Both the position numbers and the translations under genes were made by a program. The notes under the pieces were generated by a model. That model saw only the letters and a program-made list of their open reading frames with translations. It did not search any database and had not been told where the DNA came from. A DNA stretch of 64,000 nt, from positions 317,600-381,599 of the forward strand of contig JAGXKG010000001.1 in NCBI GenBank assembly GCA_018335335.1. The letters are read 5' to 3'. Shown here piece after piece: positions 1 to 64,000 of this stretch. The DNA is from Candidatus Thorarchaeota archaeon (GTDB lineage Archaea; Asgardarchaeota; Thorarchaeia; Thorarchaeales; Thorarchaeaceae). Within the stretch, counting starts at the first letter, position 1; each line of letters starts with the position of its first letter.

Positions 1-69
1 CAATACTTTCTCGACCGAGGAATAGCAAAGGCCCACAAACATACAATTGTGACATCTTTTCATACGCTA

Positions 70-82
70 AGATTATAATAGG
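70..82 (+). promoter_or_regulatory. TATA-like promoter of tRNA-Ser
   Basis: An AT-rich box (gattataatag) lies about 25-33 bases upstream of the first base of tRNA-Ser. This is the distance expected for an archaeal TBP site. No coding region is seen in bases 1-103. Confidence 0.5.
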
Positions 83-103
83 TAGATAGTGGAACTCAGC
101 AAA

Positions 104-213
104 GCCGGGGTATCCTAGCGGTACGGAGACGGTCTCGAAAACCGTTGCCCTTTGGGCTCGTGGGTTCGAAAGAGTCCATCCTTGGATGGTTTCCGATTTT
201 CCCATCCCCGGCG
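104..213 (+). tRNA. tRNA-Ser(CGA) with apparent T-loop intron
   Basis: Acceptor strands gccgggg (104-110) and ccccggc (206-212) pair perfectly. The anticodon stem is 129-133/141-145 and the loop carries anticodon CGA at 136-138. A long variable arm (147-150/154-157, gccc/gggc) is typical of tRNA-Ser. The T stem is split: its 5' strand with TTCGAA is at 160-170, but its 3' strand cccat is at 201-205. About 29 extra bases (171-199) sit between T-loop positions 59 and 60. They hold a 6-bp hairpin (176-181/184-189). Removing them leaves 81 nt. No CCA is encoded. The intron is inferred from folding; a clean bulge-helix-bulge could not be drawn by eye. Confidence 0.85.
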
Positions 214-235
214 CTCCATAGGAACCTGAATGACG

Positions 236-1612
236 CTAATCCCCATTACTGCAGTTCTCCAAGGCACGCTTCATCATTCTTCTTGCCTCGTCAGCCAAGT
301 CATGCAAGCGCCTCTCATGTCGGGCCCCAATGTACAACCTAGCCTTGGGCTCTGTTCCCGAGACTCTGATTAAAAGGTATGAATTATCTGCGAATTCCAG
401 TCGTACACCATCTACCTCGATTATCTTTTCAACACCTGTGAACTCTTTGACAAGACCCTTGATTCGCCTCATAAACTCTTTTTTCAAATTATCCGGGCAT
501 CGTATATGCTCTCGGAGCAATGGATATTCTGGTATTGATTTCATCAATTTCTTACAGCTTCCTTTGCCTTGACTATTTACCAACTGAGCAATTCGTGCGG
601 CTGCAACAATACCATCCATCCATAGTCCGAGATTAGTGAAAATCGGCTTCCAAGGCTCAGACGCAAGGACAATGTTGTGGTCTTTATTTGCGAGTTTCTC
701 CTGCAGCGAGCCTAGTGGTGCTCTTTCCACATATCCCCCTTCATTCTTGACTACTTCGTCAATCACACTCGAAGTATCGATAGAAACTAGGACTTGTCCT
801 TCTCCTCTCCGTCTAATCTCTTCTCTTGCAAAAAGAGCTATCACCCTATTCTGATCTATAAACTCTCCATCCTCATCAACGACTGCTACTCGATCACCAT
901 CACCGTCGTGGCACAGGGTCACAGGAAACTGCCTCGCTTCTGCTAATGCCATTGCATCTGTTAGATTTCTTGGTGACGGTTCTGCTGGTCTACCCGGAAA
1001 ATGCCCATCGAGATTGGCATTCAGAGTTGTAACTGTGAACCCCATTCTCGTTAGAAGGTGAGGAGTATAATTCGATGCTACACCATTTGCAGCATCAACC
1101 AAAACTCTCATACCCCCCCCTCTGTCATCCCTCTTTAGCAGGAACTGTCTCAAGTCATGCAAGTAAGCATCTCTTATTTTAGCCTCCGAGACTCGGCCGA
1201 TCTCAGACCACTGTGCTATGCGGAACTTCCCACTTTCAACTAGGCTTGTGATTCTTTTTTCTTCTAACCTAATCATCTCCCGTCCATTCACAAAGAATTT
1301 GAAACCGTTATCAGTGGGCGGGTTGTGACTTGCCGTGATGATTACTGATGCTGAAATCCCTTGTTTTGTACTGAAATAGGCTGCTGTTGGCATTGGAACA
1401 AGACCCACATCCACAACATCCGTGCCAGTCGATACTAGCCCTGCTATGAAGCTATTTCTTAGCATGTGGTTAGAAGTTCTCGCATCCATTCCAACCCCTA
1501 CTTTTCCTTTGCCCTTCAGATATGTGCCCAATGATTGTCCCAGCTTCATGGAAAGCTCAGCAGTTACTTTGTCAGATATTCCGCCTCTAATGCCGCTTGT
1601 CCCAAACAACAA
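236..1612 (-). CDS. glmM: Phosphoglucosamine/phosphohexo-mutase family enzyme
   Basis: Alpha-D-phosphohexomutase of 458 residues, the normal length. The N-terminal MLFGTSGIRG signature is followed by the catalytic phosphoserine loop TASHNPP (Ser95), the metal-binding loop DGDGDR (236-241) and the phosphate-binding RVSGTEP near residue 417. All catalytic motifs are intact. Archaeal members interconvert 1- and 6-phosphates of glucosamine, glucose or mannose in the cytoplasm. Sequence alone does not settle which sugar, so glmM is a best guess. The gene follows a PhoU-like gene by 14 bp on the same strand, suggesting co-transcription. Confidence 0.85.
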   Translation of the reverse strand: MLFGTSGIRGGISDKVTAELSMKLGQSLGTYLKGKGKVGVGMDARTSNHMLRNSFIAGLVSTGTDVVDVGLVPMPTAAYFSTKQGISASVIITASHNPPTDNGFKFFVNGREMIRLEEKRITSLVESGKFRIAQWSEIGRVSEAKIRDAYLHDLRQFLLKRDDRGGGMRVLVDAANGVASNYTPHLLTRMGFTVTTLNANLDGHFPGRPAEPSPRNLTDAMALAEARQFPVTLCHDGDGDRVAVVDEDGEFIDQNRVIALFAREEIRRRGEGQVLVSIDTSSVIDEVVKNEGGYVERAPLGSLQEKLANKDHNIVLASEPWKPIFTNLGLWMDGIVAAARIAQLVNSQGKGSCKKLMKSIPEYPLLREHIRCPDNLKKEFMRRIKGLVKEFTGVEKIIEVDGVRLEFADNSYLLIRVSGTEPKARLYIGARHERRLHDLADEARRMMKRALENCSNGD

Positions 1613-1626
1613 TTTATCAACACTCG

Positions 1627-2601
1627 CTAGTGGCTTGGTAGTGCTAGGTCCGCAATATCCTTTGCGGCCTCTCCAATTCGTTGCAACAAATCTATGACAT
1701 AAAGATGTCCCTGTGAATTTTCCTCTAGTTCAGTCATTAGTTCATCTCTCACTTGTGCTGTAGTCTCTCCAAGCTCTTCTTCAGCCACAATTACCCAGTT
1801 GACCTTCTCAGCATCGAAATCGAACAAATTGGAGACCGACTTTTCCAACATGTCTCTTACGTCCTTGCCCACCTGCTCTATTCTTCTTGCTACCTTATTG
1901 TTTAATGGCTTCTCGGCTCGGTTTGCTATTTCCTCGGCGAAATCTGCTATCCTTTCAATGTACTGTGCAGCCAATCGAAAGTCAAGCGCCTCCACTGGTC
2001 TAATTCCCATTGATTCTGACATTCGAGGATACTGGATTGTTGAACGGAGCTCGCGAACAATAAGGAAGAACAAGCGATCTACTTCCTCATCTCGCTCTAC
2101 AACTGAGCGCGCCAATTCACTATCCCCTTCAATATATGCTTTCAGACTATCACCTAGCATTCTAGATGCAATGAGATCCATTCTGCGGATGGCTTTGTCA
2201 ACTCCTAAGCGCGAAGGATCGATTAAGCATTGAATCACAATACTACGCTCATTTTCCTCGGTAATCTCCAACGATACGAAACGCTTGATAATCCTCTTTA
2301 GCTCATTTCTCTGCTCTTTTGTGATTGCATTTCTGCTAATAACCCTGATTTTGTCAAATCCTAGTAGGTATTTACTCGTTATTTCCCATGCTAGATTTGA
2401 TTCCATTTCTATCTCTGTTTCCCGCTTCCCGACACCCATTGGCAATCGTGGATCTACTATAAGGCACCCATCTTCCCGTTCTGCAATGACAACTGGATCG
2501 CCCTTCTTCAACTCCCTAGCCAATACCCAGTCTTTAGGCAGGATTACAAGAAAAGAACTTCCGCTTGTTCCGCCTGTTCTTTGCAATTTCCTGATATGCA
2601 T
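1627..2601 (-). CDS. PhoU-like regulator with AbrB-type N-terminus
   Basis: 324 residues. The first ~55 residues resemble an AbrB/SpoVT swapped-hairpin DNA-binding fold (MHIRKLQRTGGTSGSS, then a proline/basic strand). Residues ~110-320 are all-helical, with repeated E/D-rich helices such as ERIADFAEEIANRAE and two PhoU-type bundles. The AbrB-PhoU combination is common in archaea and is linked to phosphate uptake control, usually near pst genes. No transporter is in this window. It is the first gene of a two-gene minus-strand unit with the phosphohexomutase. Confidence 0.8.
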   Translation of the reverse strand: MHIRKLQRTGGTSGSSFLVILPKDWVLARELKKGDPVVIAEREDGCLIVDPRLPMGVGKRETEIEMESNLAWEITSKYLLGFDKIRVISRNAITKEQRNELKRIIKRFVSLEITEENERSIVIQCLIDPSRLGVDKAIRRMDLIASRMLGDSLKAYIEGDSELARSVVERDEEVDRLFFLIVRELRSTIQYPRMSESMGIRPVEALDFRLAAQYIERIADFAEEIANRAEKPLNNKVARRIEQVGKDVRDMLEKSVSNLFDFDAEKVNWVIVAEEELGETTAQVRDELMTELEENSQGHLYVIDLLQRIGEAAKDIADLALPSH

Positions 2602-2741
2602 TTTTCATCAGCACCTTCAATAAGTGGCGCCAAATTGACTCTTGGAGCCGTGATTTACTACCTTGCTTGCGTATTGAATCAATTGCCCTTCAGAGAAACC
2701 CACATTGTTATCAAGCCATCCTTGTGAAAAGCAGAAAAGAA

Positions 2742-2749
2742 GTATAAAG
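2742..2749 (+). promoter_or_regulatory. TATA box for PolD small subunit gene
   Basis: The box gtataaag lies 31-38 bases before a TTG codon at 2780 that is itself preceded by ggtgg. A start near 2770 would give a very short leader. This supports TTG 2780 over the longer open frame starting at 2705, which would begin upstream of the promoter. Confidence 0.5.
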
Positions 2750-2779
2750 ATATGTTGTGTTCGTGAAGGTGGCTTACTC

Positions 2780-4393
2780 TTGACATCTACGATTCGCCGT
2801 ACACTACTCAAACGCCTTATTGGTTCAGGGATCCAGGTAACTCCTGATGCTCTTGAGTACATCCTGGATTTGGAAAAACCAACCGAAGCCGTTGAATCCA
2901 TTATTGTAAGTCATATCCCGGATGAATTACCCCCGGTACTGTCCGAAGAACATCTGAAAGCACTTCTACAGACAACCTCCGAGACGGTGGAAACAACTTC
3001 AACAGTCAAGCAGAACATGGGCGAGTCTATCTCTCGTGACCCGGTGGAAAAAGATGTGCCCCTTCAATCTGAAAGCACCTCGTGGGATATCAGCGTTTTG
3101 ATGAACCCCGATAGCGATTCAGTTGGTTCTGGGGGTTCTGTTGAAGATTTTCTAGACTTATTCAATGATAGATTCAAACGCATCAAGGAAATCTACATGA
3201 ATAGGATTGATACACAGAGTTCGCTCTCACCCCTTGTTGCTCAGAATAGGCGGAATGATACAGCTAATTGGGAGGCTTCACGAAATAGAGGAGAGCGTAG
3301 CAGAAGACCTGTGCACAAAGTTATTGGAATTGTAAGGAAAAAGTGGACATCTAGCTCAAGATATGCGAGTGTTACCCTTGAAGATCCTGATGGATACATT
3401 CATTGTATAATCCCTACTAGACGAAGAGGGAGAGATGATCATAATCTTCTGGAAAAAAGTAATTCCTTGTTGCTTGACGAGGTTGTATGCCTTTCAGGTC
3501 ACATTAATCAGGATGGAAAACTAATTGCTAACGATATTCTGTTTCCCGATATTCCTACTACACGTGAATTGGGCCATGCTAATCACACCGTTTATGCTGC
3601 ATTTATATCCGATATCCATTTTGGGAGCAAGGAATTCCTTGCTGATGACTTTGAGCGCTTTATTGATTGGCTTAGGGGTGTCGATGTTAATGATTCCAAA
3701 AAGGAAGTTGTACGTAATATCCGCTATTTGTTCATAGCCGGAGACCTCGTTGACGGTATTGGTGTTTATCCAAACCAACGTGATGATTTGCTTGTACCTG
3801 ACATATACGAGCAATATGCGGAACTTGCAGACAAACTTCGAAAAGTACCAGAAAGGGTGAAAATTGTATGTATCCCCGGGAATCATGATGCATGCAGGCA
3901 AGCTCTACCAAAACCACCTATACCCGAGAAGTTCGCCGGCCCGCTTTATGACCTTGGCAATCAAATTATGATGCTTGGTGACCCTTGCCAAGTTGTTGTA
4001 GACGGTGTCAATATACTTGTGACTCATGGCGATAGCCTAGATGATTTAGTAACGACTATCCCTGGCGTTTCCTATAAGGAACCTGCAGAACCCATGAAGC
4101 ATTTACTGAGAAAACGTCACCTTGCCCCCTATTACGGAGGAAAGACACAACTTGCACCCTTACCCCGTGACTGGATGGTCATAGATACACCTCCTGATAT
4201 AGTGCATTTCGGACATGCCCATCATAATGCGATAGATCGCTATAGAAGTGTGCGAATAATCAACTCGGGGACTTTTCAAGATCAGACTGAATTCATGAGG
4301 AAGCAGGGCATCAAACCAACACCTGGCATTGTGAGTATTGTTAATCTTCGTACTGGCGTTCCTGATTATGAAGTATTCCACGATTATCGGTAG
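2780..4393 (+). CDS. polB: DNA polymerase D small subunit (DP1)
   Basis: Small exonuclease subunit of the archaeal replicative PolD. From the TTG start it has ~537 residues. An N-terminal helical domain and an acidic, poorly conserved linker precede an OB fold (residues ~170-260: VIGIVRKKWTSSSRYASVTLEDP). The calcineurin-like phosphoesterase domain shows all its metal motifs: ISDIHFGS, AGDLVDG, PGNHD, THGDS and FGHAHHN. It provides the 3'-5' proofreading exonuclease and contacts PCNA. It is convergent with cdc6, whose stop is 7 bp away. The longer frame from 2705 is rejected because it overlaps the TATA box. The large subunit is not in this window. Confidence 0.92.
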   Translation: MTSTIRRTLLKRLIGSGIQVTPDALEYILDLEKPTEAVESIIVSHIPDELPPVLSEEHLKALLQTTSETVETTSTVKQNMGESISRDPVEKDVPLQSESTSWDISVLMNPDSDSVGSGGSVEDFLDLFNDRFKRIKEIYMNRIDTQSSLSPLVAQNRRNDTANWEASRNRGERSRRPVHKVIGIVRKKWTSSSRYASVTLEDPDGYIHCIIPTRRRGRDDHNLLEKSNSLLLDEVVCLSGHINQDGKLIANDILFPDIPTTRELGHANHTVYAAFISDIHFGSKEFLADDFERFIDWLRGVDVNDSKKEVVRNIRYLFIAGDLVDGIGVYPNQRDDLLVPDIYEQYAELADKLRKVPERVKIVCIPGNHDACRQALPKPPIPEKFAGPLYDLGNQIMMLGDPCQVVVDGVNILVTHGDSLDDLVTTIPGVSYKEPAEPMKHLLRKRHLAPYYGGKTQLAPLPRDWMVIDTPPDIVHFGHAHHNAIDRYRSVRIINSGTFQDQTEFMRKQGIKPTPGIVSIVNLRTGVPDYEVFHDYR

Positions 4394-4400
4394 GCGCCAA

Positions 4401-5669
4401 TTACGATTCGACCATATCTTCTGAAATCTTGCTCAATCTCGCATCTTCATTGAGAATTGAGCCAATCTGCTTCTTGCTCACAGCAAGGCGAATTTTCTTC
4501 GTCCGACCGTATCTCCCTTTGGATATTACTGTCGTATTGATTAGGCCAAGCATATCCAGCTCACTAATCAAATCACTAATTCTTCTCTGTGTCAGTGTGT
4601 CAAGCGACAGAGCTTTTGCAACATCTTCGTAAGCATTATAGCACTCACCAGTGAAAATCTTGCGGTGCCCACTCTTAGCGAGTGCATACACAGCAAACAA
4701 GACTGCTTTTGATTGCATTGGGAGAGTTTTGATTGCTTCAGAAACACTATCTCGCTCAAGGACTTTTTGAGCCTCTCGTACATGCTCTTGGGTGACCTCT
4801 TCGTCTCCTTTTCGCTCCGCTAATTCTCCAGCAGTTCTAAGGAGGTCGAGCGCCCTACGCGCATCCCCATGCTCTTGTGCTGCAAGAGCACCAACGAGAT
4901 TGATAACTCCCTCGTCCTTTATTGCCCCTTCGTTGAAGGAAATATCCACGCGTTGTCGAAGAATGCCCCGTAGTTCTACTGCATTATACGGGGGGAATAT
5001 CACTTCCTCTTCCCCTAGTGTGGATAGAACTCTTGGATCAAGCATTTCTTTGAATTTCAAGTCGTTACTAATCCCTATAATCGATATCCTACTTCGCTCC
5101 AGTTCACCATTCATACGTGTGAGTCCATAAAGTATATCGTTTCCCTGATTCACATCACGTTTCAGGAGACTGTCTACTTCATCTAACACAACTGTCAGAA
5201 TATTTACTTCAGAATCCAATTTTTCTTTTAGAAGGTCACGAATCTCGTCTGTTGGTAATCCAGTGAATGGCACTTCAGACCCGTCAGGCATAGTTGCATC
5301 AATCTGATTGCAGAGACTTCTAATTACTCGATAATTTGTTCCGACGATTCGACAGTTGACAAACGCTGTAAGTGGCGCCTTAATCCCGCTTTGTTCAGCT
5401 TTCTCGACCAAAAGAGAGAGTACATACCTGGCTACCACGGTTTTTCCAGTTCCCGTCTTTCCATAGCATAGAATGTTTGATGGTGGCGCCCCTCGCAATG
5501 AGGGACCGAGAATGGAACCAATCCTTCCCATCTGGTCGTCTCTATAGGGCAGTTCCTTTGGTACATATGTGGGTCGTAGTGCGTCTCTATCTTTGAATAT
5601 CGCCTGACCTTGTAGGAATTTATCAAACAAGGCATCAAGGGGTCTTTCCATTCCAATTTTCAGCTCCAT
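4401..5669 (-). CDS. cdc6: Orc1/Cdc6 replication initiator
   Basis: AAA+ origin-binding protein of 422 residues, the usual size. Walker A is GKTGTGKT (70-77) and Walker B is TVVLDEVD (159-166, D163/E164). Sensor motifs follow (SIIGISNDLKF) and a C-terminal winged helix spans ~310-400. It binds origin-recognition boxes and recruits MCM. A palindromic ORB-like sequence lies 15 bp upstream of its start, so this locus is a reasonable replication origin candidate. It is convergent with the PolD DP1 gene and divergent from csl4. Confidence 0.93.
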   Translation of the reverse strand: MELKIGMERPLDALFDKFLQGQAIFKDRDALRPTYVPKELPYRDDQMGRIGSILGPSLRGAPPSNILCYGKTGTGKTVVARYVLSLLVEKAEQSGIKAPLTAFVNCRIVGTNYRVIRSLCNQIDATMPDGSEVPFTGLPTDEIRDLLKEKLDSEVNILTVVLDEVDSLLKRDVNQGNDILYGLTRMNGELERSRISIIGISNDLKFKEMLDPRVLSTLGEEEVIFPPYNAVELRGILRQRVDISFNEGAIKDEGVINLVGALAAQEHGDARRALDLLRTAGELAERKGDEEVTQEHVREAQKVLERDSVSEAIKTLPMQSKAVLFAVYALAKSGHRKIFTGECYNAYEDVAKALSLDTLTQRRISDLISELDMLGLINTTVISKGRYGRTKKIRLAVSKKQIGSILNEDARLSKISEDMVES

Positions 5670-5683
5670 ACGAAACTAAGGAT

Positions 5684-5717
5684 AGTTCCTGTGGAAACCT
5701 ATGTTTCTGATGGAACT
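5684..5717. promoter_or_regulatory. Palindromic ORB-like site upstream of cdc6
   Basis: Two inverted copies of AGTTCC-N4-GAAAC (5684-5698 on plus, 5703-5717 on minus) are separated by 4 bases. Each arm resembles the core of archaeal origin-recognition boxes (TTCCA..GGAAAC). The site sits in the 283-bp gap between cdc6 and csl4, which also has an AT-rich stretch around 5865-5905. It could be an origin element, an Orc1 autoregulatory site, or both. No further full copy was found in the gap by eye. Confidence 0.5.
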
Positions 5718-5952
5718 TATTATCCTTCGTATTACCTGTTAGATTTCGTGACCCGGACGAGATTCTATGAGAATTACGCATGCAAAGCAAAGCCTTAAAG
5801 GTATATCAACGGAGCTCGGCCTTGTTAAGGCAGATATAGGACAAAGTCTCGACTAGTGAAACTCCTGATTACGTATTCATATTAATCCTATCCAGTAAAT
5901 AGGGAGTTATATTTCGCGCTTAGTTGGGAGACTATCAAACCTTTGCGGGAAC

Positions 5953-6600
5953 GTGATGAAAACGGCTGATGTTGAATCTGGTGACATAGTATCTCCTGGA
6001 GACCGACTTTGTGTAATTGAGGAGTTGAGTCCCAGTTACGGTACGTATGAAGATGATGGTGTTGTTTACGCCGCCACCATGGGAAAGGTAGCAATGAATC
6101 TCAAGGAGAGAACCATTGAGGTCCTTTCAAAGGAAGGCAGGAAAAAACTATCTTTGCCCGTGGAAGGTGACATCCTCATAGGTGAAGTGGACCGGGTATA
6201 CGATCAACGAGGAGAGATTAGAGTGGTAAAAAGAAATGATGATTACCTCTATAATGCCCTTCCTGCTCAAATCCACATTAGTAACGTCACCCGACGCTAC
6301 GTCAAATCACTAAATGATGTCATGGTTGAAGGGGATTTAATTCGAGCAAAATCCTTGAGCACTCATGAAATGCCTATTGAAATAAGCATAGTTGGTGCAG
6401 ACTATGGTGTCATACTTGCGAAATGCAAGAAATGTGGCAATGCACTTACACATACCAAGTATAACAATATGATTTGTCTTCGCTGTGAACAGCGGGCTAC
6501 TAGAACGGTGGCTTCAGATTACGGTGAGCGTTTTGGTGTTGAATCGAGACCCGATTTGGCCCCAAGTCGGAAATCTGGCAGAAATAGAAGGAGACGGTGA
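5953..6600 (+). CDS. csl4: Exosome RNA-binding subunit Csl4
   Basis: 215 residues with the Csl4 order of domains: an N-terminal strand domain (DIVSPGDRLCVIEELSPSYG), a central S1 fold (~60-145) and a C-terminal zinc ribbon (CKKCGNAL...ICLRCEQR, ~158-186). Csl4 caps the archaeal RNA exosome and brings in substrates and DnaG. The first ATG at 5953 or its immediate neighbourhood is the start. The stop lies just before rpoL. The csl4-rpoL linkage is widespread in archaea. Confidence 0.9.
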   Translation: MMKTADVESGDIVSPGDRLCVIEELSPSYGTYEDDGVVYAATMGKVAMNLKERTIEVLSKEGRKKLSLPVEGDILIGEVDRVYDQRGEIRVVKRNDDYLYNALPAQIHISNVTRRYVKSLNDVMVEGDLIRAKSLSTHEMPIEISIVGADYGVILAKCKKCGNALTHTKYNNMICLRCEQRATRTVASDYGERFGVESRPDLAPSRKSGRNRRRR

Positions 6601-6602
6601 TT

Positions 6603-6893
6603 ATGGATTTGAAAACAGATGTATACGAACAGCATGAACTAGAATTTACGATAGCCGATGGTGGGCATGCATTCTGCAATCTGCTTCGTAAGACTCTTCT
6701 TGAAGAAGAATCCGTTGTATTCACAGGTTATAATGTAGAACACCCCTTGCTAGCGGATCCAGTTTTTACCTTGAAAACCGAACGCCGACATACGAATACC
6801 GTACTACGGGAAGCTCTGGAGATGATGCTTGCACGTACTGAGGAGTTCAGGAAGGAATTCGTTCAAGCTGTACAGGACTATGATGTAAGCTAG
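6603..6893 (+). CDS. rpoL: DNA-directed RNA polymerase subunit L (Rpo11)
   Basis: 96 residues matching the archaeal Rpb11/AC19-like subunit that dimerises with Rpo3 during polymerase assembly. The motif DGGHAFCNLLRKTLL followed by VVFTGYNVEHPLL is characteristic. ATG at 6603 is preferred because GGAG at 6590-6593 is 9 bases upstream; the GTG at 6597 overlapping the csl4 stop is too close. It sits directly behind csl4. Confidence 0.88.
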   Translation: MDLKTDVYEQHELEFTIADGGHAFCNLLRKTLLEEESVVFTGYNVEHPLLADPVFTLKTERRHTNTVLREALEMMLARTEEFRKEFVQAVQDYDVS

Positions 6894-6926
6894 TTCTTGT
6901 GAAGTTGCTATACCCGGGTTTTGGTT

Positions 6927-7361
6927 ATGTACCAACCTTTAGTCACTCATGATTCAGTTGAGCAGATTATGAATGACAAAGGCCTTGCGAAAATTGGTGA
7001 CACCTTGATTAATTTCATCTATTCTCTTTCCAAATCAATTGTCCTTGGCTCTTCGACAGGTGAGAAAGTGCGAGATAGTATACTAGCCCGTGCGATTCGT
7101 CAGACGTCTATCTATGAACGAATTGGGCATCGAACTGATGCAGGTACTGCTGGTGATGCCTATGAGGCTATTATAGCTTATCTGTGGTTAACAAAGCGAA
7201 TACAAATTGATTCGATTGTAGATATGCTAGCGGATTCATTGCCTTTGGATACGCAAACAAGTCGTCGGGCCGAAGGTAGGATTGCCGCTGAAGCTTTCGA
7301 ATCTATAATGAATCATCTTATTGAATTAGTGCCGAAATCACTTCTACAGAGCTCAGACTAG
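6927..7361 (+). CDS. Ribonuclease III-family protein
   Basis: About 144 residues, all helical. KGLAKIGDTLINFIYSL matches the first RNase III/mini-III signature and TAGDAYEAIIAYLWL matches the acidic second signature (D..E). No double-stranded RNA-binding domain is present, so it resembles the short archaeal RNase III-like family. Substrate is unknown. ATG 6927 is preferred over an upstream TTG. Its position between rpoL and tfs points to RNA metabolism. Confidence 0.65.
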   Translation: MYQPLVTHDSVEQIMNDKGLAKIGDTLINFIYSLSKSIVLGSSTGEKVRDSILARAIRQTSIYERIGHRTDAGTAGDAYEAIIAYLWLTKRIQIDSIVDMLADSLPLDTQTSRRAEGRIAAEAFESIMNHLIELVPKSLLQSSD

Positions 7362-7434
7362 ATTGGTGCGTTTTAGTAATCCTTAATTGAGCTATACTAT
7401 CTGCCTCCGAAGAGCGCGCGAGGTGTTCCGGAAG

Positions 7435-7764
7435 TTGGAATTCTGTGATGAATGCGAAGCGATGATGGTTCCATCAAAGGATGAAGATGGTAATCGAGTA
7501 CTGAAATGTAGAAGTTGCGGTCATGAGAAGGCAATCGAGGGTGAACTAAAAGTTTCACAGAATATCGAAAAGACACCGCGCGATAAAATTGTAATTGTTG
7601 AAGAAGAATCCGTCCCACTGCCCAAGACTACTGCAGAATGCCCTCGATGTGGAAATAATGAGGCATATTTCTGGACGTCTCAAACTAGGCGTGCAGATGA
7701 AGGAGCCACAGAGTTCTACAGATGCACCGAATGTAAGCACACTTGGCGGAATTATGGTGGATAA
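7435..7764 (+). CDS. tfs: Transcription factor S (TFS)
   Basis: Archaeal TFIIS-like RNA cleavage factor. The N-terminal zinc ribbon is CDEC...CRSCGHEK and the C-terminal ribbon is CPRCGNNEAYFW...YRCTECKHTW. The acidic catalytic loop RADEGATEF is present. It rescues backtracked RNA polymerase by stimulating transcript cleavage. TTG 7435 with GAGGTG about 8 bases upstream gives 109 residues beginning LEFCDEC, the family's normal length. An open frame from 7387 adds an N-tail that lacks family similarity. Confidence 0.9.
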   Translation: MEFCDECEAMMVPSKDEDGNRVLKCRSCGHEKAIEGELKVSQNIEKTPRDKIVIVEEESVPLPKTTAECPRCGNNEAYFWTSQTRRADEGATEFYRCTECKHTWRNYGG

Positions 7765-7878
7765 ATGCTGTGCCTTTAATCTGTCCTTTAATAGAACAGT
7801 CAATATTATATTCTGACATTACTCAAGTTGATTCTGTCCTTCAAGCTACCGGATAAACAAATAATACCAATTGGTGAT

Positions 7879-8256
7879 ATGAAATCAATGTCTCAAGATA
7901 GCTTTACTCGTACAAAACCTGCTAGACTCAGAACTGTTCGCGAGCTTATGCCTGATACTGATGACCGAGTCAGGATAATGGGTATTGTTATTGAATCTGA
8001 GTCGGGGATGGCCTTGATACAAGACATTTATGATGACGTAGATCAAGCTGAGAGAATCAAGGCAATTGTAGAAGGAAAGCTAGAAGAGCAAGGACGGTAC
8101 CTACTGATTGGTGATGTCAGAGAGAAAGTCACTGATGATGGCAACGAGCTTAGGTTGATATCTTCTATTACCCGGAAAATCGACGATCTTGACATCAAAG
8201 AGTATAAGGAAGCACTTGAACTGGGGGAAAAGGTGACCCGTGAACTTAGCCAATAA
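7879..8256 (+). CDS. Small OB-fold protein in replication operon
   Basis: About 125 residues. The core DRVRIMGIVIESESGMALIQDIYDD and later GRYLLIGDVREKVTDDGNELRLISSI look like the strands of a single nucleic-acid-type OB fold, followed by a C-terminal helix rich in E and K. ATG 7879 follows ggtgat. The gene ends 14 bp before pcn. It may be a small RPA- or Stn1-like single-strand DNA partner of the replisome. That is inference from fold and neighbours; no named family was recognised with certainty. Confidence 0.6.
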   Translation: MKSMSQDSFTRTKPARLRTVRELMPDTDDRVRIMGIVIESESGMALIQDIYDDVDQAERIKAIVEGKLEEQGRYLLIGDVREKVTDDGNELRLISSITRKIDDLDIKEYKEALELGEKVTRELSQ

Positions 8257-8270
8257 TCGGAGGAGCTGAA

Positions 8271-9023
8271 ATGTTTCACGCAAAATTAGATAGCACTAAA
8301 ACATGGAAACAAATAGTAGATGCTTTGGCCACATTACTGACGGAAGTCAATTTCAATATTGATAAGTCTGGTATACAGCTACGACAGCTAGATTCGTCCA
8401 AAGCGGCAATGATCGATCTCAATCTACCGGCAAGCGTATTCCAAGAATACACTTGTGATGAAAAACACAATGTCTGTCTTGGTGTGGACGAACTATCAAA
8501 AGTCAGCAAGCGTATGGCGGGAGATGATAGACTGGAGTTCAATCTCGACAAAGACGGTGGTCGATTTGAAATCCGAATGATTGGCCGAGCTGAACGAGAA
8601 TTTAAACTACAGTTACTCACCCCTCCAGAAGACACAGCCAATAAACCTGACCTCGAATTTGATGTCAAGGCTGAAATGTTCGCAGATTCGTTCAAACAAT
8701 CGGTGAAAGATATTGGCGTAATCAGCAATCATGTCAAGATCATGGCTGATAAGACCACCCTCACCTTCGCTGGCGAAGGAGATACTGGAGAAGCAGAAGT
8801 TGAACTTACCGCTGGAGAGGATTCCTCGCTTTATGATCTCGAAGTTGAAGAAGGTTCTACATCGATGTACGCGCTCAACTATCTTTCAGAAATTGCCAAA
8901 GCTATGTCGAGTGATAGCATGAAGTTACAGTATAGTAGCGAAAAACCTATACAACTAGAATTTATGATTGCTGAAGGGGGCAGGATTAACTTCATATTAG
9001 CACCACGAGTTGAGCGAAGATAA
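8271..9023 (+). CDS. pcn: DNA sliding clamp PCNA
   Basis: 250 residues, full length for a PCNA monomer with two clamp folds. It opens MFHAKLDSTKTWKQIVDAL. Typical clamp features follow: GIQLRQLDSSKAAMIDLNLP (residues ~36-55), an interdomain connector near 120-130, and the C-terminal LEFMIAEGGRINFILAPR. It forms the trimeric processivity ring. A clear CGGAGG ribosome-binding site precedes ATG 8271. Confidence 0.96.
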   Translation: MFHAKLDSTKTWKQIVDALATLLTEVNFNIDKSGIQLRQLDSSKAAMIDLNLPASVFQEYTCDEKHNVCLGVDELSKVSKRMAGDDRLEFNLDKDGGRFEIRMIGRAEREFKLQLLTPPEDTANKPDLEFDVKAEMFADSFKQSVKDIGVISNHVKIMADKTTLTFAGEGDTGEAEVELTAGEDSSLYDLEVEEGSTSMYALNYLSEIAKAMSSDSMKLQYSSEKPIQLEFMIAEGGRINFILAPRVERR

Positions 9024-9154
9024 AAAGTAAGAAAACAGACATTTCACAAACGAGTTGTCTGAAGGGGGTATATCATATTCCGTACCCAAGCTGTAATCTC
9101 TCTATAACTAGGTAGTGGCTATAGTCACTAATGTGCTATAGGCGTGAGCAAACA

Positions 9155-10597
9155 ATGAATTCACAACGTGTCCATTCCAAGAAGAAAACACGACGTTTTC
9201 TACAGCTCACTTTTCAAGACTACTACCATAACAATGCAGATCGAGTAACAATTCCCGATAGAATTGGGCATCGTGAATTCGGGATGGAAAACTGGGAATA
9301 TACCTGGCACTGTCCAAAGCGACATATTACCGATGACAACAAAGATAAGAAAATAGTCGGATGTGGAAAATCTGGGAGGTCATTCACTAAGATTGAGAAA
9401 TGTCCCTACTGCGGGTCGACCGCTATTAACGTGAACAACTGGGATCGACATAAAGGATTCCGCTCTCCTTCAGCCCTTCTGAACGAACTATCTACCAATG
9501 CGCCGCATAGTGTTTACCACTCTGCAGCATTCTATGATGTACCAGTTGCCCGGCACATGAATGAGAAAGGGTGGCAAGGAGCTGAGCTTATTTTCGACAT
9601 TGATGCCGACCATCTTGAGTCTCAATGTACAGAGGATCATGACGCATGGAGATGTAACAATCCTGATTGCAGAAAAACCGGAACTGGGAACCCTCCTGAA
9701 GATGGATGCCCTGAATGTGAAGGCAGAAGCTTCAGTACACGCAAATGGATTTGCGAGAATTGCCTTGAGGATGCTAAGCGCAATACGCTGAAGATATATG
9801 ATGAATTCCTAGTGGACGATTTCGGAATCAACCCCGGCAGTATTCAAATGAATTACAGTGGTCATCGTGGTTACCATATTCGTGTGAAAGATCCCCACGT
9901 TTTTGAACTTGATTCAAATGCACGGATTGAGATTGTCCATTACATTACTGGTTTGGGCTTCAAAACAGCTACAGCTACAACCACCTCCCCCGGAAGGCAT
10001 AGTTTGACTGTAGTTTCTAGAGAATACCCTTTGCCCACATCTGAGCTTCGTCAGTACGATGTTCCTGGTTGGGGAAACCGCCTTTCCAAGGCAATGATTG
10101 ACTTCATTAGGAACCTTGAATCGTATGACGGTACTGAACGATGGGTTACCCCTCTGAAGAAACGTAGGGCGGAAGCAATAGAGGGACTGTTGCGAACTCC
10201 GCCTGTGCTGAGTCCCAAAGTCAAAGGAATCGGAGACAAATTCTGGAGTGAAATTGCAATGAAGGCTGTCGATTACTATGGTGGAGAAACAGATATTCCA
10301 GTCACCCATGATATCCATCGTGTTATTCGCCTCATTGGCAGCTTGAATGGAAAGACAGGTTTCCGCGTGTGCTCGTTGGAACGCGACGAAATGGACAGCT
10401 TTGATCCATTTTCAGATGCGCTCGCATTTCATACTGGCAGTCTAACCGTGCGGTTCATAGGCGGGAGCGTTGATGTACCCGAATTCAGAATAGGTGATAT
10501 AACGTACGGTCCATATAATGGAGAAGTAGTAGATTTGCCGATGCCTGCAGCAGTTTTTTCATTATGCAAGGGGGTAGCAACGATTGAGTCAAAATGA
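9155..10597 (+). CDS. priS: DNA primase small (catalytic) subunit PriS
   Basis: Archaeal/eukaryotic-type primase, 480 residues from ATG 9155, larger than the usual 330-400. The catalytic metal motif is FDIDAD (residues ~147-152) and SGHRGYHIRV (~235-244) is the nucleotide-binding motif. Two cysteine-rich insertions explain the extra size: HCPKRH...GCGK...CPYCG near residues 52-87, and CNNPDC...CPEC...CENC at ~167-203, directly after the catalytic aspartates. It overlaps the GINS gene by 14 bp, a common archaeal pairing. PriL is not in this window. Confidence 0.9.
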   Translation: MNSQRVHSKKKTRRFLQLTFQDYYHNNADRVTIPDRIGHREFGMENWEYTWHCPKRHITDDNKDKKIVGCGKSGRSFTKIEKCPYCGSTAINVNNWDRHKGFRSPSALLNELSTNAPHSVYHSAAFYDVPVARHMNEKGWQGAELIFDIDADHLESQCTEDHDAWRCNNPDCRKTGTGNPPEDGCPECEGRSFSTRKWICENCLEDAKRNTLKIYDEFLVDDFGINPGSIQMNYSGHRGYHIRVKDPHVFELDSNARIEIVHYITGLGFKTATATTTSPGRHSLTVVSREYPLPTSELRQYDVPGWGNRLSKAMIDFIRNLESYDGTERWVTPLKKRRAEAIEGLLRTPPVLSPKVKGIGDKFWSEIAMKAVDYYGGETDIPVTHDIHRVIRLIGSLNGKTGFRVCSLERDEMDSFDPFSDALAFHTGSLTVRFIGGSVDVPEFRIGDITYGPYNGEVVDLPMPAAVFSLCKGVATIESK

Positions 10598-11249
10598 AGC
10601 AGATTATGATTCGGTACGAATTGCATGGGAACGTGAACTAGAAAATGACCGCCTCTTGGATTTACAAGATCTCGAACTAAGCGGTATGGTGAGCTGTCTA
10701 TCTAATACACGAATACAATTGGCAAAAACTAAAGCTGAGCAAGAATTGGAAGCGAGTATTCTGACTCAGGAAGTCATGAACCTTGAATTTATGATTGAAG
10801 ACTTACTACTACTTCGAAAGAGGAAGATACTTGCAGCTGCAGTAGCGAATGAAGACCTACAATCTGATATGACCTTGCAGGAAGAAGAGTTCTATAATCG
10901 TTTGAAAAGGGCCTTCAAAGCGCATCAGAATTTTGTAGATATGACCATTGCAGGAAAGACCGGAAGCGAAACTTCTTCTCAGGAAGACGATACGTCACTA
11001 CCTCAACAGCTCCCGGAGGATACAGATGAGGAGGGATACGTCTTGGTACGATTCTTAGAACCTATCGAGGACAAGTTTATCGGGTTGGATGAGGCAGAAT
11101 ACGGGCCATATCGAGAAGAGGATCTAGCAACTATTCCTGCTGCAATCGCACGAACATGGCTGAGAGATAGGATCGTTGCTAGAGTAGTACCTGAGGGTCT
11201 AGAAAGGAATGAATCAAGTGATGGCTATGAACAAAGGCAATCTGACTAA
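10584..11249 (+). CDS. GINS complex subunit (Gins51 type)
   Basis: 221 residues. An N-terminal helical A domain (~1-115) is followed by an acidic linker and a small C-terminal B domain (YVLVRFLEPIEDKFIGLDEAEYG then HTWLRD-type ending ARTWLRDRIVARV). The A-then-B order is that of Sld5/Psf1-like Gins51. GINS joins MCM and the Cdc45/GAN nuclease in the replicative helicase. It overlaps priS by 14 bp and the next small ORF by about 40 bp. Confidence 0.82.
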   Translation: MSQNEADYDSVRIAWERELENDRLLDLQDLELSGMVSCLSNTRIQLAKTKAEQELEASILTQEVMNLEFMIEDLLLLRKRKILAAAVANEDLQSDMTLQEEEFYNRLKRAFKAHQNFVDMTIAGKTGSETSSQEDDTSLPQQLPEDTDEEGYVLVRFLEPIEDKFIGLDEAEYGPYREEDLATIPAAIARTWLRDRIVARVVPEGLERNESSDGYEQRQSD

Positions 11250-11550
11250 TCGAATCGAAGAATTAATGAAAACTACCGATACGGTGAGAGAATCCACCGA
11301 GAAGAAGTGCGAGAAACTGCGGATTGCTCTTTCTGGAACCCTCCGGCTACTTTCAGGTGAAAAATCCACATTGACCCGAGTCAGTGGAGACCCCAAAGAT
11401 CTCAGGAAGTATCTAGTCGAGCTGGTTAGCAACTTTGAAAAAGAAAACCTCGATAACTTGACAGCCATCCAGTCCAAATTGCAGAACCTGTTATCAATCG
11501 TCAAAGATAGTGACTACAGAACAGATATAGGACGGGATGAGAGTGAGTGA
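11209..11550 (+). CDS. Hypothetical coiled-coil protein
   Basis: Up to 113 residues, mostly helical and charged, with heptad-like stretches (TDTVRESTEKKCEKLRIAL; ENLDNLTAIQSKLQNLLSIV). No family is recognised. Start is uncertain among ATG 11209, 11221 and 11227. It overlaps the gins tail and the next small membrane gene, so it is probably the distal part of the replication operon. Confidence 0.5.
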   Translation: MNQVMAMNKGNLTNRIEELMKTTDTVRESTEKKCEKLRIALSGTLRLLSGEKSTLTRVSGDPKDLRKYLVELVSNFEKENLDNLTAIQSKLQNLLSIVKDSDYRTDIGRDESE

Positions 11551-11551
11551 A

Positions 11552-11758
11552 ATGAGAATGAATGTACCTTCCAAAACACACTGGCTTTTGATTCTGTCAT
11601 TTGTGGTGTCCCTCAGCCTAACTGTTTCAGCCTCATTTATCCCCCCACTTTCTGATTGGCGTTTACTGGATATCATAGTGTACGAGATGTTGATTATCGG
11701 TGGTCTTGTTTTGATTTTTGGCATCATATGGAAAACAGCGCTTCCTGAAGGAAATTAG
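11552..11758 (+). CDS. Small two-helix membrane protein
   Basis: About 68 residues with two predicted transmembrane helices (WLLILSFVVSLSLTVSASF and IIVYEMLIIGGLVLIFGII) and a short charged tail. No family recognised. ATG 11552 sits just after the preceding stop; other ATGs at 11537 and 11558 are possible. It is the last gene before the Hdr operon promoter. Confidence 0.4.
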   Translation: MRMNVPSKTHWLLILSFVVSLSLTVSASFIPPLSDWRLLDIIVYEMLIIGGLVLIFGIIWKTALPEGN

Positions 11759-11876
11759 TTCCGACTATTGTTTGTTATCTGTGCACATTTGAGTAGAAGT
11801 TATTGTCGTCTCTGTAAGCTTTTAATACTCTCCTAAAGTTGCTTCATCGTCTAGTATATTACTAGGTGTATCCCAA

Positions 11877-12419
11877 ATGGCGAAAACAGAAGAGAAGACT
11901 GTTCCACCAGTCACACTTGTTGACCCCATAGAACTCTCGGAATTAGATCGAGATTTCCGTGAAGAAATCCATAATATGCCAAATGGTGAAGAACTTGGAG
12001 CCTGTTTTGCATGTTCTACATGCACAGCGGCGTGTCCTATTGCCAACTCTTGGGACTATAAGCCCCATCAGTTGATACGCATGATTCTACTTGGCATGAG
12101 AGAGAAAGTATTGGCTTCAGACGAAATATGGTTATGTCTTACTTGTTTTGAGTGCCAAGAACGATGCCCCCAGAATGTTCGCGTTACGGATATCTTGTTT
12201 GATTGCAAGAATCTGGCTGCGGAGGAAGGTCGAATACCTCCGAATGTGGCAGAATTAGGGAAGGAGCTTGTCGAACAAGGTCAACTGTATGTTATCACGG
12301 CGGATTGGGAGCGTGAAGACCTTGGCCTTGAGCCCAGTCTACCGGGTCTTCAAACTGAAGGAGTTCAAAATATGTTGAAGGAATCTCGAACTGGCAGATT
12401 ATTGGAGGAGGAAGACTAA
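11877..12419 (+). CDS. hdrC: Heterodisulfide reductase subunit C-like (HdrC)
   Basis: 180 residues with two [4Fe-4S] motifs: CFACSTCTAACP (C43, C46, C49, C53) and CLTCFECQERCP (C87, C90, C93, C97). This is the soluble HdrC arrangement, relaying electrons between HdrA and HdrB. A TATA-like gcttttaatactc at 11818-11830 lies about 50 bp upstream. It starts an operon hdrC-hdrB-hdrA-hdrA/mvhD-wHTH ferredoxin whose genes abut or nearly abut. No methanogenesis genes are present, so the disulfide substrate is unknown. Confidence 0.9.
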   Translation: MAKTEEKTVPPVTLVDPIELSELDRDFREEIHNMPNGEELGACFACSTCTAACPIANSWDYKPHQLIRMILLGMREKVLASDEIWLCLTCFECQERCPQNVRVTDILFDCKNLAAEEGRIPPNVAELGKELVEQGQLYVITADWEREDLGLEPSLPGLQTEGVQNMLKESRTGRLLEEED

Positions 12420-13286
12420 ATGCCAGAATATAATCTCTATGCTGGATGTAGTGTACCCGCCAATTACCCCAATTATGAAGCTTCTATGCTAAGGGTTGCT
12501 GATAGCTTTGATATGGAACTGAAGTACATGGAAGGGGTAGCTTGCTGTGGAAGCCCTAATCTTAGGGCAATCGATTATGAGGGATGGTTGAAGGTCAACG
12601 CTCGCACTTTAGCAATTGCAGATAAGAATGGAAACGACATCGTAACGCCCTGCAATGGCTGTTTTGGCTCGTTGAAGGATGTCTACTATCATCTAAAGCA
12701 TAACGAGGACTATGTTGAGATGGTGAACGCTGAGTTGGCATCAGAAGGACTTGAATTCACAGGTGATGCAAAACCCCGCCATTTTGTGGAAGCGCTGTAC
12801 ACTGACATAGGTATTGACCGCATCAAAGACAGTATAACAAATCCATTAGACGGCGTAGGAATAGCGATACATTATGGTTGTCATCTGCTCAGACCCAAGG
12901 ATGTTACCGAATTCAGGCCTGAAATCCTGAAGGACCTCGTCGCTGTAACGGGAGCCGAAGTCGTTGAATACCCCCTTTGGAAACAGTGTTGCGGTGCAAC
13001 AGTACTTCCAGTAGATGAACCACTCGCAATACGGCTCGCTCGTGATAAGCTGAAATCGATGAAGGAAGCGGGAGCTCAATTTGCCACAGTTGTTTGTCCC
13101 GCTTGTGGCAATCAATTGGACCTTCAGCAGCTGGATTTGAAGAATACATATGGTGAGGAGTATAATATTCCTATTTTGCATTATCCACAGATTCTTGGGC
13201 TTGCGATGGGCCTCAGTGAGGATGAAATCGGTTTGTATCTAAACAGGGTACCTGCTGAACCAATACTAGAGCATGTCTCTAAATAA
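12420..13286 (+). CDS. hdrB: Heterodisulfide reductase subunit B-like (HdrB)
   Basis: 288 residues with two CCG domains: CSVPANYPNYE...VACCGSPN...PCNGCFGS in the N-half and YGCHLLRP...KQCCGATV...VCPACGNQLD in the C-half. In HdrB these bind the two non-cubane [4Fe-4S] clusters that reduce the heterodisulfide. Both cysteine sets appear complete. The gene begins on the base after the hdrC stop, so the two are translationally linked. Confidence 0.9.
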   Translation: MPEYNLYAGCSVPANYPNYEASMLRVADSFDMELKYMEGVACCGSPNLRAIDYEGWLKVNARTLAIADKNGNDIVTPCNGCFGSLKDVYYHLKHNEDYVEMVNAELASEGLEFTGDAKPRHFVEALYTDIGIDRIKDSITNPLDGVGIAIHYGCHLLRPKDVTEFRPEILKDLVAVTGAEVVEYPLWKQCCGATVLPVDEPLAIRLARDKLKSMKEAGAQFATVVCPACGNQLDLQQLDLKNTYGEEYNIPILHYPQILGLAMGLSEDEIGLYLNRVPAEPILEHVSK

Positions 13287-13299
13287 GGTGAAATCTGAG

Positions 13300-14550
13300 A
13301 TGTCTGATCCGGTGCTGGTAATAGGGGCGGGCGTTGCAGGCCTTACGGTCGCTGTTGAGCTGGCTGATTCGGGAGTTGAGACTGTACTTGTTGACCGCGA
13401 GACTAGTGTGGGTGGCAATGCGCTAAATCTTTACAAAGCATTTCCAACCGATGATTGTTTCTATTGTTTCGAAAGCAATCGGTCTCGGCCAGGAATAAGA
13501 AAATGCTTTTATCGTAGCGCGCTACTCGACCAGCCAAATATCGATTTACGGGTAGATACCGAGATAGAAGAAATAAAGGGGGAGCCAGGTTCCTTTGAAA
13601 TCAGATTGAAACAGGGTCCGCAATATGTAGATTCTAAAAAGTGTACTATGTGTGGTGCATGCACTAAACTCTCAGACGCATTTTCCCTCTTATCCCCTCA
13701 ATGCCAACCTCAGTCAGTCATATTCAATCCTGAAAAAGAAGATGAAGGAAGTTCCAAAGCTGAAGAGGAATGCCCCACAGGAGCCATTGATTTGAATGCA
13801 GAGTCAAGCGAAACCACCCTCACCGCATCCGATATTGTCATAGCAACCGGTTATCAAGAAATGAAACCAAATCAGGTTGATGAATATGGATATGGTCAGT
13901 ATTCCAATGTCATCACTCAACTCGAATTGGCCAAAATTCTGGATCCGAATGGCCCCTCTCATGGAGCCTTAGTGCGCCCATCCGATGGAGCTCAGGTCAG
14001 AAGACTTCTCATGGTTCAGTGTGTGGGAAGCAGAGATGAAAATTATCATCCATTCTGCTCCAAGATTTGTTGTGTATTTGCTCTCAAACATGCGAATATC
14101 ATACGACGTGAAAGAAATGGAACGGATGTTTCTGTCGTCTATATGGATATTCGAACTTATGATAGACATGAACGATATTATCGTGAGGCACGAGAAGCAG
14201 GGGTAGAATTTACTCGTGGAAGGGTTAGTGAGGTCAACCCGCTCGAAGATGGAACACTTGATATTACTCTGTATGATTCACTTCTTGACAAGTATTTCAA
14301 AACGAATGTAGATTTACTTGTACTCTCATCTGCACTCGAGCCGTCTACTGGCATGACCAAAATGATTGAGGAACTGGGTCTTGAGTCTGCAAGCGGCTAC
14401 GTAAGCCCCGCTAATCTTCTTGATACTGAAGTCGTAGCTGGTGATCATGTATATGCTTGTGGGGGGGCAATTGGCCCTGCTGAAGTACCTGAAAGTGTTA
14501 CGCAAGCACGAGCTGTAGCTAGCAAAATACTCCAAGAGAGGATGCGATAA
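13300..14550 (+). CDS. hdrA: HdrA-like FAD subunit (short form)
   Basis: 416 residues from ATG 13300, which has AAGGTG about 10 bases upstream; ATG 13273 inside hdrB is less likely. FAD-binding GAGVAGL is at the N-terminus. A cysteine pair-rich stretch (CTMCGACTKL...CQPQ...CPTGAI) resembles a degenerate ferredoxin insert. The HdrA cluster motif VQCVGSRDENYHPFCSKICC is intact. It lacks the C-terminal ferredoxins of full-length HdrA. In bifurcating complexes HdrA's FAD splits electron pairs. A second HdrA follows immediately, so a heterodimeric HdrA is possible. Confidence 0.88.
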   Translation: MSDPVLVIGAGVAGLTVAVELADSGVETVLVDRETSVGGNALNLYKAFPTDDCFYCFESNRSRPGIRKCFYRSALLDQPNIDLRVDTEIEEIKGEPGSFEIRLKQGPQYVDSKKCTMCGACTKLSDAFSLLSPQCQPQSVIFNPEKEDEGSSKAEEECPTGAIDLNAESSETTLTASDIVIATGYQEMKPNQVDEYGYGQYSNVITQLELAKILDPNGPSHGALVRPSDGAQVRRLLMVQCVGSRDENYHPFCSKICCVFALKHANIIRRERNGTDVSVVYMDIRTYDRHERYYREAREAGVEFTRGRVSEVNPLEDGTLDITLYDSLLDKYFKTNVDLLVLSSALEPSTGMTKMIEELGLESASGYVSPANLLDTEVVAGDHVYACGGAIGPAEVPESVTQARAVASKILQERMR

Positions 14551-14553
14551 ACA

Positions 14554-16719
14554 ATGACCAATGAAGTGAACGTTGTTCTCTGCACCTGCGGCAAAGAGCT
14601 TGATTTAGACTACGAAAGGATGATTAATGAAATCGAGAAATCGGAGCTAGTTTCATCAGTTGAGGTTCATGATTCACTATGCCAGGAAGAGGGTCTGGAT
14701 AGAATAGAGGAACTGCTAAGCAACGATGACAGAAGATTGGTAGTTGCAGCTTGTACCAGTCAAAAACTCAAACCACATATAGACAAACATCTGAAATCTG
14801 CGGGCAAAGACCCGTCATTGATTTCGTATGTGAATATCCGCGAACATTCAGCATGGGTTCATTCGGATATCGACTTGGCCACAGAGAAATCTATTGATAT
14901 GATTCGAGGAGGAGCCTCATTAGCTTCTCTATCTATACCGCTGTATGCCGAAACAAAGGACATAACTTCCCATGTAGTCGTTATTGGTGGCGGTATTGCA
15001 GGCATGGAATCCGCTTTGAATCTGGCTAGTCTGGGATATAGTGTAACGATTATCGAGAAGGAAGAGGAACTTGGTGGCCACGTTAGGAATCTTCCAGTCG
15101 TAGCGCCGACACAAAAAACCGGGGTGGAAGTCATTGCAAGCCGCCTCGAAACCGTCAAGAAACACGCCCAAATAGACATTATGACTAATACACGTGTTCT
15201 TTTCTTTGAAGGCGAAATGGGCGATTTCGAGGTTTGCTATTCCACCAATGGTAAAGAAGATTGTATCAAAACCTCAGCTATTGTTCTTGCCACCGGGTTT
15301 CGAGAGTTCAAGCCCTCGATGATGGATGAATATCGATACGGAAAGAATCCCGATGTTATTACGCAATACGAGCTTTCCTGTATGTTGTCAGAAGGGGAAC
15401 TTCAGCGTCTTTCTGATGGCGGCGAGGTGAAAGAAGTAGTAATGGTCCAGTGTGTTGGAAGTAGAGACGAGAAGTACAAATCAGACTGCAGTAAGCTTTG
15501 TTGTACTTTTGCAATTGATAATGCACTCCAGCTCCTGAAAACATCTCCAGATATCAAAGTCCATATCGTATACATGGATATTCGAGTACCTTTCGAACAT
15601 GAAATGATATACAAAGAGTCAAGGGAAAAAGGCGTGGATTACATCCGTGGTCGTATAAGCATGGTCTGGGAGGAAGAGGATGAGACCCGTGTAAGAATAT
15701 ACGATTCGCTACTCGACAAGTACTTCCAGTTGAACCCTGATTTGGTTGTTTTATCATCAGCTATTCTTCCATCTGAGGGTCTAGAGAAACTCGCTGAGAC
15801 ACTTAGTTACGAGATTGAAGACGACGGATATGTCAAAGAGCTATATGGCAAACTGCGAAAAACAGAGACTCACAGAAGAGGGGTTGTAGCTGTAGGAGGT
15901 GTGACCGGCCCCCATTTTGTTTTCGAAACAATAACTGATGCACAAGCGGCCTCGATGGTTCTTCACAACAAGCTCAGAGGGGGTCATATAGAGAAACTGG
16001 CGCGTGGCGCAGTTCTCGATGTTGACGAGTGTATTGGTTGTAGTTTGTGTGCCCAAGAGTGCCCTCGAGGTGTACCGCTGATGATTGAACAGGATCCAGA
16101 AGAAGCTGAACTGGATGCTGAAGGTGAGAAAATCCTGTTCAAAGCTGCAATTGATACATTGAATTGTCATGCATGTGGTGTTTGTCAAAGTCTTTGTCCT
16201 TCTGAAGCGACCCAACTTAATTTCCTGAGCAATCAACAGTTATGGTCCCAGATGGAAGAAATCCTGCGAGATGCGGGACCGGATAACGGAATCACACTTT
16301 GTTTTCATTGTGAAGAATGCGCCGTATCAACAATTGATATTGTAGGCACTAACCGTATGGAATATTCAGCCAGTACCCGACTCGTACCTGTTCCCTGTGC
16401 AGGACGGATTTCGATTATCGACTTATTCAGGGCACTAGAATACGGTGCGAGTACGGTAATGATTGCCGCTTGTGAAACTGACAGATGTCACATGGGTGGT
16501 ACAGCTAACGAAATTGCTCAAGTGCAAGTGGATGTTGCTAAAGAGATTCTATCTGCAATTGGTTGGAACCCTGACCGGGTGGAAATGTTTAGAATGTTTA
16601 GTGCGGAACCAAACCGATTTACTGAAGCTGTGGCTGAAATGGCAAGACGGGCTGAAGAATTGGGCCCCACTCCGGTTCATAAAGGAGAAGCAGGCCAATG
16701 GTTGGAGGTTAGCGAATGA
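14554..16719 (+). CDS. HdrA-MvhD fusion protein
   Basis: 721 residues. N-terminal thioredoxin-reductase-like HdrA domain with FAD motif GGGIAG (145-150) and cluster motif VQCVGSRD...CSKLCC (C300, C312, C316, C317). Two ferredoxin motifs follow: CIGCSLCAQECP (493-504) and CHACGVCQSLCP (538-549). Residues ~580-705 are an MvhD-type [2Fe-2S] domain (CFHCEECA, PVPCAGRIS, ACETDRCHMGG). MvhD normally carries electrons from a hydrogenase or formate dehydrogenase into HdrA. Fusion removes the need for a separate MvhD. Stop overlaps the next start by 4 bp. Confidence 0.9.
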   Translation: MTNEVNVVLCTCGKELDLDYERMINEIEKSELVSSVEVHDSLCQEEGLDRIEELLSNDDRRLVVAACTSQKLKPHIDKHLKSAGKDPSLISYVNIREHSAWVHSDIDLATEKSIDMIRGGASLASLSIPLYAETKDITSHVVVIGGGIAGMESALNLASLGYSVTIIEKEEELGGHVRNLPVVAPTQKTGVEVIASRLETVKKHAQIDIMTNTRVLFFEGEMGDFEVCYSTNGKEDCIKTSAIVLATGFREFKPSMMDEYRYGKNPDVITQYELSCMLSEGELQRLSDGGEVKEVVMVQCVGSRDEKYKSDCSKLCCTFAIDNALQLLKTSPDIKVHIVYMDIRVPFEHEMIYKESREKGVDYIRGRISMVWEEEDETRVRIYDSLLDKYFQLNPDLVVLSSAILPSEGLEKLAETLSYEIEDDGYVKELYGKLRKTETHRRGVVAVGGVTGPHFVFETITDAQAASMVLHNKLRGGHIEKLARGAVLDVDECIGCSLCAQECPRGVPLMIEQDPEEAELDAEGEKILFKAAIDTLNCHACGVCQSLCPSEATQLNFLSNQQLWSQMEEILRDAGPDNGITLCFHCEECAVSTIDIVGTNRMEYSASTRLVPVPCAGRISIIDLFRALEYGASTVMIAACETDRCHMGGTANEIAQVQVDVAKEILSAIGWNPDRVEMFRMFSAEPNRFTEAVAEMARRAEELGPTPVHKGEAGQWLEVSE

Positions 16720-18977
16720 GCAAGATAGACCTTGAAGATATGGCCCCCAAGCGTCGACGCATGATGGACATGGTGATGGCTCTTGGTGGTCTCAAAGAAG
16801 AGTCAGCGATTCCAATAAGTCGAGTGAATGAAGCCATTGCGGAACTCAAGTCCAAAATGGAGCCTCTTACTGAAGATATACTGAGCTTCCCCGAAGCGTA
16901 CTATCATGAGTTTTTGGAACGAGCTAAGAAAAATGAACTCGTTGAGAGAATAGAGGACAAAGGTATCCTTGAGGAATCTATTGGCAACCTCACTAATACC
17001 CTAGATGTTCACGTATCCGAACCTCTTACCGAATTGCTTCAACTGCTGGAGGAGAAGAAAGGCCCAACAGAAGATGTGGAACAGGACACGAGCGAATCCC
17101 CTGATATTGACATAGACGCAAGACTCGGCTCTATTCCTGAGGTTCTCAAGGAAATAGAACCAATTGTGGAACAGCTTGTGGAAGATTCTAAGAAGGCAGC
17201 TGAAGAATCACGGAAAGATATCGCAGCAATAGTGGAATCGATGGAGAAGCTTCGGGATGATATGGACTCAAATTCTGAACAAGCATTAGAAAGTATTCAG
17301 AGCCTTGCCAGGCAGGTCCGCTATAGTCCCTTGCTCCGGACAACCGCCCAAGTTAAGCGGGCTTTTGCCGATAATCGAATAAGTCAAGAAAGATTTGAGG
17401 AATTACTCAAAACCAATATCTATGACGAACTGATTCGGGGAGTCTTGGTATTCGTATTGAGGAATACCGGTTCCAAAACAGTTGTTGAACTTGCCGATAT
17501 CATGAGAATCCCATCGCGTCATGTTCAGCAAGCAATGGTATCTGTAGTCCAGCGTGGAGAAGCCGAAATGGTGGGTCTCGAAGGGAACGCCCCTGTTTTT
17601 TCGCTTGTTTTGGAAGAAACACCAGATACTACCTTGGTTATGAAACGGCTTTTGCAGCAGTTGCGTTCTCTATCTCGATCTGTTGGAGATAAACAACAAG
17701 AGACGCTGAATGAAGCTGTTAAGAAGATGGAACCACTTCTAGAGACCCTTCAAGTGCTCGGAGAATATGATGAAACAACTCTGTCAGACTCGACGAACCG
17801 TTTAAGAGAATTACTTGATGAAGTCACCGAATCATTACTAGCTTCTAGCTCGGCCGATGAATCTAAAGATCTCCGTTTGCTTGTTTCTGCTGGTCTTGAG
17901 GCTTTTGCCCGTTTCAGATTGAAGATTACCTTGGAAAAGGGGCCAAACCTTGTGTCGGGACTTAATGTATACGGCGAACAACTGGATGAAGAAGTATACA
18001 AACGCATGATGTCGAACTACTTGGAGAATGAGCTAGAGCGTGGCACACTTCTTATCCTTATTCGTGAACTGGGGGCTATGAATGCGGAGGAACTGGCTGA
18101 AAGAACAACAATCCCTCAAGACCGAGTATTTAGCCACCTTCTGCGCATGAAGAAAGATGAGCTATTGACATTAGCTGGAGAACGGAACGGATATGTGCTA
18201 TATGATGTACCCAGAACTCCTAATGAAGCAGAGAAAACAATGCGAACCGTTACAAGCTTAGCATCTGAGTTGGCATTGGCCCGTGAACAGATTCAAGAAA
18301 TTATGAAAGACTTGACTGCGAAGGATATTGGTCGCTTAACAAATTCCTTGGACTCGTTCTCTAAGGCCCGTGACAAAATGTCCACCATCGAAGTGGGGGG
18401 ATCTGTTATTGGAGCAGAAATATTGGAGGGTGTGGAAGATAAAATCAAGTCTGCTGTTTCTCTTGCCTACCGTACAAGAGCCAAGATTCCTAGCACTCGG
18501 CCCAAAGTGACTATTGAGGATCTCGTGGATATTGATGTTCCTTCTGTCATGGATGATTACAGAGATCAGATGGGTTATGCTCCTTTACTGGGATTTGGCA
18601 ATATCCACTGGAATATGGCGAGATGTGTTGGCTGTAAATCCTGTGAAATTTCATGTCCCGAGGACGCAATTGAGTTATTGCCTATAATTGAGGCCCCCCA
18701 GATATTCGAATTCTCAGATGAGGAACTTGACACTCTTCCCTCCAATAAGGCGCGGTTTTATCGAACAGTCCGTAACCTTGCTAAGCAGAAACCCGTTACA
18801 GACATTACATTAGAGAAAAAAGCTCCCGGCTTCGGGAAGGTGGATGTTGATCTCTGGCTGTGTGTTGCATGTCGAACTTGTGTGAGACGATGTCCAGGGC
18901 CAGAAGGGGGCGCTCTTGACTTGGAACTGAAATGGAATCTACCCGATGTTGTCCAACAAATCAAGTCGAAGGCATAG
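16716..18977 (+). CDS. Winged-helix/coiled-coil protein with C-terminal 2[4Fe-4S] ferredoxin
   Basis: 753 residues, no named family recognised. Long helical, coiled-coil segments (~130-200, 300-400, 500-560) alternate with two similar winged-helix-like blocks (~235-300, TVVELADIMRIPSRHVQQAM; ~435-500, NAEELAERTTIPQDRVFSHL). The C-terminal ~130 residues hold two cluster motifs: C637/C640/C643/C647 and C716/C719/C722/C726, the second in CVACRTCVRRCP. It overlaps the HdrA-MvhD stop by 4 bp, so it is translated with the Hdr genes. It could be an electron-transfer adaptor or a redox-sensing regulator. The function is unknown. Confidence 0.75.
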   Translation: MSKIDLEDMAPKRRRMMDMVMALGGLKEESAIPISRVNEAIAELKSKMEPLTEDILSFPEAYYHEFLERAKKNELVERIEDKGILEESIGNLTNTLDVHVSEPLTELLQLLEEKKGPTEDVEQDTSESPDIDIDARLGSIPEVLKEIEPIVEQLVEDSKKAAEESRKDIAAIVESMEKLRDDMDSNSEQALESIQSLARQVRYSPLLRTTAQVKRAFADNRISQERFEELLKTNIYDELIRGVLVFVLRNTGSKTVVELADIMRIPSRHVQQAMVSVVQRGEAEMVGLEGNAPVFSLVLEETPDTTLVMKRLLQQLRSLSRSVGDKQQETLNEAVKKMEPLLETLQVLGEYDETTLSDSTNRLRELLDEVTESLLASSSADESKDLRLLVSAGLEAFARFRLKITLEKGPNLVSGLNVYGEQLDEEVYKRMMSNYLENELERGTLLILIRELGAMNAEELAERTTIPQDRVFSHLLRMKKDELLTLAGERNGYVLYDVPRTPNEAEKTMRTVTSLASELALAREQIQEIMKDLTAKDIGRLTNSLDSFSKARDKMSTIEVGGSVIGAEILEGVEDKIKSAVSLAYRTRAKIPSTRPKVTIEDLVDIDVPSVMDDYRDQMGYAPLLGFGNIHWNMARCVGCKSCEISCPEDAIELLPIIEAPQIFEFSDEELDTLPSNKARFYRTVRNLAKQKPVTDITLEKKAPGFGKVDVDLWLCVACRTCVRRCPGPEGGALDLELKWNLPDVVQQIKSKA

Positions 18978-19084
18978 GATTAGTGACTCAGAAGTATGAA
19001 TTAGAGGAAACTATCCTATCTCTATGCAATTTCCCACAACTGATTTCGTCCTGTAGTACTTGGCAACAGCGGGGCAATAACGCA

Positions 19085-19127
19085 CTTATACTTACACTCC
19101 TAACGTAAATACCAATATCGGAGTGAT
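19085..19127 (+). promoter_or_regulatory. Promoter and ribosome-binding site of acyl-CoA dehydrogenase
   Basis: The TATA-like cttatact at 19085-19092 is about 42 bases before the TTG start. GGAGTGAT at 19120-19127 sits 6 bases before TTG 19134 and fixes that start. This means the dehydrogenase can be transcribed apart from the Hdr operon. Confidence 0.5.
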
Positions 19128-19133
19128 AGCGGC

Positions 19134-20336
19134 TTGATTGATTTCAGTCTGACAAAAGACCAGGTGGAACTGCGGGAGAAAGCTAGGACCTTTGCACAGA
19201 ATTACATGTTGCCTTATGCTCACCATTATGACAAAACTGGGGAGTTTCCGTTGCCTATCATCAAGAAAAGCTGGGAGGCTGGCCTCATGAACCTGAATGT
19301 GCCTGAAGAGTATGGTGGAGCGGGTATGGGTGTGGTGAATCAGTGCCTTGTTGTTGAAGAAATGGCGGCTGCTTGTCCAGGCATGACGACTAGCATTTAT
19401 GTCAACAATCTAGGTTTGGAGCCCATTCTAGTTGCTGGTACTGAGGAACAAAAGGAGCAGTATTTGCGCCCGCTGACGGAGAATCTGAAGTTCATCTCAT
19501 TTGCATGTAGTGAGCCATACATGGGTAGCGACGTTGCTGGCATTCAGACGCGGGCAGAGAAACAAGGTGACATGTACGTACTGAACGGTTCCAAGTTTTG
19601 GATTACTAACGCTCCACACGCTGACTATTTCACTGTATTCGCAAGTTTGGATCCTGAGAAACGTCATAAGGCACTTTGTGCCTTCATTGTGGATGCTGAT
19701 ACTTCTGGGGTATCTACTGGCCGTCCTGTCGAGAAGATGGGTCACAGGGCATCCGTTACATCCTCTGTTATGCTGCGGGACGCTGAGGTTCCTGCCGAAA
19801 ACCTTCTGGGAAAAGAAGGCATGGGTTTCTTGATTGCTATGCAAACCTTCGCAAAGACACGCCCAGCTATCGCAGCTTTTGCAACTGGGCTAGCAAGGGC
19901 AGCCATGGAATATGCTCGTGATTACACTACCAAGAGAGAGGCGTTTACGAAGAAACTCAAAGAGTTCCAATCTATCAAGTTCAAACTTGCGGAAATGTTC
20001 ATGAAGACTGAGGCCTCACGAAACCTGTACTTGAAGGCAGCTTGGGCGGCAGATACTACCGGAGACTCTACTGTTCCTGCTAGTGTTGCAAAAGCATATG
20101 CTACTGATGCCGCTATGGAAATCGCTAGTGAGGCTTTACAGATACACGGTGGCTACGGATATATCGATACATATCCACTTGAGAAGCTATTCCGGGATGC
20201 GAAGCTGTATCAGATATACGAGGGCACATCTGAAATACAACGTTTGATTCTCGGAAGGCATGTGTTAGATGGTTATGACCCGGCTATGGAGGAAATACCG
20301 TCCTGGGGCACGAAGGACGCTCCAGCTTTCGAGTAG
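19134..20336 (+). CDS. Acyl-CoA dehydrogenase
   Basis: FAD-dependent alpha,beta-dehydrogenase of 400 residues, usual length. The substrate/FAD loop FACSEPYMGSDVAGIQTRA and KFWITNAPHADYFTVFA are present. The catalytic base is in YEGTSEIQ (Glu363). The C-terminal QIHGGYGYIDTYPLEKLFRD is typical. The acceptor would be ETF in most organisms, but no etfAB genes are in the window. The Hdr operon lies 156 bp upstream, so the Hdr proteins may take its electrons; that is inference. Exact acyl substrate cannot be told. Confidence 0.92.
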   Translation: MIDFSLTKDQVELREKARTFAQNYMLPYAHHYDKTGEFPLPIIKKSWEAGLMNLNVPEEYGGAGMGVVNQCLVVEEMAAACPGMTTSIYVNNLGLEPILVAGTEEQKEQYLRPLTENLKFISFACSEPYMGSDVAGIQTRAEKQGDMYVLNGSKFWITNAPHADYFTVFASLDPEKRHKALCAFIVDADTSGVSTGRPVEKMGHRASVTSSVMLRDAEVPAENLLGKEGMGFLIAMQTFAKTRPAIAAFATGLARAAMEYARDYTTKREAFTKKLKEFQSIKFKLAEMFMKTEASRNLYLKAAWAADTTGDSTVPASVAKAYATDAAMEIASEALQIHGGYGYIDTYPLEKLFRDAKLYQIYEGTSEIQRLILGRHVLDGYDPAMEEIPSWGTKDAPAFE

Positions 20337-20376
20337 GAACCCGCAGTACTTAGAAAAATGATAACTTCCCTGCCCT

Positions 20377-21186
20377 TCAGAAAGGTGCGAAAGACGGTGA
20401 GATAAGCCGTTTCCGCGTCTCTATTCCCTCTATGGCGTCAATATCGGCTTGATCCAGCTGAATATCTAATACTTCATAGTTCTCTTTGATGTGCCTTTCA
20501 CTAGTTGCCTTAGGAATCGGATGTACAACATCATAGCTAAGAAGCCAAGCTAAACTGATTTGTGCCGGAGTGACGTTGTGTTTGTCTGCAATCTCTCGCA
20601 ATGTTTCATTCTCCATAATTGCCCCCCTTGCAAGAGGTGAGTATGCTACCAGTTTCATATTGTGATTCTGAAGATATTTGCGCATCTCTTCCTGTTGCAG
20701 CCATGGGTGCATCTCTACCTGATTGGCTATAATCTCTTTCTCTGTATGTTTCAAGGCCTCATCCAATAGGTCTGGGGTAAAATTACTGACCCCGATATTC
20801 CGAACTATGCCTTCCTCCACAAGCTCTTCAAAAGCTGTCAATGTACTTCTAGGCTCATATTCGCCAGCAGGCCAATGTACGTAGAGAACGTCAATATAAT
20901 CGAGCTGAAGCCTCTCCAAGCTTTCTTCGGTACTTTCCTTGACTTTTTCTGGGCTCAATGAATTAATCCATACCTTTGTTCCAAGGAAAATTTCGTCACG
21001 AGGAACACTTGACTGCTTTATTCCCTTCCCAACAAAATCCTCGTTACCATAAAACTGCGCAGTATCTATGTGTCTATATCCACTCTCAAGAGCATGGATA
21101 ACGCTTTCTACACATTTCTTCGAATCCGTATTCTGCCAAGTTCCCAGTCCAATTCTCGGTATTTCAGTCTGTGACATCTTGTTCAC
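20377..21186 (-). CDS. Aldo/keto reductase
   Basis: 269 residues, NADPH-dependent TIM-barrel reductase of the short-chain AKR type. It shows GLGTWQNT, DTAQFYGNED (catalytic Asp and Tyr), GTKVWINS (Lys), YVHWPAGEY (His) and GVSNFTPDLL. The C-terminal PKATSERHIKENY binds the NADPH phosphate. Catalytic tetrad intact. Substrate unknown. Divergent from the cupin gene with a 105-bp AT-rich spacer. Confidence 0.92.
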   Translation of the reverse strand: MNKMSQTEIPRIGLGTWQNTDSKKCVESVIHALESGYRHIDTAQFYGNEDFVGKGIKQSSVPRDEIFLGTKVWINSLSPEKVKESTEESLERLQLDYIDVLYVHWPAGEYEPRSTLTAFEELVEEGIVRNIGVSNFTPDLLDEALKHTEKEIIANQVEMHPWLQQEEMRKYLQNHNMKLVAYSPLARGAIMENETLREIADKHNVTPAQISLAWLLSYDVVHPIPKATSERHIKENYEVLDIQLDQADIDAIEGIETRKRLISPSFAPF

Positions 21187-21291
21187 CCCTAACGATTCTT
21201 AACTATATTTATCCTTAAATAACCCTCACTAGTCGCATCATATTTATGACTCCTTATGTCCAAGATCTTGTTAGATGGATTGTGATCAATA

Positions 21292-21669
21292 TTGCTGATA
21301 AAGCGTCTAGATAATTGTGAAAGAATCGAGGGGCTTGATGGAACCACTATCCGTGAGCTGTTAAACCCTCATCACGAAGAACGTGAAGTGAAACTGGGAT
21401 ATAGCCTTGCTCATGCGATGCTAGATCCTGGTGAAACTTCAAAACCACACAGATTCTTTGAAGCTTCGGAGGTATACTACATTCTTTCGGGGCGTGGTGT
21501 AATGCACATCGATGACAAAGCGGCGAATGTACAAGAAGGTGATGCGGTGTACATTCCACCACAGGGAGTTCAGCATATCGAAAACACAGGTTCTGAGACA
21601 TTGGAGTTTCTATGCATTGTGTTTCCAGCTTGGACTCCTGATGCTGAAGAACTTGTAGAGTCTTCATGA
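21292..21669 (+). CDS. Cupin domain protein
   Basis: 125 residues, single cupin barrel. Motif 1 is SKPHRFFEASEVYYILSG and motif 2 is GDAVYIPPQGVQHIENTG, giving His/Glu metal ligands though motif 1 lacks the usual second His. Starts at TTG 21292. Such small cupins include isomerases, dioxygenases and regulators. No specific role can be assigned. Divergent from the aldo/keto reductase. Confidence 0.82.
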   Translation: MLIKRLDNCERIEGLDGTTIRELLNPHHEEREVKLGYSLAHAMLDPGETSKPHRFFEASEVYYILSGRGVMHIDDKAANVQEGDAVYIPPQGVQHIENTGSETLEFLCIVFPAWTPDAEELVESS

Positions 21670-21737
21670 ATCCAAGTAATTGCAAGCACTTTTGACATCA
21701 TATATCAGTACTTGATGTGCAACGGAATGAAAAAGAC

Positions 21738-22664
21738 ATGTCTAACCAACTTCGGAATGCGAGTAAACGTATTTCTCAGCACACATCATTCAGTTATCTT
21801 GTTGCATTGTTGTTGGGTCTAATCCCGTTTCTCTATATGATGTGGTTAAACAATTGGAGTTTCCCAGTCCTTATTATGGCTCCAATTATGCTATTTCCGA
21901 GTCTATTATCTGGGGTGGTCATGCGCTTTTTGAGCGGAGTGGGAATCATGCTTACATTTGCAACTGTCTGCTCCTTCCTGTTCTCTTTTGCATCGGGTTT
22001 TGTTAAAGGCAGTAAACGCCGTGCCAAAGCCATAAGAATATTCATTGGTATTCTAATGCTCTTGGTTGGAGCCTATCCGGTCTACAAACTGACTGGTGGA
22101 TCCACGTTTGGAGGTACCTTCGGTCTCTTGGAGGATATAGGAGCAGTACTCGGCATCTGGTCGTTGCTTGTCTCTGTGTACGTAATTCCTGCAATTCGGG
22201 CGCGTTACAAACCTGAGTTTGAGAAGGGGTTTGTCGATGAATTCAAGGAGCGCGTTGGTAGGATTCGCCATTCGCTTTGGAAGGGTTATCAATCTTATAT
22301 CTGGAAAGAGTATGGCAAGGTCTATGCTGAAGAGTTTAGATCTTACCAGCAATCTATAGCAGAAATCCGTAATCAATTAAGTGGTATCCTCCTCCTTCCT
22401 ATAGCAGTTGTTCTACTACCTTTTCCGTTTCTAATGGCTGTTCTACTAGTATTATGGCTGCGTACATTCTCCCTTGATGAGGAGCCATTGAAAACCGGTG
22501 AGCGTGCAGTATTGATATTGGTTTCAATAGTAGTGATTTTCATAGAAACTATCATACTGCTCTGCTTTGTACCCGAGGCGTACTCTCTCTACTTCAATTT
22601 CGCCTATCTTCTTGGAGTCCTTCTTAGCATGGTATACTTAGGCATTCTGATTCTGCGTTCGTGA
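21738..22664 (+). CDS. Polytopic membrane protein of unknown function
   Basis: About 308 residues. Roughly seven hydrophobic helices: two near the N-terminus (FSYLVALLLGLIPFLYMMWL, then a long hydrophobic pair), two around residues 100-155, a polar ~75-residue loop rich in K, E and Y, then three C-terminal helices. No family recognised. ATG 21738 is preferred over an upstream GTG 21717. A TATA-like catatatc is at ~21698. Its stop overlaps a short extension of the next ORF. Confidence 0.6.
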   Translation: MSNQLRNASKRISQHTSFSYLVALLLGLIPFLYMMWLNNWSFPVLIMAPIMLFPSLLSGVVMRFLSGVGIMLTFATVCSFLFSFASGFVKGSKRRAKAIRIFIGILMLLVGAYPVYKLTGGSTFGGTFGLLEDIGAVLGIWSLLVSVYVIPAIRARYKPEFEKGFVDEFKERVGRIRHSLWKGYQSYIWKEYGKVYAEEFRSYQQSIAEIRNQLSGILLLPIAVVLLPFPFLMAVLLVLWLRTFSLDEEPLKTGERAVLILVSIVVIFIETIILLCFVPEAYSLYFNFAYLLGVLLSMVYLGILILRS

Positions 22665-22762
22665 AGAATGACAACCGCGTCTTTGGGGAACTGACTTTCA
22701 AACCAATGCACTCTTCTTCATTAGGTTCCATGGGACAAGCAGTTGAAAAAGGTGGATTTGAA

Positions 22763-23107
22763 ATGGATTTTGAAACACAAACAGAATTTCAGAAAAGACG
22801 TGCTAAGCAGGATGAGGTAGTATTAGAATATGCTAACCTACAAATAAAACGCTTCTACACACTTGATGACAAAGCGTATGTAGATGGAGCATTACCTTCC
22901 AAAGTCAAGGAACTACTTGGATTGGTAGCTTCATTGGTTCTAAGATGTGATGATTGTATCCGCTATCATCTTGGTCGTTGTCATGAAGAAGGAGTGAATG
23001 ATGAGGAAATGGTTGAAGCACTCAATGTGGGACTTGTTGTTGGAGGATCAATCACTATACCTCATCTACGAGAAGCTCTGCAGGTCTGGCACGAGCTTAG
23101 CAAGTGA
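22763..23107 (+). CDS. AhpD/carboxymuconolactone decarboxylase-like protein
   Basis: About 115 residues from ATG 22763, preceded by AGGTGG; an upstream frame from 22661 adds an unlikely tail. The helical core carries the CxxC-H motif CDDCIRYHLGRC and the following EMVEALNVGLVVGGS, typical of AhpD-like alkylhydroperoxidases. The two cysteines could act in peroxide or thiol redox chemistry. Small stand-alone CMD proteins are common in anaerobic archaea. Confidence 0.82.
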   Translation: MDFETQTEFQKRRAKQDEVVLEYANLQIKRFYTLDDKAYVDGALPSKVKELLGLVASLVLRCDDCIRYHLGRCHEEGVNDEEMVEALNVGLVVGGSITIPHLREALQVWHELSK

Positions 23108-23139
23108 AGGCCCATATTGGACCAAAATAGAACTGAATC

Positions 23140-23364
23140 CTATTCCGGCTCTATAGGAATAACTATCATGAGAATGATGTAGATTATCAAACCCGTTCCA
23201 TAACCAAGCGTAAGAAGAACCCACAAGAGCCGGATAATTGTCGCGTCAATGCCAGTATACTCAGCAATGCCGCCGCAGACACCCCCGATGACCTTGTCAT
23301 CTCTCGAACGATAGAGCTTTTTTGGCTCTCCTTTCTCTTCTTCAGCTAGCGGAATCTCGGTCAT
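23140..23364 (-). CDS. PspC-domain membrane protein
   Basis: 74 residues. PspC core LYRSRDDKVIGGVCGGIAEY is followed by one long hydrophobic helix (IIRLLWVLLTLGYGTGLIIYIILMIVIP). PspC proteins are membrane stress sensors in bacteria. The archaeal role is not established. Convergent with the AhpD-like gene. Confidence 0.9.
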   Translation of the reverse strand: MTEIPLAEEEKGEPKKLYRSRDDKVIGGVCGGIAEYTGIDATIIRLLWVLLTLGYGTGLIIYIILMIVIPIEPE

Positions 23365-23423
23365 CTGTATCCCCCAATATTTTCGTCTGCAGTTGTATAA
23401 TAAAACCTTCCTGAGAAAAAACC

Positions 23424-24158
23424 TTAGACATTTATACGAACGTCTCTGTTGACCGCATTGATTCGGAGCTCTATCTTTCTGTTCCCATTTTTTACAGTCA
23501 CATAGTATGTTGGAACATAAAAACCACGTAGCTTTTTGAAATCGAGTTTGTTGTCAATTATCCTCTTTGCCCCATGTGGCTTTTTCTTAGCTTCACGAGC
23601 TAGTCTCTTCACCACATCATCAAGATCCTTATATTTTCCCGGCGAGACCGTGATTTTTCTTTTCCAAGCAGAAGTAACCCGGTGCTTGCCGCGACCAGTC
23701 AAGAGCTTCTCAAGAGTATTGGCCGCAAAACCTGTCACCCCATCAAGAATGAATTCTACAGTCGTCTCTGTTTCAAATAACTCGACAATCTCAACTTTGA
23801 TTGCTCTTCCTGGAATATCTCTCCCTTTTCGTGGTTTGATAATCTCCTTGCCAATCATGGCACCAATAAGCTGTTCTTGGACACCAATTTCCTCCTTTCT
23901 TACCCGGGTAAACATCTTCTCATTTTCTGCTTCATATATGCAGTAGAAATCGTGCTTCAATCTAGGACTATATACTCTCAATGAATCCTGCCGCGTATCA
24001 AGAATCTCAGCAGCTTCTTCAGACGCTTTCTCTCTTGCCTCCTCTTCGTCCATTTTGGCATCGAAATAGTATTCTCTAGCTTTATCGTCATCTATCTCAA
24101 GCCGAGCATTCGATCCCGAAGTTCTAAACATGCGTTTTGACAAACGTTTTCTTCCCAT
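23424..24158 (-). CDS. Conserved-looking hypothetical protein
   Basis: 244 residues, no family recognised. The N-terminal ~60 residues are basic then acidic-helical (MDEEEAREKASEEAAEIL). A mixed alpha/beta body follows, with a basic patch (RGKHRVTSAWKRKITV) and a C-terminal beta-rich end (FYVPTYYVTVKNGNRKIEL). No signal peptide or membrane helix. Likely cytoplasmic. Flanked by orphan genes, with its own 5' gap of about 150 bp. Confidence 0.6.
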   Translation of the reverse strand: MGRKRLSKRMFRTSGSNARLEIDDDKAREYYFDAKMDEEEAREKASEEAAEILDTRQDSLRVYSPRLKHDFYCIYEAENEKMFTRVRKEEIGVQEQLIGAMIGKEIIKPRKGRDIPGRAIKVEIVELFETETTVEFILDGVTGFAANTLEKLLTGRGKHRVTSAWKRKITVSPGKYKDLDDVVKRLAREAKKKPHGAKRIIDNKLDFKKLRGFYVPTYYVTVKNGNRKIELRINAVNRDVRINV

Positions 24159-24312
24159 GAATCATCCCTCTGATGGGATGGAACGGCACTATTTGTCCTC
24201 TTCGGCTAATAGAATTGAGAATGATAGATTCGAGTGATAGTTGTAGTTCGATTCTTTTGCCTACATATACTTCATAATGAAAGACAAGCCGAGATTATTT
24301 GAGGTAAATCAG

Positions 24313-24645
24313 TCAGACATCGTGGGTATTTGCTTCATTCTCTTTTGATTTTGCTTTTAGGCTGCCAATTACCAAATGCATCTCGTCCAATGGATTCTGA
24401 GGGAGAGTTGCGGAACCGGGTCCGTTGACAATCAGTTTTCTGTATGCTCTCTTTCCGTGAAGCTTCAGAGATGATACATACCCTTTGCTTTCCATTTCCC
24501 GTAACTGCTTTCTGAATTCCTCTAGAGTAGTAAGTGAACGCTTTGGGGAGCTAACACGGTATCTCTCAAATAGGGTAGACTCGAGTTCAACGAGTGCCCA
24601 TCCAAATGAACGAATAATGTTTAACTCAATCTGATTCAGTCTCAT
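24313..24645 (-). CDS. Small winged-helix-like protein
   Basis: 110 residues. LNQIELNIIRSFGWALVELE, then SLTTLEEFRKQLREMESKGYVSSLKL and KRAYRKLIV resemble a winged-helix DNA-binding fold (helices followed by a basic wing). The tail is polar. No named family. Possible transcriptional regulator; nothing in the neighbourhood shows its target. Confidence 0.5.
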   Translation of the reverse strand: MRLNQIELNIIRSFGWALVELESTLFERYRVSSPKRSLTTLEEFRKQLREMESKGYVSSLKLHGKRAYRKLIVNGPGSATLPQNPLDEMHLVIGSLKAKSKENEANTHDV

Positions 24646-24913
24646 GGAATATGTTCAGCTTCCTTCAATGCAGTATTATATGATTATCCAATTAAATACT
24701 ATGTTAATATCCTAATCAACGTACTGTGGAGAATCAGGAAAGCAGCAAATTTTACATAATCCTAAATAAATCAACACTCTCAAGTGTAAAATAATTGTAA
24801 AATTTCCATCTACCCCACAAAAGTAATCAAGCTGGCGGGGTGAACATAAAATCACTCTAAGGTCTAAATCAGACAAGCTGGAGCTTGAGATACAAGCTGA
24901 CGGAATCTCGGAC

Positions 24914-25303
24914 TTGGAACAAGCATACCTTGATTTGCTTAGTGCTAAGAATGAATTAAGAAAAATACAACAAAAACACCGGATTTGTTTAATAGCTAAT
25001 GCTTCAAAGGAAGCGGCTTTGGAACACTGGATAGAAACCGAAGGGGGGCGAAAAGTGACAGATAATTTAGAAACCCCTATTGCCATCGTTTTATCGCTCC
25101 TTGATTGTTACCCTGAATCCAAACAGGGATTAACAATAGCTTTTGAAATAGGGAGTAGTCATCCAACTGTTAGTCGATACTTAACTGGGGATCTTGGCAA
25201 TTATGGCCAATATTTTGAGAAATGTAATGGTGAGTATAGACTCACAGAAGAAGGTATTCTCTTCATATCCGAATGGTTAGGAACAAATAACCACGAAGAC
25301 TGA
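24914..25303 (+). CDS. Helix-turn-helix domain protein
   Basis: 129 residues from TTG 24914. The N-half is a helical, coiled-coil-like segment. The C-half contains an HTH-like stretch (GLTIAFEIGSSHPTVSRYLTG) followed by YRLTEEGILFISEWL, typical of archaeal regulators. No ATG start exists; the frame is open back to about 24826, so the true start could be further upstream. AT content here is higher than in the next gene. It begins the accessory island. Confidence 0.45.
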   Translation: MEQAYLDLLSAKNELRKIQQKHRICLIANASKEAALEHWIETEGGRKVTDNLETPIAIVLSLLDCYPESKQGLTIAFEIGSSHPTVSRYLTGDLGNYGQYFEKCNGEYRLTEEGILFISEWLGTNNHED

Positions 25304-25322
25304 ATCCTATCTGAAAGATTAT

Positions 25323-25781
25323 ATGGCGGGAACCATGCCCGTGTTCTCGTCCCGCGGAAGGTTTCGATATATGCCCCCTAAAGACATGAATATCATAGTC
25401 ATGGGCTGCATGCAGTGCATGTACGCAGCAGCAGACCTAGCAGGAACCATGAAGTTACAGTACGACGTGAGCGCGAGGGTTATCCGGATGCCGTGTACTG
25501 CAAGGCTTGATCTCAACTTCATTCTCAAGGCCCTGCAGGAAGGGGCTGACGGTGTGCTGATTGTCGGATGCCACCCGGGCGATTGTGCGTACAAGACAGG
25601 AAATCTTGGGGCAGAGCGGCGAGTGCGATTTGCTCGCAAACTTGTCGGCCAGCTGGGCATGAACGAAGAGCGGGTGAAGATGGTGTTCGTAAGTGCTGCG
25701 GAAGGTGATCTCTTTGCCAAGCACATCAACGATTTCGCGAAGAAAATCAGGGAGATTGGCCCGAACCCGATACGGTTATAG
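25323..25781 (+). CDS. mvhD: MvhD-like [2Fe-2S] electron-transfer protein
   Basis: 152 residues. The MvhD/FrhD-like cysteine pattern is intact: MGCMQCMYAAAD, MPCTARLDLNF and VGCHPGDCAYKTGN, with the C-terminal FAKHINDFAKKIREIGP. This domain passes electrons between hydrogenase or dehydrogenase modules and HdrA. The real start may be Met17 or Met22 rather than 25323. It is more GC-rich than the HTH gene before it. Two fragments very similar to its beginning and end lie at 26986-27065 and 27825-27912, the remains of a second copy. It is far from the Hdr operon at 11.9-19.0 kb. Confidence 0.85.
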   Translation: MAGTMPVFSSRGRFRYMPPKDMNIIVMGCMQCMYAAADLAGTMKLQYDVSARVIRMPCTARLDLNFILKALQEGADGVLIVGCHPGDCAYKTGNLGAERRVRFARKLVGQLGMNEERVKMVFVSAAEGDLFAKHINDFAKKIREIGPNPIRL

Positions 25782-25789
25782 TGAACTGA

Positions 25790-26209
25790 TTAGTAAGGTA
25801 TGTTTTCAATACCCGGGATTCTGTCGAAAAGTGCATCAAGAGAAACAATCCGCTGACATCCATTGGATGCGGCTATTGCGGCAGTAAAGCAGTCATTCAA
25901 TCCGATGATTGTACCAGTTCGTTCCCTGTCGGTGTAGATTCTACTGGCACGTTCCGCAGCGTCGATAGTGAGATCCCAGACAATTAACCTTGATGCAAGT
26001 TCTCGAACCGCGTCTTCTTCTGATTTGATTTTCCCGTGTTTGTCAACACCTCTGAAGAGCTCAAAGACATTGACCACTGTAGTAGCAAGGTTGTAGTCTT
26101 TTGATTTCAACCCACGATAGATTTTGCGCGTTTCTTCTTCCCCACGCAGAAAATCGATGAGGAATGATGTGTCGAAACACGCAAAGGTCAATGCTCCCAG
26201 GCTCCCCAC
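25790..26209 (-). CDS. vapC: VapC-like PIN-domain toxin
   Basis: 139 residues. PIN nuclease fold with the acidic residues of FDTSFLIDFL, a mid-chain NVFELFRGV, LNDCFTAAIAA and RIVSLDALFDRI. PIN toxins cleave RNA. It overlaps the upstream antitoxin-like gene by 22 bp, the usual toxin-antitoxin arrangement. Active-site acids look intact. Confidence 0.85.
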   Translation of the reverse strand: MGSLGALTFACFDTSFLIDFLRGEEETRKIYRGLKSKDYNLATTVVNVFELFRGVDKHGKIKSEEDAVRELASRLIVWDLTIDAAERASRIYTDRERTGTIIGLNDCFTAAIAASNGCQRIVSLDALFDRIPGIENIPY

Positions 26210-26463
26210 ATCTCATCTAAGCCATCGAAAAATACTCTGCGTTCCTCATCCGTCATTGGGATGGTTCCAAAGAGATCTAAGATATCATCATCAGGTCTGA
26301 GCAAACGCTCTATGACCTCACTGTAGGATTCGCCTTCCCGCTTTGCTCGTTTTAGTCTGCGGTATATGTCTTCCCTGAGGGAGATGATGGACGAGGCAGA
26401 TAAAGCATCGATACCGATTTCGTATGACGAAAAGGACTTGGAGCGTGACCTTGCTTTTGTCAA
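26188..26463 (-). CDS. vapB: VapB-like antitoxin
   Basis: 91 residues. The core SIISLREDIYRRLKRAKREG followed by ESYSEVIERLL is a ribbon-helix-helix type VapB domain. The acidic C-tail (DDDILDLFGTIPM...LDEMWG) would wrap the PIN toxin active site. The true start may lie after residue 20. It should repress its own promoter together with VapC. It is head-to-head with the DUF3368 gene and overlaps its 5' end slightly. Confidence 0.78.
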   Translation of the reverse strand: MTKARSRSKSFSSYEIGIDALSASSIISLREDIYRRLKRAKREGESYSEVIERLLRPDDDILDLFGTIPMTDEERRVFFDGLDEMWGAWEH

Positions 26464-26975
26464 AGAAACCGAACGTGGTCAGTAATGCAAGCCCTCTTAT
26501 TTATCTCGCCAAGGTTGGGCAGCTTCAGTTACTGCGAGACAATTATGGTGAAATCCTAATACCGAAAGAAGTGCTCCAGGAAACAGGAAGATCCAAGGGC
26601 TCGCCAGATGCCATCCTGATAGCGTCTGCAGTAGATGATGGCTGGGTCCATATTGAAGATTCAGAGCCTCCCAAGGGGTATCGGCTATCTGAAAGCGCAG
26701 GAATTCAGATTGGAGAGGCCGCAGCCATTTTGTTGGCTAGGGAAAAGACTGCATTACTTCTCATAGATGATAAGATGGGAAGAAGTGCTGCTGAAATCCT
26801 CGGCGTCCCTTGTCTAGGAACCATTGGTGCTCTTCTCGAGGGACTATACAACTCAACTCTGGACTATGATGAATTTGTCGCGCTTCTCGATAGAATGATT
26901 GACTCGGGTTTCAGACTTGACTCGAAGGTCTACAGACGCGCAATGAATATGGCAAAGAGTCTGGGTAAGAAGTGA
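26457..26975 (+). CDS. DUF3368 PIN-like nuclease
   Basis: About 172 residues. NVVSNASPLIYLAKVGQLQLL is the hallmark start of DUF3368 PIN proteins. Conserved acids are in GIQIGEAAAILLA and ALLLIDDKMGRSAAE. These are usually toxins paired with a small UPF0175 HTH antitoxin, which is not seen here. Starts at TTG 26457 or 26451. The frame continues further upstream but would overlap vapB heavily. Confidence 0.8.
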   Translation: MSKKPNVVSNASPLIYLAKVGQLQLLRDNYGEILIPKEVLQETGRSKGSPDAILIASAVDDGWVHIEDSEPPKGYRLSESAGIQIGEAAAILLAREKTALLLIDDKMGRSAAEILGVPCLGTIGALLEGLYNSTLDYDEFVALLDRMIDSGFRLDSKVYRRAMNMAKSLGKK

Positions 26976-26985
26976 TCTGGCATAA

Positions 26986-27065
26986 TGCATGTACACAACA
27001 ACAGACATGGCGGGAACCATGAAGTTACAATACGGCGTGAGCACGAGGATCATCCGGATGCCGTG
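26986..27065 (+). pseudogene. mvhD-like remnant, 5' part
   Basis: About 80 bases match the intact mvhD-like gene at 25415-25495 with roughly a dozen differences, mostly transitions. It covers the codons for the GTMKLQY region through the MPC cysteine. The frame ends soon after, at 27066-27085. With the fragment at 27825-27912 it marks a second mvhD-like copy interrupted by the crcB locus. Confidence 0.75.
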
Positions 27066-27228
27066 CATGGCGGCGCGACCGTGAGAAAGAAGGACCATTG
27101 GCAAACAAGACCCACATAATGCGTCATACATTTCTTTTCTCGATTGCAAGAGTGACTAGGTTGATGTATGGGATACGGCTGCGTTTGGAATACTTTTAAT
27201 AGCGAACTAGACTCGTCACAGACAATCT

Positions 27229-27286
27229 GGTGATGAAGTCCACCGCGATATCATCGAAACCGCCTTGGGCTGATGACTTCTTTTGG
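27229..27286 (+). ncRNA. Fluoride riboswitch (crcB motif)
   Basis: The sequence fits the crcB-motif consensus: GGTGATGAAGTCCACC (27229-27244), a short variable stem, AAACCGCC (27257-27264) and GGGCTGATGACTTCTT (27267-27282). AAGTC and GACTT pair, as required for the pseudoknotted fold. It lies 14 bases before crcB. A TATA-like tacttttaatag (27191-27202) lies upstream. Fluoride binding should turn on the exporter. Confidence 0.88.
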
Positions 27287-27299
27287 ACGGTGTTGAATC

Positions 27300-27692
27300 A
27301 TGCGTGACATAGTACTTGTAGGACTAGGTGGGTTTGTTGGAGCTGTACTGAGATATATCCTCTCAGGGGTACTCCAGACTGAAGGGGAATCATTTCCTGT
27401 GGGTACTCTATTTGTGAATTTCACCGGGACATTGATACTGGGATTCGTGGTCTATTCAGCAGAATTCCTCGATTTCATATCTCATCATATGGGCCTTTTT
27501 CTCACAATGGGGGTTTTGGGAGCATTCACCACTATGTCAACGTTTGGTCTCGAAGCTTTCAGGATGTTCGAGAGCGGCAACTACGTCTCTTTAGCTGTGT
27601 ATATCGTTGGAACAATTGCCCTCGTCTTCATAGGGATGTTCATTGCAAGGAACTCTGCCCATGTTCTATGCTCGATTCATCTGGAAAACTAG
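27300..27692 (+). CDS. crcB: Fluoride channel CrcB/Fluc
   Basis: 130 residues with four membrane helices. GGFVGAVLRYILS, then PVGTLFVNFTGTLILGF (the pore-lining Asn), then GVLGAFTTMSTFGLEAF with the phenylalanine/threonine track are typical of Fluc. It dimerises in the membrane and exports fluoride. A fluoride riboswitch lies immediately upstream. It sits between two pieces of a broken mvhD-like gene, as though the riboswitch-crcB unit had arrived by insertion. Confidence 0.95.
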   Translation: MRDIVLVGLGGFVGAVLRYILSGVLQTEGESFPVGTLFVNFTGTLILGFVVYSAEFLDFISHHMGLFLTMGVLGAFTTMSTFGLEAFRMFESGNYVSLAVYIVGTIALVFIGMFIARNSAHVLCSIHLEN

Positions 27693-27824
27693 TGTGATTC
27701 TCTCAACCCGTAGAAGTTGAGCGCTTCGAAAATAAGTCCAAGTACCCTACTGCAAAACAGATGGTTCTAAGATGATTGCCCAGTTTTATCCGAATGATGC
27801 GTGGGTGAATATGATATACTTGCG

Positions 27825-27912
27825 CGTTGCAGCGGCCAATCTGTTTGCCAAGCACATCAATAACTTCGCAAAGAAGATCAGGGAGATTGGACCGAATCCG
27901 ATTCGGCTGTGA
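27825..27912 (+). pseudogene. mvhD-like remnant, 3' part
   Basis: About 88 bases match the end of the intact mvhD-like gene (25697-25781), including the codons for FAKHIN.FAKKIREIGPNPIRL and a stop codon at 27910-27912. No start or upstream domain remains in frame. The rest of the 27693-27995 gap holds nothing recognisable. Confidence 0.75.
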
Positions 27913-27995
27913 TAACAGATTCAGTCACTCAACCGTACGAAACGGGTTATCAGGAAATTTTACAGAACTCTTAGCCTTCTATGCGCATGTGCTTT

Positions 27996-28487
27996 TTACT
28001 TTCTGCTGGCACCCCAAATAGAGAGACGGGCAATAATTGCTGTTATTGGCGTCAACGGTATGGGAGTAACAATCCACTGACTTAGCTGTCCGTAGATCGC
28101 ATATACTCCAAGAATCCAAGTTGCCAGAAAGACCGATAACATCATCAGATGAACAAGGAGTCGCCTTTTCCCCCGCGCAGGACGGATGAACTGCAGAGCC
28201 GCTATTAGGGTCAGGACTAAGAAAAGAGTACTGCTGCGCTGGTCTAACCCATCCAAGGTGTACCACTCCCAAAAACCCCCGCTCCCAAAATGAGCTGCCT
28301 CCAAATATAGTCGTATAATGGGCGTCCAACCAGGTGGCACGGGATCTGACGGGGGCTCCAGTGTGGTGCGCAGTATTGCATAGGGTGTCATGAAACCGAC
28401 GATGAGTGTGAGTATCAGCGCAAAGAACCCTAGCACTTTCATCTTGACAATGTCATGATTCACATCAGGTTGCCCCTCTGAAACCAC
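27996..28487 (-). CDS. Four-helix membrane protein, hypothetical
   Basis: 163 residues with about four hydrophobic helices (VLGFFALILTLIVGFMTPYAIL; TLFLVLTLIAALQFI; LLVHLMMLSVFLATWILGVYAIYG; a C-terminal one) and a proline-rich extracytoplasmic loop. No family recognised. The 235-bp stretch after its start (28488-28723) shows no gene. Confidence 0.5.
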   Translation of the reverse strand: MVSEGQPDVNHDIVKMKVLGFFALILTLIVGFMTPYAILRTTLEPPSDPVPPGWTPIIRLYLEAAHFGSGGFWEWYTLDGLDQRSSTLFLVLTLIAALQFIRPARGKRRLLVHLMMLSVFLATWILGVYAIYGQLSQWIVTPIPLTPITAIIARLSIWGASRK

Positions 28488-28723
28488 TCACTATCCCTAC
28501 TGAAACAATCTAATGTATTCCAAGTTATTTCTTTTGTTTACTTGTTGATGAAACCGTTGACATCATGGAAGCTGTCAACTGAGAATGCCATTAGTGAGAC
28601 ACATAATGATATGCGGACGACGATGTTAAAGCGCCCAAGCTCACATTGCATAGTAATTATATGCTGCCTGTGCCATATCGCGATTGTACTGTTCTTTCGA
28701 AACTCAACATGTAGGCGATCAAA

Positions 28724-30055
28724 TTGGCGAAGAATGAGCATTTCGAGAAAATAATCCGCACCTATGAGAAGAATACCCCCAAATCTAAGGAGCTGTACGA
28801 AAAATCCGTACAGATTTTACCCGGTGGAATCGGTGGTTCCGCTCCATCATATGAACCATATCACCTTATAGTCGAAAAAGGTGAAGGAGCGAAGATTTGG
28901 GATGTGGATGGAAACGAGTATCTCGACTTCAATCTCTGTTGGGGCGCTTTGATGGTAGGCCATAGGCATCCCACAATCATCAAGGGATTGCAGGAGAAAC
29001 TGGAAGCGGGAACGATGTTTGGTCTGCATCACGAAGAATCGATTGAAGCAGCACAGGCATTGATAGATCGTTTTCCGATTGAAAAACTTCGATTTGTCAA
29101 TTCTGGTTCCGAGGCAACACTGTATGCCATCCGCCTTGCCCGAAGATACACCGGCAAGGACAAAATCATGAAAGTAGAGGGTTCTTACCACGGTGTAATG
29201 GATTCTTTGCATATCAGCAAGAAACTCCCCATGGGCAAGGCTGGGCCAAAGAGCCATCCAACGCCTATCCCATACGGGAAAGGCATTCCCCAGTCAACAG
29301 TGGACAACACCATCATCACCCCCTTCAATGATCTCGAAACCACTAGGGCCCTCATTGAAGAAAACATTGGTGAAATTGCAGCTATCATTGTTGAGCCAAC
29401 AATGATGAATGCGGGCGTAATTCCCCCGGAAGAGGGGTATCTGGACGAGCTTCGTGAACTCACCGAGGATTACAACATTGTCCTGATATTTGATGAGGTG
29501 AAGACTGGTGTGAAGATTGCAAAAGGCGGTGCGTGTGAATACTTCGGCATTGAACCTGACATTGTTTCTCTTGCCAAAGCGATTGGTGGTGGCTTACCAC
29601 TTGGGGCCGTTGGAGGAAAGGCTGAGATACTCGATGGTATCGGTGATGAAGGCCTCTTCGGTACTTTCTCAGCCAACCCACTATCAGTCCGCGCATGTCA
29701 CCTTGCATTGACTGAAGTGTTGACAGACGAGAAATACAAAGAATTGGAAGAGCTCGGTAATGCGCTCATGGATGGCTATCGTGATATTATCGAGGATGAA
29801 GGCCTAGAGGCTGTTGTTCAAGGAATAAATGCTGTCGGTGGTATCTTCTTCACAAAGGACCACTTCCACAACTATCGAGAATGGACAAAGGTTGATGGCT
29901 CCAAGAATGATGAATACTGGCTGGCAATGGCCAATGAAGGTATCCTCCCAATGGCCTATGGCGCCGATGAAGAGTGGCTGATTTCAGCACAGCACACCAT
30001 GGAAGACATCAACACGCATCTAGAAGCTTTCAAGACAGTCGCACCAGAATTGTAA
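28724..30055 (+). CDS. Class III aminotransferase / glutamate-1-semialdehyde aminomutase-like
   Basis: 443 residues, PLP enzyme. It contains ILPGGIGGSAPSYEPYHLIVEKGEGA, NSGSEATLYAIRLARRYTG, the cofactor Asp in LIFDEVKTGVKIAKGG, and the Schiff-base lysine in SLAKAIGGGLPLGAVGG. Sequence is closest in style to HemL, but length and an altered C-terminus (KDHFHNYREWTKVDG) leave other amino-group transfers open. No haem genes are nearby. Starts at TTG 28724. A hairpin terminator follows the stop. Confidence 0.85.
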   Translation: MAKNEHFEKIIRTYEKNTPKSKELYEKSVQILPGGIGGSAPSYEPYHLIVEKGEGAKIWDVDGNEYLDFNLCWGALMVGHRHPTIIKGLQEKLEAGTMFGLHHEESIEAAQALIDRFPIEKLRFVNSGSEATLYAIRLARRYTGKDKIMKVEGSYHGVMDSLHISKKLPMGKAGPKSHPTPIPYGKGIPQSTVDNTIITPFNDLETTRALIEENIGEIAAIIVEPTMMNAGVIPPEEGYLDELRELTEDYNIVLIFDEVKTGVKIAKGGACEYFGIEPDIVSLAKAIGGGLPLGAVGGKAEILDGIGDEGLFGTFSANPLSVRACHLALTEVLTDEKYKELEELGNALMDGYRDIIEDEGLEAVVQGINAVGGIFFTKDHFHNYREWTKVDGSKNDEYWLAMANEGILPMAYGADEEWLISAQHTMEDINTHLEAFKTVAPEL

Positions 30056-30063
30056 TTGAATAC

Positions 30064-30096
30064 GGAGACCTCCGGGTCTCCTCACCCTCTTTTTTT
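30064..30096 (+). terminator. Hairpin-T-tract terminator
   Basis: Stem ggagacc (30064-30070) pairs with ggtctcc (30075-30081), followed by a T run at 30090-30096. It lies 9 bases after the aminotransferase stop. Confidence 0.7.
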
Positions 30097-30191
30097 GCCA
30101 CTGTGGTATCTTTAATATAGTAAACAACCGTAAGTGATGTAACTCATTTGGCTACTTCTTAATTACTAGTAGCATTTAGGAGGGAATTAAT

Positions 30192-31004
30192 TTGAATAAT
30201 AAGAAAACACGCCATCCCCTGAAGGAACGTGTCCGAAATCTATTCGGCGATAAGAAGCTTTCTAGAATAGCATTCGATGCACTAGAGAACGATACTGAGG
30301 TCCAGACGTTACTGGAGGACAGCAATCGCATGGCTATCGATCGGATGCATTTTTCCGACCATGGCCATATACACTCGCTAATAGTTACAAAGAACGGTAT
30401 CAAGCTCTTTGATACTCTGAACAGTGCAGTGAAACCTACGGTGGTTAAAGAAGGCACCGCCACATTAGAAGATGCTTATCTCATAGTGCTTCTTGCTTGC
30501 TATCTACATGACATTGGCATGAGTGTTCATAGAGAGAATCATACAAATTTCAGCGTCACATTAGCCTTACCTATTCTGAATCGTATTCTGGAAGAGGTGT
30601 ATCCTGATGACGTACACAAGCGTATCCATATCCGGGGTCATGTCCTGCATGCAATCAAATCTCATGACAAAAAAATAACTCCACAGACTACAGAAGCTGG
30701 GATAGTCGGTATTGCTGACGCGTTGGACATGACAAAAGGCAGAGCAAGAATTCCCTTTGAAGCAGGAAGCGTGAATATTCACAGTGCATCAGCTATGGCA
30801 ATAGAGAGTATTGCTATAGAAAAGGGAGAAAAGAAGCCTGTTCGAATTTCTGTTTTCATGAATAATGCATCAGGCATATTTCAGATACAAGAATTGCTTG
30901 AGGAGAAAATCAAGTCATCGCAACTGACAGACTATATTGAACTCTATGCGGTCATGTTACAAGAGGCAGAGCGCATTTTGGATGAACAAATACGTGTGCT
31001 CTAA
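30192..31004 (+). CDS. HD-domain phosphohydrolase
   Basis: 270 residues. The metal-binding HD signature is spread over HFSDHGHIHSL, ACYLHDIGMSVH, IKSHD and GIADALDM. HD enzymes hydrolyse nucleotides or phosphate esters; the substrate is unknown. The C-third (~190-270) is mixed alpha/beta with SVFMNNASGIFQIQELL. Starts at TTG 30192 with AGGAGGG about 8 bases upstream. Confidence 0.82.
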   Translation: MNNKKTRHPLKERVRNLFGDKKLSRIAFDALENDTEVQTLLEDSNRMAIDRMHFSDHGHIHSLIVTKNGIKLFDTLNSAVKPTVVKEGTATLEDAYLIVLLACYLHDIGMSVHRENHTNFSVTLALPILNRILEEVYPDDVHKRIHIRGHVLHAIKSHDKKITPQTTEAGIVGIADALDMTKGRARIPFEAGSVNIHSASAMAIESIAIEKGEKKPVRISVFMNNASGIFQIQELLEEKIKSSQLTDYIELYAVMLQEAERILDEQIRVL

Positions 31005-31181
31005 TTCTATCAAGTAATATGCTTTTTGCATCTATTGAACGTATAATTTATTCATTATCGTGTTGCTTTTCAAAACGATTTACCTAATAACATGTTTGAA
31101 CACTATCTATATATGTTCGGATTCATTCACGCATCTTTGAATCATTCCTGTAGCAGTTACGGATGTTATTGGTGAACTCAG

Positions 31182-31619
31182 ATGGAGCTAGATACAATCG
31201 ACAAGAAAATTATCGAGATGCTCAAAGAAGATGGCCGTCGGTCATATTCTGAGATTGCTGAACATGTGGATCGTACAGAAGTCACAGTACGTCGTCGGGT
31301 GAACAGTCTCTTGGAAGAGGGTGTTATCCGTCGCTTTACAATCGATGTTGACCCTCTCAAGATAGGACGTCGCATACGAACAATCATCCGTGTTAAAGTT
31401 GCTATGAAAGAAGCGAGTGCTCTTGCCGAGAAGGTGAAGAGCCTCGAAGAGGTGACTGAAGCCTATATACTTGACGGGAGTTGCGGCTTGATGCTTAAGG
31501 TAGTCGTGGATAATCTATCTGAACTCCGTCAGTTCTTGGAGAACCGGTTTGGTAATCTCCCTGGGGTGGGAGAGGTTGAGACTTGCATTGTTCTCGAAGA
31601 TATCAAGTGTACTTTTTGA
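31182..31619 (+). CDS. Lrp/AsnC-family transcriptional regulator
   Basis: 145 residues. N-terminal HTH (LDTIDKKIIEMLKEDGRRSYSEIAEHVDRTEVTVRRRV) and C-terminal RAM-type effector domain (RTIIRVKVAMKEASALAEKV...YILDGSCGLMLKVVVD). Such proteins sense amino acids and control metabolism. Its stop overlaps the JAMM gene start by one base, so the two are co-translated. Its ligand is unknown. Confidence 0.9.
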   Translation: MELDTIDKKIIEMLKEDGRRSYSEIAEHVDRTEVTVRRRVNSLLEEGVIRRFTIDVDPLKIGRRIRTIIRVKVAMKEASALAEKVKSLEEVTEAYILDGSCGLMLKVVVDNLSELRQFLENRFGNLPGVGEVETCIVLEDIKCTF

Positions 31620-32050
31620 TGAGTGTTTTCGAAGTGTCCTATCGACTAACGATGTCTGAAAAAGACATAAACAAATTAGAGCTTCATGCTGAAACAAAGC
31701 TGCCGCACGAGGCGGTTGCATTGCTGTTTGGACGGGAGGACGGAAAGAAGATACATGTAGAATCAATTCGTTTGGTTGAGAATGTTTCAAGCGTTCCCAA
31801 AACGGAATTCTCAGTTGACCCGGAGCAAGAATACGAGCTTCTTCTTGGGGCTGAGAAACGTGATGAACGTCTAGTAGGTATCTATCACTCGCATTCTGCA
31901 CCACCTTACCCCTCTGACAAAGATGTCGACAATATGCGCTTGAACAAAGTCGTATGGCTTATCGCTTCAAAATGTTCAGGAACCTGGAAATTGAATGCAT
32001 TCTTGCTTATAGACGATCAGCCAGAAGAAATACCATTCGAAATAATATAG
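31619..32050 (+). CDS. JAMM/MPN metalloprotease-like protein
   Basis: 143 residues from ATG 31619. JAMM zinc residues are visible: Glu31 in LPHEAVALLFG, then His90-Ser-His92, Ser99 and Asp102 in YHSHSAPPYPSDKDVD. In archaea such proteins remove ubiquitin-like (SAMP/Urm) modifiers or activate sulfur carriers. The spacing between His92 and Ser99 is six residues, slightly short of the standard seven but seen in related prokaryotic proteins. Coupled to an Lrp regulator. Confidence 0.85.
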   Translation: MSVFEVSYRLTMSEKDINKLELHAETKLPHEAVALLFGREDGKKIHVESIRLVENVSSVPKTEFSVDPEQEYELLLGAEKRDERLVGIYHSHSAPPYPSDKDVDNMRLNKVVWLIASKCSGTWKLNAFLLIDDQPEEIPFEII

Positions 32051-32054
32051 CGCC

Positions 32055-32363
32055 CTATTTCTTCAATGCCTTCAAGGTTCCCGAGGTCTTCAATGGCTGA
32101 AACGAAACCAAGTTTTCATGTATAGCTTCAATCAAAGATGCAGCTATGATGATTTCTTTTAGTAATCGTTCGTCACATTGCAAGACGCCCGTTCCCGATA
32201 TGCTATCAAACTGATTCAGATAAAACCTGGAATCAGCTGCTGTTGTCTCGCCATATATTGACAGGAGATTCTTCCAAATCTCTTGAGATAGCTCCTTCCT
32301 TGTAATGTCGTCCCCGCCTCCATGAAGCCGAAAGAGAAGGTACCTCTTACGACGCTTCTTCAT
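32055..32363 (-). CDS. rnp2: RNase P protein component 2 (Pop5)
   Basis: 102 residues from ATG 32363. RYLLFRLHGGG, AADSRFYLNQFDSISGTGVLQC and the ending FQPLKTSGTLKALKK match archaeal Pop5. It pairs with Rpp30 to activate the RNase P RNA for tRNA 5'-end cleavage. Its 5' end overlaps the rnp3 stop region by 17 bp, a standard archaeal order. Confidence 0.92.
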   Translation of the reverse strand: MKKRRKRYLLFRLHGGGDDITRKELSQEIWKNLLSIYGETTAADSRFYLNQFDSISGTGVLQCDERLLKEIIIAASLIEAIHENLVSFQPLKTSGTLKALKK

Positions 32364-33048
32364 TTGAATCACTCTCTATTAGCTCAATTCCAGGAGCTAT
32401 GAAATTCTCGCCGAGTTTCGCTACATTTCTCTTGATTATCTCCATGGGATAGTCCCGAATTGCCTTTTTTGCTGTAATGTGATTGATGTTGAGTAAAGAT
32501 CCTATATGCTCAAGGGCAGTTGGTGAACGCATACGAAGAGCAGAGTCCGCCCCACTGGAAAGTATAACCCTCATACCCGCCCGAGAGGCTGTGCGGATGG
32601 ACTCCCTCAGCGATTTCAGGACTCTAGACCGTTTCAAGCCAGACACTTGCAGAAGATACACTATGTTCACCTCAAGAGCAGTTTCGGTAGAGGCCGCAAG
32701 TTTCGCTGTTGAGTATCTCAAGTCTTTTTGCCATGGGTGGCCATACGTAGTGAGTAAATCAACACGATGATCATTGGCTGCCCAATTAATGGCATTAACT
32801 TCTCCAATTCTAACCGCTATGATTACCGCTTTTCTCCTCCATTGGCCAACGCGGCTCTTTAATGTCCCCAATTTATCCGCTTTCACTTCAATTCTTCTGC
32901 AAAGCTTGAACCCCTTCTCCTCCATTACTGGTTTTTTGAGAGATGTTGGGGTAGCAATTGCCTGGAAATGATATTCTTCTGCCATCTTGAGGAATTCATC
33001 AAGGTGTTGCCTATTCTTGGCCCTGACATTCAGGTCTGCTGCTTCCAA
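32347..33048 (-). CDS. rnp3: RNase P protein component 3 (Rpp30)
   Basis: 233 residues. TIM-barrel-like Rpp30: ADLNVRAKNRQHLDEFLKMA, RVDLLTTYGHPWQKDLRYSTAKLAA, then LKSLRESIRTASRAGMRVILSSGADSALRMRSP. Binds Pop5. Part of the operon L15e - COG1325-type RNA-binding protein - rnp3 - rnp2. Confidence 0.92.
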   Translation of the reverse strand: MEAADLNVRAKNRQHLDEFLKMAEEYHFQAIATPTSLKKPVMEEKGFKLCRRIEVKADKLGTLKSRVGQWRRKAVIIAVRIGEVNAINWAANDHRVDLLTTYGHPWQKDLRYSTAKLAASTETALEVNIVYLLQVSGLKRSRVLKSLRESIRTASRAGMRVILSSGADSALRMRSPTALEHIGSLLNINHITAKKAIRDYPMEIIKRNVAKLGENFIAPGIELIESDSNEEAS

Positions 33049-33051
33049 GAT

Positions 33052-33510
33052 TCATTCCTCTGGAATATTCAATCGACTCAATATCATTTCTTTTGCATCT
33101 TCACGGACGCAACGCGGATACTGTAGAAGATGCACACTTACTCTGATTAAGTCTGATCCCTGTGCTATTTTGATGCTATCCAAATAAGCTGCCTGCTTGG
33201 CAAACCGGAGAAACAGGGTACAACTTTCGTCTACACGGGCATCAAGTGTACTTTCAAGATACAACTTACCCTCAAGTGACAGATTACTGAACATGTAGTC
33301 GAGGACCTTATTACCCACACGTTTCTTTTTCACGGTTGTACTGATGACCACAATTCGATTTTCATCATGGCCTTCGGCAAGGACACTGTCCAATTCAACA
33401 TCTTCTCTGATATCCTCGGGGAACAGATGCAAAACTGCATTTTGGACTCTTTCAACTACTTCTGTAGCCTGAGCATGGGCCCTGAGTTCTATCCTCTGGA
33501 TAAATGGCAC
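33052..33510 (-). CDS. Archaeal RNA-binding protein of the COG1325 (exosome-associated) type
   Basis: 152 residues, ferredoxin-like/L5-like fold with ELRAHAQATEVVERVQNAVLHLFP, KKKRVGNKVLDYMFSNLSLE and CTLFLRFAKQAAYLDSIKI. This family sits in exosome/RNase P operons across archaea and is thought to bind RNA. It is 4 bp from rnp3. Confidence 0.8.
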   Translation of the reverse strand: MPFIQRIELRAHAQATEVVERVQNAVLHLFPEDIREDVELDSVLAEGHDENRIVVISTTVKKKRVGNKVLDYMFSNLSLEGKLYLESTLDARVDESCTLFLRFAKQAAYLDSIKIAQGSDLIRVSVHLLQYPRCVREDAKEMILSRLNIPEE

Positions 33511-33539
33511 CTACACGGCACCTCTGTTCCTTATTATAG

Positions 33540-34121
33540 CTATTTACCGCGGTTCTTCTTTGATGCAAGAGAAGGTCTAACTTTCTCGGCTCCCCTACCC
33601 TTGTTTCGCAAACCTCTGCTTTTCTTGCCGGCCGAGGTTTTTCCACGATGTACTCTTCCTTTCTGATTTGGAGCACATATCCAATTGATGTGTGGGTCAT
33701 TGTATATTACAGGGTGGTTCGGATCTACCATGACAACTTCATGCCACAACCATTTGTGGTCTGAACCAACCCAATAAGAATTCAACACGCGTAGATTTGG
33801 CAACTTGCGCGCGGCTCTTTCTTCAGCTATCCACCGCCGAGATTTCTGAGGAGTGTATCTTGTAACACCCAAGCTTCTCGGCTTGCGGCCCATTTTGGGT
33901 CGTGGTTTTTCTCTTGGCCCCCTTCCTGTTCGCACCCTCACCATTACGTAACCTTGCTTAGCTTTGTAACCCAATGATCTGGCTCTGCCCAATCTCGTGG
34001 GGCGGTCTATCCTGACAATCGTATCTTGTTTTCTCCAGATAATAAGCCGCTCCCTAACAATATCGGACCGTTCTTTCTGTTCTTTACGCCATTGCTTGGC
34101 CATGTACTTGTATGCTGACAT
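33540..34121 (-). CDS. rpl15e: 50S ribosomal protein L15e
   Basis: 193 residues, strongly basic, family length. Opens MSAYKYMAKQWRKEQKERSD. It shows RLGYKAKQGYVMVRVRTGRG-like blocks and the RWIAEERAARKLPNLRVLNSYWVG motif. Present in archaeal and eukaryotic, not bacterial, large subunits. First gene of the RNase P operon. A strong leader hairpin lies upstream. Confidence 0.97.
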   Translation of the reverse strand: MSAYKYMAKQWRKEQKERSDIVRERLIIWRKQDTIVRIDRPTRLGRARSLGYKAKQGYVMVRVRTGRGPREKPRPKMGRKPRSLGVTRYTPQKSRRWIAEERAARKLPNLRVLNSYWVGSDHKWLWHEVVMVDPNHPVIYNDPHINWICAPNQKGRVHRGKTSAGKKSRGLRNKGRGAEKVRPSLASKKNRGK

Positions 34122-34217
34122 TTGATTCCCATCCTTTGTAGTAAATCGTTTTCACTTTGCTTGTGGTTCAGCCCGCTAAGGCCACATCCCGTACGGATCT
34201 CTCCGCCAACACAAAGG

Positions 34218-34260
34218 AATGCGATAGAGCCCCACAGGAATCCTGTGAGACTCACGCATT
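34218..34260 (-). promoter_or_regulatory. Structured 5' leader of rpl15e
   Basis: On the minus strand AATGCG (34260-34255) pairs with CGCATT. Inside it, GAGTCTCACAGG and CCTGTGGGGCTC form a 12-bp hairpin with GU pairs that only work on this strand. A TATA-like box (minus CTTTAAGTA, 34278-34286) places the RNA start near 34255-34260, so the hairpin would lie at the very 5' end of the rpl15e mRNA. Confidence 0.5.
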
Positions 34261-34317
34261 AGTAGCGCATTCTTTCTACTTAAAGGTCTGATGTTTTGCT
34301 ATATTTACAGCTCACGC

Positions 34318-35232
34318 TCACCCAAGCTCTCTGATGACCTTCTGGGCTGTGAGTTCGCCGACTCGATCTTGTGCCTCATATGTAGTCGAGGCCAAATGAG
34401 GAGTTGTCACAGTTTTGGGGTGTTTTACCAGCTCCCAAAGACTAGATGATTCTGGCGGCTCCTCTGAATAGACGTCGAGCGCTGCTCCAGCTATGACATC
34501 GTCATTCAAAGCCTGTAGCAAAGCATCTTCATCGACTATACCGCCTCTGGCTGTGTTGACTAGGAACGCACTTGGCTTCATCATCTCAAGCTCTTCCTTC
34601 CCAATCATGCCTTTTGTCTCGGGAACTAGCGGCACATTTACAGTCAGATAGTCAGCTTCCCGCAGTAACTCATCGAACTCTACCTGTCGAGCACCAACTT
34701 CGTGGCATTCCTCCTCTCGGCCCGGTTTGTCCTTTTTTACCACAAGAACATCCATTTCGAGACCGCTACCACGCTTCGCAATTTCTTTACCGATACGTCC
34801 GAATCCGATTATGCCTAGTTTCTTTTGCCATAATTCGACTCCTCTAAGCTGTTTTTTCAGCCACTTCTCGTCGTTCATGCCTGCATCAGCTTTTGGAATG
34901 TGACGGGCAAGAGCGAACATGTGAGCAAAGACTAGTTCGGCTACGGACACGCTGGGAGCTTCGGGCGTGTTAAGGACCTTCACCCCGCATTCGTCTGCGT
35001 AATCAAGGTCAATATTGTCAAGGCCAACCCCTGCTCGTACGATGACCTTCAGTTTATCCGCAGCGTCAAGGACTTCTTTTGTAACCTTGGTTGCACTTCG
35101 GACAACTGCACCATCGAAGCCCACTATTGCTTCTTCGATGGGCCTTTCCCGCATGACAACTTCGATGCCTGCTTCCTTCATTTCTTCCATCGCAGATTCT
35201 GCTATTGGATCTGAAATCAATACACGTGACAT
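34318..35232 (-). CDS. serA: D-3-phosphoglycerate dehydrogenase-like 2-hydroxyacid dehydrogenase
   Basis: 304 residues, the short form without an ACT domain. NAD-binding LGIIGFGRIGKEIAKRG, catalytic Arg in NTARGGIVDEDALL, and the catalytic His in VTTPHLASTTYEAQ are present, as is RAGVGLDNID. Probable first step of serine synthesis, though related hydroxyacid dehydrogenases look alike. Starts at ATG 35232. Confidence 0.87.
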   Translation of the reverse strand: MSRVLISDPIAESAMEEMKEAGIEVVMRERPIEEAIVGFDGAVVRSATKVTKEVLDAADKLKVIVRAGVGLDNIDLDYADECGVKVLNTPEAPSVSVAELVFAHMFALARHIPKADAGMNDEKWLKKQLRGVELWQKKLGIIGFGRIGKEIAKRGSGLEMDVLVVKKDKPGREEECHEVGARQVEFDELLREADYLTVNVPLVPETKGMIGKEELEMMKPSAFLVNTARGGIVDEDALLQALNDDVIAGAALDVYSEEPPESSSLWELVKHPKTVTTPHLASTTYEAQDRVGELTAQKVIRELG

Positions 35233-35357
35233 AACATTTCACCCTCGCTAGGCAATCGAATATCCGGGACTATCCGGTATAAGAATGTGGTTGTCTCGAC
35301 ATTTTAAAAAAGGGTCCTGACAATAGAGAATCAGAGAGGAATCTAGAGGAAAACATC

Positions 35358-35894
35358 ATGAAGAAGAAGCTGAAACCGTATACTCCAGTAATCCCTTGTC
35401 CTGTTGCGCTGGTGAGCGTAGCTGGCAAAGAAAAACCAAACATGCTCACCATCTCTTGGATGGCAAACGTGTGTAGCAAGCCGCCTAAGCTGGCAATTGG
35501 TGTACGCCCCTCTAGATATAGTCATCAGCTCATCAAAGATGCAGGGGATTTTGTGGTGAACATCCCCCCAGCTGATTTAGTCGAAGCAGCTGCTCTTGCT
35601 GGAAGTAAATCTGGCAAAGATATAGACAAATTTGAGTATCTCCGACTCAATCCTGCTAGTTCATCAGATGTGACGTCGCCTAGGATTGAAGAATGCATCA
35701 TCAATATCGAATGCAAGACCTCACAGGTTATCGACATCGGGTCTCACGATTTGTTTATTGCTGAAGTTGTGGCAGTTCATGTGGATGAATCCATCCTAGA
35801 CTCAAAAGATCGGCTGGACCCAATGAAGGCGAATGTTTTCGTTTATCTCCCTCTTATCCAACAGTATTGGACTTTGGGGGAACGCTTGCGATAA
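35358..35894 (+). CDS. Flavin reductase-like FMN-binding protein
   Basis: 178 residues. Split-barrel flavin reductase fold: VALVSVAGKEKPNMLTISWMANVCSKPPKLAIGVRPSRYSH (FMN phosphate contacts) and GDFVVNIPPADLVEAA. Such archaeal proteins bind FMN and reduce it or act as electron carriers. Partner unknown. Convergent with the YchF-like GTPase. Confidence 0.88.
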   Translation: MKKKLKPYTPVIPCPVALVSVAGKEKPNMLTISWMANVCSKPPKLAIGVRPSRYSHQLIKDAGDFVVNIPPADLVEAAALAGSKSGKDIDKFEYLRLNPASSSDVTSPRIEECIINIECKTSQVIDIGSHDLFIAEVVAVHVDESILDSKDRLDPMKANVFVYLPLIQQYWTLGERLR

Positions 35895-35954
35895 AGACCT
35901 CGGTTCCTATTCGCTATAGGTGCATTACCGAGCAGAGGACAAACTAGACTAGTC

Positions 35955-37169
35955 CTATCTGCCACCTGCACTAACGACTTTGATGACATCTCTATCCTCT
36001 AGGATATGATTGTCAGATACCCTCATTTTTGTGCGGGCATCTACGGCGTGTATGAAATTATCTTCCAGGTCACTATGGATATAGCCCGCGAATTCCTTTG
36101 CAGTTGTGCCCCTTGGGACCAAGTATGCATCAGGTAGCACATTCCCATTGCTATCTGTTAAGGAATTGACATCTTGAACAGGGTATACGGTAATATAATC
36201 TAGGAAATCAAATACAGCCTTATTGAGGATGCCTTGCACTCCGGTTCCTTCGTACTTCTTCAGTATCCTGTCCTTGATTTTTTGGAGCTGGTTCAATTCG
36301 CCTTTTGCCAGCTTGTTGGAATCCAAAACATCAAAATCATCGTCACCGGGGATGTACTTGATTATATCCTGTTTATCCAGATCCTTTAGTACCTTTTCGG
36401 CTAATGCACTTACAGGCACAACCAGTTTGTCAGGATATGTCTCTTTTAACCGCTTGTAGTTTTCATCAGCAGTTGGTAAGTCCATCTTGTTCGCTGCAAT
36501 GATAATTGGTTTCGCTACTCCATGTAGTTCTTCAACAAACTGGCGCATATCTTCACCCGACCATTGGTCAACATTCTCAGCCCTCAACCCTGATTCTCGA
36601 ATGGCTTTCAAAAGATGAACTCTTTCAATTTTGAGCCCTGATAGTTTATCGAGAAGCAGCTCGCTCAGTTTGGCTCCTTCCGCTCTTACTCGCCCCACTA
36701 TTTTGCGCCAATCATCTTTGATGATTTTTAGAATCCATTCCGTAATTTCGGTCTCCAGGAACTTGACATCATCGACAGGGTCATAGCTTCCAGCTGCTAC
36801 TTCTTGTCCCTTCTCATCCAAAGTGCCACTTGCATCGACAATGTGAATGAGAACATCTGCTTGCCGCAAGTCATCAAGAAACTGGTTTCCCATGCCCTTT
36901 CCTTCGTGTGCTCCTGGTACCAACCCCGCAACGTCGATGAGCTTTATGGGAATCAGTCTAATACCATCGATGCATATGGAGTTTTGCGGGTTGTCCTCGA
37001 CCTCAAAATCCTGGCAGGCACATTTCGTTCGTACGTGTGTGACTCCAACGTTAGCTTCGATAGTTGTAAACGGGTATGAGCCTACTTTGAAAGATGTCAT
37101 ACACGCTGCATTTGTAAACGATGTTTTACCGCATGAGGGTTTTCCAACGATACCAATTTTGAAGGCCAT
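35955..37169 (-). CDS. YchF-type Obg-family GTPase with TGS domain
   Basis: 404 residues, standard size. G1 [11 protein letters not shown]3 [14 protein letters not shown] and G4 ANKMDLP are visible. The C-terminal TGS domain is near 330-404 ([10 protein letters not shown]...[21 protein letters not shown]). Family members bind ribosomes and respond to stress. Confidence 0.92.
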
Positions 37170-37344
37170 TTGAGCACATCTCCACGTTACTCTTTACCAT
37201 GATGCAAGAAAGGTTGGTTGAAGCATACTACCAGCTGCAATTTATGAAATCGTGGCTCTTGTTATGTTCCTTCCGATTGTTTTTTATGAATCAGGATGAT
37301 ATCACTAGTGTAGAACAATCTAACATTTTTCAAGAGGACTAAAA

Positions 37345-37761
37345 ATGACAAAAATATGTGTCACCGCATCTGGCGACAACCTTCAATCCCCAATCGATCC
37401 ACGGTTTGGCCGTTGTGCTTACTTCATCATTATTGATACTGATTCGATGGAATTAAGCGTAATCAAGAATCAAGCTGCCTCCGCAACTGGTGGTGCAGGA
37501 GTACAATCAGCTCAGACTGTTGCATCAAATGGCGCTGAGGTTGTAGTAACTGGTGCTGTTGGGCCTAATGCTCACTCTGCGTTAAAGAGTTCAGGGATTC
37601 GAATCCTTACTGGGGCCTCCGGCACTGTCAATGACGCAATAGAAGCTTTCAAAGCAGGTGAATTGACTGAGATACAATCACCGGGTCCCGCTCACAGAGG
37701 TCTGGGTGCTGGCAGGCGCCGAGGCGGTGGGGGTGGCCGCGGTGGTGGAAGAGGTAATTAA
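37345..37761 (+). CDS. NifX/NifB-type iron-molybdenum cofactor-binding domain protein
   Basis: 138 residues. DPRFGRCAYFIIIDTDSMELSVIKN and GAEVVVTGAVGPNAHSAL are typical of dinitrogenase iron-molybdenum cofactor (NifX-like) domains found in many archaea without nitrogenase. A Gly/Arg tail (RRRGGGGGRGGGRGN) follows. The domain binds Fe-S or metal clusters. First of four linked Fe-S genes. Confidence 0.88.
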   Translation: MTKICVTASGDNLQSPIDPRFGRCAYFIIIDTDSMELSVIKNQAASATGGAGVQSAQTVASNGAEVVVTGAVGPNAHSALKSSGIRILTGASGTVNDAIEAFKAGELTEIQSPGPAHRGLGAGRRRGGGGGRGGGRGN

Positions 37762-37762
37762 A

Positions 37763-38131
37763 ATGAATCGTAGAATACTAATTCCTTCACAAAATCAGAA
37801 TGGCAACGTAGTGGCTGCACATTTCGGGCGGGCACCATACTTCGCCACAGTGGACATCGATGAAGATGGCACCATCATCGACAAAGATGTACATGCCAAT
37901 CGTGGAGAACATGCTGGTGGTAGAGGTCATGCACATGATAATGTTCTTACCCTGCAACCAAACGTAATCATCGTCCAGGGAATGGGTCCACGAGGTTTGA
38001 GAAGTTTCCAAAGCCAGAACATTGCAGTTTTGCAGGCAAACGGTAGAGATGTTGACGAAGTGGTCCAGTCCTATATTGACGGCGATTTGCAAGAGCTAAC
38101 TGATGGATGTGACCAAGCACGTCACGCATAG
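37763..38131 (+). CDS. NifX-like cluster-binding protein, second copy
   Basis: 122 residues from ATG 37763, preceded by GAGGT. HFGRAPYFATVDIDEDGTI and PNVIIVQGMGPRGLRSF show the same fold as the preceding gene, diverged in sequence. Histidines around residue 45-55 (GEHAGGRGHAHDN) could add metal ligands. Starts 1 bp after the first copy's stop. Confidence 0.87.
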   Translation: MNRRILIPSQNQNGNVVAAHFGRAPYFATVDIDEDGTIIDKDVHANRGEHAGGRGHAHDNVLTLQPNVIIVQGMGPRGLRSFQSQNIAVLQANGRDVDEVVQSYIDGDLQELTDGCDQARHA

Positions 38132-38168
38132 CCTGCAAACCTGAATCATTGAGGCGGTTTACATAGCC

Positions 38169-39011
38169 ATGATTATCACAGTGGCTAGTGGAAAAGGTGG
38201 AACGGGCAAGACAACTGTAGCTGTTAACCTCGCTCTTTCGGTAAATGCTTCAAAGCTTTTGGACTGCGACGTTGAAGAACCCAATGCTCATACGTTGCTT
38301 GACACGGAAATCAAAGAATCCACACCAGTAACATCACCACACCCTGTGGTGGATGCTGATGCTTGCACACTATGCGGTAAGTGTGCAGATTTCTGTGAGT
38401 TCAACGCTCTTTTTGTTGGTAAGAACGAAGTTCTGGTTTACGAAGAAATGTGTCATTCCTGTGGTGGTTGTTCGATGGTTTGCCCAGAGCAAGCAATCAG
38501 CGAAGTCCCCCGAGAGGTCGGCATGCTACATACATGTGCGGCAGATGGATTGGACTTAGTCTATGGTGAACTGAATATCGGTGAACCAATTGCCACAACC
38601 ATAATTAAGGCAGTGAAATCGTGTCAAGATTCTGATGGGTTGAATATAGTCGACGCTCCCCCAGGAACTGCATGTCCGGTGATAGAAACAATGGAGCATA
38701 GTGACTATTTGATTCTGGTAACTGAACCAACACCCTTTGGCCTTCATGACTTGGAGATGGCAGTAGGTGTGGTTGAAGAGCTTCATATCCCGTTCGGTGT
38801 TGTGATTAATCGCGATGGTATTGGTAATGAGGATGTTCGTGACTTCTGTGAGGAAAAATCCATACCAATCCTGATGAGAATTCCCTTTGACCGAGAAATT
38901 GCTGAGTTGTATTCAGAGGGCATGGCATTTGCATTAGAACTTGATAATTGGGCTGAGCGATTCAAGAAAATGATGGAGACAATTCGGGAGACAATAGCTG
39001 ATGACGAATAA
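38169..39011 (+). CDS. MinD-type ATPase with ferredoxin insert
   Basis: 280 residues. Deviant Walker A GKGGTGKTT (8-16), then an inserted 2[4Fe-4S] ferredoxin (CTLCGKCADFCEFNA; CHSCGGCSMVCPEQA), then PPGTACPVIET and EPTPFGLHDLEM. This is the archaeal Mrp/NBP35-related pair type that scaffolds Fe-S clusters. Overlaps the next paralogue by 11 bp. Confidence 0.92.
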   Translation: MIITVASGKGGTGKTTVAVNLALSVNASKLLDCDVEEPNAHTLLDTEIKESTPVTSPHPVVDADACTLCGKCADFCEFNALFVGKNEVLVYEEMCHSCGGCSMVCPEQAISEVPREVGMLHTCAADGLDLVYGELNIGEPIATTIIKAVKSCQDSDGLNIVDAPPGTACPVIETMEHSDYLILVTEPTPFGLHDLEMAVGVVEELHIPFGVVINRDGIGNEDVRDFCEEKSIPILMRIPFDREIAELYSEGMAFALELDNWAERFKKMMETIRETIADDE

Positions 39012-39867
39012 AGTAGCAGTAGTATCTGGAAAAGGAGGATCAGGAAAAACAACCGTTGCATCATCTTTCGCTGCTGTTGCAGAAGATACTGTCATTGTGG
39101 ACTGCGATGTTGATGCTCCTGACATGCACATTCTTCTCCAACCGGAAATACGGGTGTCTGAGGAGTTCCAAGCCTCCAAAGTGGCTGCAATAGATCCAGA
39201 CCTTTGCATTGAATGTGGACTGTGTGAAGAGAACTGTCGTTTCGATGCGGCTCACCCTCCTGAAATTGACCCGATTGTTTGTGAGGGTTGTAGCGTTTGC
39301 ACACTTGTCTGTCCTGAAGATGCCATCGATATGAAACCGCGAATATCCGGCCACCTGTATGAATCTGATACTCGTTTAGGCCGGATGGTCCACGCGAAGT
39401 TGCTGCCGGGCGAAGGAAATTCTGGGTTGCTGGTCACTGAAGTGAAGAAACGCGCCCAGAGGATTGCTCAAGAAACAGGTGCTGATAAAATCCTAATTGA
39501 TGGTTCCCCTGGTATTGGGTGCCCTGTTATTGCCACTCTTACAGGTGTAGAGGTGGCTGTCGTTGTAACGGAACCAACTATTTCAGGAATTCATGATATG
39601 GAACGGGTGATTCGACTCATCCGTCGTTTCCAAACTATTCCTACTGTAATTGTCAACAAGTATGACTTGAATCTAAAGAACACCACACAGATTGAAGCAT
39701 TCTGCAAGAGCGAGGGCATTGAATTGCTGGGCAAGATTCCATTCGACCCGATAACAACAAAGTCGATGGTTGATGCAACTACACTACCCGAATACGCTCC
39801 AAACCATGAGCTTGTAGACATACTGAAACAGATGTGGAATCGAATCGGTACTCTTCTCTCTGAGTAA
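39001..39867 (+). CDS. MinD-type ATPase with ferredoxin insert, second copy
   Basis: 288 residues. Walker A GKGGSGKTT, DCDVDAPDMHILL, ferredoxin motifs CIECGLCEENCRFDA and CEGCSVCTLVCPEDA, then GSPGIGCPVIATLTGVE. Probably works as a heterodimer with the preceding ATPase, because such pairs are conserved and here overlap. It would load clusters onto apo-proteins, perhaps with the NifX-like proteins. Confidence 0.92.
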   Translation: MTNKVAVVSGKGGSGKTTVASSFAAVAEDTVIVDCDVDAPDMHILLQPEIRVSEEFQASKVAAIDPDLCIECGLCEENCRFDAAHPPEIDPIVCEGCSVCTLVCPEDAIDMKPRISGHLYESDTRLGRMVHAKLLPGEGNSGLLVTEVKKRAQRIAQETGADKILIDGSPGIGCPVIATLTGVEVAVVVTEPTISGIHDMERVIRLIRRFQTIPTVIVNKYDLNLKNTTQIEAFCKSEGIELLGKIPFDPITTKSMVDATTLPEYAPNHELVDILKQMWNRIGTLLSE

Positions 39868-39887
39868 AACCGATCAGAACTTGGGGT

Positions 39888-39917
39888 ACAGATGGGGGGT
39901 GCTGCCCCGCCATCTGA
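39888..39917. terminator. Bidirectional hairpin between convergent genes
   Basis: CAGATGG pairs with CCATCTG and GGGG with CCCC, forming a strong stem in the 50-bp gap between the MinD-like gene and DUF5320. No clear T run follows in either direction. Confidence 0.45.
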
Positions 39918-40259
39918 CTAATCTTCTAGTTCTCCGAGTCTTTGTTCAATTCTGTTTAGAGACTCTTCAAGGGATTTGATTTGTTGCTCCATGATTTCTT
40001 TTTGACGTTCCAATGCCTGCAACTCTGTCTGTGGAGCCATGGGCGGAGTAGGTGCCACACCGGTGCTCGGTGTTGTTGGTGCTGTTGGGGGATTTCCCGA
40101 GTATCCAAGAGCCCAACATGACCCGGGACCATATAACCATCCAGGTCTTTCCCATGGTGGCAAGTGACTAAATGGACCATTACCTGGCCAAAAGCCTCCA
40201 CCGCGGCCACCGCCCCGGCCTCGACCCCGGCCGCCACCTCTTCCATAGTAATATGACAT
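39918..40259 (-). CDS. DUF5320-type glycine-rich protein
   Basis: About 113 residues. The N-terminal Gly/Arg-rich stretch (YYGRGGGRGRGRGGGRGG) is followed by an aromatic segment and proline-rich linker, then a C-terminal coiled coil (ELQALERQKEIMEQQIKSL). This is the layout of DUF5320 proteins, often near NifX-type genes. Role unknown. A palindromic operator lies in its promoter. Confidence 0.75.
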   Translation of the reverse strand: MSYYYGRGGGRGRGRGGGRGGGFWPGNGPFSHLPPWERPGWLYGPGSCWALGYSGNPPTAPTTPSTGVAPTPPMAPQTELQALERQKEIMEQQIKSLEESLNRIEQRLGELED

Positions 40260-40283
40260 TTCTTTCATCTCCTAAATTATTTC

Positions 40284-40316
40284 TGTGCTTATGCACACTG
40301 TTATTATTGTGCATAA
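40284..40316. promoter_or_regulatory. Operator palindrome between DUF5320 and UPF0251 genes
   Basis: TTATGCACA (40289-40297) and TGTGCATAA (40308-40316) are a perfect 9-bp inverted repeat with a 10-base spacer. A third half-site, TGTGC at 40284-40288, precedes it. The site lies between the two divergent genes. The UPF0251 HTH protein is the likely binder. Confidence 0.55.
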
Positions 40317-40388
40317 TTACAGATAAAAAGATGTTGTTCCCATACATCACTCTTATTAAACGAGAACGAAGAATTGGTTCTGATTGAC

Positions 40389-40697
40389 ATGCACAGGAGA
40401 AGACGCGGTCGAAGAGGAAGACTCCCTATTCAACCTGATATCCAGGTAGAACCCGCAATAGACCGGATGATTCCGGAGCCTGAAGTCGAAAAGGAACCTA
40501 TCCATCTCAATTTAGCTGAGGCTGAGGCACTACGGCTTGTAGATTTGGAAGGGAAGTATCAGGAAGAGGCGGGAGCCAGCATGGGTGTATCGAGGGGCAC
40601 CATATGGCGCCTTCTTTCTAGTGCTCGGCAGAAGGTCACCCAAGCTATTTTTGAAGGCCGTCCGCTTGTTATCGGTCTACCAAACAACGAAGATTGA
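40389..40697 (+). CDS. UPF0251 (DUF134) DNA-binding protein
   Basis: 102 residues from ATG 40389. LNLAEAEALRLVDLEGKYQEEAGASMGVSRGTIWRLLSSARQKV is a sigma-70 region 4-like HTH of the UPF0251 family. Its N-tail is very basic. Likely regulator of the divergent DUF5320 gene and perhaps the Fe-S cluster genes. Confidence 0.88.
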   Translation: MHRRRRGRRGRLPIQPDIQVEPAIDRMIPEPEVEKEPIHLNLAEAEALRLVDLEGKYQEEAGASMGVSRGTIWRLLSSARQKVTQAIFEGRPLVIGLPNNED

Positions 40698-40908
40698 TAC
40701 CAATTAGCCCGACGAATCTGTTGTCCGTTTGTTAAGATATATTTGATTTAGAGTTCCCATTGGTACATCATAATCTGATCGTATCCTAAAACTAGCTGAA
40801 TTCTATTGGAAAAATGGCCTTGGACACTCTATGTAGGCCTTCTAGGGTCACCCCCCTCATACTACGCCGTCTTATATACTATAGATTCACATTTTCTACT
40901 TAGAGTGG

Positions 40909-41337
40909 ATGTACATGCAGTCGTCGGTGTCAACGCAACCAGATAAGCTCGTCATTCGCGTTCTAGTACGACGGCCCGCCCTTCCTAGGCGATGGAAACC
41001 CATCAACAAGCCGCATGTTGCAATTCTGGCAAAGGATCCAGTGAGTGGAGGATTCATACGTTATTACCTGTCCAGGAACTGCTTTGATTCCTCCTCAGGC
41101 GAGCCAATTCTGCAAATAGCAGATATTGATACTTTCGAAGAAGGAACACTCCTCGAGGTTCGGTTTGATGCTAGAACTGCAAACCTCTATCGACTAGAAA
41201 TGGTTGATGGCGCTCCCTGTTGGCGGTGGATTGGTCGTTGCCGCGGCCTACCCGATTTTGAGTACCCACGGAACATCGATTGGTTAGAAATACTTTCCAG
41301 AGACGAAATCTCAGGACCCCAAGTCGCAAGTCTCTAG
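40909..41337 (+). CDS. Hypothetical protein
   Basis: 142 residues, no family recognised. Beta-rich, with KLVIRVLVRRPALPRRW, GFIRYYLSRNCFD and LEVRFDARTANLYRLEMVDG. No signal peptide or membrane helix. A TATA-like cttatatactat (40871-40882) lies about 27 bp upstream of ATG 40909, so the mRNA is probably leaderless. Confidence 0.6.
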   Translation: MYMQSSVSTQPDKLVIRVLVRRPALPRRWKPINKPHVAILAKDPVSGGFIRYYLSRNCFDSSSGEPILQIADIDTFEEGTLLEVRFDARTANLYRLEMVDGAPCWRWIGRCRGLPDFEYPRNIDWLEILSRDEISGPQVASL

Positions 41338-41505
41338 GCTGTCTTTTTCCACTAGCCTCTCGAGTTGGTCTTAAGATTGGGTCGGTGCATCCGCTCTTCA
41401 CTTTTTGTTCACAAAATACGAATTGATAATGGTAGAATGAAACGGATTAATTACTCTGTTTCCTTCCATTTACACGTATTACTGAAGAGAAATTATGTAG
41501 CGTGA

Positions 41506-41615
41506 TGGTAGCGGGTGGACGATTTGAACGTCCGATTTCGGGGTGTCCCATGCGCGACCCACATGATCGCTGCCATATGAGCCCCGCGGGATAGGCCAGG
41601 CTTCCCCAACCCGCT
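41506..41615 (-). tRNA. Initiator tRNA-Met(CAT) with anticodon-loop intron
   Basis: On the minus strand the acceptor AGCGGGT/ACCCGCT pairs fully, with A1-U72 and discriminator A73. The anticodon stem CGGGG/CCCCG has the G-C pairs typical of initiators. Anticodon CAT is at 41579-41577. A 31-nt intron (41545-41575) sits at the standard 37/38 site. The T arm is intact (GGACG/CGTCC). Encoded CCA is at 41506-41508. A TATA-like box is at 41644-41653. Mature length is 76 plus CCA. Confidence 0.9.
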
Positions 41616-41828
41616 GTGCTGATTTATTCGATTACTCAGTGTTGATTTAAGGGTTTTCGTAAAGACAAATGACCGGTTCCGTGGACGATTTGAACGTCCG
41701 ATTTCGGGGTGTCCCATGGATGGCTAACATGGCCATCGCAATATATGAGCCCGTGGGATAGACCAGATTTCCCCAACCTACTGTGCTGATCTATTCGATT
41801 GCTAATGTTGATTCAAGGGTTTTCGTAG
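41514..41828. repeat. Tandem duplication of the initiator tRNA gene and its promoter
   Basis: Two copies with a period near 167 bp: 41514-41661 and 41681-41828. Both include the tRNA body and the upstream TATA region (minus cgaaaaccctt). The second copy is degenerate. Confidence 0.85.
41675..41782 (-). pseudogene. Degenerate copy of initiator tRNA-Met
   Basis: The D arm, T arm and CAT anticodon are retained, but the acceptor strands (AGTAGGT and ACGGAAC) no longer pair. One G is missing from the 5' anticodon stem. A73 and CCA are lost, and the TATA-like box has a T-to-C change on the plus strand. The intron (about 33 nt) still forms a 6-bp hairpin (GATGGC/GCCATC) different in sequence from copy 1. 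Confidence 0.8.
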
Positions 41829-41972
41829 AATACTGTCTGAAGGTACTGGTTTAATCACGTAGTCTTTCAAAAGACGATTTGGGTGTTGATTATCCAGACG
41901 TGTGCTTCAAAAGGTATGGTTGTGATTATATTCTGTGGATTATTTCCATGGCATCGACCTCTGGGTGAGCAC

Positions 41973-42230
41973 ATGATTGCTGAGTTCTCGATACTTGCAG
42001 CGGTGTATATAGTCTGGATGCTAAGCTTGGTCTACGTCATGGTAGCAAGTGACGAGGTATCTCTGACTATTGCAACTCTTCCTTTCATCTTATCACTTCC
42101 AATCAGTCTCATCTGTGCTGCATCGCTTGAAGTGATAATGCCCGGCATTCTCTTGGCAGACTTCGCTTTGGCTTCTGTAGTTGGAGTTCTATTCTCCGTT
42201 CGTTGGATTATGGCCATTATTGGAGAATAG
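41973..42230 (+). CDS. Small membrane protein, hypothetical
   Basis: 85 residues from ATG 41973, preceded by GGGTGAG. Three hydrophobic helices (ILAAVYIVWMLSLVYVMVA; TIATLPFILSLPISLICAA; ILLADFALASVVGVLFSV). No family recognised. Confidence 0.5.
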   Translation: MIAEFSILAAVYIVWMLSLVYVMVASDEVSLTIATLPFILSLPISLICAASLEVIMPGILLADFALASVVGVLFSVRWIMAIIGE

Positions 42231-42317
42231 ACCACATCGATCTGAAAATAAAGGAACTGCGTTGCACGGAAAATGAAGCGGTGCGTTTTGAGATAGTGAT
42301 CTGGGGGTCCCGCACAA

Positions 42318-42488
42318 TTAGTCGTTTTTATCTCGCTTGAATTCAGTGTATCCGCAACGACCACATGAGTATCTGTCGTAGTGCTCTGCCATGAACGTGC
42401 CTTTTTCACAACGGGGGCATGTTCTCTTGTCCCGCTCAACATTTCCATCCTTGTCTACTTTGTAATAATCTGGAGCACTTCTAGCCAT
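42318..42488 (-). CDS. rps27ae: 30S ribosomal protein S27ae
   Basis: 56 residues read directly from the minus strand. The zinc ribbon [24 protein letters not shown] is preceded by [16 protein letters not shown]. The short archaeal form lacks the ubiquitin domain. It starts 2 bp after the rps24e stop. Confidence 0.92.
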
Positions 42489-42490
42489 TT

Positions 42491-42778
42491 CTATTCCTCC
42501 ACCATTCCGTGTCGCTTGAGGACATAATCAAGCTCAACCCGTTTCATATGCTCGGAATCTGAATATATTCTCGCTGTCCCGTTGGTGATTCCAACCCCAA
42601 ATCGGGTTTCAATTTTCGAAATGACGACATTATCTGGATTGGCATCGTAATGCGCTACGACTCTGGAATGCACATCAGCTCTACTCGGTGTGGTATCACC
42701 AATATGCTCTATCCGAAAGTCGACCTCTTTTCTCGAGAGCGGTTTGTTTTCTCGTTCTTGTAGTATTTCTATGTTCAT
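42491..42778 (-). CDS. rps24e: 30S ribosomal protein S24e
   Basis: 95 residues from ATG 42778. [21 protein letters not shown] and [22 protein letters not shown] fit archaeal S24e. A longer frame to 42808 adds an unlikely tail. Pairs with S27ae in most archaea. Confidence 0.93.
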
Positions 42779-42871
42779 TGCTATCACACTGAATTTCTCG
42801 GACGGCACACTTAGTGAGTCAGCAACCCGACCTTTGGTTTTCTAATAAAGTTTTCACAACCGTGAACAGGA

Positions 42872-43084
42872 CTATCGTACCTTAAGAGCATACTTCCCTG
42901 GATTTTCGATGTTTAATCTCTTCGCCACATATGAGGTATCTCGTGGATCTTCATTGGAATTCTTTGGTGGTAAGATAATCACGATGCCTGTATATGAGGT
43001 TGTAAGGTTAGTACTCTTACAATTGGGACACTGATTCTCCGTTGTTAGACGGTGACAATCTCTGCATGCTTTCAACTTGGCCAT
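42872..43084 (-). CDS. spt4: Transcription elongation factor Spt4 (RpoE'')
   Basis: 70 residues. Zinc ribbon C8/C11 (ACRDC) and C19/C22 (CPNC), then the core TSYTGIVIILPPKNS. Partner of Spt5. It lies 3 bp from the Rpo7 gene, its usual neighbour. Confidence 0.93.
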   Translation of the reverse strand: MAKLKACRDCHRLTTENQCPNCKSTNLTTSYTGIVIILPPKNSNEDPRDTSYVAKRLNIENPGKYALKVR

Positions 43085-43087
43085 GCT

Positions 43088-43690
43088 CTATTCCTCATCC
43101 TCTTCGTTTTCTTCGCCCTCACCATGGGCTGCTTTAACATCCTCTTCTATCCAAGAAACATCAGGCCCGATTTTTCCAAGATATGGTTGTCGCATAGTAA
43201 GCCCAAGTTTTCCTGATCTGTTTCCTGACTCGAAGCTGATTGAGGTGATTCGAGCACGAACTTGATTCCCTTCGGTTAATCTTCTACCGGTTTCCTTCCC
43301 CATCAGTGAATTGCTTTTTGGGTCCTGTGTAATGAAGTCGTCACAGATTTGACTGACGTGGCAAAGCCCGTCAAGAGGGCCAATCCGAACGAAAGCTCCG
43401 AAGTCCATCAGTTCCACTACGTTTCCTTCTACGACTTCTCCGCGCATTGGTTTGAATGCAAGGACTCGATACTGAACTGTATGATATGTAGCACCATCAC
43501 CTGGAATTAGACGCCCTTCTCCAATTTCGTCTACTCCAATGACTGCGATCATCAGTCCAATATCACGATCTAACACATTCTCATGGTTCTTACGCAAGTG
43601 AATCATTGCAGCTTCTTCAATTGTTGTTCCAAATTGAGAAGGGGGTATTCTGACTGTGTCTTTAACTTTGACGACGCTATACATATACAA
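43088..43690 (-). CDS. rpo7: DNA-directed RNA polymerase subunit Rpo7 (RpoE')
   Basis: 200 residues. The N-terminal RNP-like tip domain (YSVVKVKDTVRIPPSQFG) and C-terminal S1 domain (MRGEVVEGNVVELMDFGAFVRIGPLDGLCHVSQI) match Rpb7. It forms the stalk with Rpo4. Acidic tail (GEGEENEEDEE). Heads the minus-strand run Rpo7-Spt4-S24e-S27ae. Confidence 0.94.
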   Translation of the reverse strand: MYMYSVVKVKDTVRIPPSQFGTTIEEAAMIHLRKNHENVLDRDIGLMIAVIGVDEIGEGRLIPGDGATYHTVQYRVLAFKPMRGEVVEGNVVELMDFGAFVRIGPLDGLCHVSQICDDFITQDPKSNSLMGKETGRRLTEGNQVRARITSISFESGNRSGKLGLTMRQPYLGKIGPDVSWIEEDVKAAHGEGEENEEDEE

Positions 43691-43820
43691 AAGCTCCTTC
43701 TTTTGGGGATACTAGTCTCAGAATGTTCAGACCTTGCAGCAGATTTTCTGACAGTCTGACTTGACGGCTCAGCCGAGCAACACTTTGGTACGCATAAAAA
43801 CGTTATGAAACTGGTCTAAA

Positions 43821-44228
43821 TCAATCAATCAAACCCTCAACAACAACTCTTTTTCGTCCACGCAGGATTAGAAGAGGAATCTCATGTTTTCGTGCTGTGC
43901 TACGGAGTTTCTTGTCGTTTGTTGCAATAACACCATTCACCCTTTTGGCATACTCCAAGACTTGATCATCAACAGGCAGCTCAGCAAGGTCATCATCGAC
44001 TTCAACTTTCTTGCATCTCTTCATGAGTTCGGTTGTTACTCTAAGCAATCTCTTTTCTTTGCTACCCGTAGCATTCGAGGCTTTTCGTTCGACCTCTTCA
44101 GCAACCGAATCAAGAACTATAAACTCAATTCGACGATCCACGGCTTCCTCCGCTTGGGTGAAGATATCGATTCCAAATTGTGCAGGAAGCAATAGGAAGT
44201 TGGTGTCAACGATTACAGGAAGAGGCAT
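43821..44228 (-). CDS. Fcf1-like PIN-domain protein
   Basis: 135 residues. PIN acids in VIVDTNFLLLPAQF, DSVAEEVERKA, VDDQVLEYAKR and IATNDKKLRSTA. Archaeal relatives of Fcf1/Utp23 are linked to rRNA processing; association with aIF2gamma and S6e genes is conserved. Not a toxin in this context. It is 41 bp from the aIF2gamma stop. Confidence 0.85.
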   Translation of the reverse strand: MPLPVIVDTNFLLLPAQFGIDIFTQAEEAVDRRIEFIVLDSVAEEVERKASNATGSKEKRLLRVTTELMKRCKKVEVDDDLAELPVDDQVLEYAKRVNGVIATNDKKLRSTARKHEIPLLILRGRKRVVVEGLID

Positions 44229-44269
44229 TGTGCCACTATCCCCTTGTTATTTGGAACTAGTCCTTGCTC

Positions 44270-45505
44270 TTACAATTGAGCGTATCCCACAAGTCGCCAT
44301 TTATTATCTACTCGGCGACCGATGGCTATTCGTTGTCCTTCTTCAGCACAAACAGGTCTCTTAAGTGAAAGTTTGATTTTGTCTCCATGTAGTTTGGTTA
44401 TGACGCCTACTGTTGCTGCGGTACCAACTACTAACATAAGTGGTTCATTTAGTCGCAGATTCTCCACCTGTTTCTTTGTTTCCATCCCTATGACCCGCTG
44501 CATAAGTTGGGGTTCAATCATCATTTCTGAAATCGTATCTGGCATCTTCCCTATTTTACCTACTACATTTCCCACCAATCTATCTGCTCTAGTGGAGGCT
44601 GGGTCAAGTCCTGTTCCCACACCAATAAGTCCCCCTGGATATGCCTGCTTCAGTCTGTTACCGCTTCCTGATACGAGGCTTCGAACTTCTGCTTGGATTG
44701 GTTTGAACTCTCCTTCAACAGGGGATCCTGGTGCTATCTCTATCTCATCACCGACTTTCAATTTCCCTTGCACTATTGACCCACCAACAACCCCTCCTTC
44801 TAAATCATCCGGAGTTGTCCCCGGCCTGTTGATATCGAATGAACGGGCTACGAACATCTTAGGTGGTTTATCTTCAGGTCTATCTGGTGTTGGAATAACC
44901 TTCTGGATTTCCTCTATCAAGTAGTCAACATTAGCTCCAAAGACTGCGGAAATAGGAATAATTGGTGCATCTTCTGCTGTTGTATCTTTGAGAAATTCCT
45001 TGATCTGCTGATAGTGCTCTTTTGCCTCCTTCTCGGAAACCAGTTCGATTTTGTTTTGAACAATTATTATGTTCTTAACACCTACAATCTCAAGGGCACG
45101 GAGATGCTCGGAAGTCTGAGGCATTGGACACGGTTCATTGGCCGCAATCACAAGGATTGCTCCATCCATGATGCTTGCTCCGCTAAGACAGGTTGCCATG
45201 AGGGATTCGTGTCCCGGACTGTCAACGAAAGAGATTTCTCGAAGTTCTTCTAGCTCATTTCCACAGTTAGGGCATTTTCCTTCTTTCGCTAGGTTGGATG
45301 TAGTATAACCCTCCGGCTCAGGACACTTCGGACATTTCATCAGCTTTGTAGCTGCATATCCTAACCGGATAGAAATTCCTCGCTTGACTTCGTCTGAATG
45401 ACGATCAGTCCATTCACCTGTCATATACTCTACCAACGTTGTCTTGCCGTGGTCAACGTGGCCTAGCGTTCCTATGCTGACTTCAGATTGCCCCTCGTAT
45501 TTCAC
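44270..45505 (-). CDS. eif2g: Translation initiation factor aIF2 gamma subunit
   Basis: 411 residues. GTPase with G1 GHVDHGKTTL, G3 DSPGHE and G4 VQNKIEL. A zinc knuckle (CPKCPEP...CPNCGNE) is inserted after switch 1. Delivers initiator tRNA-Met to the ribosome. C-terminal barrels are complete. Downstream of rps6e in the same direction. Confidence 0.96.
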   Translation of the reverse strand: MKYEGQSEVSIGTLGHVDHGKTTLVEYMTGEWTDRHSDEVKRGISIRLGYAATKLMKCPKCPEPEGYTTSNLAKEGKCPNCGNELEELREISFVDSPGHESLMATCLSGASIMDGAILVIAANEPCPMPQTSEHLRALEIVGVKNIIIVQNKIELVSEKEAKEHYQQIKEFLKDTTAEDAPIIPISAVFGANVDYLIEEIQKVIPTPDRPEDKPPKMFVARSFDINRPGTTPDDLEGGVVGGSIVQGKLKVGDEIEIAPGSPVEGEFKPIQAEVRSLVSGSGNRLKQAYPGGLIGVGTGLDPASTRADRLVGNVVGKIGKMPDTISEMMIEPQLMQRVIGMETKKQVENLRLNEPLMLVVGTAATVGVITKLHGDKIKLSLKRPVCAEEGQRIAIGRRVDNKWRLVGYAQL

Positions 45506-45627
45506 GTGGTTTTCACTTCCGACTTTCTATCATTTGCAACGTTGAGCTTCTGTATAAAATGTATGGTTTATGGTGCTTCCCCAATAATGATTTGGGGCAT
45601 GAGTGCTGATTTTTTCCATGCGAAGAT

Positions 45628-46011
45628 TTAGGCTGCCTTCATAATCAGCTCTTCTAGAGGCGCACTTCCCTTCTCTTCGACACGCATATTCAGCTGGGAA
45701 ATATTGCTGTCGACCTCTCTTCCTCGTACGGTTTTTCTCCTTTTGAGGCCCTTCCGTTTTGGTCTGAAACCCGGCGGCCCCTTCATCAAGACCTTCTGCT
45801 TACCACTACCGTGCACGTCTCGACGCATAGGGAAGCCAGAAGAATCACTACCGCCTGTTATCTTAAGCTTATATCCAGGTAGGCCTATAGCATCGCCTTC
45901 AACAATTTCCCCAATGGTACTGCCTATCAATGCATTTGATTTTTCATCATCGAGTTCGTATTGTATGGCAACGCCTTTTTCTGGATCTGAGATGACAAGC
46001 TTCAATGGCAC
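45628..46011 (-). CDS. rps6e: 30S ribosomal protein S6e
   Basis: 127 residues. LKLVISDPEKG, IGEIVEGDAIGLPGYKLKITGGSDSSGFPMR and VLMKGPPGFRPKRKGLKRRKTVRG are the S6e hallmarks. Upstream of aIF2gamma as in many archaea. Confidence 0.96.
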   Translation of the reverse strand: MPLKLVISDPEKGVAIQYELDDEKSNALIGSTIGEIVEGDAIGLPGYKLKITGGSDSSGFPMRRDVHGSGKQKVLMKGPPGFRPKRKGLKRRKTVRGREVDSNISQLNMRVEEKGSAPLEELIMKAA

Positions 46012-46238
46012 TACGATTCGCCTTCCCTTTTGTGATTTATATGGTGCCCTACTTGGGCTCCGCCTTTAGGCAAATTATTGAGATTATAAAAGATATGGTT
46101 TCGACCATTGACGGTTCTGACTGCACAAAATCTGCCTTATTATACTACAATCGGTTTTGCGAACAGTATATGTCACAATCGTTATAATGACTCCAGCTTC
46201 ACTTCGATTAACTTGTTGCACACAAGGTGCTAAATCTC

Positions 46239-47405
46239 ATGGAACCTCTGTTCATGTTTGCTATTGTCGGTGCAGTGTACCTCCTAGTTTATCTGGCAGC
46301 TCGTGCGCTTGGAATCGAGAAACTGCAAGAGAAAGGAGTTGACGCTGGCACGCCGTTCTTCGTAATGATTCGCACAAAGAGATTGAATAAGTTCTTGACG
46401 CGTATGGGTAAGAAATTCCCCCGTGCATTTTTCAATCTAGGTGTAGTCGTTGCTTTTGGCGGTATGGTTTACGGTTTCTGGATGTTCCTTAACAACCTCA
46501 TCGCCTTTTTCACGGCGCCCTCGCAGGCTGGAGCAGTGGTACCCATCATTCCTGGCGTCACTATTACTGGCCTACCACTTGTATACATGCTAATTGGCCT
46601 AGCTATCACCTTAGTTACCCACGAGTTCGCTCACGGATTGGCTTCAGCAAAGGATAACATAGGGATTGAAAGCTCAGGCTTGTTATTCTTCTTCGTTCTG
46701 TTTGGTGCCTTTGTCGAACCTGATGAAGAGCAATTTGAAGAGGAAGCAACACCCAAGGAACGAATGCGATTACTTGCAGCTGGCTCCTACTCGAATCTCA
46801 TATTCGCATTCATTGTTCTAGTTATTACATTGAATTTTCCCGCTTTGATGTCTGCTGGATTCAATCCACCAAGTGGGGCGTATATATACGAAATCTCGGC
46901 TAACACACCCGCAGACCAAGCACTCGAGGTTGGAGATGTCATCACTGGGTTGAACGATACCGATATCGACCGTTGGGGAGACATCAGCCAGTTCATGATT
47001 CAAACAGAACCGGGCGACTCCCTAACTATCGAGACGCTTGAGGATAACGTCACTATCGTACTGGGAGAAAGCCAAGCTAACGCCTCTAAGGGGTATATTG
47101 GCATATACGGGGCCGACTATTGGGAGCCAAAGGAAGGTTGGGACCTCTTTCTCAATCCGATGGTGCCGTTTCATATCCAGCTGACCTTGACTTGGAGCTT
47201 TGTGATTCTCTTCAGTGTGGCTCTGTTCAATCTCCTTCCTATTCCTGCTCTAGACGGCGATAAGTTGCTTGCTAACGGTCTTCGCCTACTGATTTCAGAT
47301 GAGGAAAAAGTCAAGATGATTATGTGGCCGCTCAGAATATTTTCGATTGCAATTGTGGTCTTAAGCATGATTCTGACGTTCATGAGTGGTAAAACGCTGT
47401 TCTGA
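46239..47405 (+). CDS. Site-2 protease (M50) with PDZ domain
   Basis: About 388 residues from ATG 46239 (a GTG at 46227 is also possible). The metalloprotease motif THEFAHG (HEFAH, residues 128-132) and the second motif PIPALDGDKL near 340 lie in membrane helices. A PDZ domain (IYEISANTPADQALEVGDVI) is between them. Cleaves membrane substrates such as anti-sigma-like regulators; the substrate here is unknown. Confidence 0.92.
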   Translation: MEPLFMFAIVGAVYLLVYLAARALGIEKLQEKGVDAGTPFFVMIRTKRLNKFLTRMGKKFPRAFFNLGVVVAFGGMVYGFWMFLNNLIAFFTAPSQAGAVVPIIPGVTITGLPLVYMLIGLAITLVTHEFAHGLASAKDNIGIESSGLLFFFVLFGAFVEPDEEQFEEEATPKERMRLLAAGSYSNLIFAFIVLVITLNFPALMSAGFNPPSGAYIYEISANTPADQALEVGDVITGLNDTDIDRWGDISQFMIQTEPGDSLTIETLEDNVTIVLGESQANASKGYIGIYGADYWEPKEGWDLFLNPMVPFHIQLTLTWSFVILFSVALFNLLPIPALDGDKLLANGLRLLISDEEKVKMIMWPLRIFSIAIVVLSMILTFMSGKTLF

Positions 47406-47511
47406 TACTCGGTCTAACCCCTGAATGGGGGGGTAGAACGGACTTCAAGCTTGCTGAGCTAGAAAAGCAGTTTTAACCCAGCTTTACAAGTTGTTTCTGA
47501 AGCTGAACGAG

Positions 47512-48444
47512 ATGCCCCTTCTATGCTCCAGATGTAATCAAGAGGCGGTATATTTCCGCCATTATACAGCGGAAAGGCTATGCAGAAGCTGCCTTTTGGA
47601 GACAACATTGGACAGAATCAGGAACACTATCAACCAACGAGGCATGTTCAAGCGTGATGATAGGATCGTTGTCGCGATTTCTGGGGGCAAAGATAGCGCA
47701 GTCCTTCTTGACACGTTAGTACGAATAGAAGAAGAGTATCCTGAAACCGAACTATGTCCTATTACTATAGATGAAGGCATTGCGGGATATAGGAACAAAG
47801 CACTGACGGCTGCGAGAGAGCTTACCTCTGGTCTCAATCTTACCCTCACCGTCCTCACATTCAAGGATTTGTTTGGTTACTCTCTTGATGAAATCGTGGC
47901 AAATCGAGAGGAGAATGGGCTTGGTGCGTGTTCATATTGTGGCATCCTGAGGCGAAGGGCAATCAACCGTGCTGCCCGAGAGCTTGATGGTGACGTTATA
48001 GCAACTGGGCATAATCTTGACGATGAGGCTCAAACAGTGGTCATGAATGTATTAAGGGGTGATGCCCACCGTATTGGCCGGGTGAATCGAACTCGAGATG
48101 ATACAATGGCGGGATTCATTCCCCGCGTGAAACCCATCACCAAAATATCTGAACGGGACGTCGTTGCTTATGCTCACCATTTTTCACTCCCTTATCATGA
48201 TGCTCCGTGTCCATATGCGCATGAAGCGTACCGGAATGATGTTCGCCAGTTTCTGAACAAGATGGAACATAACCACCCAGGGACGCTCCTTGCAGTACTT
48301 GGATCCTCTGAGAAGATTGCAGAGGTGATGAGATCGGATACCACCTCGTTTCAGTTCAATTCGTGTGCTCGTTGCGGAAATCCGACTTCTGCAAAGGTCT
48401 GTCGAGTATGTAGAATACTCGAGAAAATCGAGGAAGCGATGTGA
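47512..48444 (+). CDS. tRNA 2-thiolation enzyme (TtuA/Ncs6 type)
   Basis: 310 residues from ATG 47512. N-terminal zinc knuckle (CSRC...CRSC), PP-loop SGGKDS, Fe-S cysteines in ACSYCGILRRR, TGHNLDDEAQT and a C-terminal knuckle (CARCGNPTSAKVCRVC). Activates uridine for sulfur transfer from a ubiquitin-like carrier. Stop overlaps the next gene by 4 bp. Confidence 0.93.
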   Translation: MPLLCSRCNQEAVYFRHYTAERLCRSCLLETTLDRIRNTINQRGMFKRDDRIVVAISGGKDSAVLLDTLVRIEEEYPETELCPITIDEGIAGYRNKALTAARELTSGLNLTLTVLTFKDLFGYSLDEIVANREENGLGACSYCGILRRRAINRAARELDGDVIATGHNLDDEAQTVVMNVLRGDAHRIGRVNRTRDDTMAGFIPRVKPITKISERDVVAYAHHFSLPYHDAPCPYAHEAYRNDVRQFLNKMEHNHPGTLLAVLGSSEKIAEVMRSDTTSFQFNSCARCGNPTSAKVCRVCRILEKIEEAM

Positions 48445-49151
48445 ACACAATGTCAAGGCGACCAGAAGAGCTCCATAGAACCCGCTTGGTCAAGTATGAC
48501 GATGCGCGATGGAATCAACTAGAAAATCTACGGGAACGTGCATTTGATGTAATGAGCAATCTTCACTCGTCTGGTATCGAATCCTATGTATATGGATCCG
48601 TAGCGCGCGGTGATGTATCTCCATCGTCTGATATCGACATAGTAATTCCATATCCTGTATCCAGCTTCAAAGTCGAACTGGCAATAGGGAAGGGAACCCA
48701 TAGAGAAGCAGTCCAAGCTACTCCATCATCTGTACTAAAGGGTCATATCTATTTGAGGGAGAATACAGTAGTTACCTTTCCCCTTTTCAAAATGCTATCC
48801 CGAGAACGGGACTTCTACAAGTGGGGTGGGATGGTCGATACAGCCAAGCTGGATGAAAATGTCCGGGTAGCAGGAGTAGACAAGAGACTCCTACTCATTG
48901 AACCCATAGATACCGGACACCGAGAAAGTGGTGTTATTGGCCACGAACATGAGGTAGCAAAGAAGCTGGAAGTTAGTGTAGAGATTGCAAAGGAACGAGT
49001 AAGAGTTCTGACTCGTCGCAGCAACGTTGGTCGTACCGGAGTCTACCTAACCAGACCGCTAGCCATGGATGAAAGCTTTGAGGAAGTTTTGAAGGAACTA
49101 CGAGATAAGGATCCAGCCATCCGGCGCACCATTGAAAATCGCTTAGACTAA
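48441..49151 (+). CDS. Nucleotidyltransferase-fold protein
   Basis: 236 residues. The pol-beta nucleotidyltransferase signature VYGSVARGDVSPSSDIDIVI has both catalytic Asp. The rest is unlike CCA-adding enzymes or MNT toxins (KVELAIGKGTHREAV, GVIGHEHEVAKKLEVS). Conserved-looking but unnamed archaeal family. GTG 48441 overlaps the ttuA stop. Probable RNA-linked role from operon context. Confidence 0.7.
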   Translation: MNTMSRRPEELHRTRLVKYDDARWNQLENLRERAFDVMSNLHSSGIESYVYGSVARGDVSPSSDIDIVIPYPVSSFKVELAIGKGTHREAVQATPSSVLKGHIYLRENTVVTFPLFKMLSRERDFYKWGGMVDTAKLDENVRVAGVDKRLLLIEPIDTGHRESGVIGHEHEVAKKLEVSVEIAKERVRVLTRRSNVGRTGVYLTRPLAMDESFEEVLKELRDKDPAIRRTIENRLD

Positions 49152-49164
49152 GGAGGGAAATGTT

Positions 49165-50283
49165 ATGCCAAGAAAAATCAGAGAATTAGAAGCCGACTCT
49201 CTTCTCGTGGGAGAATTACCTGAAGGATGTCAGCGATGTACTAAAGGGTCGAAGATGGTACTCTTTGTCACGGGCCTCTGTGATAGTCATTGTTTCTATT
49301 GTCCTCTTTCTGCTGAAAAGAAGAATCATGACGTCATTTTTGCAGACGAAATGCCTGTCAGAAACGAATCCGACATCCTCTACGAAATCGATGCAATAGG
49401 CGCTAGGGGAGCAGGTATAAGCGGGGGAGACCCCCTTTGCAAATTTGATCGAACAACAAGGTACATTAGGCTGATGCGAGAAGAAACGGGATCGGACTTT
49501 CATATTCATCTGTACACAGCTAAATCGGATATCTCAGTTGACTATTTGGCTCAATTGAACTCCGCTGGGCTTGATGAAATCCGCTTTCACCCTCAAAGCG
49601 ACGATTGGTCGGGCATACACTCGGCTCTCGAGTTGGATTGGCGTGTAGGAATAGAAGTTCCAGCAATTCCCAATGACGAAGAAACCCTCATCAGCATAGC
49701 TCAGAGAGCAGAAGAATGCGGTGTAAATTTTCTGAATATTAATGAACTGGAAGCAAGTGAGAGCAACTTCTCCAACTTGGTTGGTCTAGGTTTTCGTTTG
49801 ACCAGTCTCGATGCCGCTAGTATTGAAGGAAGCGAGTCAACTGCCATAGAAGTACTATCTTGGGGAGCGGCCAACTTGGATAGTCTAACATTGCATTATT
49901 GCTCTGCCCGGTTCAAAGATTCAGTTCAGATGCGTAATCGATTGGAGCGCCGTCTTAAACGTACTATCCGGCCTTTTGAGGAACGTGCAGAGGATGAACC
50001 TCTTCTAGTTCTTGGTATCATCCGGGCAAAGCACGGTTCACATCTTTCATCCGTACAACTGCAATCCATCTGGGACACTTTGATAGATGATTATGAGGTT
50101 CCTACTGATTTAACCAATTTGGATATTGCTCGTGATAGAATTGAAATTGCACCATGGATTCTTATTGAATTAGCAGATGAGCTGGGTGATGAACTAGCTG
50201 AGCAAGCTGATGATTTCGAAATAGGGATCGCATATGAGTATCCTTCCTTTGATAGGCTTCAGACTCAGTTCATGCCGCTTTAG
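49165..50283 (+). CDS. Radical SAM protein
   Basis: 372 residues with CDSHCFYCPL (C39, C43, C46). A second cysteine pair GCQRCTKG precedes it (C22/C25). GGDPLCKFDRT is the SAM GGD motif. Matches the archaeal COG2108-like family of unknown substrate. Strong AGGAGGG ribosome-binding site before ATG 49165. Convergent with pelA, with stop codons overlapping by 4 bp. Confidence 0.85.
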   Translation: MPRKIRELEADSLLVGELPEGCQRCTKGSKMVLFVTGLCDSHCFYCPLSAEKKNHDVIFADEMPVRNESDILYEIDAIGARGAGISGGDPLCKFDRTTRYIRLMREETGSDFHIHLYTAKSDISVDYLAQLNSAGLDEIRFHPQSDDWSGIHSALELDWRVGIEVPAIPNDEETLISIAQRAEECGVNFLNINELEASESNFSNLVGLGFRLTSLDAASIEGSESTAIEVLSWGAANLDSLTLHYCSARFKDSVQMRNRLERRLKRTIRPFEERAEDEPLLVLGIIRAKHGSHLSSVQLQSIWDTLIDDYEVPTDLTNLDIARDRIEIAPWILIELADELGDELAEQADDFEIGIAYEYPSFDRLQTQFMPL

Positions 50284-51383
50284 CTCTGCGCAGTATTCTG
50301 CCCTATCGAAAAACGTAGAATTGCAGCCAACCCTCCCAAGTTCTGTAGTTGGTCGCCAGCTGGATGGTCTGTTGATACAACGTGGAAGGAGCCGCGTGCA
50401 TTTTCAGTGTCTCGGATTAGCTTGTCCATCCATCGCCTGCTTTCATCATCAGCATCCCTCAATTTCTTGTCAGTTATGAGAAGCTCTTCCACTGCTCCAT
50501 ACTGTACTGCTCTTTCAACTTCGTCATCGCCATAGGTCGCAAGTCCATCTTCTTTGGCTAAGTGTTTGAGTACTTCTTCAACGAGCTTGGTTTCCTCTTC
50601 AATCTTGAGTCCTTCTATGGCTTCTGAGATTACACCGTGGTAGAGGATTTCTTTCGCAGCAGGAATACCTGTGGTTCCTGTACCCTGAACTATGACCGGG
50701 GGAAGATTGCTAAACCCTTCATCCAGCAAGTAGTCTTTGAAATGATCCTTCACAAAGCCGGGACCAGCAATGACAACCAGCGCGATTTCATTCTGTTCAA
50801 GCTGTGATCGTACCGCCAGGACCACACTGCCGAAGAACTCGCGCATGGTTGCGTCATGAGATTTCTGGCTTCCGTGCTTCCGCGAAATACTTTGCCGAAC
50901 TGATACGGCCTCCCTGATTCCATAATCCGCTACAAGAATAAGTTCCGCAACTCCATCCTCAATAGTAACAACAAGGCAAACAGGTCGCTTATGTGCTTGC
51001 TCTGCTTCCTTCAATCGTTTCAGCGCATATCTCGGCCAGTGTTCCTTTATTATTGTGAGCTTATCATCTGGCTCGATATTGAATGTATGATATGAGCCCG
51101 TGCTTACCCAATCTTCGGGTCCCTCGATTATTGTTCCTTTGATTCGCACTCTATTAGTGAAATTGTGAAATGAGACATCTTCCACTTTTAGTTTCAAGGT
51201 CATATACTTGCGAACACTGTCTTGTTTCCTAGCATCTTCATTTCCAATCTTGACTTTTCTGCTGGTGCGAGCTATTACTTGATCTCCCTCGTCCACTATA
51301 TTATACAGGTGCCATAAGTCATCAAGTGTATCTAGCTTGATGACAACTTTGCCATCTTTCATGATTTTCTTAAGCACTTTCAA
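50280..51383 (-). CDS. pelA: mRNA surveillance protein Pelota
   Basis: 367 residues in three domains: Sm-like N-domain (GKVVIKLDTLDDLWHLYNIVDEGD), eRF1-like central domain (ELILVADYGIREAVSV) and C-domain (ATYGDDEVERAVQYGAVEELLI). Splits stalled ribosomes with ABCE1. Complete. Confidence 0.95.
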   Translation of the reverse strand: MKVLKKIMKDGKVVIKLDTLDDLWHLYNIVDEGDQVIARTSRKVKIGNEDARKQDSVRKYMTLKLKVEDVSFHNFTNRVRIKGTIIEGPEDWVSTGSYHTFNIEPDDKLTIIKEHWPRYALKRLKEAEQAHKRPVCLVVTIEDGVAELILVADYGIREAVSVRQSISRKHGSQKSHDATMREFFGSVVLAVRSQLEQNEIALVVIAGPGFVKDHFKDYLLDEGFSNLPPVIVQGTGTTGIPAAKEILYHGVISEAIEGLKIEEETKLVEEVLKHLAKEDGLATYGDDEVERAVQYGAVEELLITDKKLRDADDESRRWMDKLIRDTENARGSFHVVSTDHPAGDQLQNLGGLAAILRFSIGQNTAQS

Positions 51384-51417
51384 GGGTTATGACACCAACA
51401 ACCTATCCCCACAAGTA

Positions 51418-52857
51418 TTAGAAGAAATAGTCTCTGCTTTCCGAACTGTTTTTTATTGTCTGTCTGGCATCCGTATATCTTCCCGCCTGTCCTAGGAGGT
51501 TCATCGATATTGGCTTTGCCGCTTTCACGTAATCTGCTGATACATATGGGGCGTTCTCCTGTACAGCAAGGTCTCCTGCAACTCTGACCACTCCTCCAAG
51601 CTCTCGCAGCCTTAGTGTTAGTGCGTTTCTTTTTCCATCCATTTCATCAGCAATTTCTTGAGATATGGTAATTATTTCTCTAAGAGCATCAGTGGTAAAG
51701 TGCGGAATACGTCCATCTTCTTGTATTGTCTGAGCAACAAATCTGACAGTTTCTGAAATCGCTTCTTCGCTTTTTTCCATCCATGATGCGAGCTTTATCT
51801 CATACCCATATCCACGTATGCGGGAGCGTAACGGCTGGAGAATATGAGCTAAATCCTCCAGATTACAGGCTGCGAACAAGATGGAATCGCACGGCACATC
51901 ATCTACCCGTACTGATGCGCCAGAGCTTTGCGGATTATGTCCCGAAATCGGGTACTTGCGATCTTGCATGGCAGTCAACAGATGTTTCTGATATTGGCCC
52001 AATGATGCAATTTCATCAACAAAAAGAATACCTTCGTGGGCTTCGTGAATTGCTCCTGGCACGACCCGCATATGTGCTGGTTGAGCTTGCGGGCCTGACC
52101 CATATGGACTGTGCTCTATATCTCCTAGTAGCTCTACAGGGCTTGCTCCACTCACTCGAATGAATCGCTTGGAGTTCCGCGATACTAGAACTCTTTCAGA
52201 ATCACTTGTTTCAGAACTTCTGTTGCTCTCATTTTGAATTGATTTTCTTTGTATGGCTCTAATCATGCCATTCTTGTCGTTCTGATAGACGATTTCGCGT
52301 AATTTGTTTCCAACTGTTTCTTGGTGTTCTACAGTCTCAAGAGCTGCTTCTTTCATCACCTGAAACATTCTGAAGAGGCCAGAGTAGGCATCGTCCTGAT
52401 TGAGATTCGTCCTTTTCGAGGAGCCACAATCCATACAAACATGCTGCTCGGGAGATCCAAAACATCCGCACTTCGGACATCGATAACCCATTTTCACTGC
52501 AACTTCAAATGGGAGATCCTCCGGTCTCATGTAGGTTACAATTCTATCCCGATTGCGCTGCTCTCTTTCCTCTTCTTCTGCATGACATTTGATGGTATAT
52601 GCTATCGGTCTGTTTTTCTCGGTATCATTCTGTTTGATACGAATCTCTTCTTTTGGGGGCGGTAGAATCGAGTATGCCGCCTTTGCAATCATTGACTTCC
52701 CGATGCCTGGAGGACCACAAAGCAACACATGTCTTCTTTGCTGGACTGCAGAACGTACCAGTTTGACTGCGTGTTCCTGGCCAACAACCCTTTCAAAAGA
52801 ATTCCTTGGCACATTCACCTCTTCAGTCGTCTTCAGCGTCTCCAGAACATTCGTCAA
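51418..52857 (-). CDS. Lon-like AAA+ ATPase with zinc ribbon, no protease domain
   Basis: 479 residues. Opens like LonB (RVVGQEHAVKLV), Walker A GPPGIGKS (48-55), Walker B ILFVDEIAS (277-285). Where LonB has membrane helices it has a zinc ribbon (C127, C130, C132, C141, C144) and coiled segment. There is no C-terminal Ser-Lys protease domain. Acts perhaps as a chaperone or remodeller. Role unknown. Confidence 0.8.
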   Translation of the reverse strand: MTNVLETLKTTEEVNVPRNSFERVVGQEHAVKLVRSAVQQRRHVLLCGPPGIGKSMIAKAAYSILPPPKEEIRIKQNDTEKNRPIAYTIKCHAEEEEREQRNRDRIVTYMRPEDLPFEVAVKMGYRCPKCGCFGSPEQHVCMDCGSSKRTNLNQDDAYSGLFRMFQVMKEAALETVEHQETVGNKLREIVYQNDKNGMIRAIQRKSIQNESNRSSETSDSERVLVSRNSKRFIRVSGASPVELLGDIEHSPYGSGPQAQPAHMRVVPGAIHEAHEGILFVDEIASLGQYQKHLLTAMQDRKYPISGHNPQSSGASVRVDDVPCDSILFAACNLEDLAHILQPLRSRIRGYGYEIKLASWMEKSEEAISETVRFVAQTIQEDGRIPHFTTDALREIITISQEIADEMDGKRNALTLRLRELGGVVRVAGDLAVQENAPYVSADYVKAAKPISMNLLGQAGRYTDARQTIKNSSESRDYFF

Positions 52858-52961
52858 ATCTGGTAACCTCTTGCATGTGCTATCAAGATGTTTGACTGAG
52901 ATAATACTGTGTATTATGTACGCAGCACTCGCCTCGGAATGGAAAACAGCTTTTGAAGAAA

Positions 52962-52991
52962 TAAAAAAAAAAGAAGGGGGAGAAACCCCTT
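52962..52991 (-). terminator. Terminator of osmC
   Basis: On the minus strand AAGGGG and CCCCTT pair, followed by a long T run. It lies about 30 bp after the osmC stop. Confidence 0.75.
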
Positions 52992-53020
52992 AGTAGTACA
53001 TTCTAAGCCTGCACCATAGT

Positions 53021-53464
53021 CTACTCGTATTCAATGTTGAGGTTAGTAACTAGCTTAACACAGGAGCCAATCAGACAATTACCAATGGGGCAATTATCTT
53101 TCGCCATATCGAATAGTTTCTTGATCCGTTTCTCGTTAGCATCTTCTGGCACAATCACGGTGGTATCAATGCTGATGGATTCGAAAGCACTTCTCTGAGT
53201 GTCTTCGTCTGTGACATATTCACCCGAAATTTCGGATGTTATGTTACTGAATTCTATGTGTCCCTTCTGTAGCGCTATATCAAATACCAAATTCACACAT
53301 CCGCCGATTGAAGACAAGAACAGATGATGGGGACTGGTAGCATCATCGTGCTTATCCATATCTGGAGGTGGACAAACATCAGTTGTCTTGTTTCCTCCAA
53401 GCGTGATATTGTGAACCTTTTCCTTGTCCGTTTTATGTAGCTTTGCAGTAAACGTTTTTGCCAT
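53021..53464 (-). CDS. OsmC-family protein
   Basis: 147 residues. DDATSPHHLFLSSIGGCVNLVFDIALQKG carries the first redox Cys and AKDNCPIGNCLIGSCVKL the second. Peroxide- or thiol-stress protein. Cysteine-rich C-terminus (three Cys) is slightly unusual. Confidence 0.88.
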   Translation of the reverse strand: MAKTFTAKLHKTDKEKVHNITLGGNKTTDVCPPPDMDKHDDATSPHHLFLSSIGGCVNLVFDIALQKGHIEFSNITSEISGEYVTDEDTQRSAFESISIDTTVIVPEDANEKRIKKLFDMAKDNCPIGNCLIGSCVKLVTNLNIEYE

Positions 53465-53620
53465 TGTAACCAGCTCTTTATTTCTCGGGTCCTCTCTGAT
53501 TGGCTACCGTTGTGCTCTCCAATCGCAGACAGGAGACTTCCCTTGGTACATGACTTGGGATTTTAGTTGTTCAAATAAAGGTTCCAGTAGCGGACTGGCG
53601 TGCGCTTTTCGAAATAGCAA

Positions 53621-54907
53621 TTACAGATTAAGCTTTTCGAACATAATTAGCTTCATGTCTCGAGGTTTATTCTCTATCTCAGCTGTTGCCGCCGCAATAA
53701 TGATTTTGACACCTTTCGCCTTTGCAGTATCGACAAGGCGCTGTGTTACAACACCATCAAGAACAATAGCCTTAGCTTCATCAAGTGAATTCAATAGGTT
53801 GGTTAACTCTGCAGCTTTGCATTCCTTGATGAGATTATCATTCCTGTCAAAGACAGCAGCTTTGAAGCTCTCTTTGAGTTCCTTCGCCTTGTTGACATAG
53901 ACCTCGTTTACGCGCTCCTTCTTTGGTTCTGGGGGTCGTTTCTTCCGTGGTTTTCGTTCTTCTTTCTTCTTGCGCGAAGGTTTCTTCTCCTTCTTTTTGC
54001 TAGGTGGTCTTTTTTTCCTGCTGGGCCGTTTCTTTTCCTCTTCTTTCTTCTTTTTCTTCTCTAGCAAGCTTAGGGCCTGTTTAGCAGGCATTTTTCGCTT
54101 GAGAGCTCTTGAAACCGCCTTCCGGTCTAAATCTTCAACTTCCTTACCCTTTGGTGCTCGTGCAATATAGTCTATGTCGGCAACCTGCATGAGTTCTCGG
54201 AGTATCAGGTCACCACCTCGGTCACCATCCAAGAACGCTGTGATTTCTTTTCCTTCTCTCTTTGAAAGATCCGAAATCGAACCGGGGATATTCGTTCCTT
54301 CGGCCGAAATTGTATTTGTTATACCGCTCTTCATCAGATTAATGACATCGGCCCGCCCTTCGACTATGATTACTTCGTCGCTTTCAGGCATACTCGGCCC
54401 CGCGGGGAGTTTATCTTCACCATACTTGGTGATGCCTCTTTTCTTGGCTTTTGTTACCGCGTCCGTTATCTCATCGGCACCTGGAGCAATCTCTTCCTCC
54501 CAGCCTTTTAAGATACTGATGGCTCTGCTGACAACTTTTCTACGCTTTGCACCGCGGATATCTTCTACCTTCTGCAGAGTTACCTCGGCTGAACATGGTC
54601 CAACCCGATCAACTGTTTCCATTGATGCAGCAAGGATAGCAGTTGCAGTTCTATCCATCGAGACGGGGATTACGATTTCTCCTTTGCTTTTTCCTTTCTC
54701 TGATTTGATTCCAATCTGAATTCTACCAATACGTCCGCTTCGTTGAAGTTCCCTGAGATCTAAGTCTTCACCCAGTAATCCTTCTGTTTGACCGAATATT
54801 GCGCCAACGACATCTGACTTGTCAACAACGCCGTCTATCTCAATCTTCGCTCTAATAACGTACTTGGCAGTTGAATTATCAAAGTCTCCTGCTCCCAATA
54901 TACGCAT
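53621..54907 (-). CDS. dnaG: Archaeal DnaG (Toprim)
   Basis: 428 residues. Toprim acids at E183 (IIVEGRAD) and D227/D229 (FLDGDRGGD). An extremely basic low-complexity linker of K, R, E and P runs from about 284 to 331, followed by a C-terminal domain (NEVYVNKAKELKESF...). Archaeal DnaG associates with the exosome. Csl4 is also encoded in this window. Confidence 0.93.
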   Translation of the reverse strand: MRILGAGDFDNSTAKYVIRAKIEIDGVVDKSDVVGAIFGQTEGLLGEDLDLRELQRSGRIGRIQIGIKSEKGKSKGEIVIPVSMDRTATAILAASMETVDRVGPCSAEVTLQKVEDIRGAKRRKVVSRAISILKGWEEEIAPGADEITDAVTKAKKRGITKYGEDKLPAGPSMPESDEVIIVEGRADVINLMKSGITNTISAEGTNIPGSISDLSKREGKEITAFLDGDRGGDLILRELMQVADIDYIARAPKGKEVEDLDRKAVSRALKRKMPAKQALSLLEKKKKKEEEKKRPSRKKRPPSKKKEKKPSRKKKEERKPRKKRPPEPKKERVNEVYVNKAKELKESFKAAVFDRNDNLIKECKAAELTNLLNSLDEAKAIVLDGVVTQRLVDTAKAKGVKIIIAAATAEIENKPRDMKLIMFEKLNL

Positions 54908-55277
54908 CTCCTTTTCTTTGTAAACTTGTCACATGCCCCAACGGAATAGCCAGTACCCATTAATGCGCAACTAACCATAACGGCGAATTGTGCCGTTTCA
55001 CCTATCTCATGAACATCTACCTGATTCTTCGTGGGAACCCAGCTTACTGTATGTGTCCATGCTGTTTTAGTGATGAACGAATGAACCTGTGAATTGTAAG
55101 TCTCGTATGATTGGTCAGGCATATACTGATTCTGTACTATCCGATTGAGGACGCCATGACGCTTGTGATGTGATGATATGATAAATGGTAAAGCTTAGCC
55201 GCATTATGCTATTAGGCCTTACACGGTCAAGAATCCATGTCCATATTTGAAGATGTCGCTATGGTCACATATTGGTT
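54908..55277. other. Gene-free leader region of dnaG
   Basis: No convincing coding region. Two short frames here are overlaps of dnaG or lack family likeness. An imperfect promoter for dnaG is expected but no strong TATA box is obvious. Confidence 0.4.
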
Positions 55278-55303
55278 CAAAAAATCATTTGCGTGATTTT
55301 TTG
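55278..55303. repeat. Perfect inverted repeat with T/A runs
   Basis: A 10-bp stem, CAAAAAATCA/TGATTTTTTG, with a 6-base loop. It could terminate transcription on either strand. Confidence 0.5.
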
Positions 55304-55412
55304 GGGCACAGAAAACAAATCTTTCTTGTTTGCGAAACCTAATAACTGTTCAAACACTACCCTAACCAGCTCAGACGATATAACCCCCTTTCGAGGGCAC
55401 ACTGAGACTTTC

Positions 55413-55547
55413 GATGATGTGATTGCGCATAAAAGGTGGGAACAGGCTGAGCGTATCCGCTTGAGCTACAAGTGAGCCGTAACGGACTCTGGTGATATGG
55501 GTGAACACCCTAGGATGAGCTACGAGTCACCCCGGCATCATACATCA
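55413..55547 (+). ncRNA. Candidate structured RNA
   Basis: GATGATGTG near 55413 can pair with CATCAT/ACATC near 55537-55547, enclosing hairpins at 55477-55490 (gccgtaacggac), 55499-55511 (gggtgaacaccc) and others. No known RNA family was recognised; RNase P and SRP signatures are absent. Strand is a guess based on fold. Confidence 0.3.
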
Positions 55548-55551
55548 GCGG

Positions 55552-55658
55552 CCGGTTGATACGTACAACGCCCAACATGAGACATCCCAGCGAAGCCAGA
55601 GGCAACCTCTGATGCGAGGATGCTGGGCGTTAGTGCATTGGGCTACAGTATCAACCGG
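55552..55658 (+). ncRNA. H/ACA-like guide RNA candidate
   Basis: Nested stems: an outer 11-bp perfect helix (55552-55562/55648-55658), a lower stem gcccaa/ttgggc (55570-55575/55638-55643), two opposed 10-nt loops (55576-55585, 55628-55637) like a pseudouridylation pocket, an upper stem cccagc/gctggg, a kinked internal loop with GA steps, and a cagagg/cctctg hairpin. ACA is at 55645-55647, two bases after the lower stem. The pocket top to ACA is about 17 nt, slightly long. Confidence 0.45.
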
Positions 55659-55712
55659 ATTATTGTTTCACTTCTCCTATCTTCTCTCTGAAACTTGCTC
55701 ATTTGAAACGGC

Positions 55713-56387
55713 TTAGAATGTAAATTCCATGGTCTCACCGGGCTCAATGGCTCTCACGTCGGTATCTGGGCTCCTACCTTTTACCAGTTTCATGAATTCC
55801 TCCGGATTTGTCTCAATTGGTGGGAATGTATCATAGTGCATTGGTACCACTATCTTCGGTCTTATCAGCTCAGTAGCTAAGGCTGCTTGCTCCACGTCCA
55901 TAGTGTAATAGGATCCAATCGGAAGCATGGCTAAGTCTGGGGAGTACAGTTCCCTGAACAGTTTCATGCTTGAAAATACCCCTGTATCACCTGCATGATA
56001 GAATGAGAAGCTTGGCATCTTAACAACAAAACCAGTTGGTGCTCCTTTGCCACATGAATGGAATGCCTGTACAAGAGTTACACGTACATCATCTATATCT
56101 ATACTACCACCAATGTTGAGAGTGTGAACTTTCTCTAATCCCTTCTTTTTGGCATCAATGGCCAGTTCATTAATTGCGACAAAATAGGCACCAGTCTTTT
56201 CACAGATTTTTCTTGCTTCTGAATAGCCGTGGTCTTGATGATCATGTGTCACCAAGACAATATCAGCGTTATCTACATCATCAACGTCCATAGGTGATTC
56301 CGGTCCACCAAGCCATGGATCCACATACATGGTCTTACCGTCCGATTCCACTTTGAATCCTGCGTGTCCAAGATACGTTAATTTCAT
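55713..56387 (-). CDS. UPF0173-type metallo-beta-lactamase hydrolase
   Basis: 224 residues from ATG 56387. MKLTYLGHAGF, VTHDHQDHGYSEA (metal motif), FYHAGDTGVF and VPMHYDTFPPIE are intact. Conserved metal-dependent hydrolase with unknown substrate. A longer frame to 56420 is less likely. Confidence 0.92.
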   Translation of the reverse strand: MKLTYLGHAGFKVESDGKTMYVDPWLGGPESPMDVDDVDNADIVLVTHDHQDHGYSEARKICEKTGAYFVAINELAIDAKKKGLEKVHTLNIGGSIDIDDVRVTLVQAFHSCGKGAPTGFVVKMPSFSFYHAGDTGVFSSMKLFRELYSPDLAMLPIGSYYTMDVEQAALATELIRPKIVVPMHYDTFPPIETNPEEFMKLVKGRSPDTDVRAIEPGETMEFTF

Positions 56388-56522
56388 AATCTTCCTCATC
56401 TCCTGTTTTCTGGATATCATTACTCTCCCCCAAACTTCTATGTTTCGCTATGATGTCTATTGTCTCTGCGCCATAGAACAGCTTAAAGATAGAAGATATG
56501 AGAACTCAGTGTCGAGATTGAG

Positions 56523-57416
56523 ATGGTACCCAAACCCCATCCGGATTCATTAGAAGCGGGACGCATTGCAGCAAAGGTCCTTGATGAAACCGTAGACCTT
56601 GTGACTCCCGGCAAACGCATCATTGATATTTGTGAATTTGCGGAGAGTAGAATTCGCGAATCTGGTGCATATCCTGCTTTTCCCTGTAACATATCTATCG
56701 ATAGCGAGGCGGCTCATTACTCCAGCCCCTATGGAGACACAAGGAAAATCCCCGAGAAGGGATTGATTAAGGTTGACCTCGGTGCCCATATTAACGGCCA
56801 CATATCTGATACGGCCAAAACGGTTGATTTAGTTGGCTCTTTTGGACATTATATTGCTGCAGTGGAAGATGCCCTTCAAGCTGCGATAGACGTAATCCGC
56901 CCTGGGATTAAGACCGGTCAGGTTGGGGCTGCAATTGAAGAAGCAATTCGAAGTTACGATTTACAACCGGTCTACCAGCTGTCGGGGCATGAACTAAAAC
57001 CATGGATGCTACATGCAGGTCGCAATGTACCAAACATTGGCTCAAAAATGGGGAGCACAATAAAGGCTGGAGATACCTTTGCAATTGAGCCTTTCGCCAC
57101 AGATGGGGATGGCTCCATTACTAGTGACCGGCGGATGTATATTTTCAGGAACAACCTGTCAAGCGGAACACATCTGGAAGGAGCAACTGAGCGACTCCGA
57201 GATAAAGCGCGACGTCTATTCGGCTCTTTGCCTTGGGCTTCACGGTGGATCTATGACACGAATCTGAATATGACAAAACAACTCAAAACTCTACTACACA
57301 AAAGGGTGATAATAGGCTACCCGGTGTTGTTAGATGCGAAGAATGGCATGGTATCCCAGAAAGAACATACAGTATTCGTTGGGGAAGATGGGGCTATTGC
57401 CACCACAAAGCTGTAG
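56523..57416 (+). CDS. map: Methionine aminopeptidase, type 2 (first copy)
   Basis: 297 residues. Metal ligands present in VDLGAHINGHISDTAKT (two Asp), SGHELKPWMLHAG (His), FAIEPFATDG (Glu) and SQKEHTVFV (Glu). Removes N-terminal methionine. Followed 12 bp later by a paralogue. Confidence 0.93.
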   Translation: MVPKPHPDSLEAGRIAAKVLDETVDLVTPGKRIIDICEFAESRIRESGAYPAFPCNISIDSEAAHYSSPYGDTRKIPEKGLIKVDLGAHINGHISDTAKTVDLVGSFGHYIAAVEDALQAAIDVIRPGIKTGQVGAAIEEAIRSYDLQPVYQLSGHELKPWMLHAGRNVPNIGSKMGSTIKAGDTFAIEPFATDGDGSITSDRRMYIFRNNLSSGTHLEGATERLRDKARRLFGSLPWASRWIYDTNLNMTKQLKTLLHKRVIIGYPVLLDAKNGMVSQKEHTVFVGEDGAIATTKL

Positions 57417-57428
57417 GAGAATAAATAC

Positions 57429-58328
57429 ATGGTTGAAGAACCGAAAGCATCTCACAAGAAAGCCGGCAAAATCGCGGCAAAGGTGCGGGCTGACACTGCA
57501 GACAAATTAGAGCCTGGTATGAAAATCCTCGAAGTATGTGAGTATGCTGAATCCAGAATCACTGACATGGGGGCGAAACCTGCTTTTCCCTGTAATGTGT
57601 CTATAAATCACATTGCCGCTCATTATACTTCTCCCCGAAATGATGATTCTACAATCCCGGATAGCGGCTTGGTCAAAATTGACATTGGAGTTCATGTGGA
57701 TGGCTACATAGCAGATACGGCTTGTACGGTAGATATGGATAGGGAATTGGAAGGTTTCATTGCTGCAACGGATGATGCATTGCAAGAAGCTATCAATCTC
57801 ATGAGACCGGGTGTGTCGTTGGGTAAAGTAGGATCGAAAATAGAGGATGTAATCAATGCCTATGGCTTGAGGCCTATCCGCAATCTCAGCGGTCATCAAA
57901 TGAAACGGTATCGACTCCATGCTGGCAAACAGATTCCAAATGTGAAACGGCGGTTCACTGAGAAAATAGAGGTGGGTGAGACCTATGCGATTGAACCTTT
58001 TGCCACCACCGGTACCGGAACGGTAGCGGACACAAAATATACTTACATATTCTCAAACACTCGAACCGAAGCTTCGCTTGATGATGTAACCCAGAAACTG
58101 AGAGACCATTTGGTGAAGACTTATGGACCTCTTCCGTTTGCAGCCAGATGGGTTGGTACACGGGATGGAGAACTGAATGTTGAGAAGGAATTTGCGAAGC
58201 TATTGAATTCAAATGCAATCAAAGCTTATCCAGTTCTGGTTGAGAAAGGGAACCGACCTGTGAGCCAGTCAGAACATACTGTGTTTGTTGGACGGGGGCG
58301 GACCTTCACCTTGACCTTGCGGGACTGA
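57429..58328 (+). CDS. map: Methionine aminopeptidase, type 2 (second copy)
   Basis: 299 residues, co-directional paralogue. Ligands in IDIGVHVDGYIADTACT, SGHQMKRYRLHAG, YAIEPFATTG and SQSEHTVFV are all intact. This copy is closer to the archaeal consensus; the first copy differs more. Its 3' end overlaps the convergent gene by 60 bp. Confidence 0.93.
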   Translation: MVEEPKASHKKAGKIAAKVRADTADKLEPGMKILEVCEYAESRITDMGAKPAFPCNVSINHIAAHYTSPRNDDSTIPDSGLVKIDIGVHVDGYIADTACTVDMDRELEGFIAATDDALQEAINLMRPGVSLGKVGSKIEDVINAYGLRPIRNLSGHQMKRYRLHAGKQIPNVKRRFTEKIEVGETYAIEPFATTGTGTVADTKYTYIFSNTRTEASLDDVTQKLRDHLVKTYGPLPFAARWVGTRDGELNVEKEFAKLLNSNAIKAYPVLVEKGNRPVSQSEHTVFVGRGRTFTLTLRD

Positions 58329-58700
58329 AAAGCGACCTTTTTCTGCTTCTTCTTCCTCACGCACAACGTAGACCCCCTCAATCACCATTTCTGCCTCGCA
58401 TTTGGGGCATCCCTTATCCAATACCTTCAGGACATAATCTCCTTCTTCGAAATCACGGATTTCTTTGAAGTCACAATCTGGAGATGAACATCGAATCTCG
58501 GTAACCGTTGGCGGCGGCGGCTCCATCTCTTCGCCTCCTCTTCCTGCTGTCAGGAGACTGAACCCTATCGACATACCCACCAAGCCGAGAAAGAACAGAA
58601 CATATGACCAGAGATCTTCTCCGAAAGTCATGCCATAGAAAACTACTATAGCTCCAGCCGCAGCGAATACGATTCCAATTGCCTTCAGTAACTTGCTCAT
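58269..58700 (-). CDS. Membrane protein with zinc-ribbon-like domain
   Basis: About 143 residues. Two N-terminal membrane helices, a proline linker, then CSSPDCDF...GCPKCEAEM, a cytoplasmic zinc-ribbon-like knuckle. Overlaps DUF1512's frame only at the start region. No family recognised. Confidence 0.6.
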   Translation of the reverse strand: MSKLLKAIGIVFAAAGAIVVFYGMTFGEDLWSYVLFFLGLVGMSIGFSLLTAGRGGEEMEPPPPTVTEIRCSSPDCDFKEIRDFEEGDYVLKVLDKGCPKCEAEMVIEGVYVVREEEEAEKGRFSVPQGQGEGPPPSNKHSMF

Positions 58701-58705
58701 TTGAA

Positions 58706-59836
58706 TCACAGTCCTATGCCGATAGTATTGCCAATCCCAGCGAGAATAACCTGGTCTCCAGTTTTCGTTCGCTTATGGATTGCATCCTTAATCCGTTCTA
58801 TTACCTCAGGCACAGCATCGAGGATTTTCTTATCCATCACACCAACGGCAGCAGCTTCGTTCTCCTTTATCACAACTGCTTCAAGTCCGATACCGTTTTT
58901 CGTTGCAACTTCCTCTATGGCGTGTTTCTCGGGTCCAGGATCTCCAATTGCTGCTCCTGTTCCTTCGGAAACTCTGCCAAGTTCTTCTCCTTCGAGCTTG
59001 AGTGCCGCATCAACGGTTATTATCCTTCGAATCTTGCCCGGGTTTTCACCAACCAACTTCTTTACTGCGAAGCCCGGCTTTCCTACTGTCCCACCAGGAC
59101 CTGTTGCACGAAGTGCGTAAATCGTTCGCCCCTCGTATTCCACAGGGTAATAGCCAACCCCCCTTGTGATTTCGGAAACATAGCTCTCACTATCTTTACC
59201 CTGTTCTCGCGCAAACTTGGTCACAGCTAACGGACCTATACCATCACCTATCGGCTTACCTTCTGAGAAGGCTCCCATTGCATCGAAGTATGCTTTGGCG
59301 AGTCGGAGTAATTCGGGCAGCTGCATCTGTATCTGCATAATCATGATTTGACTACCATGCTTCTTGCCCAGAAGATAGTAATGTCTTACAACACGGAAAA
59401 TCAGAGACAGCACCTGAGTCACTTCGAGTGTGTTCTCCAAATTGCTCCTCACTTCGTCTGGTGCTTCTGGTGCCAGATCTTCGGTGAATTCCTCAAAGCG
59501 GTCTTTCCTCTCTTCAAGGATATGTTCAAGTCTTTCCAGCACTCCTGCCGGATCAAGATCAACAGGCCGGATGGTGAAGTAATCCAACCACCGGTCCACC
59601 TCTTCAGCCACTACTTCCTCTTCTCTGCCGTACTTCTTGAACGTATCAATGGCTGTCTGCCTAGATTTGATCGCCATCTGTTTCAGTTCAATCAAACCTG
59701 CTTCTATCTGCTTCAGCCACTGCCACATCTGTATCCGTTGGCCATACAGGCTGAGCACCATGATGAAGACAAAGAACACCAACTGGATGACCCAGCTGAA
59801 TTCTCCTGCATCGGCGCCGAATAGTTGTAAGAGCAT
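58706..59836 (-). CDS. DUF1512 protein
   Basis: 376 residues. N-terminal membrane helix (VIQLVFFVFIMVLSLYGQRIQ), helical domain, and a C-terminal glycine-rich half (GPGGTVGKPGFAVKKLVGENPGKIRRIITVDAALKLEGE; GPEKHAIEE) typical of archaeal DUF1512. Function unknown. Confidence 0.85.
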   Translation of the reverse strand: MLLQLFGADAGEFSWVIQLVFFVFIMVLSLYGQRIQMWQWLKQIEAGLIELKQMAIKSRQTAIDTFKKYGREEEVVAEEVDRWLDYFTIRPVDLDPAGVLERLEHILEERKDRFEEFTEDLAPEAPDEVRSNLENTLEVTQVLSLIFRVVRHYYLLGKKHGSQIMIMQIQMQLPELLRLAKAYFDAMGAFSEGKPIGDGIGPLAVTKFAREQGKDSESYVSEITRGVGYYPVEYEGRTIYALRATGPGGTVGKPGFAVKKLVGENPGKIRRIITVDAALKLEGEELGRVSEGTGAAIGDPGPEKHAIEEVATKNGIGLEAVVIKENEAAAVGVMDKKILDAVPEVIERIKDAIHKRTKTGDQVILAGIGNTIGIGL

Positions 59837-59946
59837 GAACTCAGAACAATCTTGACTTCTTTTAATGATTTAGTTGCGCGTGCCCGTGAAATTGTAATAC
59901 ATGTGCTCCCTTCTCTGGAGGAAAATGAATTATGAATATAGAGAAT

Positions 59947-60059
59947 GGCCAGTTTGCGGGCCTGTCACGCGCGCTAGCGCGCACATGTCCCGCAACGACC
60001 CCGGGCTTAACTTCCGAGTTCAGCCGAGTTCGGGTGTGCCCCGGGGACTATGACCGGCC
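59947..60059 (-). rRNA. rrf: 5S ribosomal RNA
   Basis: Minus strand GGCCGGT...ACTGGCC form helix I. The conserved CCCGAACTCGG and GAAGTTAAGC are present. About 113 nt. A TATA box (tttaaacc, 60085-60093) lies 26-34 bases upstream. No 16S or 23S is nearby, so it is an isolated 5S gene. Confidence 0.95.
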
Positions 60060-60112
60060 TATTTTCCGGTTAGCTGATGTACGGTTTTAAACCTTATCGT
60101 AAAGACAATATG

Positions 60113-60985
60113 TTACTCATCTGGCTCGGGTTCTTGTCGATTGGATTGAACCGTCTCCCGAATCCAATCTAAAGATACCTGAATCCTGTTGGTACGGTGG
60201 AGGATGAATACAACTAGCCCAGCTATACCGATTCCAGCTAGTGAGACCGCTATGAGCATATCGGCTGTGATGATGCCCGTGGCACTTCCGGAAGGAATCG
60301 TAAGCGTCATCAAGCGGGCACTCGATTCGTAGCTCAGGTTTGCATTCATACCTTCAATGGAGCCTTCGGGATTTTTTTTGCTGCTTTCCTTCTCGAGTTC
60401 GATTATGATTGGACTTTCACTAACCTGTATGGACGACCCATCTCGAAGACGGATTGTCAACCCTTCAAAAACGAAGATACCCCCAAAGCTTGGCAGATAG
60501 CGGCTCAAGGGCTTGTTGGTGATCATTGGTCGTGTCCCAATCATCTGCCCGTCTACAAGTGTATCATTCAATTGTAGTGCCGGGCCGGTATCAAGCCAGT
60601 CATATGTTTGTCCATTGAAACTTGACCACATCGGGTAGAACGCCACTCTATCCACTTCTGCTGAGCGGATCAGTGTTCTTCCAAGGGCTGACTTCGCATA
60701 GTAAAACCCAAATGTTGCCGAGATGTGGTGTTTACTGATTGTTGGATGATGGTGCTGATAGTAATATAGGAGTTCGAACGCCCCGCGGAGGAGGAGCACT
60801 TCCACTCCGTCTGATAGTTTGAAGGCGACCCTGTAGGTGAACTCATCTATCTTGAAGATCTGGCCGCTTGGATTTATTGTGCGGTTTGGCCCTGTGCGCG
60901 CAGCAGTTACACGTGACGGTGGCACCGCTGTGATAGTCAGTAGTATAACCACGAACAATATGAGCACACGTCTTCGGGGCATCAT
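60113..60985 (-). CDS. Secreted, membrane-anchored protein
   Basis: 290 residues. N-terminal signal (RRRVLILFVVILLTITAVPPS), a beta-rich exported domain with YYYQHHHPTISKHH, and a C-terminal membrane helix (MLIAVSLAGIGIAGLVVFIL) followed by a short acidic cytoplasmic tail. No family recognised. Confidence 0.7.
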   Translation of the reverse strand: MMPRRRVLILFVVILLTITAVPPSRVTAARTGPNRTINPSGQIFKIDEFTYRVAFKLSDGVEVLLLRGAFELLYYYQHHHPTISKHHISATFGFYYAKSALGRTLIRSAEVDRVAFYPMWSSFNGQTYDWLDTGPALQLNDTLVDGQMIGTRPMITNKPLSRYLPSFGGIFVFEGLTIRLRDGSSIQVSESPIIIELEKESSKKNPEGSIEGMNANLSYESSARLMTLTIPSGSATGIITADMLIAVSLAGIGIAGLVVFILHRTNRIQVSLDWIRETVQSNRQEPEPDE

Positions 60986-61360
60986 GGTCTATCTCTTCGT
61001 GAGTATGTTTGTTCTTTGATTAAAAGGGGGTTGCGATGTAAGCAATAATAGACCAGTCCTTCCCTTAATAGTTCGATTAGAAAACATCAGTATCCTTGTA
61101 CCCACCTGTTTCATGTGATAAACGAATTGAGGACAGCAAAGGCGATGTAAGGAACCTACGACGAATGAATTCCAAATTAAAAATCTTCATCCGCGGCAGT
61201 CTTTTATGTTTATAACCCTTGTTACTAGACGCCTCTAAAATCTTCACTCTTTGCTATTCCTTCACATGAAGTGAGAATGCCACCTTCTAGGTACATTCCT
61301 AAAACAAAAGCGGAAAGCTATTATCTGAGCCACAAGTGGCAGACATGAAGGTATTATATA
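60986..61360. other. Intergenic region without gene
   Basis: AT-rich, with a TATA-like gtttataac near 61209 and another ttatata directly before ATG 61361. Nothing else recognised. Confidence 0.4.
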
Positions 61361-61672
61361 ATGTCTGAAGAATCCCAACACACCCCAGAATTTCTCCCCC
61401 ATCTGACTGTACTTGTGGTTTTGTTCGTATTGGAGTACTGGACGTTTATGTCACATGTATCTAGTCTTACCATGGTCGGCGACTATGGCCCTCTTGTCGG
61501 AATTCCACTTTTGCTATCTTTGATATTAATGATCATAATCTCTCTTGGGTTATACTCAATTTGTGAAAACAAACCGGTTTACAACAAAATCGTTTCCATT
61601 ACCCTGATTCTGTTCGTAGTGCAGATGGCACTAGTATTTATCGAATACGTGGTAATTGCGTTAGAAATGTAA
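61361..61672 (+). CDS. Small three-helix membrane protein
   Basis: 103 residues. Hydrophobic helices LTVLVVLFVLEYWTFMSHV, LVGIPLLLSLILMIIISLGLY and IVSITLILFVVQMALVFIEYVVIAL. No family recognised. Confidence 0.55.
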   Translation: MSEESQHTPEFLPHLTVLVVLFVLEYWTFMSHVSSLTMVGDYGPLVGIPLLLSLILMIIISLGLYSICENKPVYNKIVSITLILFVVQMALVFIEYVVIALEM

Positions 61673-61695
61673 CACTTTACTTCGGGATTGCCCCT

Positions 61696-61914
61696 TCAAA
61701 GAACGCCTGTAAGAAGGAACCGCGAGTGATACCCCTCGCCGAAACAGATCGTGCCTAAGATACTGCTAAAGACAGCCGAAATAAGAAAGGCATGGAAGAA
61801 GCCGACAAAAAAGGCTACGAGAAGGAAATGCGGATGATGCAGGTTGATGATAAAGTCCCCGCTAAACGCATTGGCAAAGACGGCAATGGAAATTATAACA
61901 AATAAACTCACCAA
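61696..61914 (-). CDS. Possible small membrane protein
   Basis: 72 residues with two hydrophobic stretches (LFVIISIAVFANAF; FLLVAFFVGFFHAFLISAVF). No family and no clear ribosome-binding site. It lies downstream of tRNA-Trp on the same strand. Weak call. Confidence 0.3.
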   Translation of the reverse strand: MVSLFVIISIAVFANAFSGDFIINLHHPHFLLVAFFVGFFHAFLISAVFSSILGTICFGEGYHSRFLLTGVL

Positions 61915-61923
61915 AAAATAGCG

Positions 61924-62120
61924 TGGTGGGAAGGATGGGAGCGTCAGACCACTTGGAAATCAAGTAACCATTTGAACCCACGCTCGTACCTCAACCTGGG
62001 GCCGAACCCCGGGGTTTACGAGTGTCGCCATGACGACGTCATTTAATGACCCGCTCTTCACAGACTCGAAATGAGCCTAGATCTGGAGCCCGTCGCCATA
62101 CCGGACTAGGCCACCTTCCC
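61924..62120 (-). tRNA. tRNA-Trp(CCA) with three apparent introns
   Basis: Minus strand: acceptor GGGAAGG (62120-62114) pairs with CCTTCCC (61934-61928), A73 at 61927, encoded CCA at 61926-61924. D stem GCC/GGC. Anticodon loop CTCCAG with CCA at 62086-62084. Stem 5' ACGGG (62093-62089) pairs with CTCGT (62022-62018), one GU. Intron 1 is 62024-62082 at 37/38 (59 nt). The variable region 61982-62017 is 36 nt instead of 5, implying a ~31-nt intron. T stem GTGGG (61981-61977) pairs with CCCAT (61939-61935), with a 30-nt intron 61941-61970 at 59/60 holding a hairpin ACTTG/CAAGT. Spliced length is 74 nt plus CCA. Confidence 0.85.
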
Positions 62121-62294
62121 GTGCAGGACAGACGTGTGAAAGGCCTACAAGTTACCGAGCTAATCACAGTCTGTGTAGATAGGGGCAATAGGAGGTTCGG
62201 ATATGAAGTTTTCGCCAAGGGAATCAATTGTGGCCATGTGCCACCGGAAGCAAAAGGTTTAGCATTGAAAAACACAATCACCTACCTGCCCTAG
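62121..62294 (+). CDS. Possible small protein divergent from tRNA-Trp
   Basis: About 57 residues from GTG 62121 (KGLQVTELITVCVDRGNRRF...). A longer frame from 62046 would run through the tRNA-Trp gene antisense and is not supported. No family. Weak call. Confidence 0.25.
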   Translation: MQDRRVKGLQVTELITVCVDRGNRRFGYEVFAKGINCGHVPPEAKGLALKNTITYLP

Positions 62295-62364
62295 AACCCG
62301 GGAAAAACACGAACTATGTATGAACGGGATTCCAAACCAACGTGACGGTTACCAGGTGATGAAC

Positions 62365-63054
62365 ATGACGGACGATGATATGGTTTTGCAGCGGATAGCT
62401 GGCGTAGACGAAGCCGGGCGCGGTCCCATGATTGGTCCTATGGTCATCTGTGGTGTGACGTTTGAAGCAGCGGATATCCAGCATCTTGAAACTCTTGGAG
62501 TCAAAGACTCGAAATTACTGACCGCAAAGAGACGGGAGGAGCTGTATGAACACATCTCGGAGCTGGCGGAAAACACCGTTATCACATCCATATCAGCTGC
62601 TGAGATAGATGATGCTCGGAAACGAGGTATCTCGCTGAATGATATCGAGCTCGATGCCTTTGTCTCGACCATAAATGAGCTGCAACCTTCCGAGGTATTT
62701 GTGGACGCGGCAGATGTTGATGCAGATAGATTTGGAAGGCAGATTATCGAACGGTGCACTCTGACTCCCAATTGCAGAGTTGTCTCAGAGCACAGAGCTG
62801 ACATCACGTATCCGGTAGTTTCGGCTGCATCAGTACTTGCAAAAGTTGAACGCGACCAGCGGATAAAGGAACTACATGCCATTCATGGCGATTTTGGTTC
62901 TGGATACCCCTCTGACTCTGTTAGTGTGGGATTCATCCAATCAGTGGTTTCGGAAACTGGAGATGTACCAGAAATTGTTAGACGTACATGGAGTCCGGTC
63001 CGAAAAATCATGTTGGATGCGAAGACGACACAATCCCAGCTTGACTCCTTCTAG
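62365..63054 (+). CDS. rnhB: Ribonuclease HII
   Basis: 229 residues from ATG 62365, preceded by AGGTGAT. The active-site start AGVDEAGRGPMIGPMVI (DEAGRG) and VFVDAADVDAD are present, with AASVLAKVERD. Cleaves RNA in RNA-DNA hybrids. Upstream Met codons at 62320 and 62359 are alternatives. Convergent with the regulator at the window edge. Confidence 0.94.
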   Translation: MTDDDMVLQRIAGVDEAGRGPMIGPMVICGVTFEAADIQHLETLGVKDSKLLTAKRREELYEHISELAENTVITSISAAEIDDARKRGISLNDIELDAFVSTINELQPSEVFVDAADVDADRFGRQIIERCTLTPNCRVVSEHRADITYPVVSAASVLAKVERDQRIKELHAIHGDFGSGYPSDSVSVGFIQSVVSETGDVPEIVRRTWSPVRKIMLDAKTTQSQLDSF

Positions 63055-63055
63055 C

Positions 63056-64000
63056 CTACTTCTCAGAACGCTCTGCGATTATTTTCTTGAGTTCGTCGGG
63101 TTTCTCAATATCTCCCAGCTCAAGTTGTCTGATGACTGGTAGTTCAGCCAAGCATTCCTCTGCCTTACCTTCTTCTACAATGATTACTGCGCTACTGTCA
63201 GTGACATCCGACACGCTTCTGAGAATATCTGTCCGTTTCTTAAGGGCCCAGCTTCGAATTGAACCAACACTCGACATGAGAGGCGGTCCTTCTTCCTTTG
63301 CAGCTAGGTGAAATGGTGCCCTATCCGTCCATAGGACTCTCATTCCCAACTTCTTGAAGAACTCATTGACACGACTCTCAAAGGTGGCCGGGCTGGGTTC
63401 TTGAGGAGACACATCCTTTCTTTGAATTACTTCTTCTTCAAAGAGGTTTAACGGAACTACCAAGTCAGCGTCAAATACTTGCTCAAGACGTTCCGCTACA
63501 TCCTTACTTACATCAACTTCATCCTTCTCATATGATAGAATCGTCCGTGTGGAGACTTCGACACTATCTGCGAGTTCTTCCTTTGTCATACTTCTTGATT
63601 GTCTGAGATCTTTCAACTTGGCTCCATCAATCGAGACAAACCTACCCCCTCTCTGTATGAACTCCTTGGGCATATCCTTCTCAGTAACGATGCTATTGAA
63701 GCTTTTAGGCTCGATTGTTGGTACACCATATCGTCTATAGACGACGCCAGTATCCAGTTTTCCTCTTCTGGTTTTCCGACCGATGATGACTGGAGTCGCT
63801 TCAAAGAAGTGCGCAACTAGCTGAAGGGCTAAAGCGTCTTCTTTGGTGAGGGCATCTACATTTGTAAGCACCTTAATCAATAGCAACTGATTCCCTCTTC
63901 GTGCGACCATATCAAAACAAGTTGGTCTCACATCGCATTTCGTTGAAAGGTTAAATCCAGCATCATCTAGTTGTGATTTGATTTCCTGAATCAGCTGAAC
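63056..64000 (-). CDS. HTH transcriptional regulator (COG1395 type), cut by window edge
   Basis: At least 314 codons. The frame continues from the apparent GTG start at 63931 without a stop to the window end (LIQEIKSQLDDAGFNLSTKCDVRPTCFDMVARR), so the true start lies beyond 64000. XRE-like HTH: AKLKDLRQSRSMTKEELADSVEVSTRTILSYEKDEVDVS. The flanking N-terminal nuclease-like half and C-terminal domain match the archaeal family. Targets unknown. Confidence 0.85.
   Translation of the reverse strand, partial: VQLIQEIKSQLDDAGFNLSTKCDVRPTCFDMVARRGNQLLLIKVLTNVDALTKEDALALQLVAHFFEATPVIIGRKTRRGKLDTGVVYRRYGVPTIEPKSFNSIVTEKDMPKEFIQRGGRFVSIDGAKLKDLRQSRSMTKEELADSVEVSTRTILSYEKDEVDVSKDVAERLEQVFDADLVVPLNLFEEEVIQRKDVSPQEPSPATFESRVNEFFKKLGMRVLWTDRAPFHLAAKEEGPPLMSSVGSIRSWALKKRTDILRSVSDVTDSSAVIIVEEGKAEECLAELPVIRQLELGDIEKPDELKKIIAERSEK

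Follow-up and report, generated by a model that had tools for sequence, protein, structure and literature searches.

The tRNA-Trp gene and its surroundings

The DNA considered here, termed the window, is a stretch of 64,000 nucleotides from a Thorarchaeota (Asgard) MAG of 2.94 Mb, which consists of 176 contigs and is 97% complete. The closest named relatives of the DnaG protein encoded in the window, at up to 66% identity, come from Candidatus Thorarchaeota MAGs, which places the genome in that group. A gene of 197 nt for tRNA-Trp(CCA), the terminal CCA being encoded, occupies positions 62120-61924 of the minus strand (Table 1). Removal of three inserts, situated at 37/38, at the 5′ end of the variable region and in the T-loop, gives a mature RNA of 74 nt plus CCA (77 nt in total) in which all stems pair, namely acceptor (GGGAAGG/CCUUCCC), D (GCC/GGC), anticodon (ACGGG/CUCGU) and T (GUGGG/CCCAU). 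A sequence-only reading of this DNA had described such a gene, a normal 74-nt tRNA-Trp followed by CCA whose four stems could be paired once 59, about 31 and 30 nt were taken out at 37/38, in the variable region and at 59/60. The lengths, sites and pairing are as that reading described them. The strand, which it left unstated, is now assigned and the variable-region site is placed exactly at 43/44.

Applied to the unspliced window ARAGORN calls no tRNA, and an Rfam scan of the region around the gene, with E values up to 10, gives no tRNA match. With the three inserts removed ARAGORN calls tRNA-Trp with anticodon CCA. Annotation tools can thus leave genomes of this type seemingly without an essential tRNA. 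Is there a second copy? Another intact tRNA-Trp gene, which in combination with a lack of spliced reads would on the terms of the sequence-only reading count against it, was not seen in this MAG; at 97% completeness and in 176 contigs, a further copy could be missing from the assembly.

Introns are common in this genome. Judged by length and by eye they occur in 22 of the 36 readable tRNA genes, tRNA-Trp included. T-loop introns at 59/60 are also present in tRNA-Lys(UUU), tRNA-Thr(CGU) and tRNA-Ser(CGA), and D-loop introns are seen as well (L023, L083 and L084). The tRNA-Ser(CGA) gene lies within the window. It does not directly encode CCA and is missed by ARAGORN when unspliced; the spliced form, with CCA added for the test, is called as tRNA-Ser (cga).

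Several other features of the window can be named. An RNase HII gene, named by eye from the motif GVDEAGRGP, adjoins the tRNA-Trp gene, and the two are also neighbours, in either relative orientation, in several relatives (L035, L036, L046, L048). A fluoride riboswitch is positioned directly upstream of an open reading frame that resembles the fluoride channel CrcB, a name again given by eye. The 5S rRNA gene, the only rRNA found in this stretch, has a modest Rfam score of 48.9 bits, and many of its pairs are non-standard.

Table 1. Features of the window, with tRNA-Trp exons and introns listed in the order of transcription
Feature	Window positions	Strand	Description	Evidence or occurrence
tRNA-Trp exon 1	62083..62120	-	tRNA positions 1-37, GGGAAGGUGGCCUAGUCCGGUAUGGCGACGGGCUCCAG	same letters in sister genome
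Intron 1	62024..62082	-	59 nt at 37/38 (canonical site); relaxed hBH-type; h = 27-31/39-43, H = CUCC/GGCG (3/4 pairs)	present in 43/43 family genomes recovered; covarying internal hairpin
Exon 2	62018..62023	-	positions 38-43, ACUCGU	
Intron 2	61987..62017	-	31 nt at 43/44; relaxed HBh'; H = CUC/GAG, h' = AACC/GGUU	register scan and shuffles; site common to G001, G002, G008, G038/G047
Exon 3	61971..61986	-	positions 44-59, CGAGC GUGGG UUCAAA	register scan, sister genome
Intron 3	61941..61970	-	30 nt at 59/60 (T-loop); near-strict hBHBh'; h = T-stem, H = UUCA/UGAC (3/4), h' 8/8	site common to G008, G010, G011, G221 and to tRNA-Lys, -Thr and -Ser of same genome
Exon 4	61924..61940	-	U60 to 76 with encoded CCA	
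tRNA-Ser(CGA)	104..213	+	CCA not directly encoded	
Intron of tRNA-Ser(CGA)	171..199	+	29 nt, T-loop	
Fluoride riboswitch	27220..27289	+		
CrcB-like ORF	27300..27692			named by eye
5S rRNA	59944..60061	-		Rfam
RNase HII	62320..63054	+		named by eye

Splice motifs and a probable order of intron removal

The positions of introns 2 and 3 were assessed with a register scan, in which all registers compatible with a T-loop of 7 nt or a variable region of 5 nt were scored for bulge-helix-bulge (BHB) pairs, to a maximum of 12. The best register for intron 3 is 59/60, with 11 of the 12 motif pairs against 7 for the runner-up. Six registers leave a 5-nt variable region and 43/44 is the best of these, with 9 pairs, the runner-up again having 7; the same register ranks first in the relatives G001, G002 and G008. 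Comparison with shuffled introns gives p values of about 0.0004 at 59/60 and 0.009 at 43/44 in this genome, and of 0.0002-0.0016 at 43/44 in five other genomes, two of which (G038 and G047) are outside the family, but since these are mononucleotide shuffles, run for the two sites at registers first picked by eye, the values are only indicative. The register scan is the less biased test.

As modelled, BHB-compatible folds, which the sequence-only reading had named as a check, exist at 43/44 and 59/60, with a partial candidate fold at 37/38. At 59/60 the motif is nearly strict, with the five base pairs of the T-stem providing the outer helix. The other two are relaxed, and in both the central helix is incomplete with three pairs of four. 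At 43/44 this helix involves CUC of positions 39-41, the inner h' has six pairs of eight and there is no outer h. At 37/38 the anticodon stem would serve as the outer helix (5 bp), the three pairs of H are present in all 29 of the long-intron sequences aligned and there is no clear h'. A hairpin in intron 2, GGGGUUCGGCCCC, was tried as the T-arm and rejected by hand, as the stem would pair out of register.

The insert in the variable region can fold as a hairpin of its own, so that one might picture it as a long extra arm. With the T-loop insert alone removed, moreover, ARAGORN still calls a tRNA. Might the 37/38 insert then be the only intron, with the other two retained in an unusually expanded tRNA? 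We regard this as extremely unlikely. Both inserts are absent from relatives precisely at the BHB junctions, the shuffle tests and register scans favour splice motifs, and an additional 30 nt in the T-loop would be expected to destroy the contact between D-loop and T-loop.

Intron 1 has structure of its own. In an alignment of the 29 long-intron sequences an internal hairpin covaries strongly, five of its six pairs showing a change in both partners in at least one sequence, and the covariation score is reached by none of 500 shuffles, with the caution that such counts can be inflated by the relatedness of the sequences. A second conserved helix joins the 3′ strand of the intron, (C)CGUCGUC, to GGCGACG(G) of exon 1 (99% of cells paired, five cells changed on both sides); it competes with the anticodon stem. 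In addition, RNAalifold predicts pairing between the invariant GGGUC of the intron and GGCUC of the exon.

The conserved helix between intron 1 and exon 1 leaves the conformation in which 37/38 is cleaved unsure, and it could be argued that cleavage occurs in this alternative fold, or that the intron sites have been placed one or two nucleotides away from their true positions. Such an error is very unlikely. The loop sizes of the tRNA, the identity of the mature sequence with that of a sister species and the register scans fix the variable-region and T-loop sites, whilst the purine expected at position 37 fixes intron 1 to within about one nucleotide.

Nucleotides 39-41 are taken up by the 43/44 motif, yet the anticodon-stem helix of the 37/38 motif requires them too, and the two motifs cannot form together. 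From this mutual exclusion we infer that splicing is ordered; introns 1 and 2 would be removed one after the other, that at 43/44 probably first. The authors of tRNAscan-SE 2.0 (PMC8450103) describe the same for archaeal introns that lie close together. When the precursor is folded as a whole, the minimum-energy structure differs from the spliceable form and is no more stable than those of shuffled sequences (z -0.81); since introns 1 and 2 pair with the same exon bases in competition, this calculation tells little.

Relatives and a possible record of introns gained, lost and slid

Relatives were searched at the DNA level, the phylum was searched with a pattern and fetched regions were inspected. 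Together these steps recovered tRNA-Trp genes with matching exons for 43 genomes in the family, this one included. Tallies counted from the search outputs show the 37/38 intron in all 43 genes, as the sole intron in 27. The other 16 carry one to three extra introns, which lie in the D-loop, at 43/44, at 53/54 or in the T-loop. Ten genes have two introns in total (G007, G010, G011, G013, G015, G023, G027, G029, G032 and G221) and five have three (this genome, G001, G002, G009 and G019), although the G002 contig stops before the T-loop and the gene may hold more. The gene of G008 (L033 1462-1687, 226 nt) contains four, at 17/17a in the D-loop, 37/38, 43/44 and 59/60, whereas its congener G018 has the 37/38 intron only. 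Where the variable-region and T-loop inserts are absent the exons run uninterrupted through those sites, for example ACUCGU-CGAUC-GUGGGUUCGAAUCCCAC.

The comparison with relatives, also suggested by the sequence-only reading, is most instructive for the sister species G001. The mature tRNA-Trp sequences of the two genomes show no differences over 77 positions, CCA included, whilst their introns differ at 2 of 59, 4 of 31 and 13 of 30 aligned columns for introns 1, 2 and 3 respectively (19 of 120 overall). An identical product flanked by differing introns indicates selection on the tRNA rather than decay. This bears on the suggestion that the locus is a decayed pseudogene, broken by insertions, with the real tRNA-Trp encoded elsewhere. 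The three insertions and the failure of ARAGORN and Rfam to find the gene might be taken that way. The exon identity, the intact stems, the single copy found and the match of the junctions to BHB pairing all speak against it, and we give a pseudogene next to no chance. The gene appears to be functional.

The T-loop intron of G001 (gene at L032 1506-1701) is homologous in sequence to intron 3 yet fits a different site. Placed at 59/60 it failed the BHB shuffle test (p 0.34), and the register scan moved it to 56/57, where all 12 pairs form. In G013 the scan places the T-loop intron at 58/59. Removal at 59/60 in this genome and at 56/57 in G001 would yield the same mature T-loop, UUCAAAU, and on the modelled pairing it looks as though the splice site has slid between 59/60 and 56/57 in these sister species.

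On a tree of the splicing endonuclease with 28 labelled genomes the fewest changes needed are five for the D-loop intron, two for 43/44 and four for the T-loop, although the resolution is too weak for firm counts of gain or loss. Are these genes a live record of non-canonical introns being gained, lost and slid? The number of introns, from one to four, the move from 59/60 to 56/57 with the mature tRNA unchanged and the mutual exclusion of the 43/44 and 37/38 motifs, which would force an order of splicing, could be read in this way, a view to which we give even odds. Related genes with one to four introns and an apparently moved splice site in any case offer material for testing how introns are gained and lost and in what order they are spliced.

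Genes for tRNA-Trp with two or three introns are found in other Asgard families also, at L096 (G211), L093 (G123), L076/L077 (G047/G038) and L087/L089 (G059/G049).

Splicing machinery and comparison with known systems

The genome encodes two paralogues of the splicing endonuclease. The catalytic subunit, of 193 amino acids, is nearest to the A. pernix protein 3p1z (E 1.1e-52) and retains the catalytic Tyr, His and Lys. Its loop GQPVGIRKPK aligns with GQPLDVEKPR, placing a lysine at the position of A. pernix Lys44, and this lysine is kept in all 30 sequences of the family that were examined. In crenarchaeal enzymes the loop lysine is held responsible for broad substrate specificity (PMC6379350; PMC12397907). 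The second subunit, of 199 amino acids, has neither the catalytic histidine nor the specificity loop. Judged from these sequences the enzyme is predicted to be of the two-subunit (αβ)2 type with a crenarchaeal specificity loop on the catalytic subunit. Asgard genomes of other families generally have two endonuclease subunits as well. A gene for the ligase RtcB is present.

We assign a probability of roughly 0.93 to the following reading. The locus is the functional, and apparently the only, tRNA-Trp(CCA) gene of this thorarchaeal genome, and its transcript contains three protein-spliced introns at 37/38, 43/44 and 59/60. The (αβ)2-type endonuclease with its crenarchaeal-type loop would cut each BHB-like junction and RtcB would join the exons to produce the normal 74-nt tRNA plus CCA. 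The relaxed motifs at 37/38 and 43/44 would need an enzyme of broad specificity, and the organism's own enzyme is very probably able to remove all three introns.

Multi-intron tRNA genes are well documented in Thermoproteales (Sugahara 2008 and Fujishima 2010, as cited in PMC4033280 and PMC8450103). The thorarchaeal system shares with these the combination of introns at 37/38 and at non-canonical sites, BHB motifs that range from strict to relaxed and an (αβ)2-type endonuclease with the specificity loop. It differs in that the host phylum is Asgard and that the four introns of G008 exceed the maximum of three per tRNA stated in those two citing papers. The sequence-only reading considered three introns unusual for an Asgard-like gene set. 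That opinion is outdated, given the many cases in this family and in other Asgard lineages and given that a 2024 report, in the passages relevant here (PMC11291895), describes multi-intron tRNAs in Atabeyarchaeia and Freyarchaeia. These too are Asgard lineages with several introns per tRNA gene and non-canonical positions. They belong to different classes, and main-text passages of that report contain no tRNA data for Thorarchaeota; overlap with the present observations, including four-intron genes, is possible.

The kind of gene is therefore already known, and thorarchaeal tRNA-Trp adds one real, well-supported case. The new details are the four-intron relative, the apparent shift of the T-loop splice site and the splice structures that appear mutually exclusive and imply ordered splicing. 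No report on tRNA introns of Thorarchaeota was found in the open-access literature searched. The observations extend multi-intron tRNA genes and the crenarchaeal-type specificity loop of the endonuclease to Thorarchaeota. Eukaryotes are believed to have arisen from Asgard archaea.

A final comparison concerns H. volcanii, where tRNA-Trp has an intron that contains a box C/D guide (PMC4090602). In both organisms the tRNA-Trp(CCA) intron is located at 37/38 and is longer than typical tRNA introns. Intron 1 of this thorarchaeal family differs in that inspection by eye shows no box C/D arrangement with a stretch antisense to the anticodon. In the tRNA-Trp introns of four genomes from other Asgard families (G038, G047, G049 and G052) a CUGGAGC antisense does stand beside GAUGA-like boxes. 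Box C/D-like antisense to the anticodon is present in several of the 37/38 introns of tRNA-Trp from such families.
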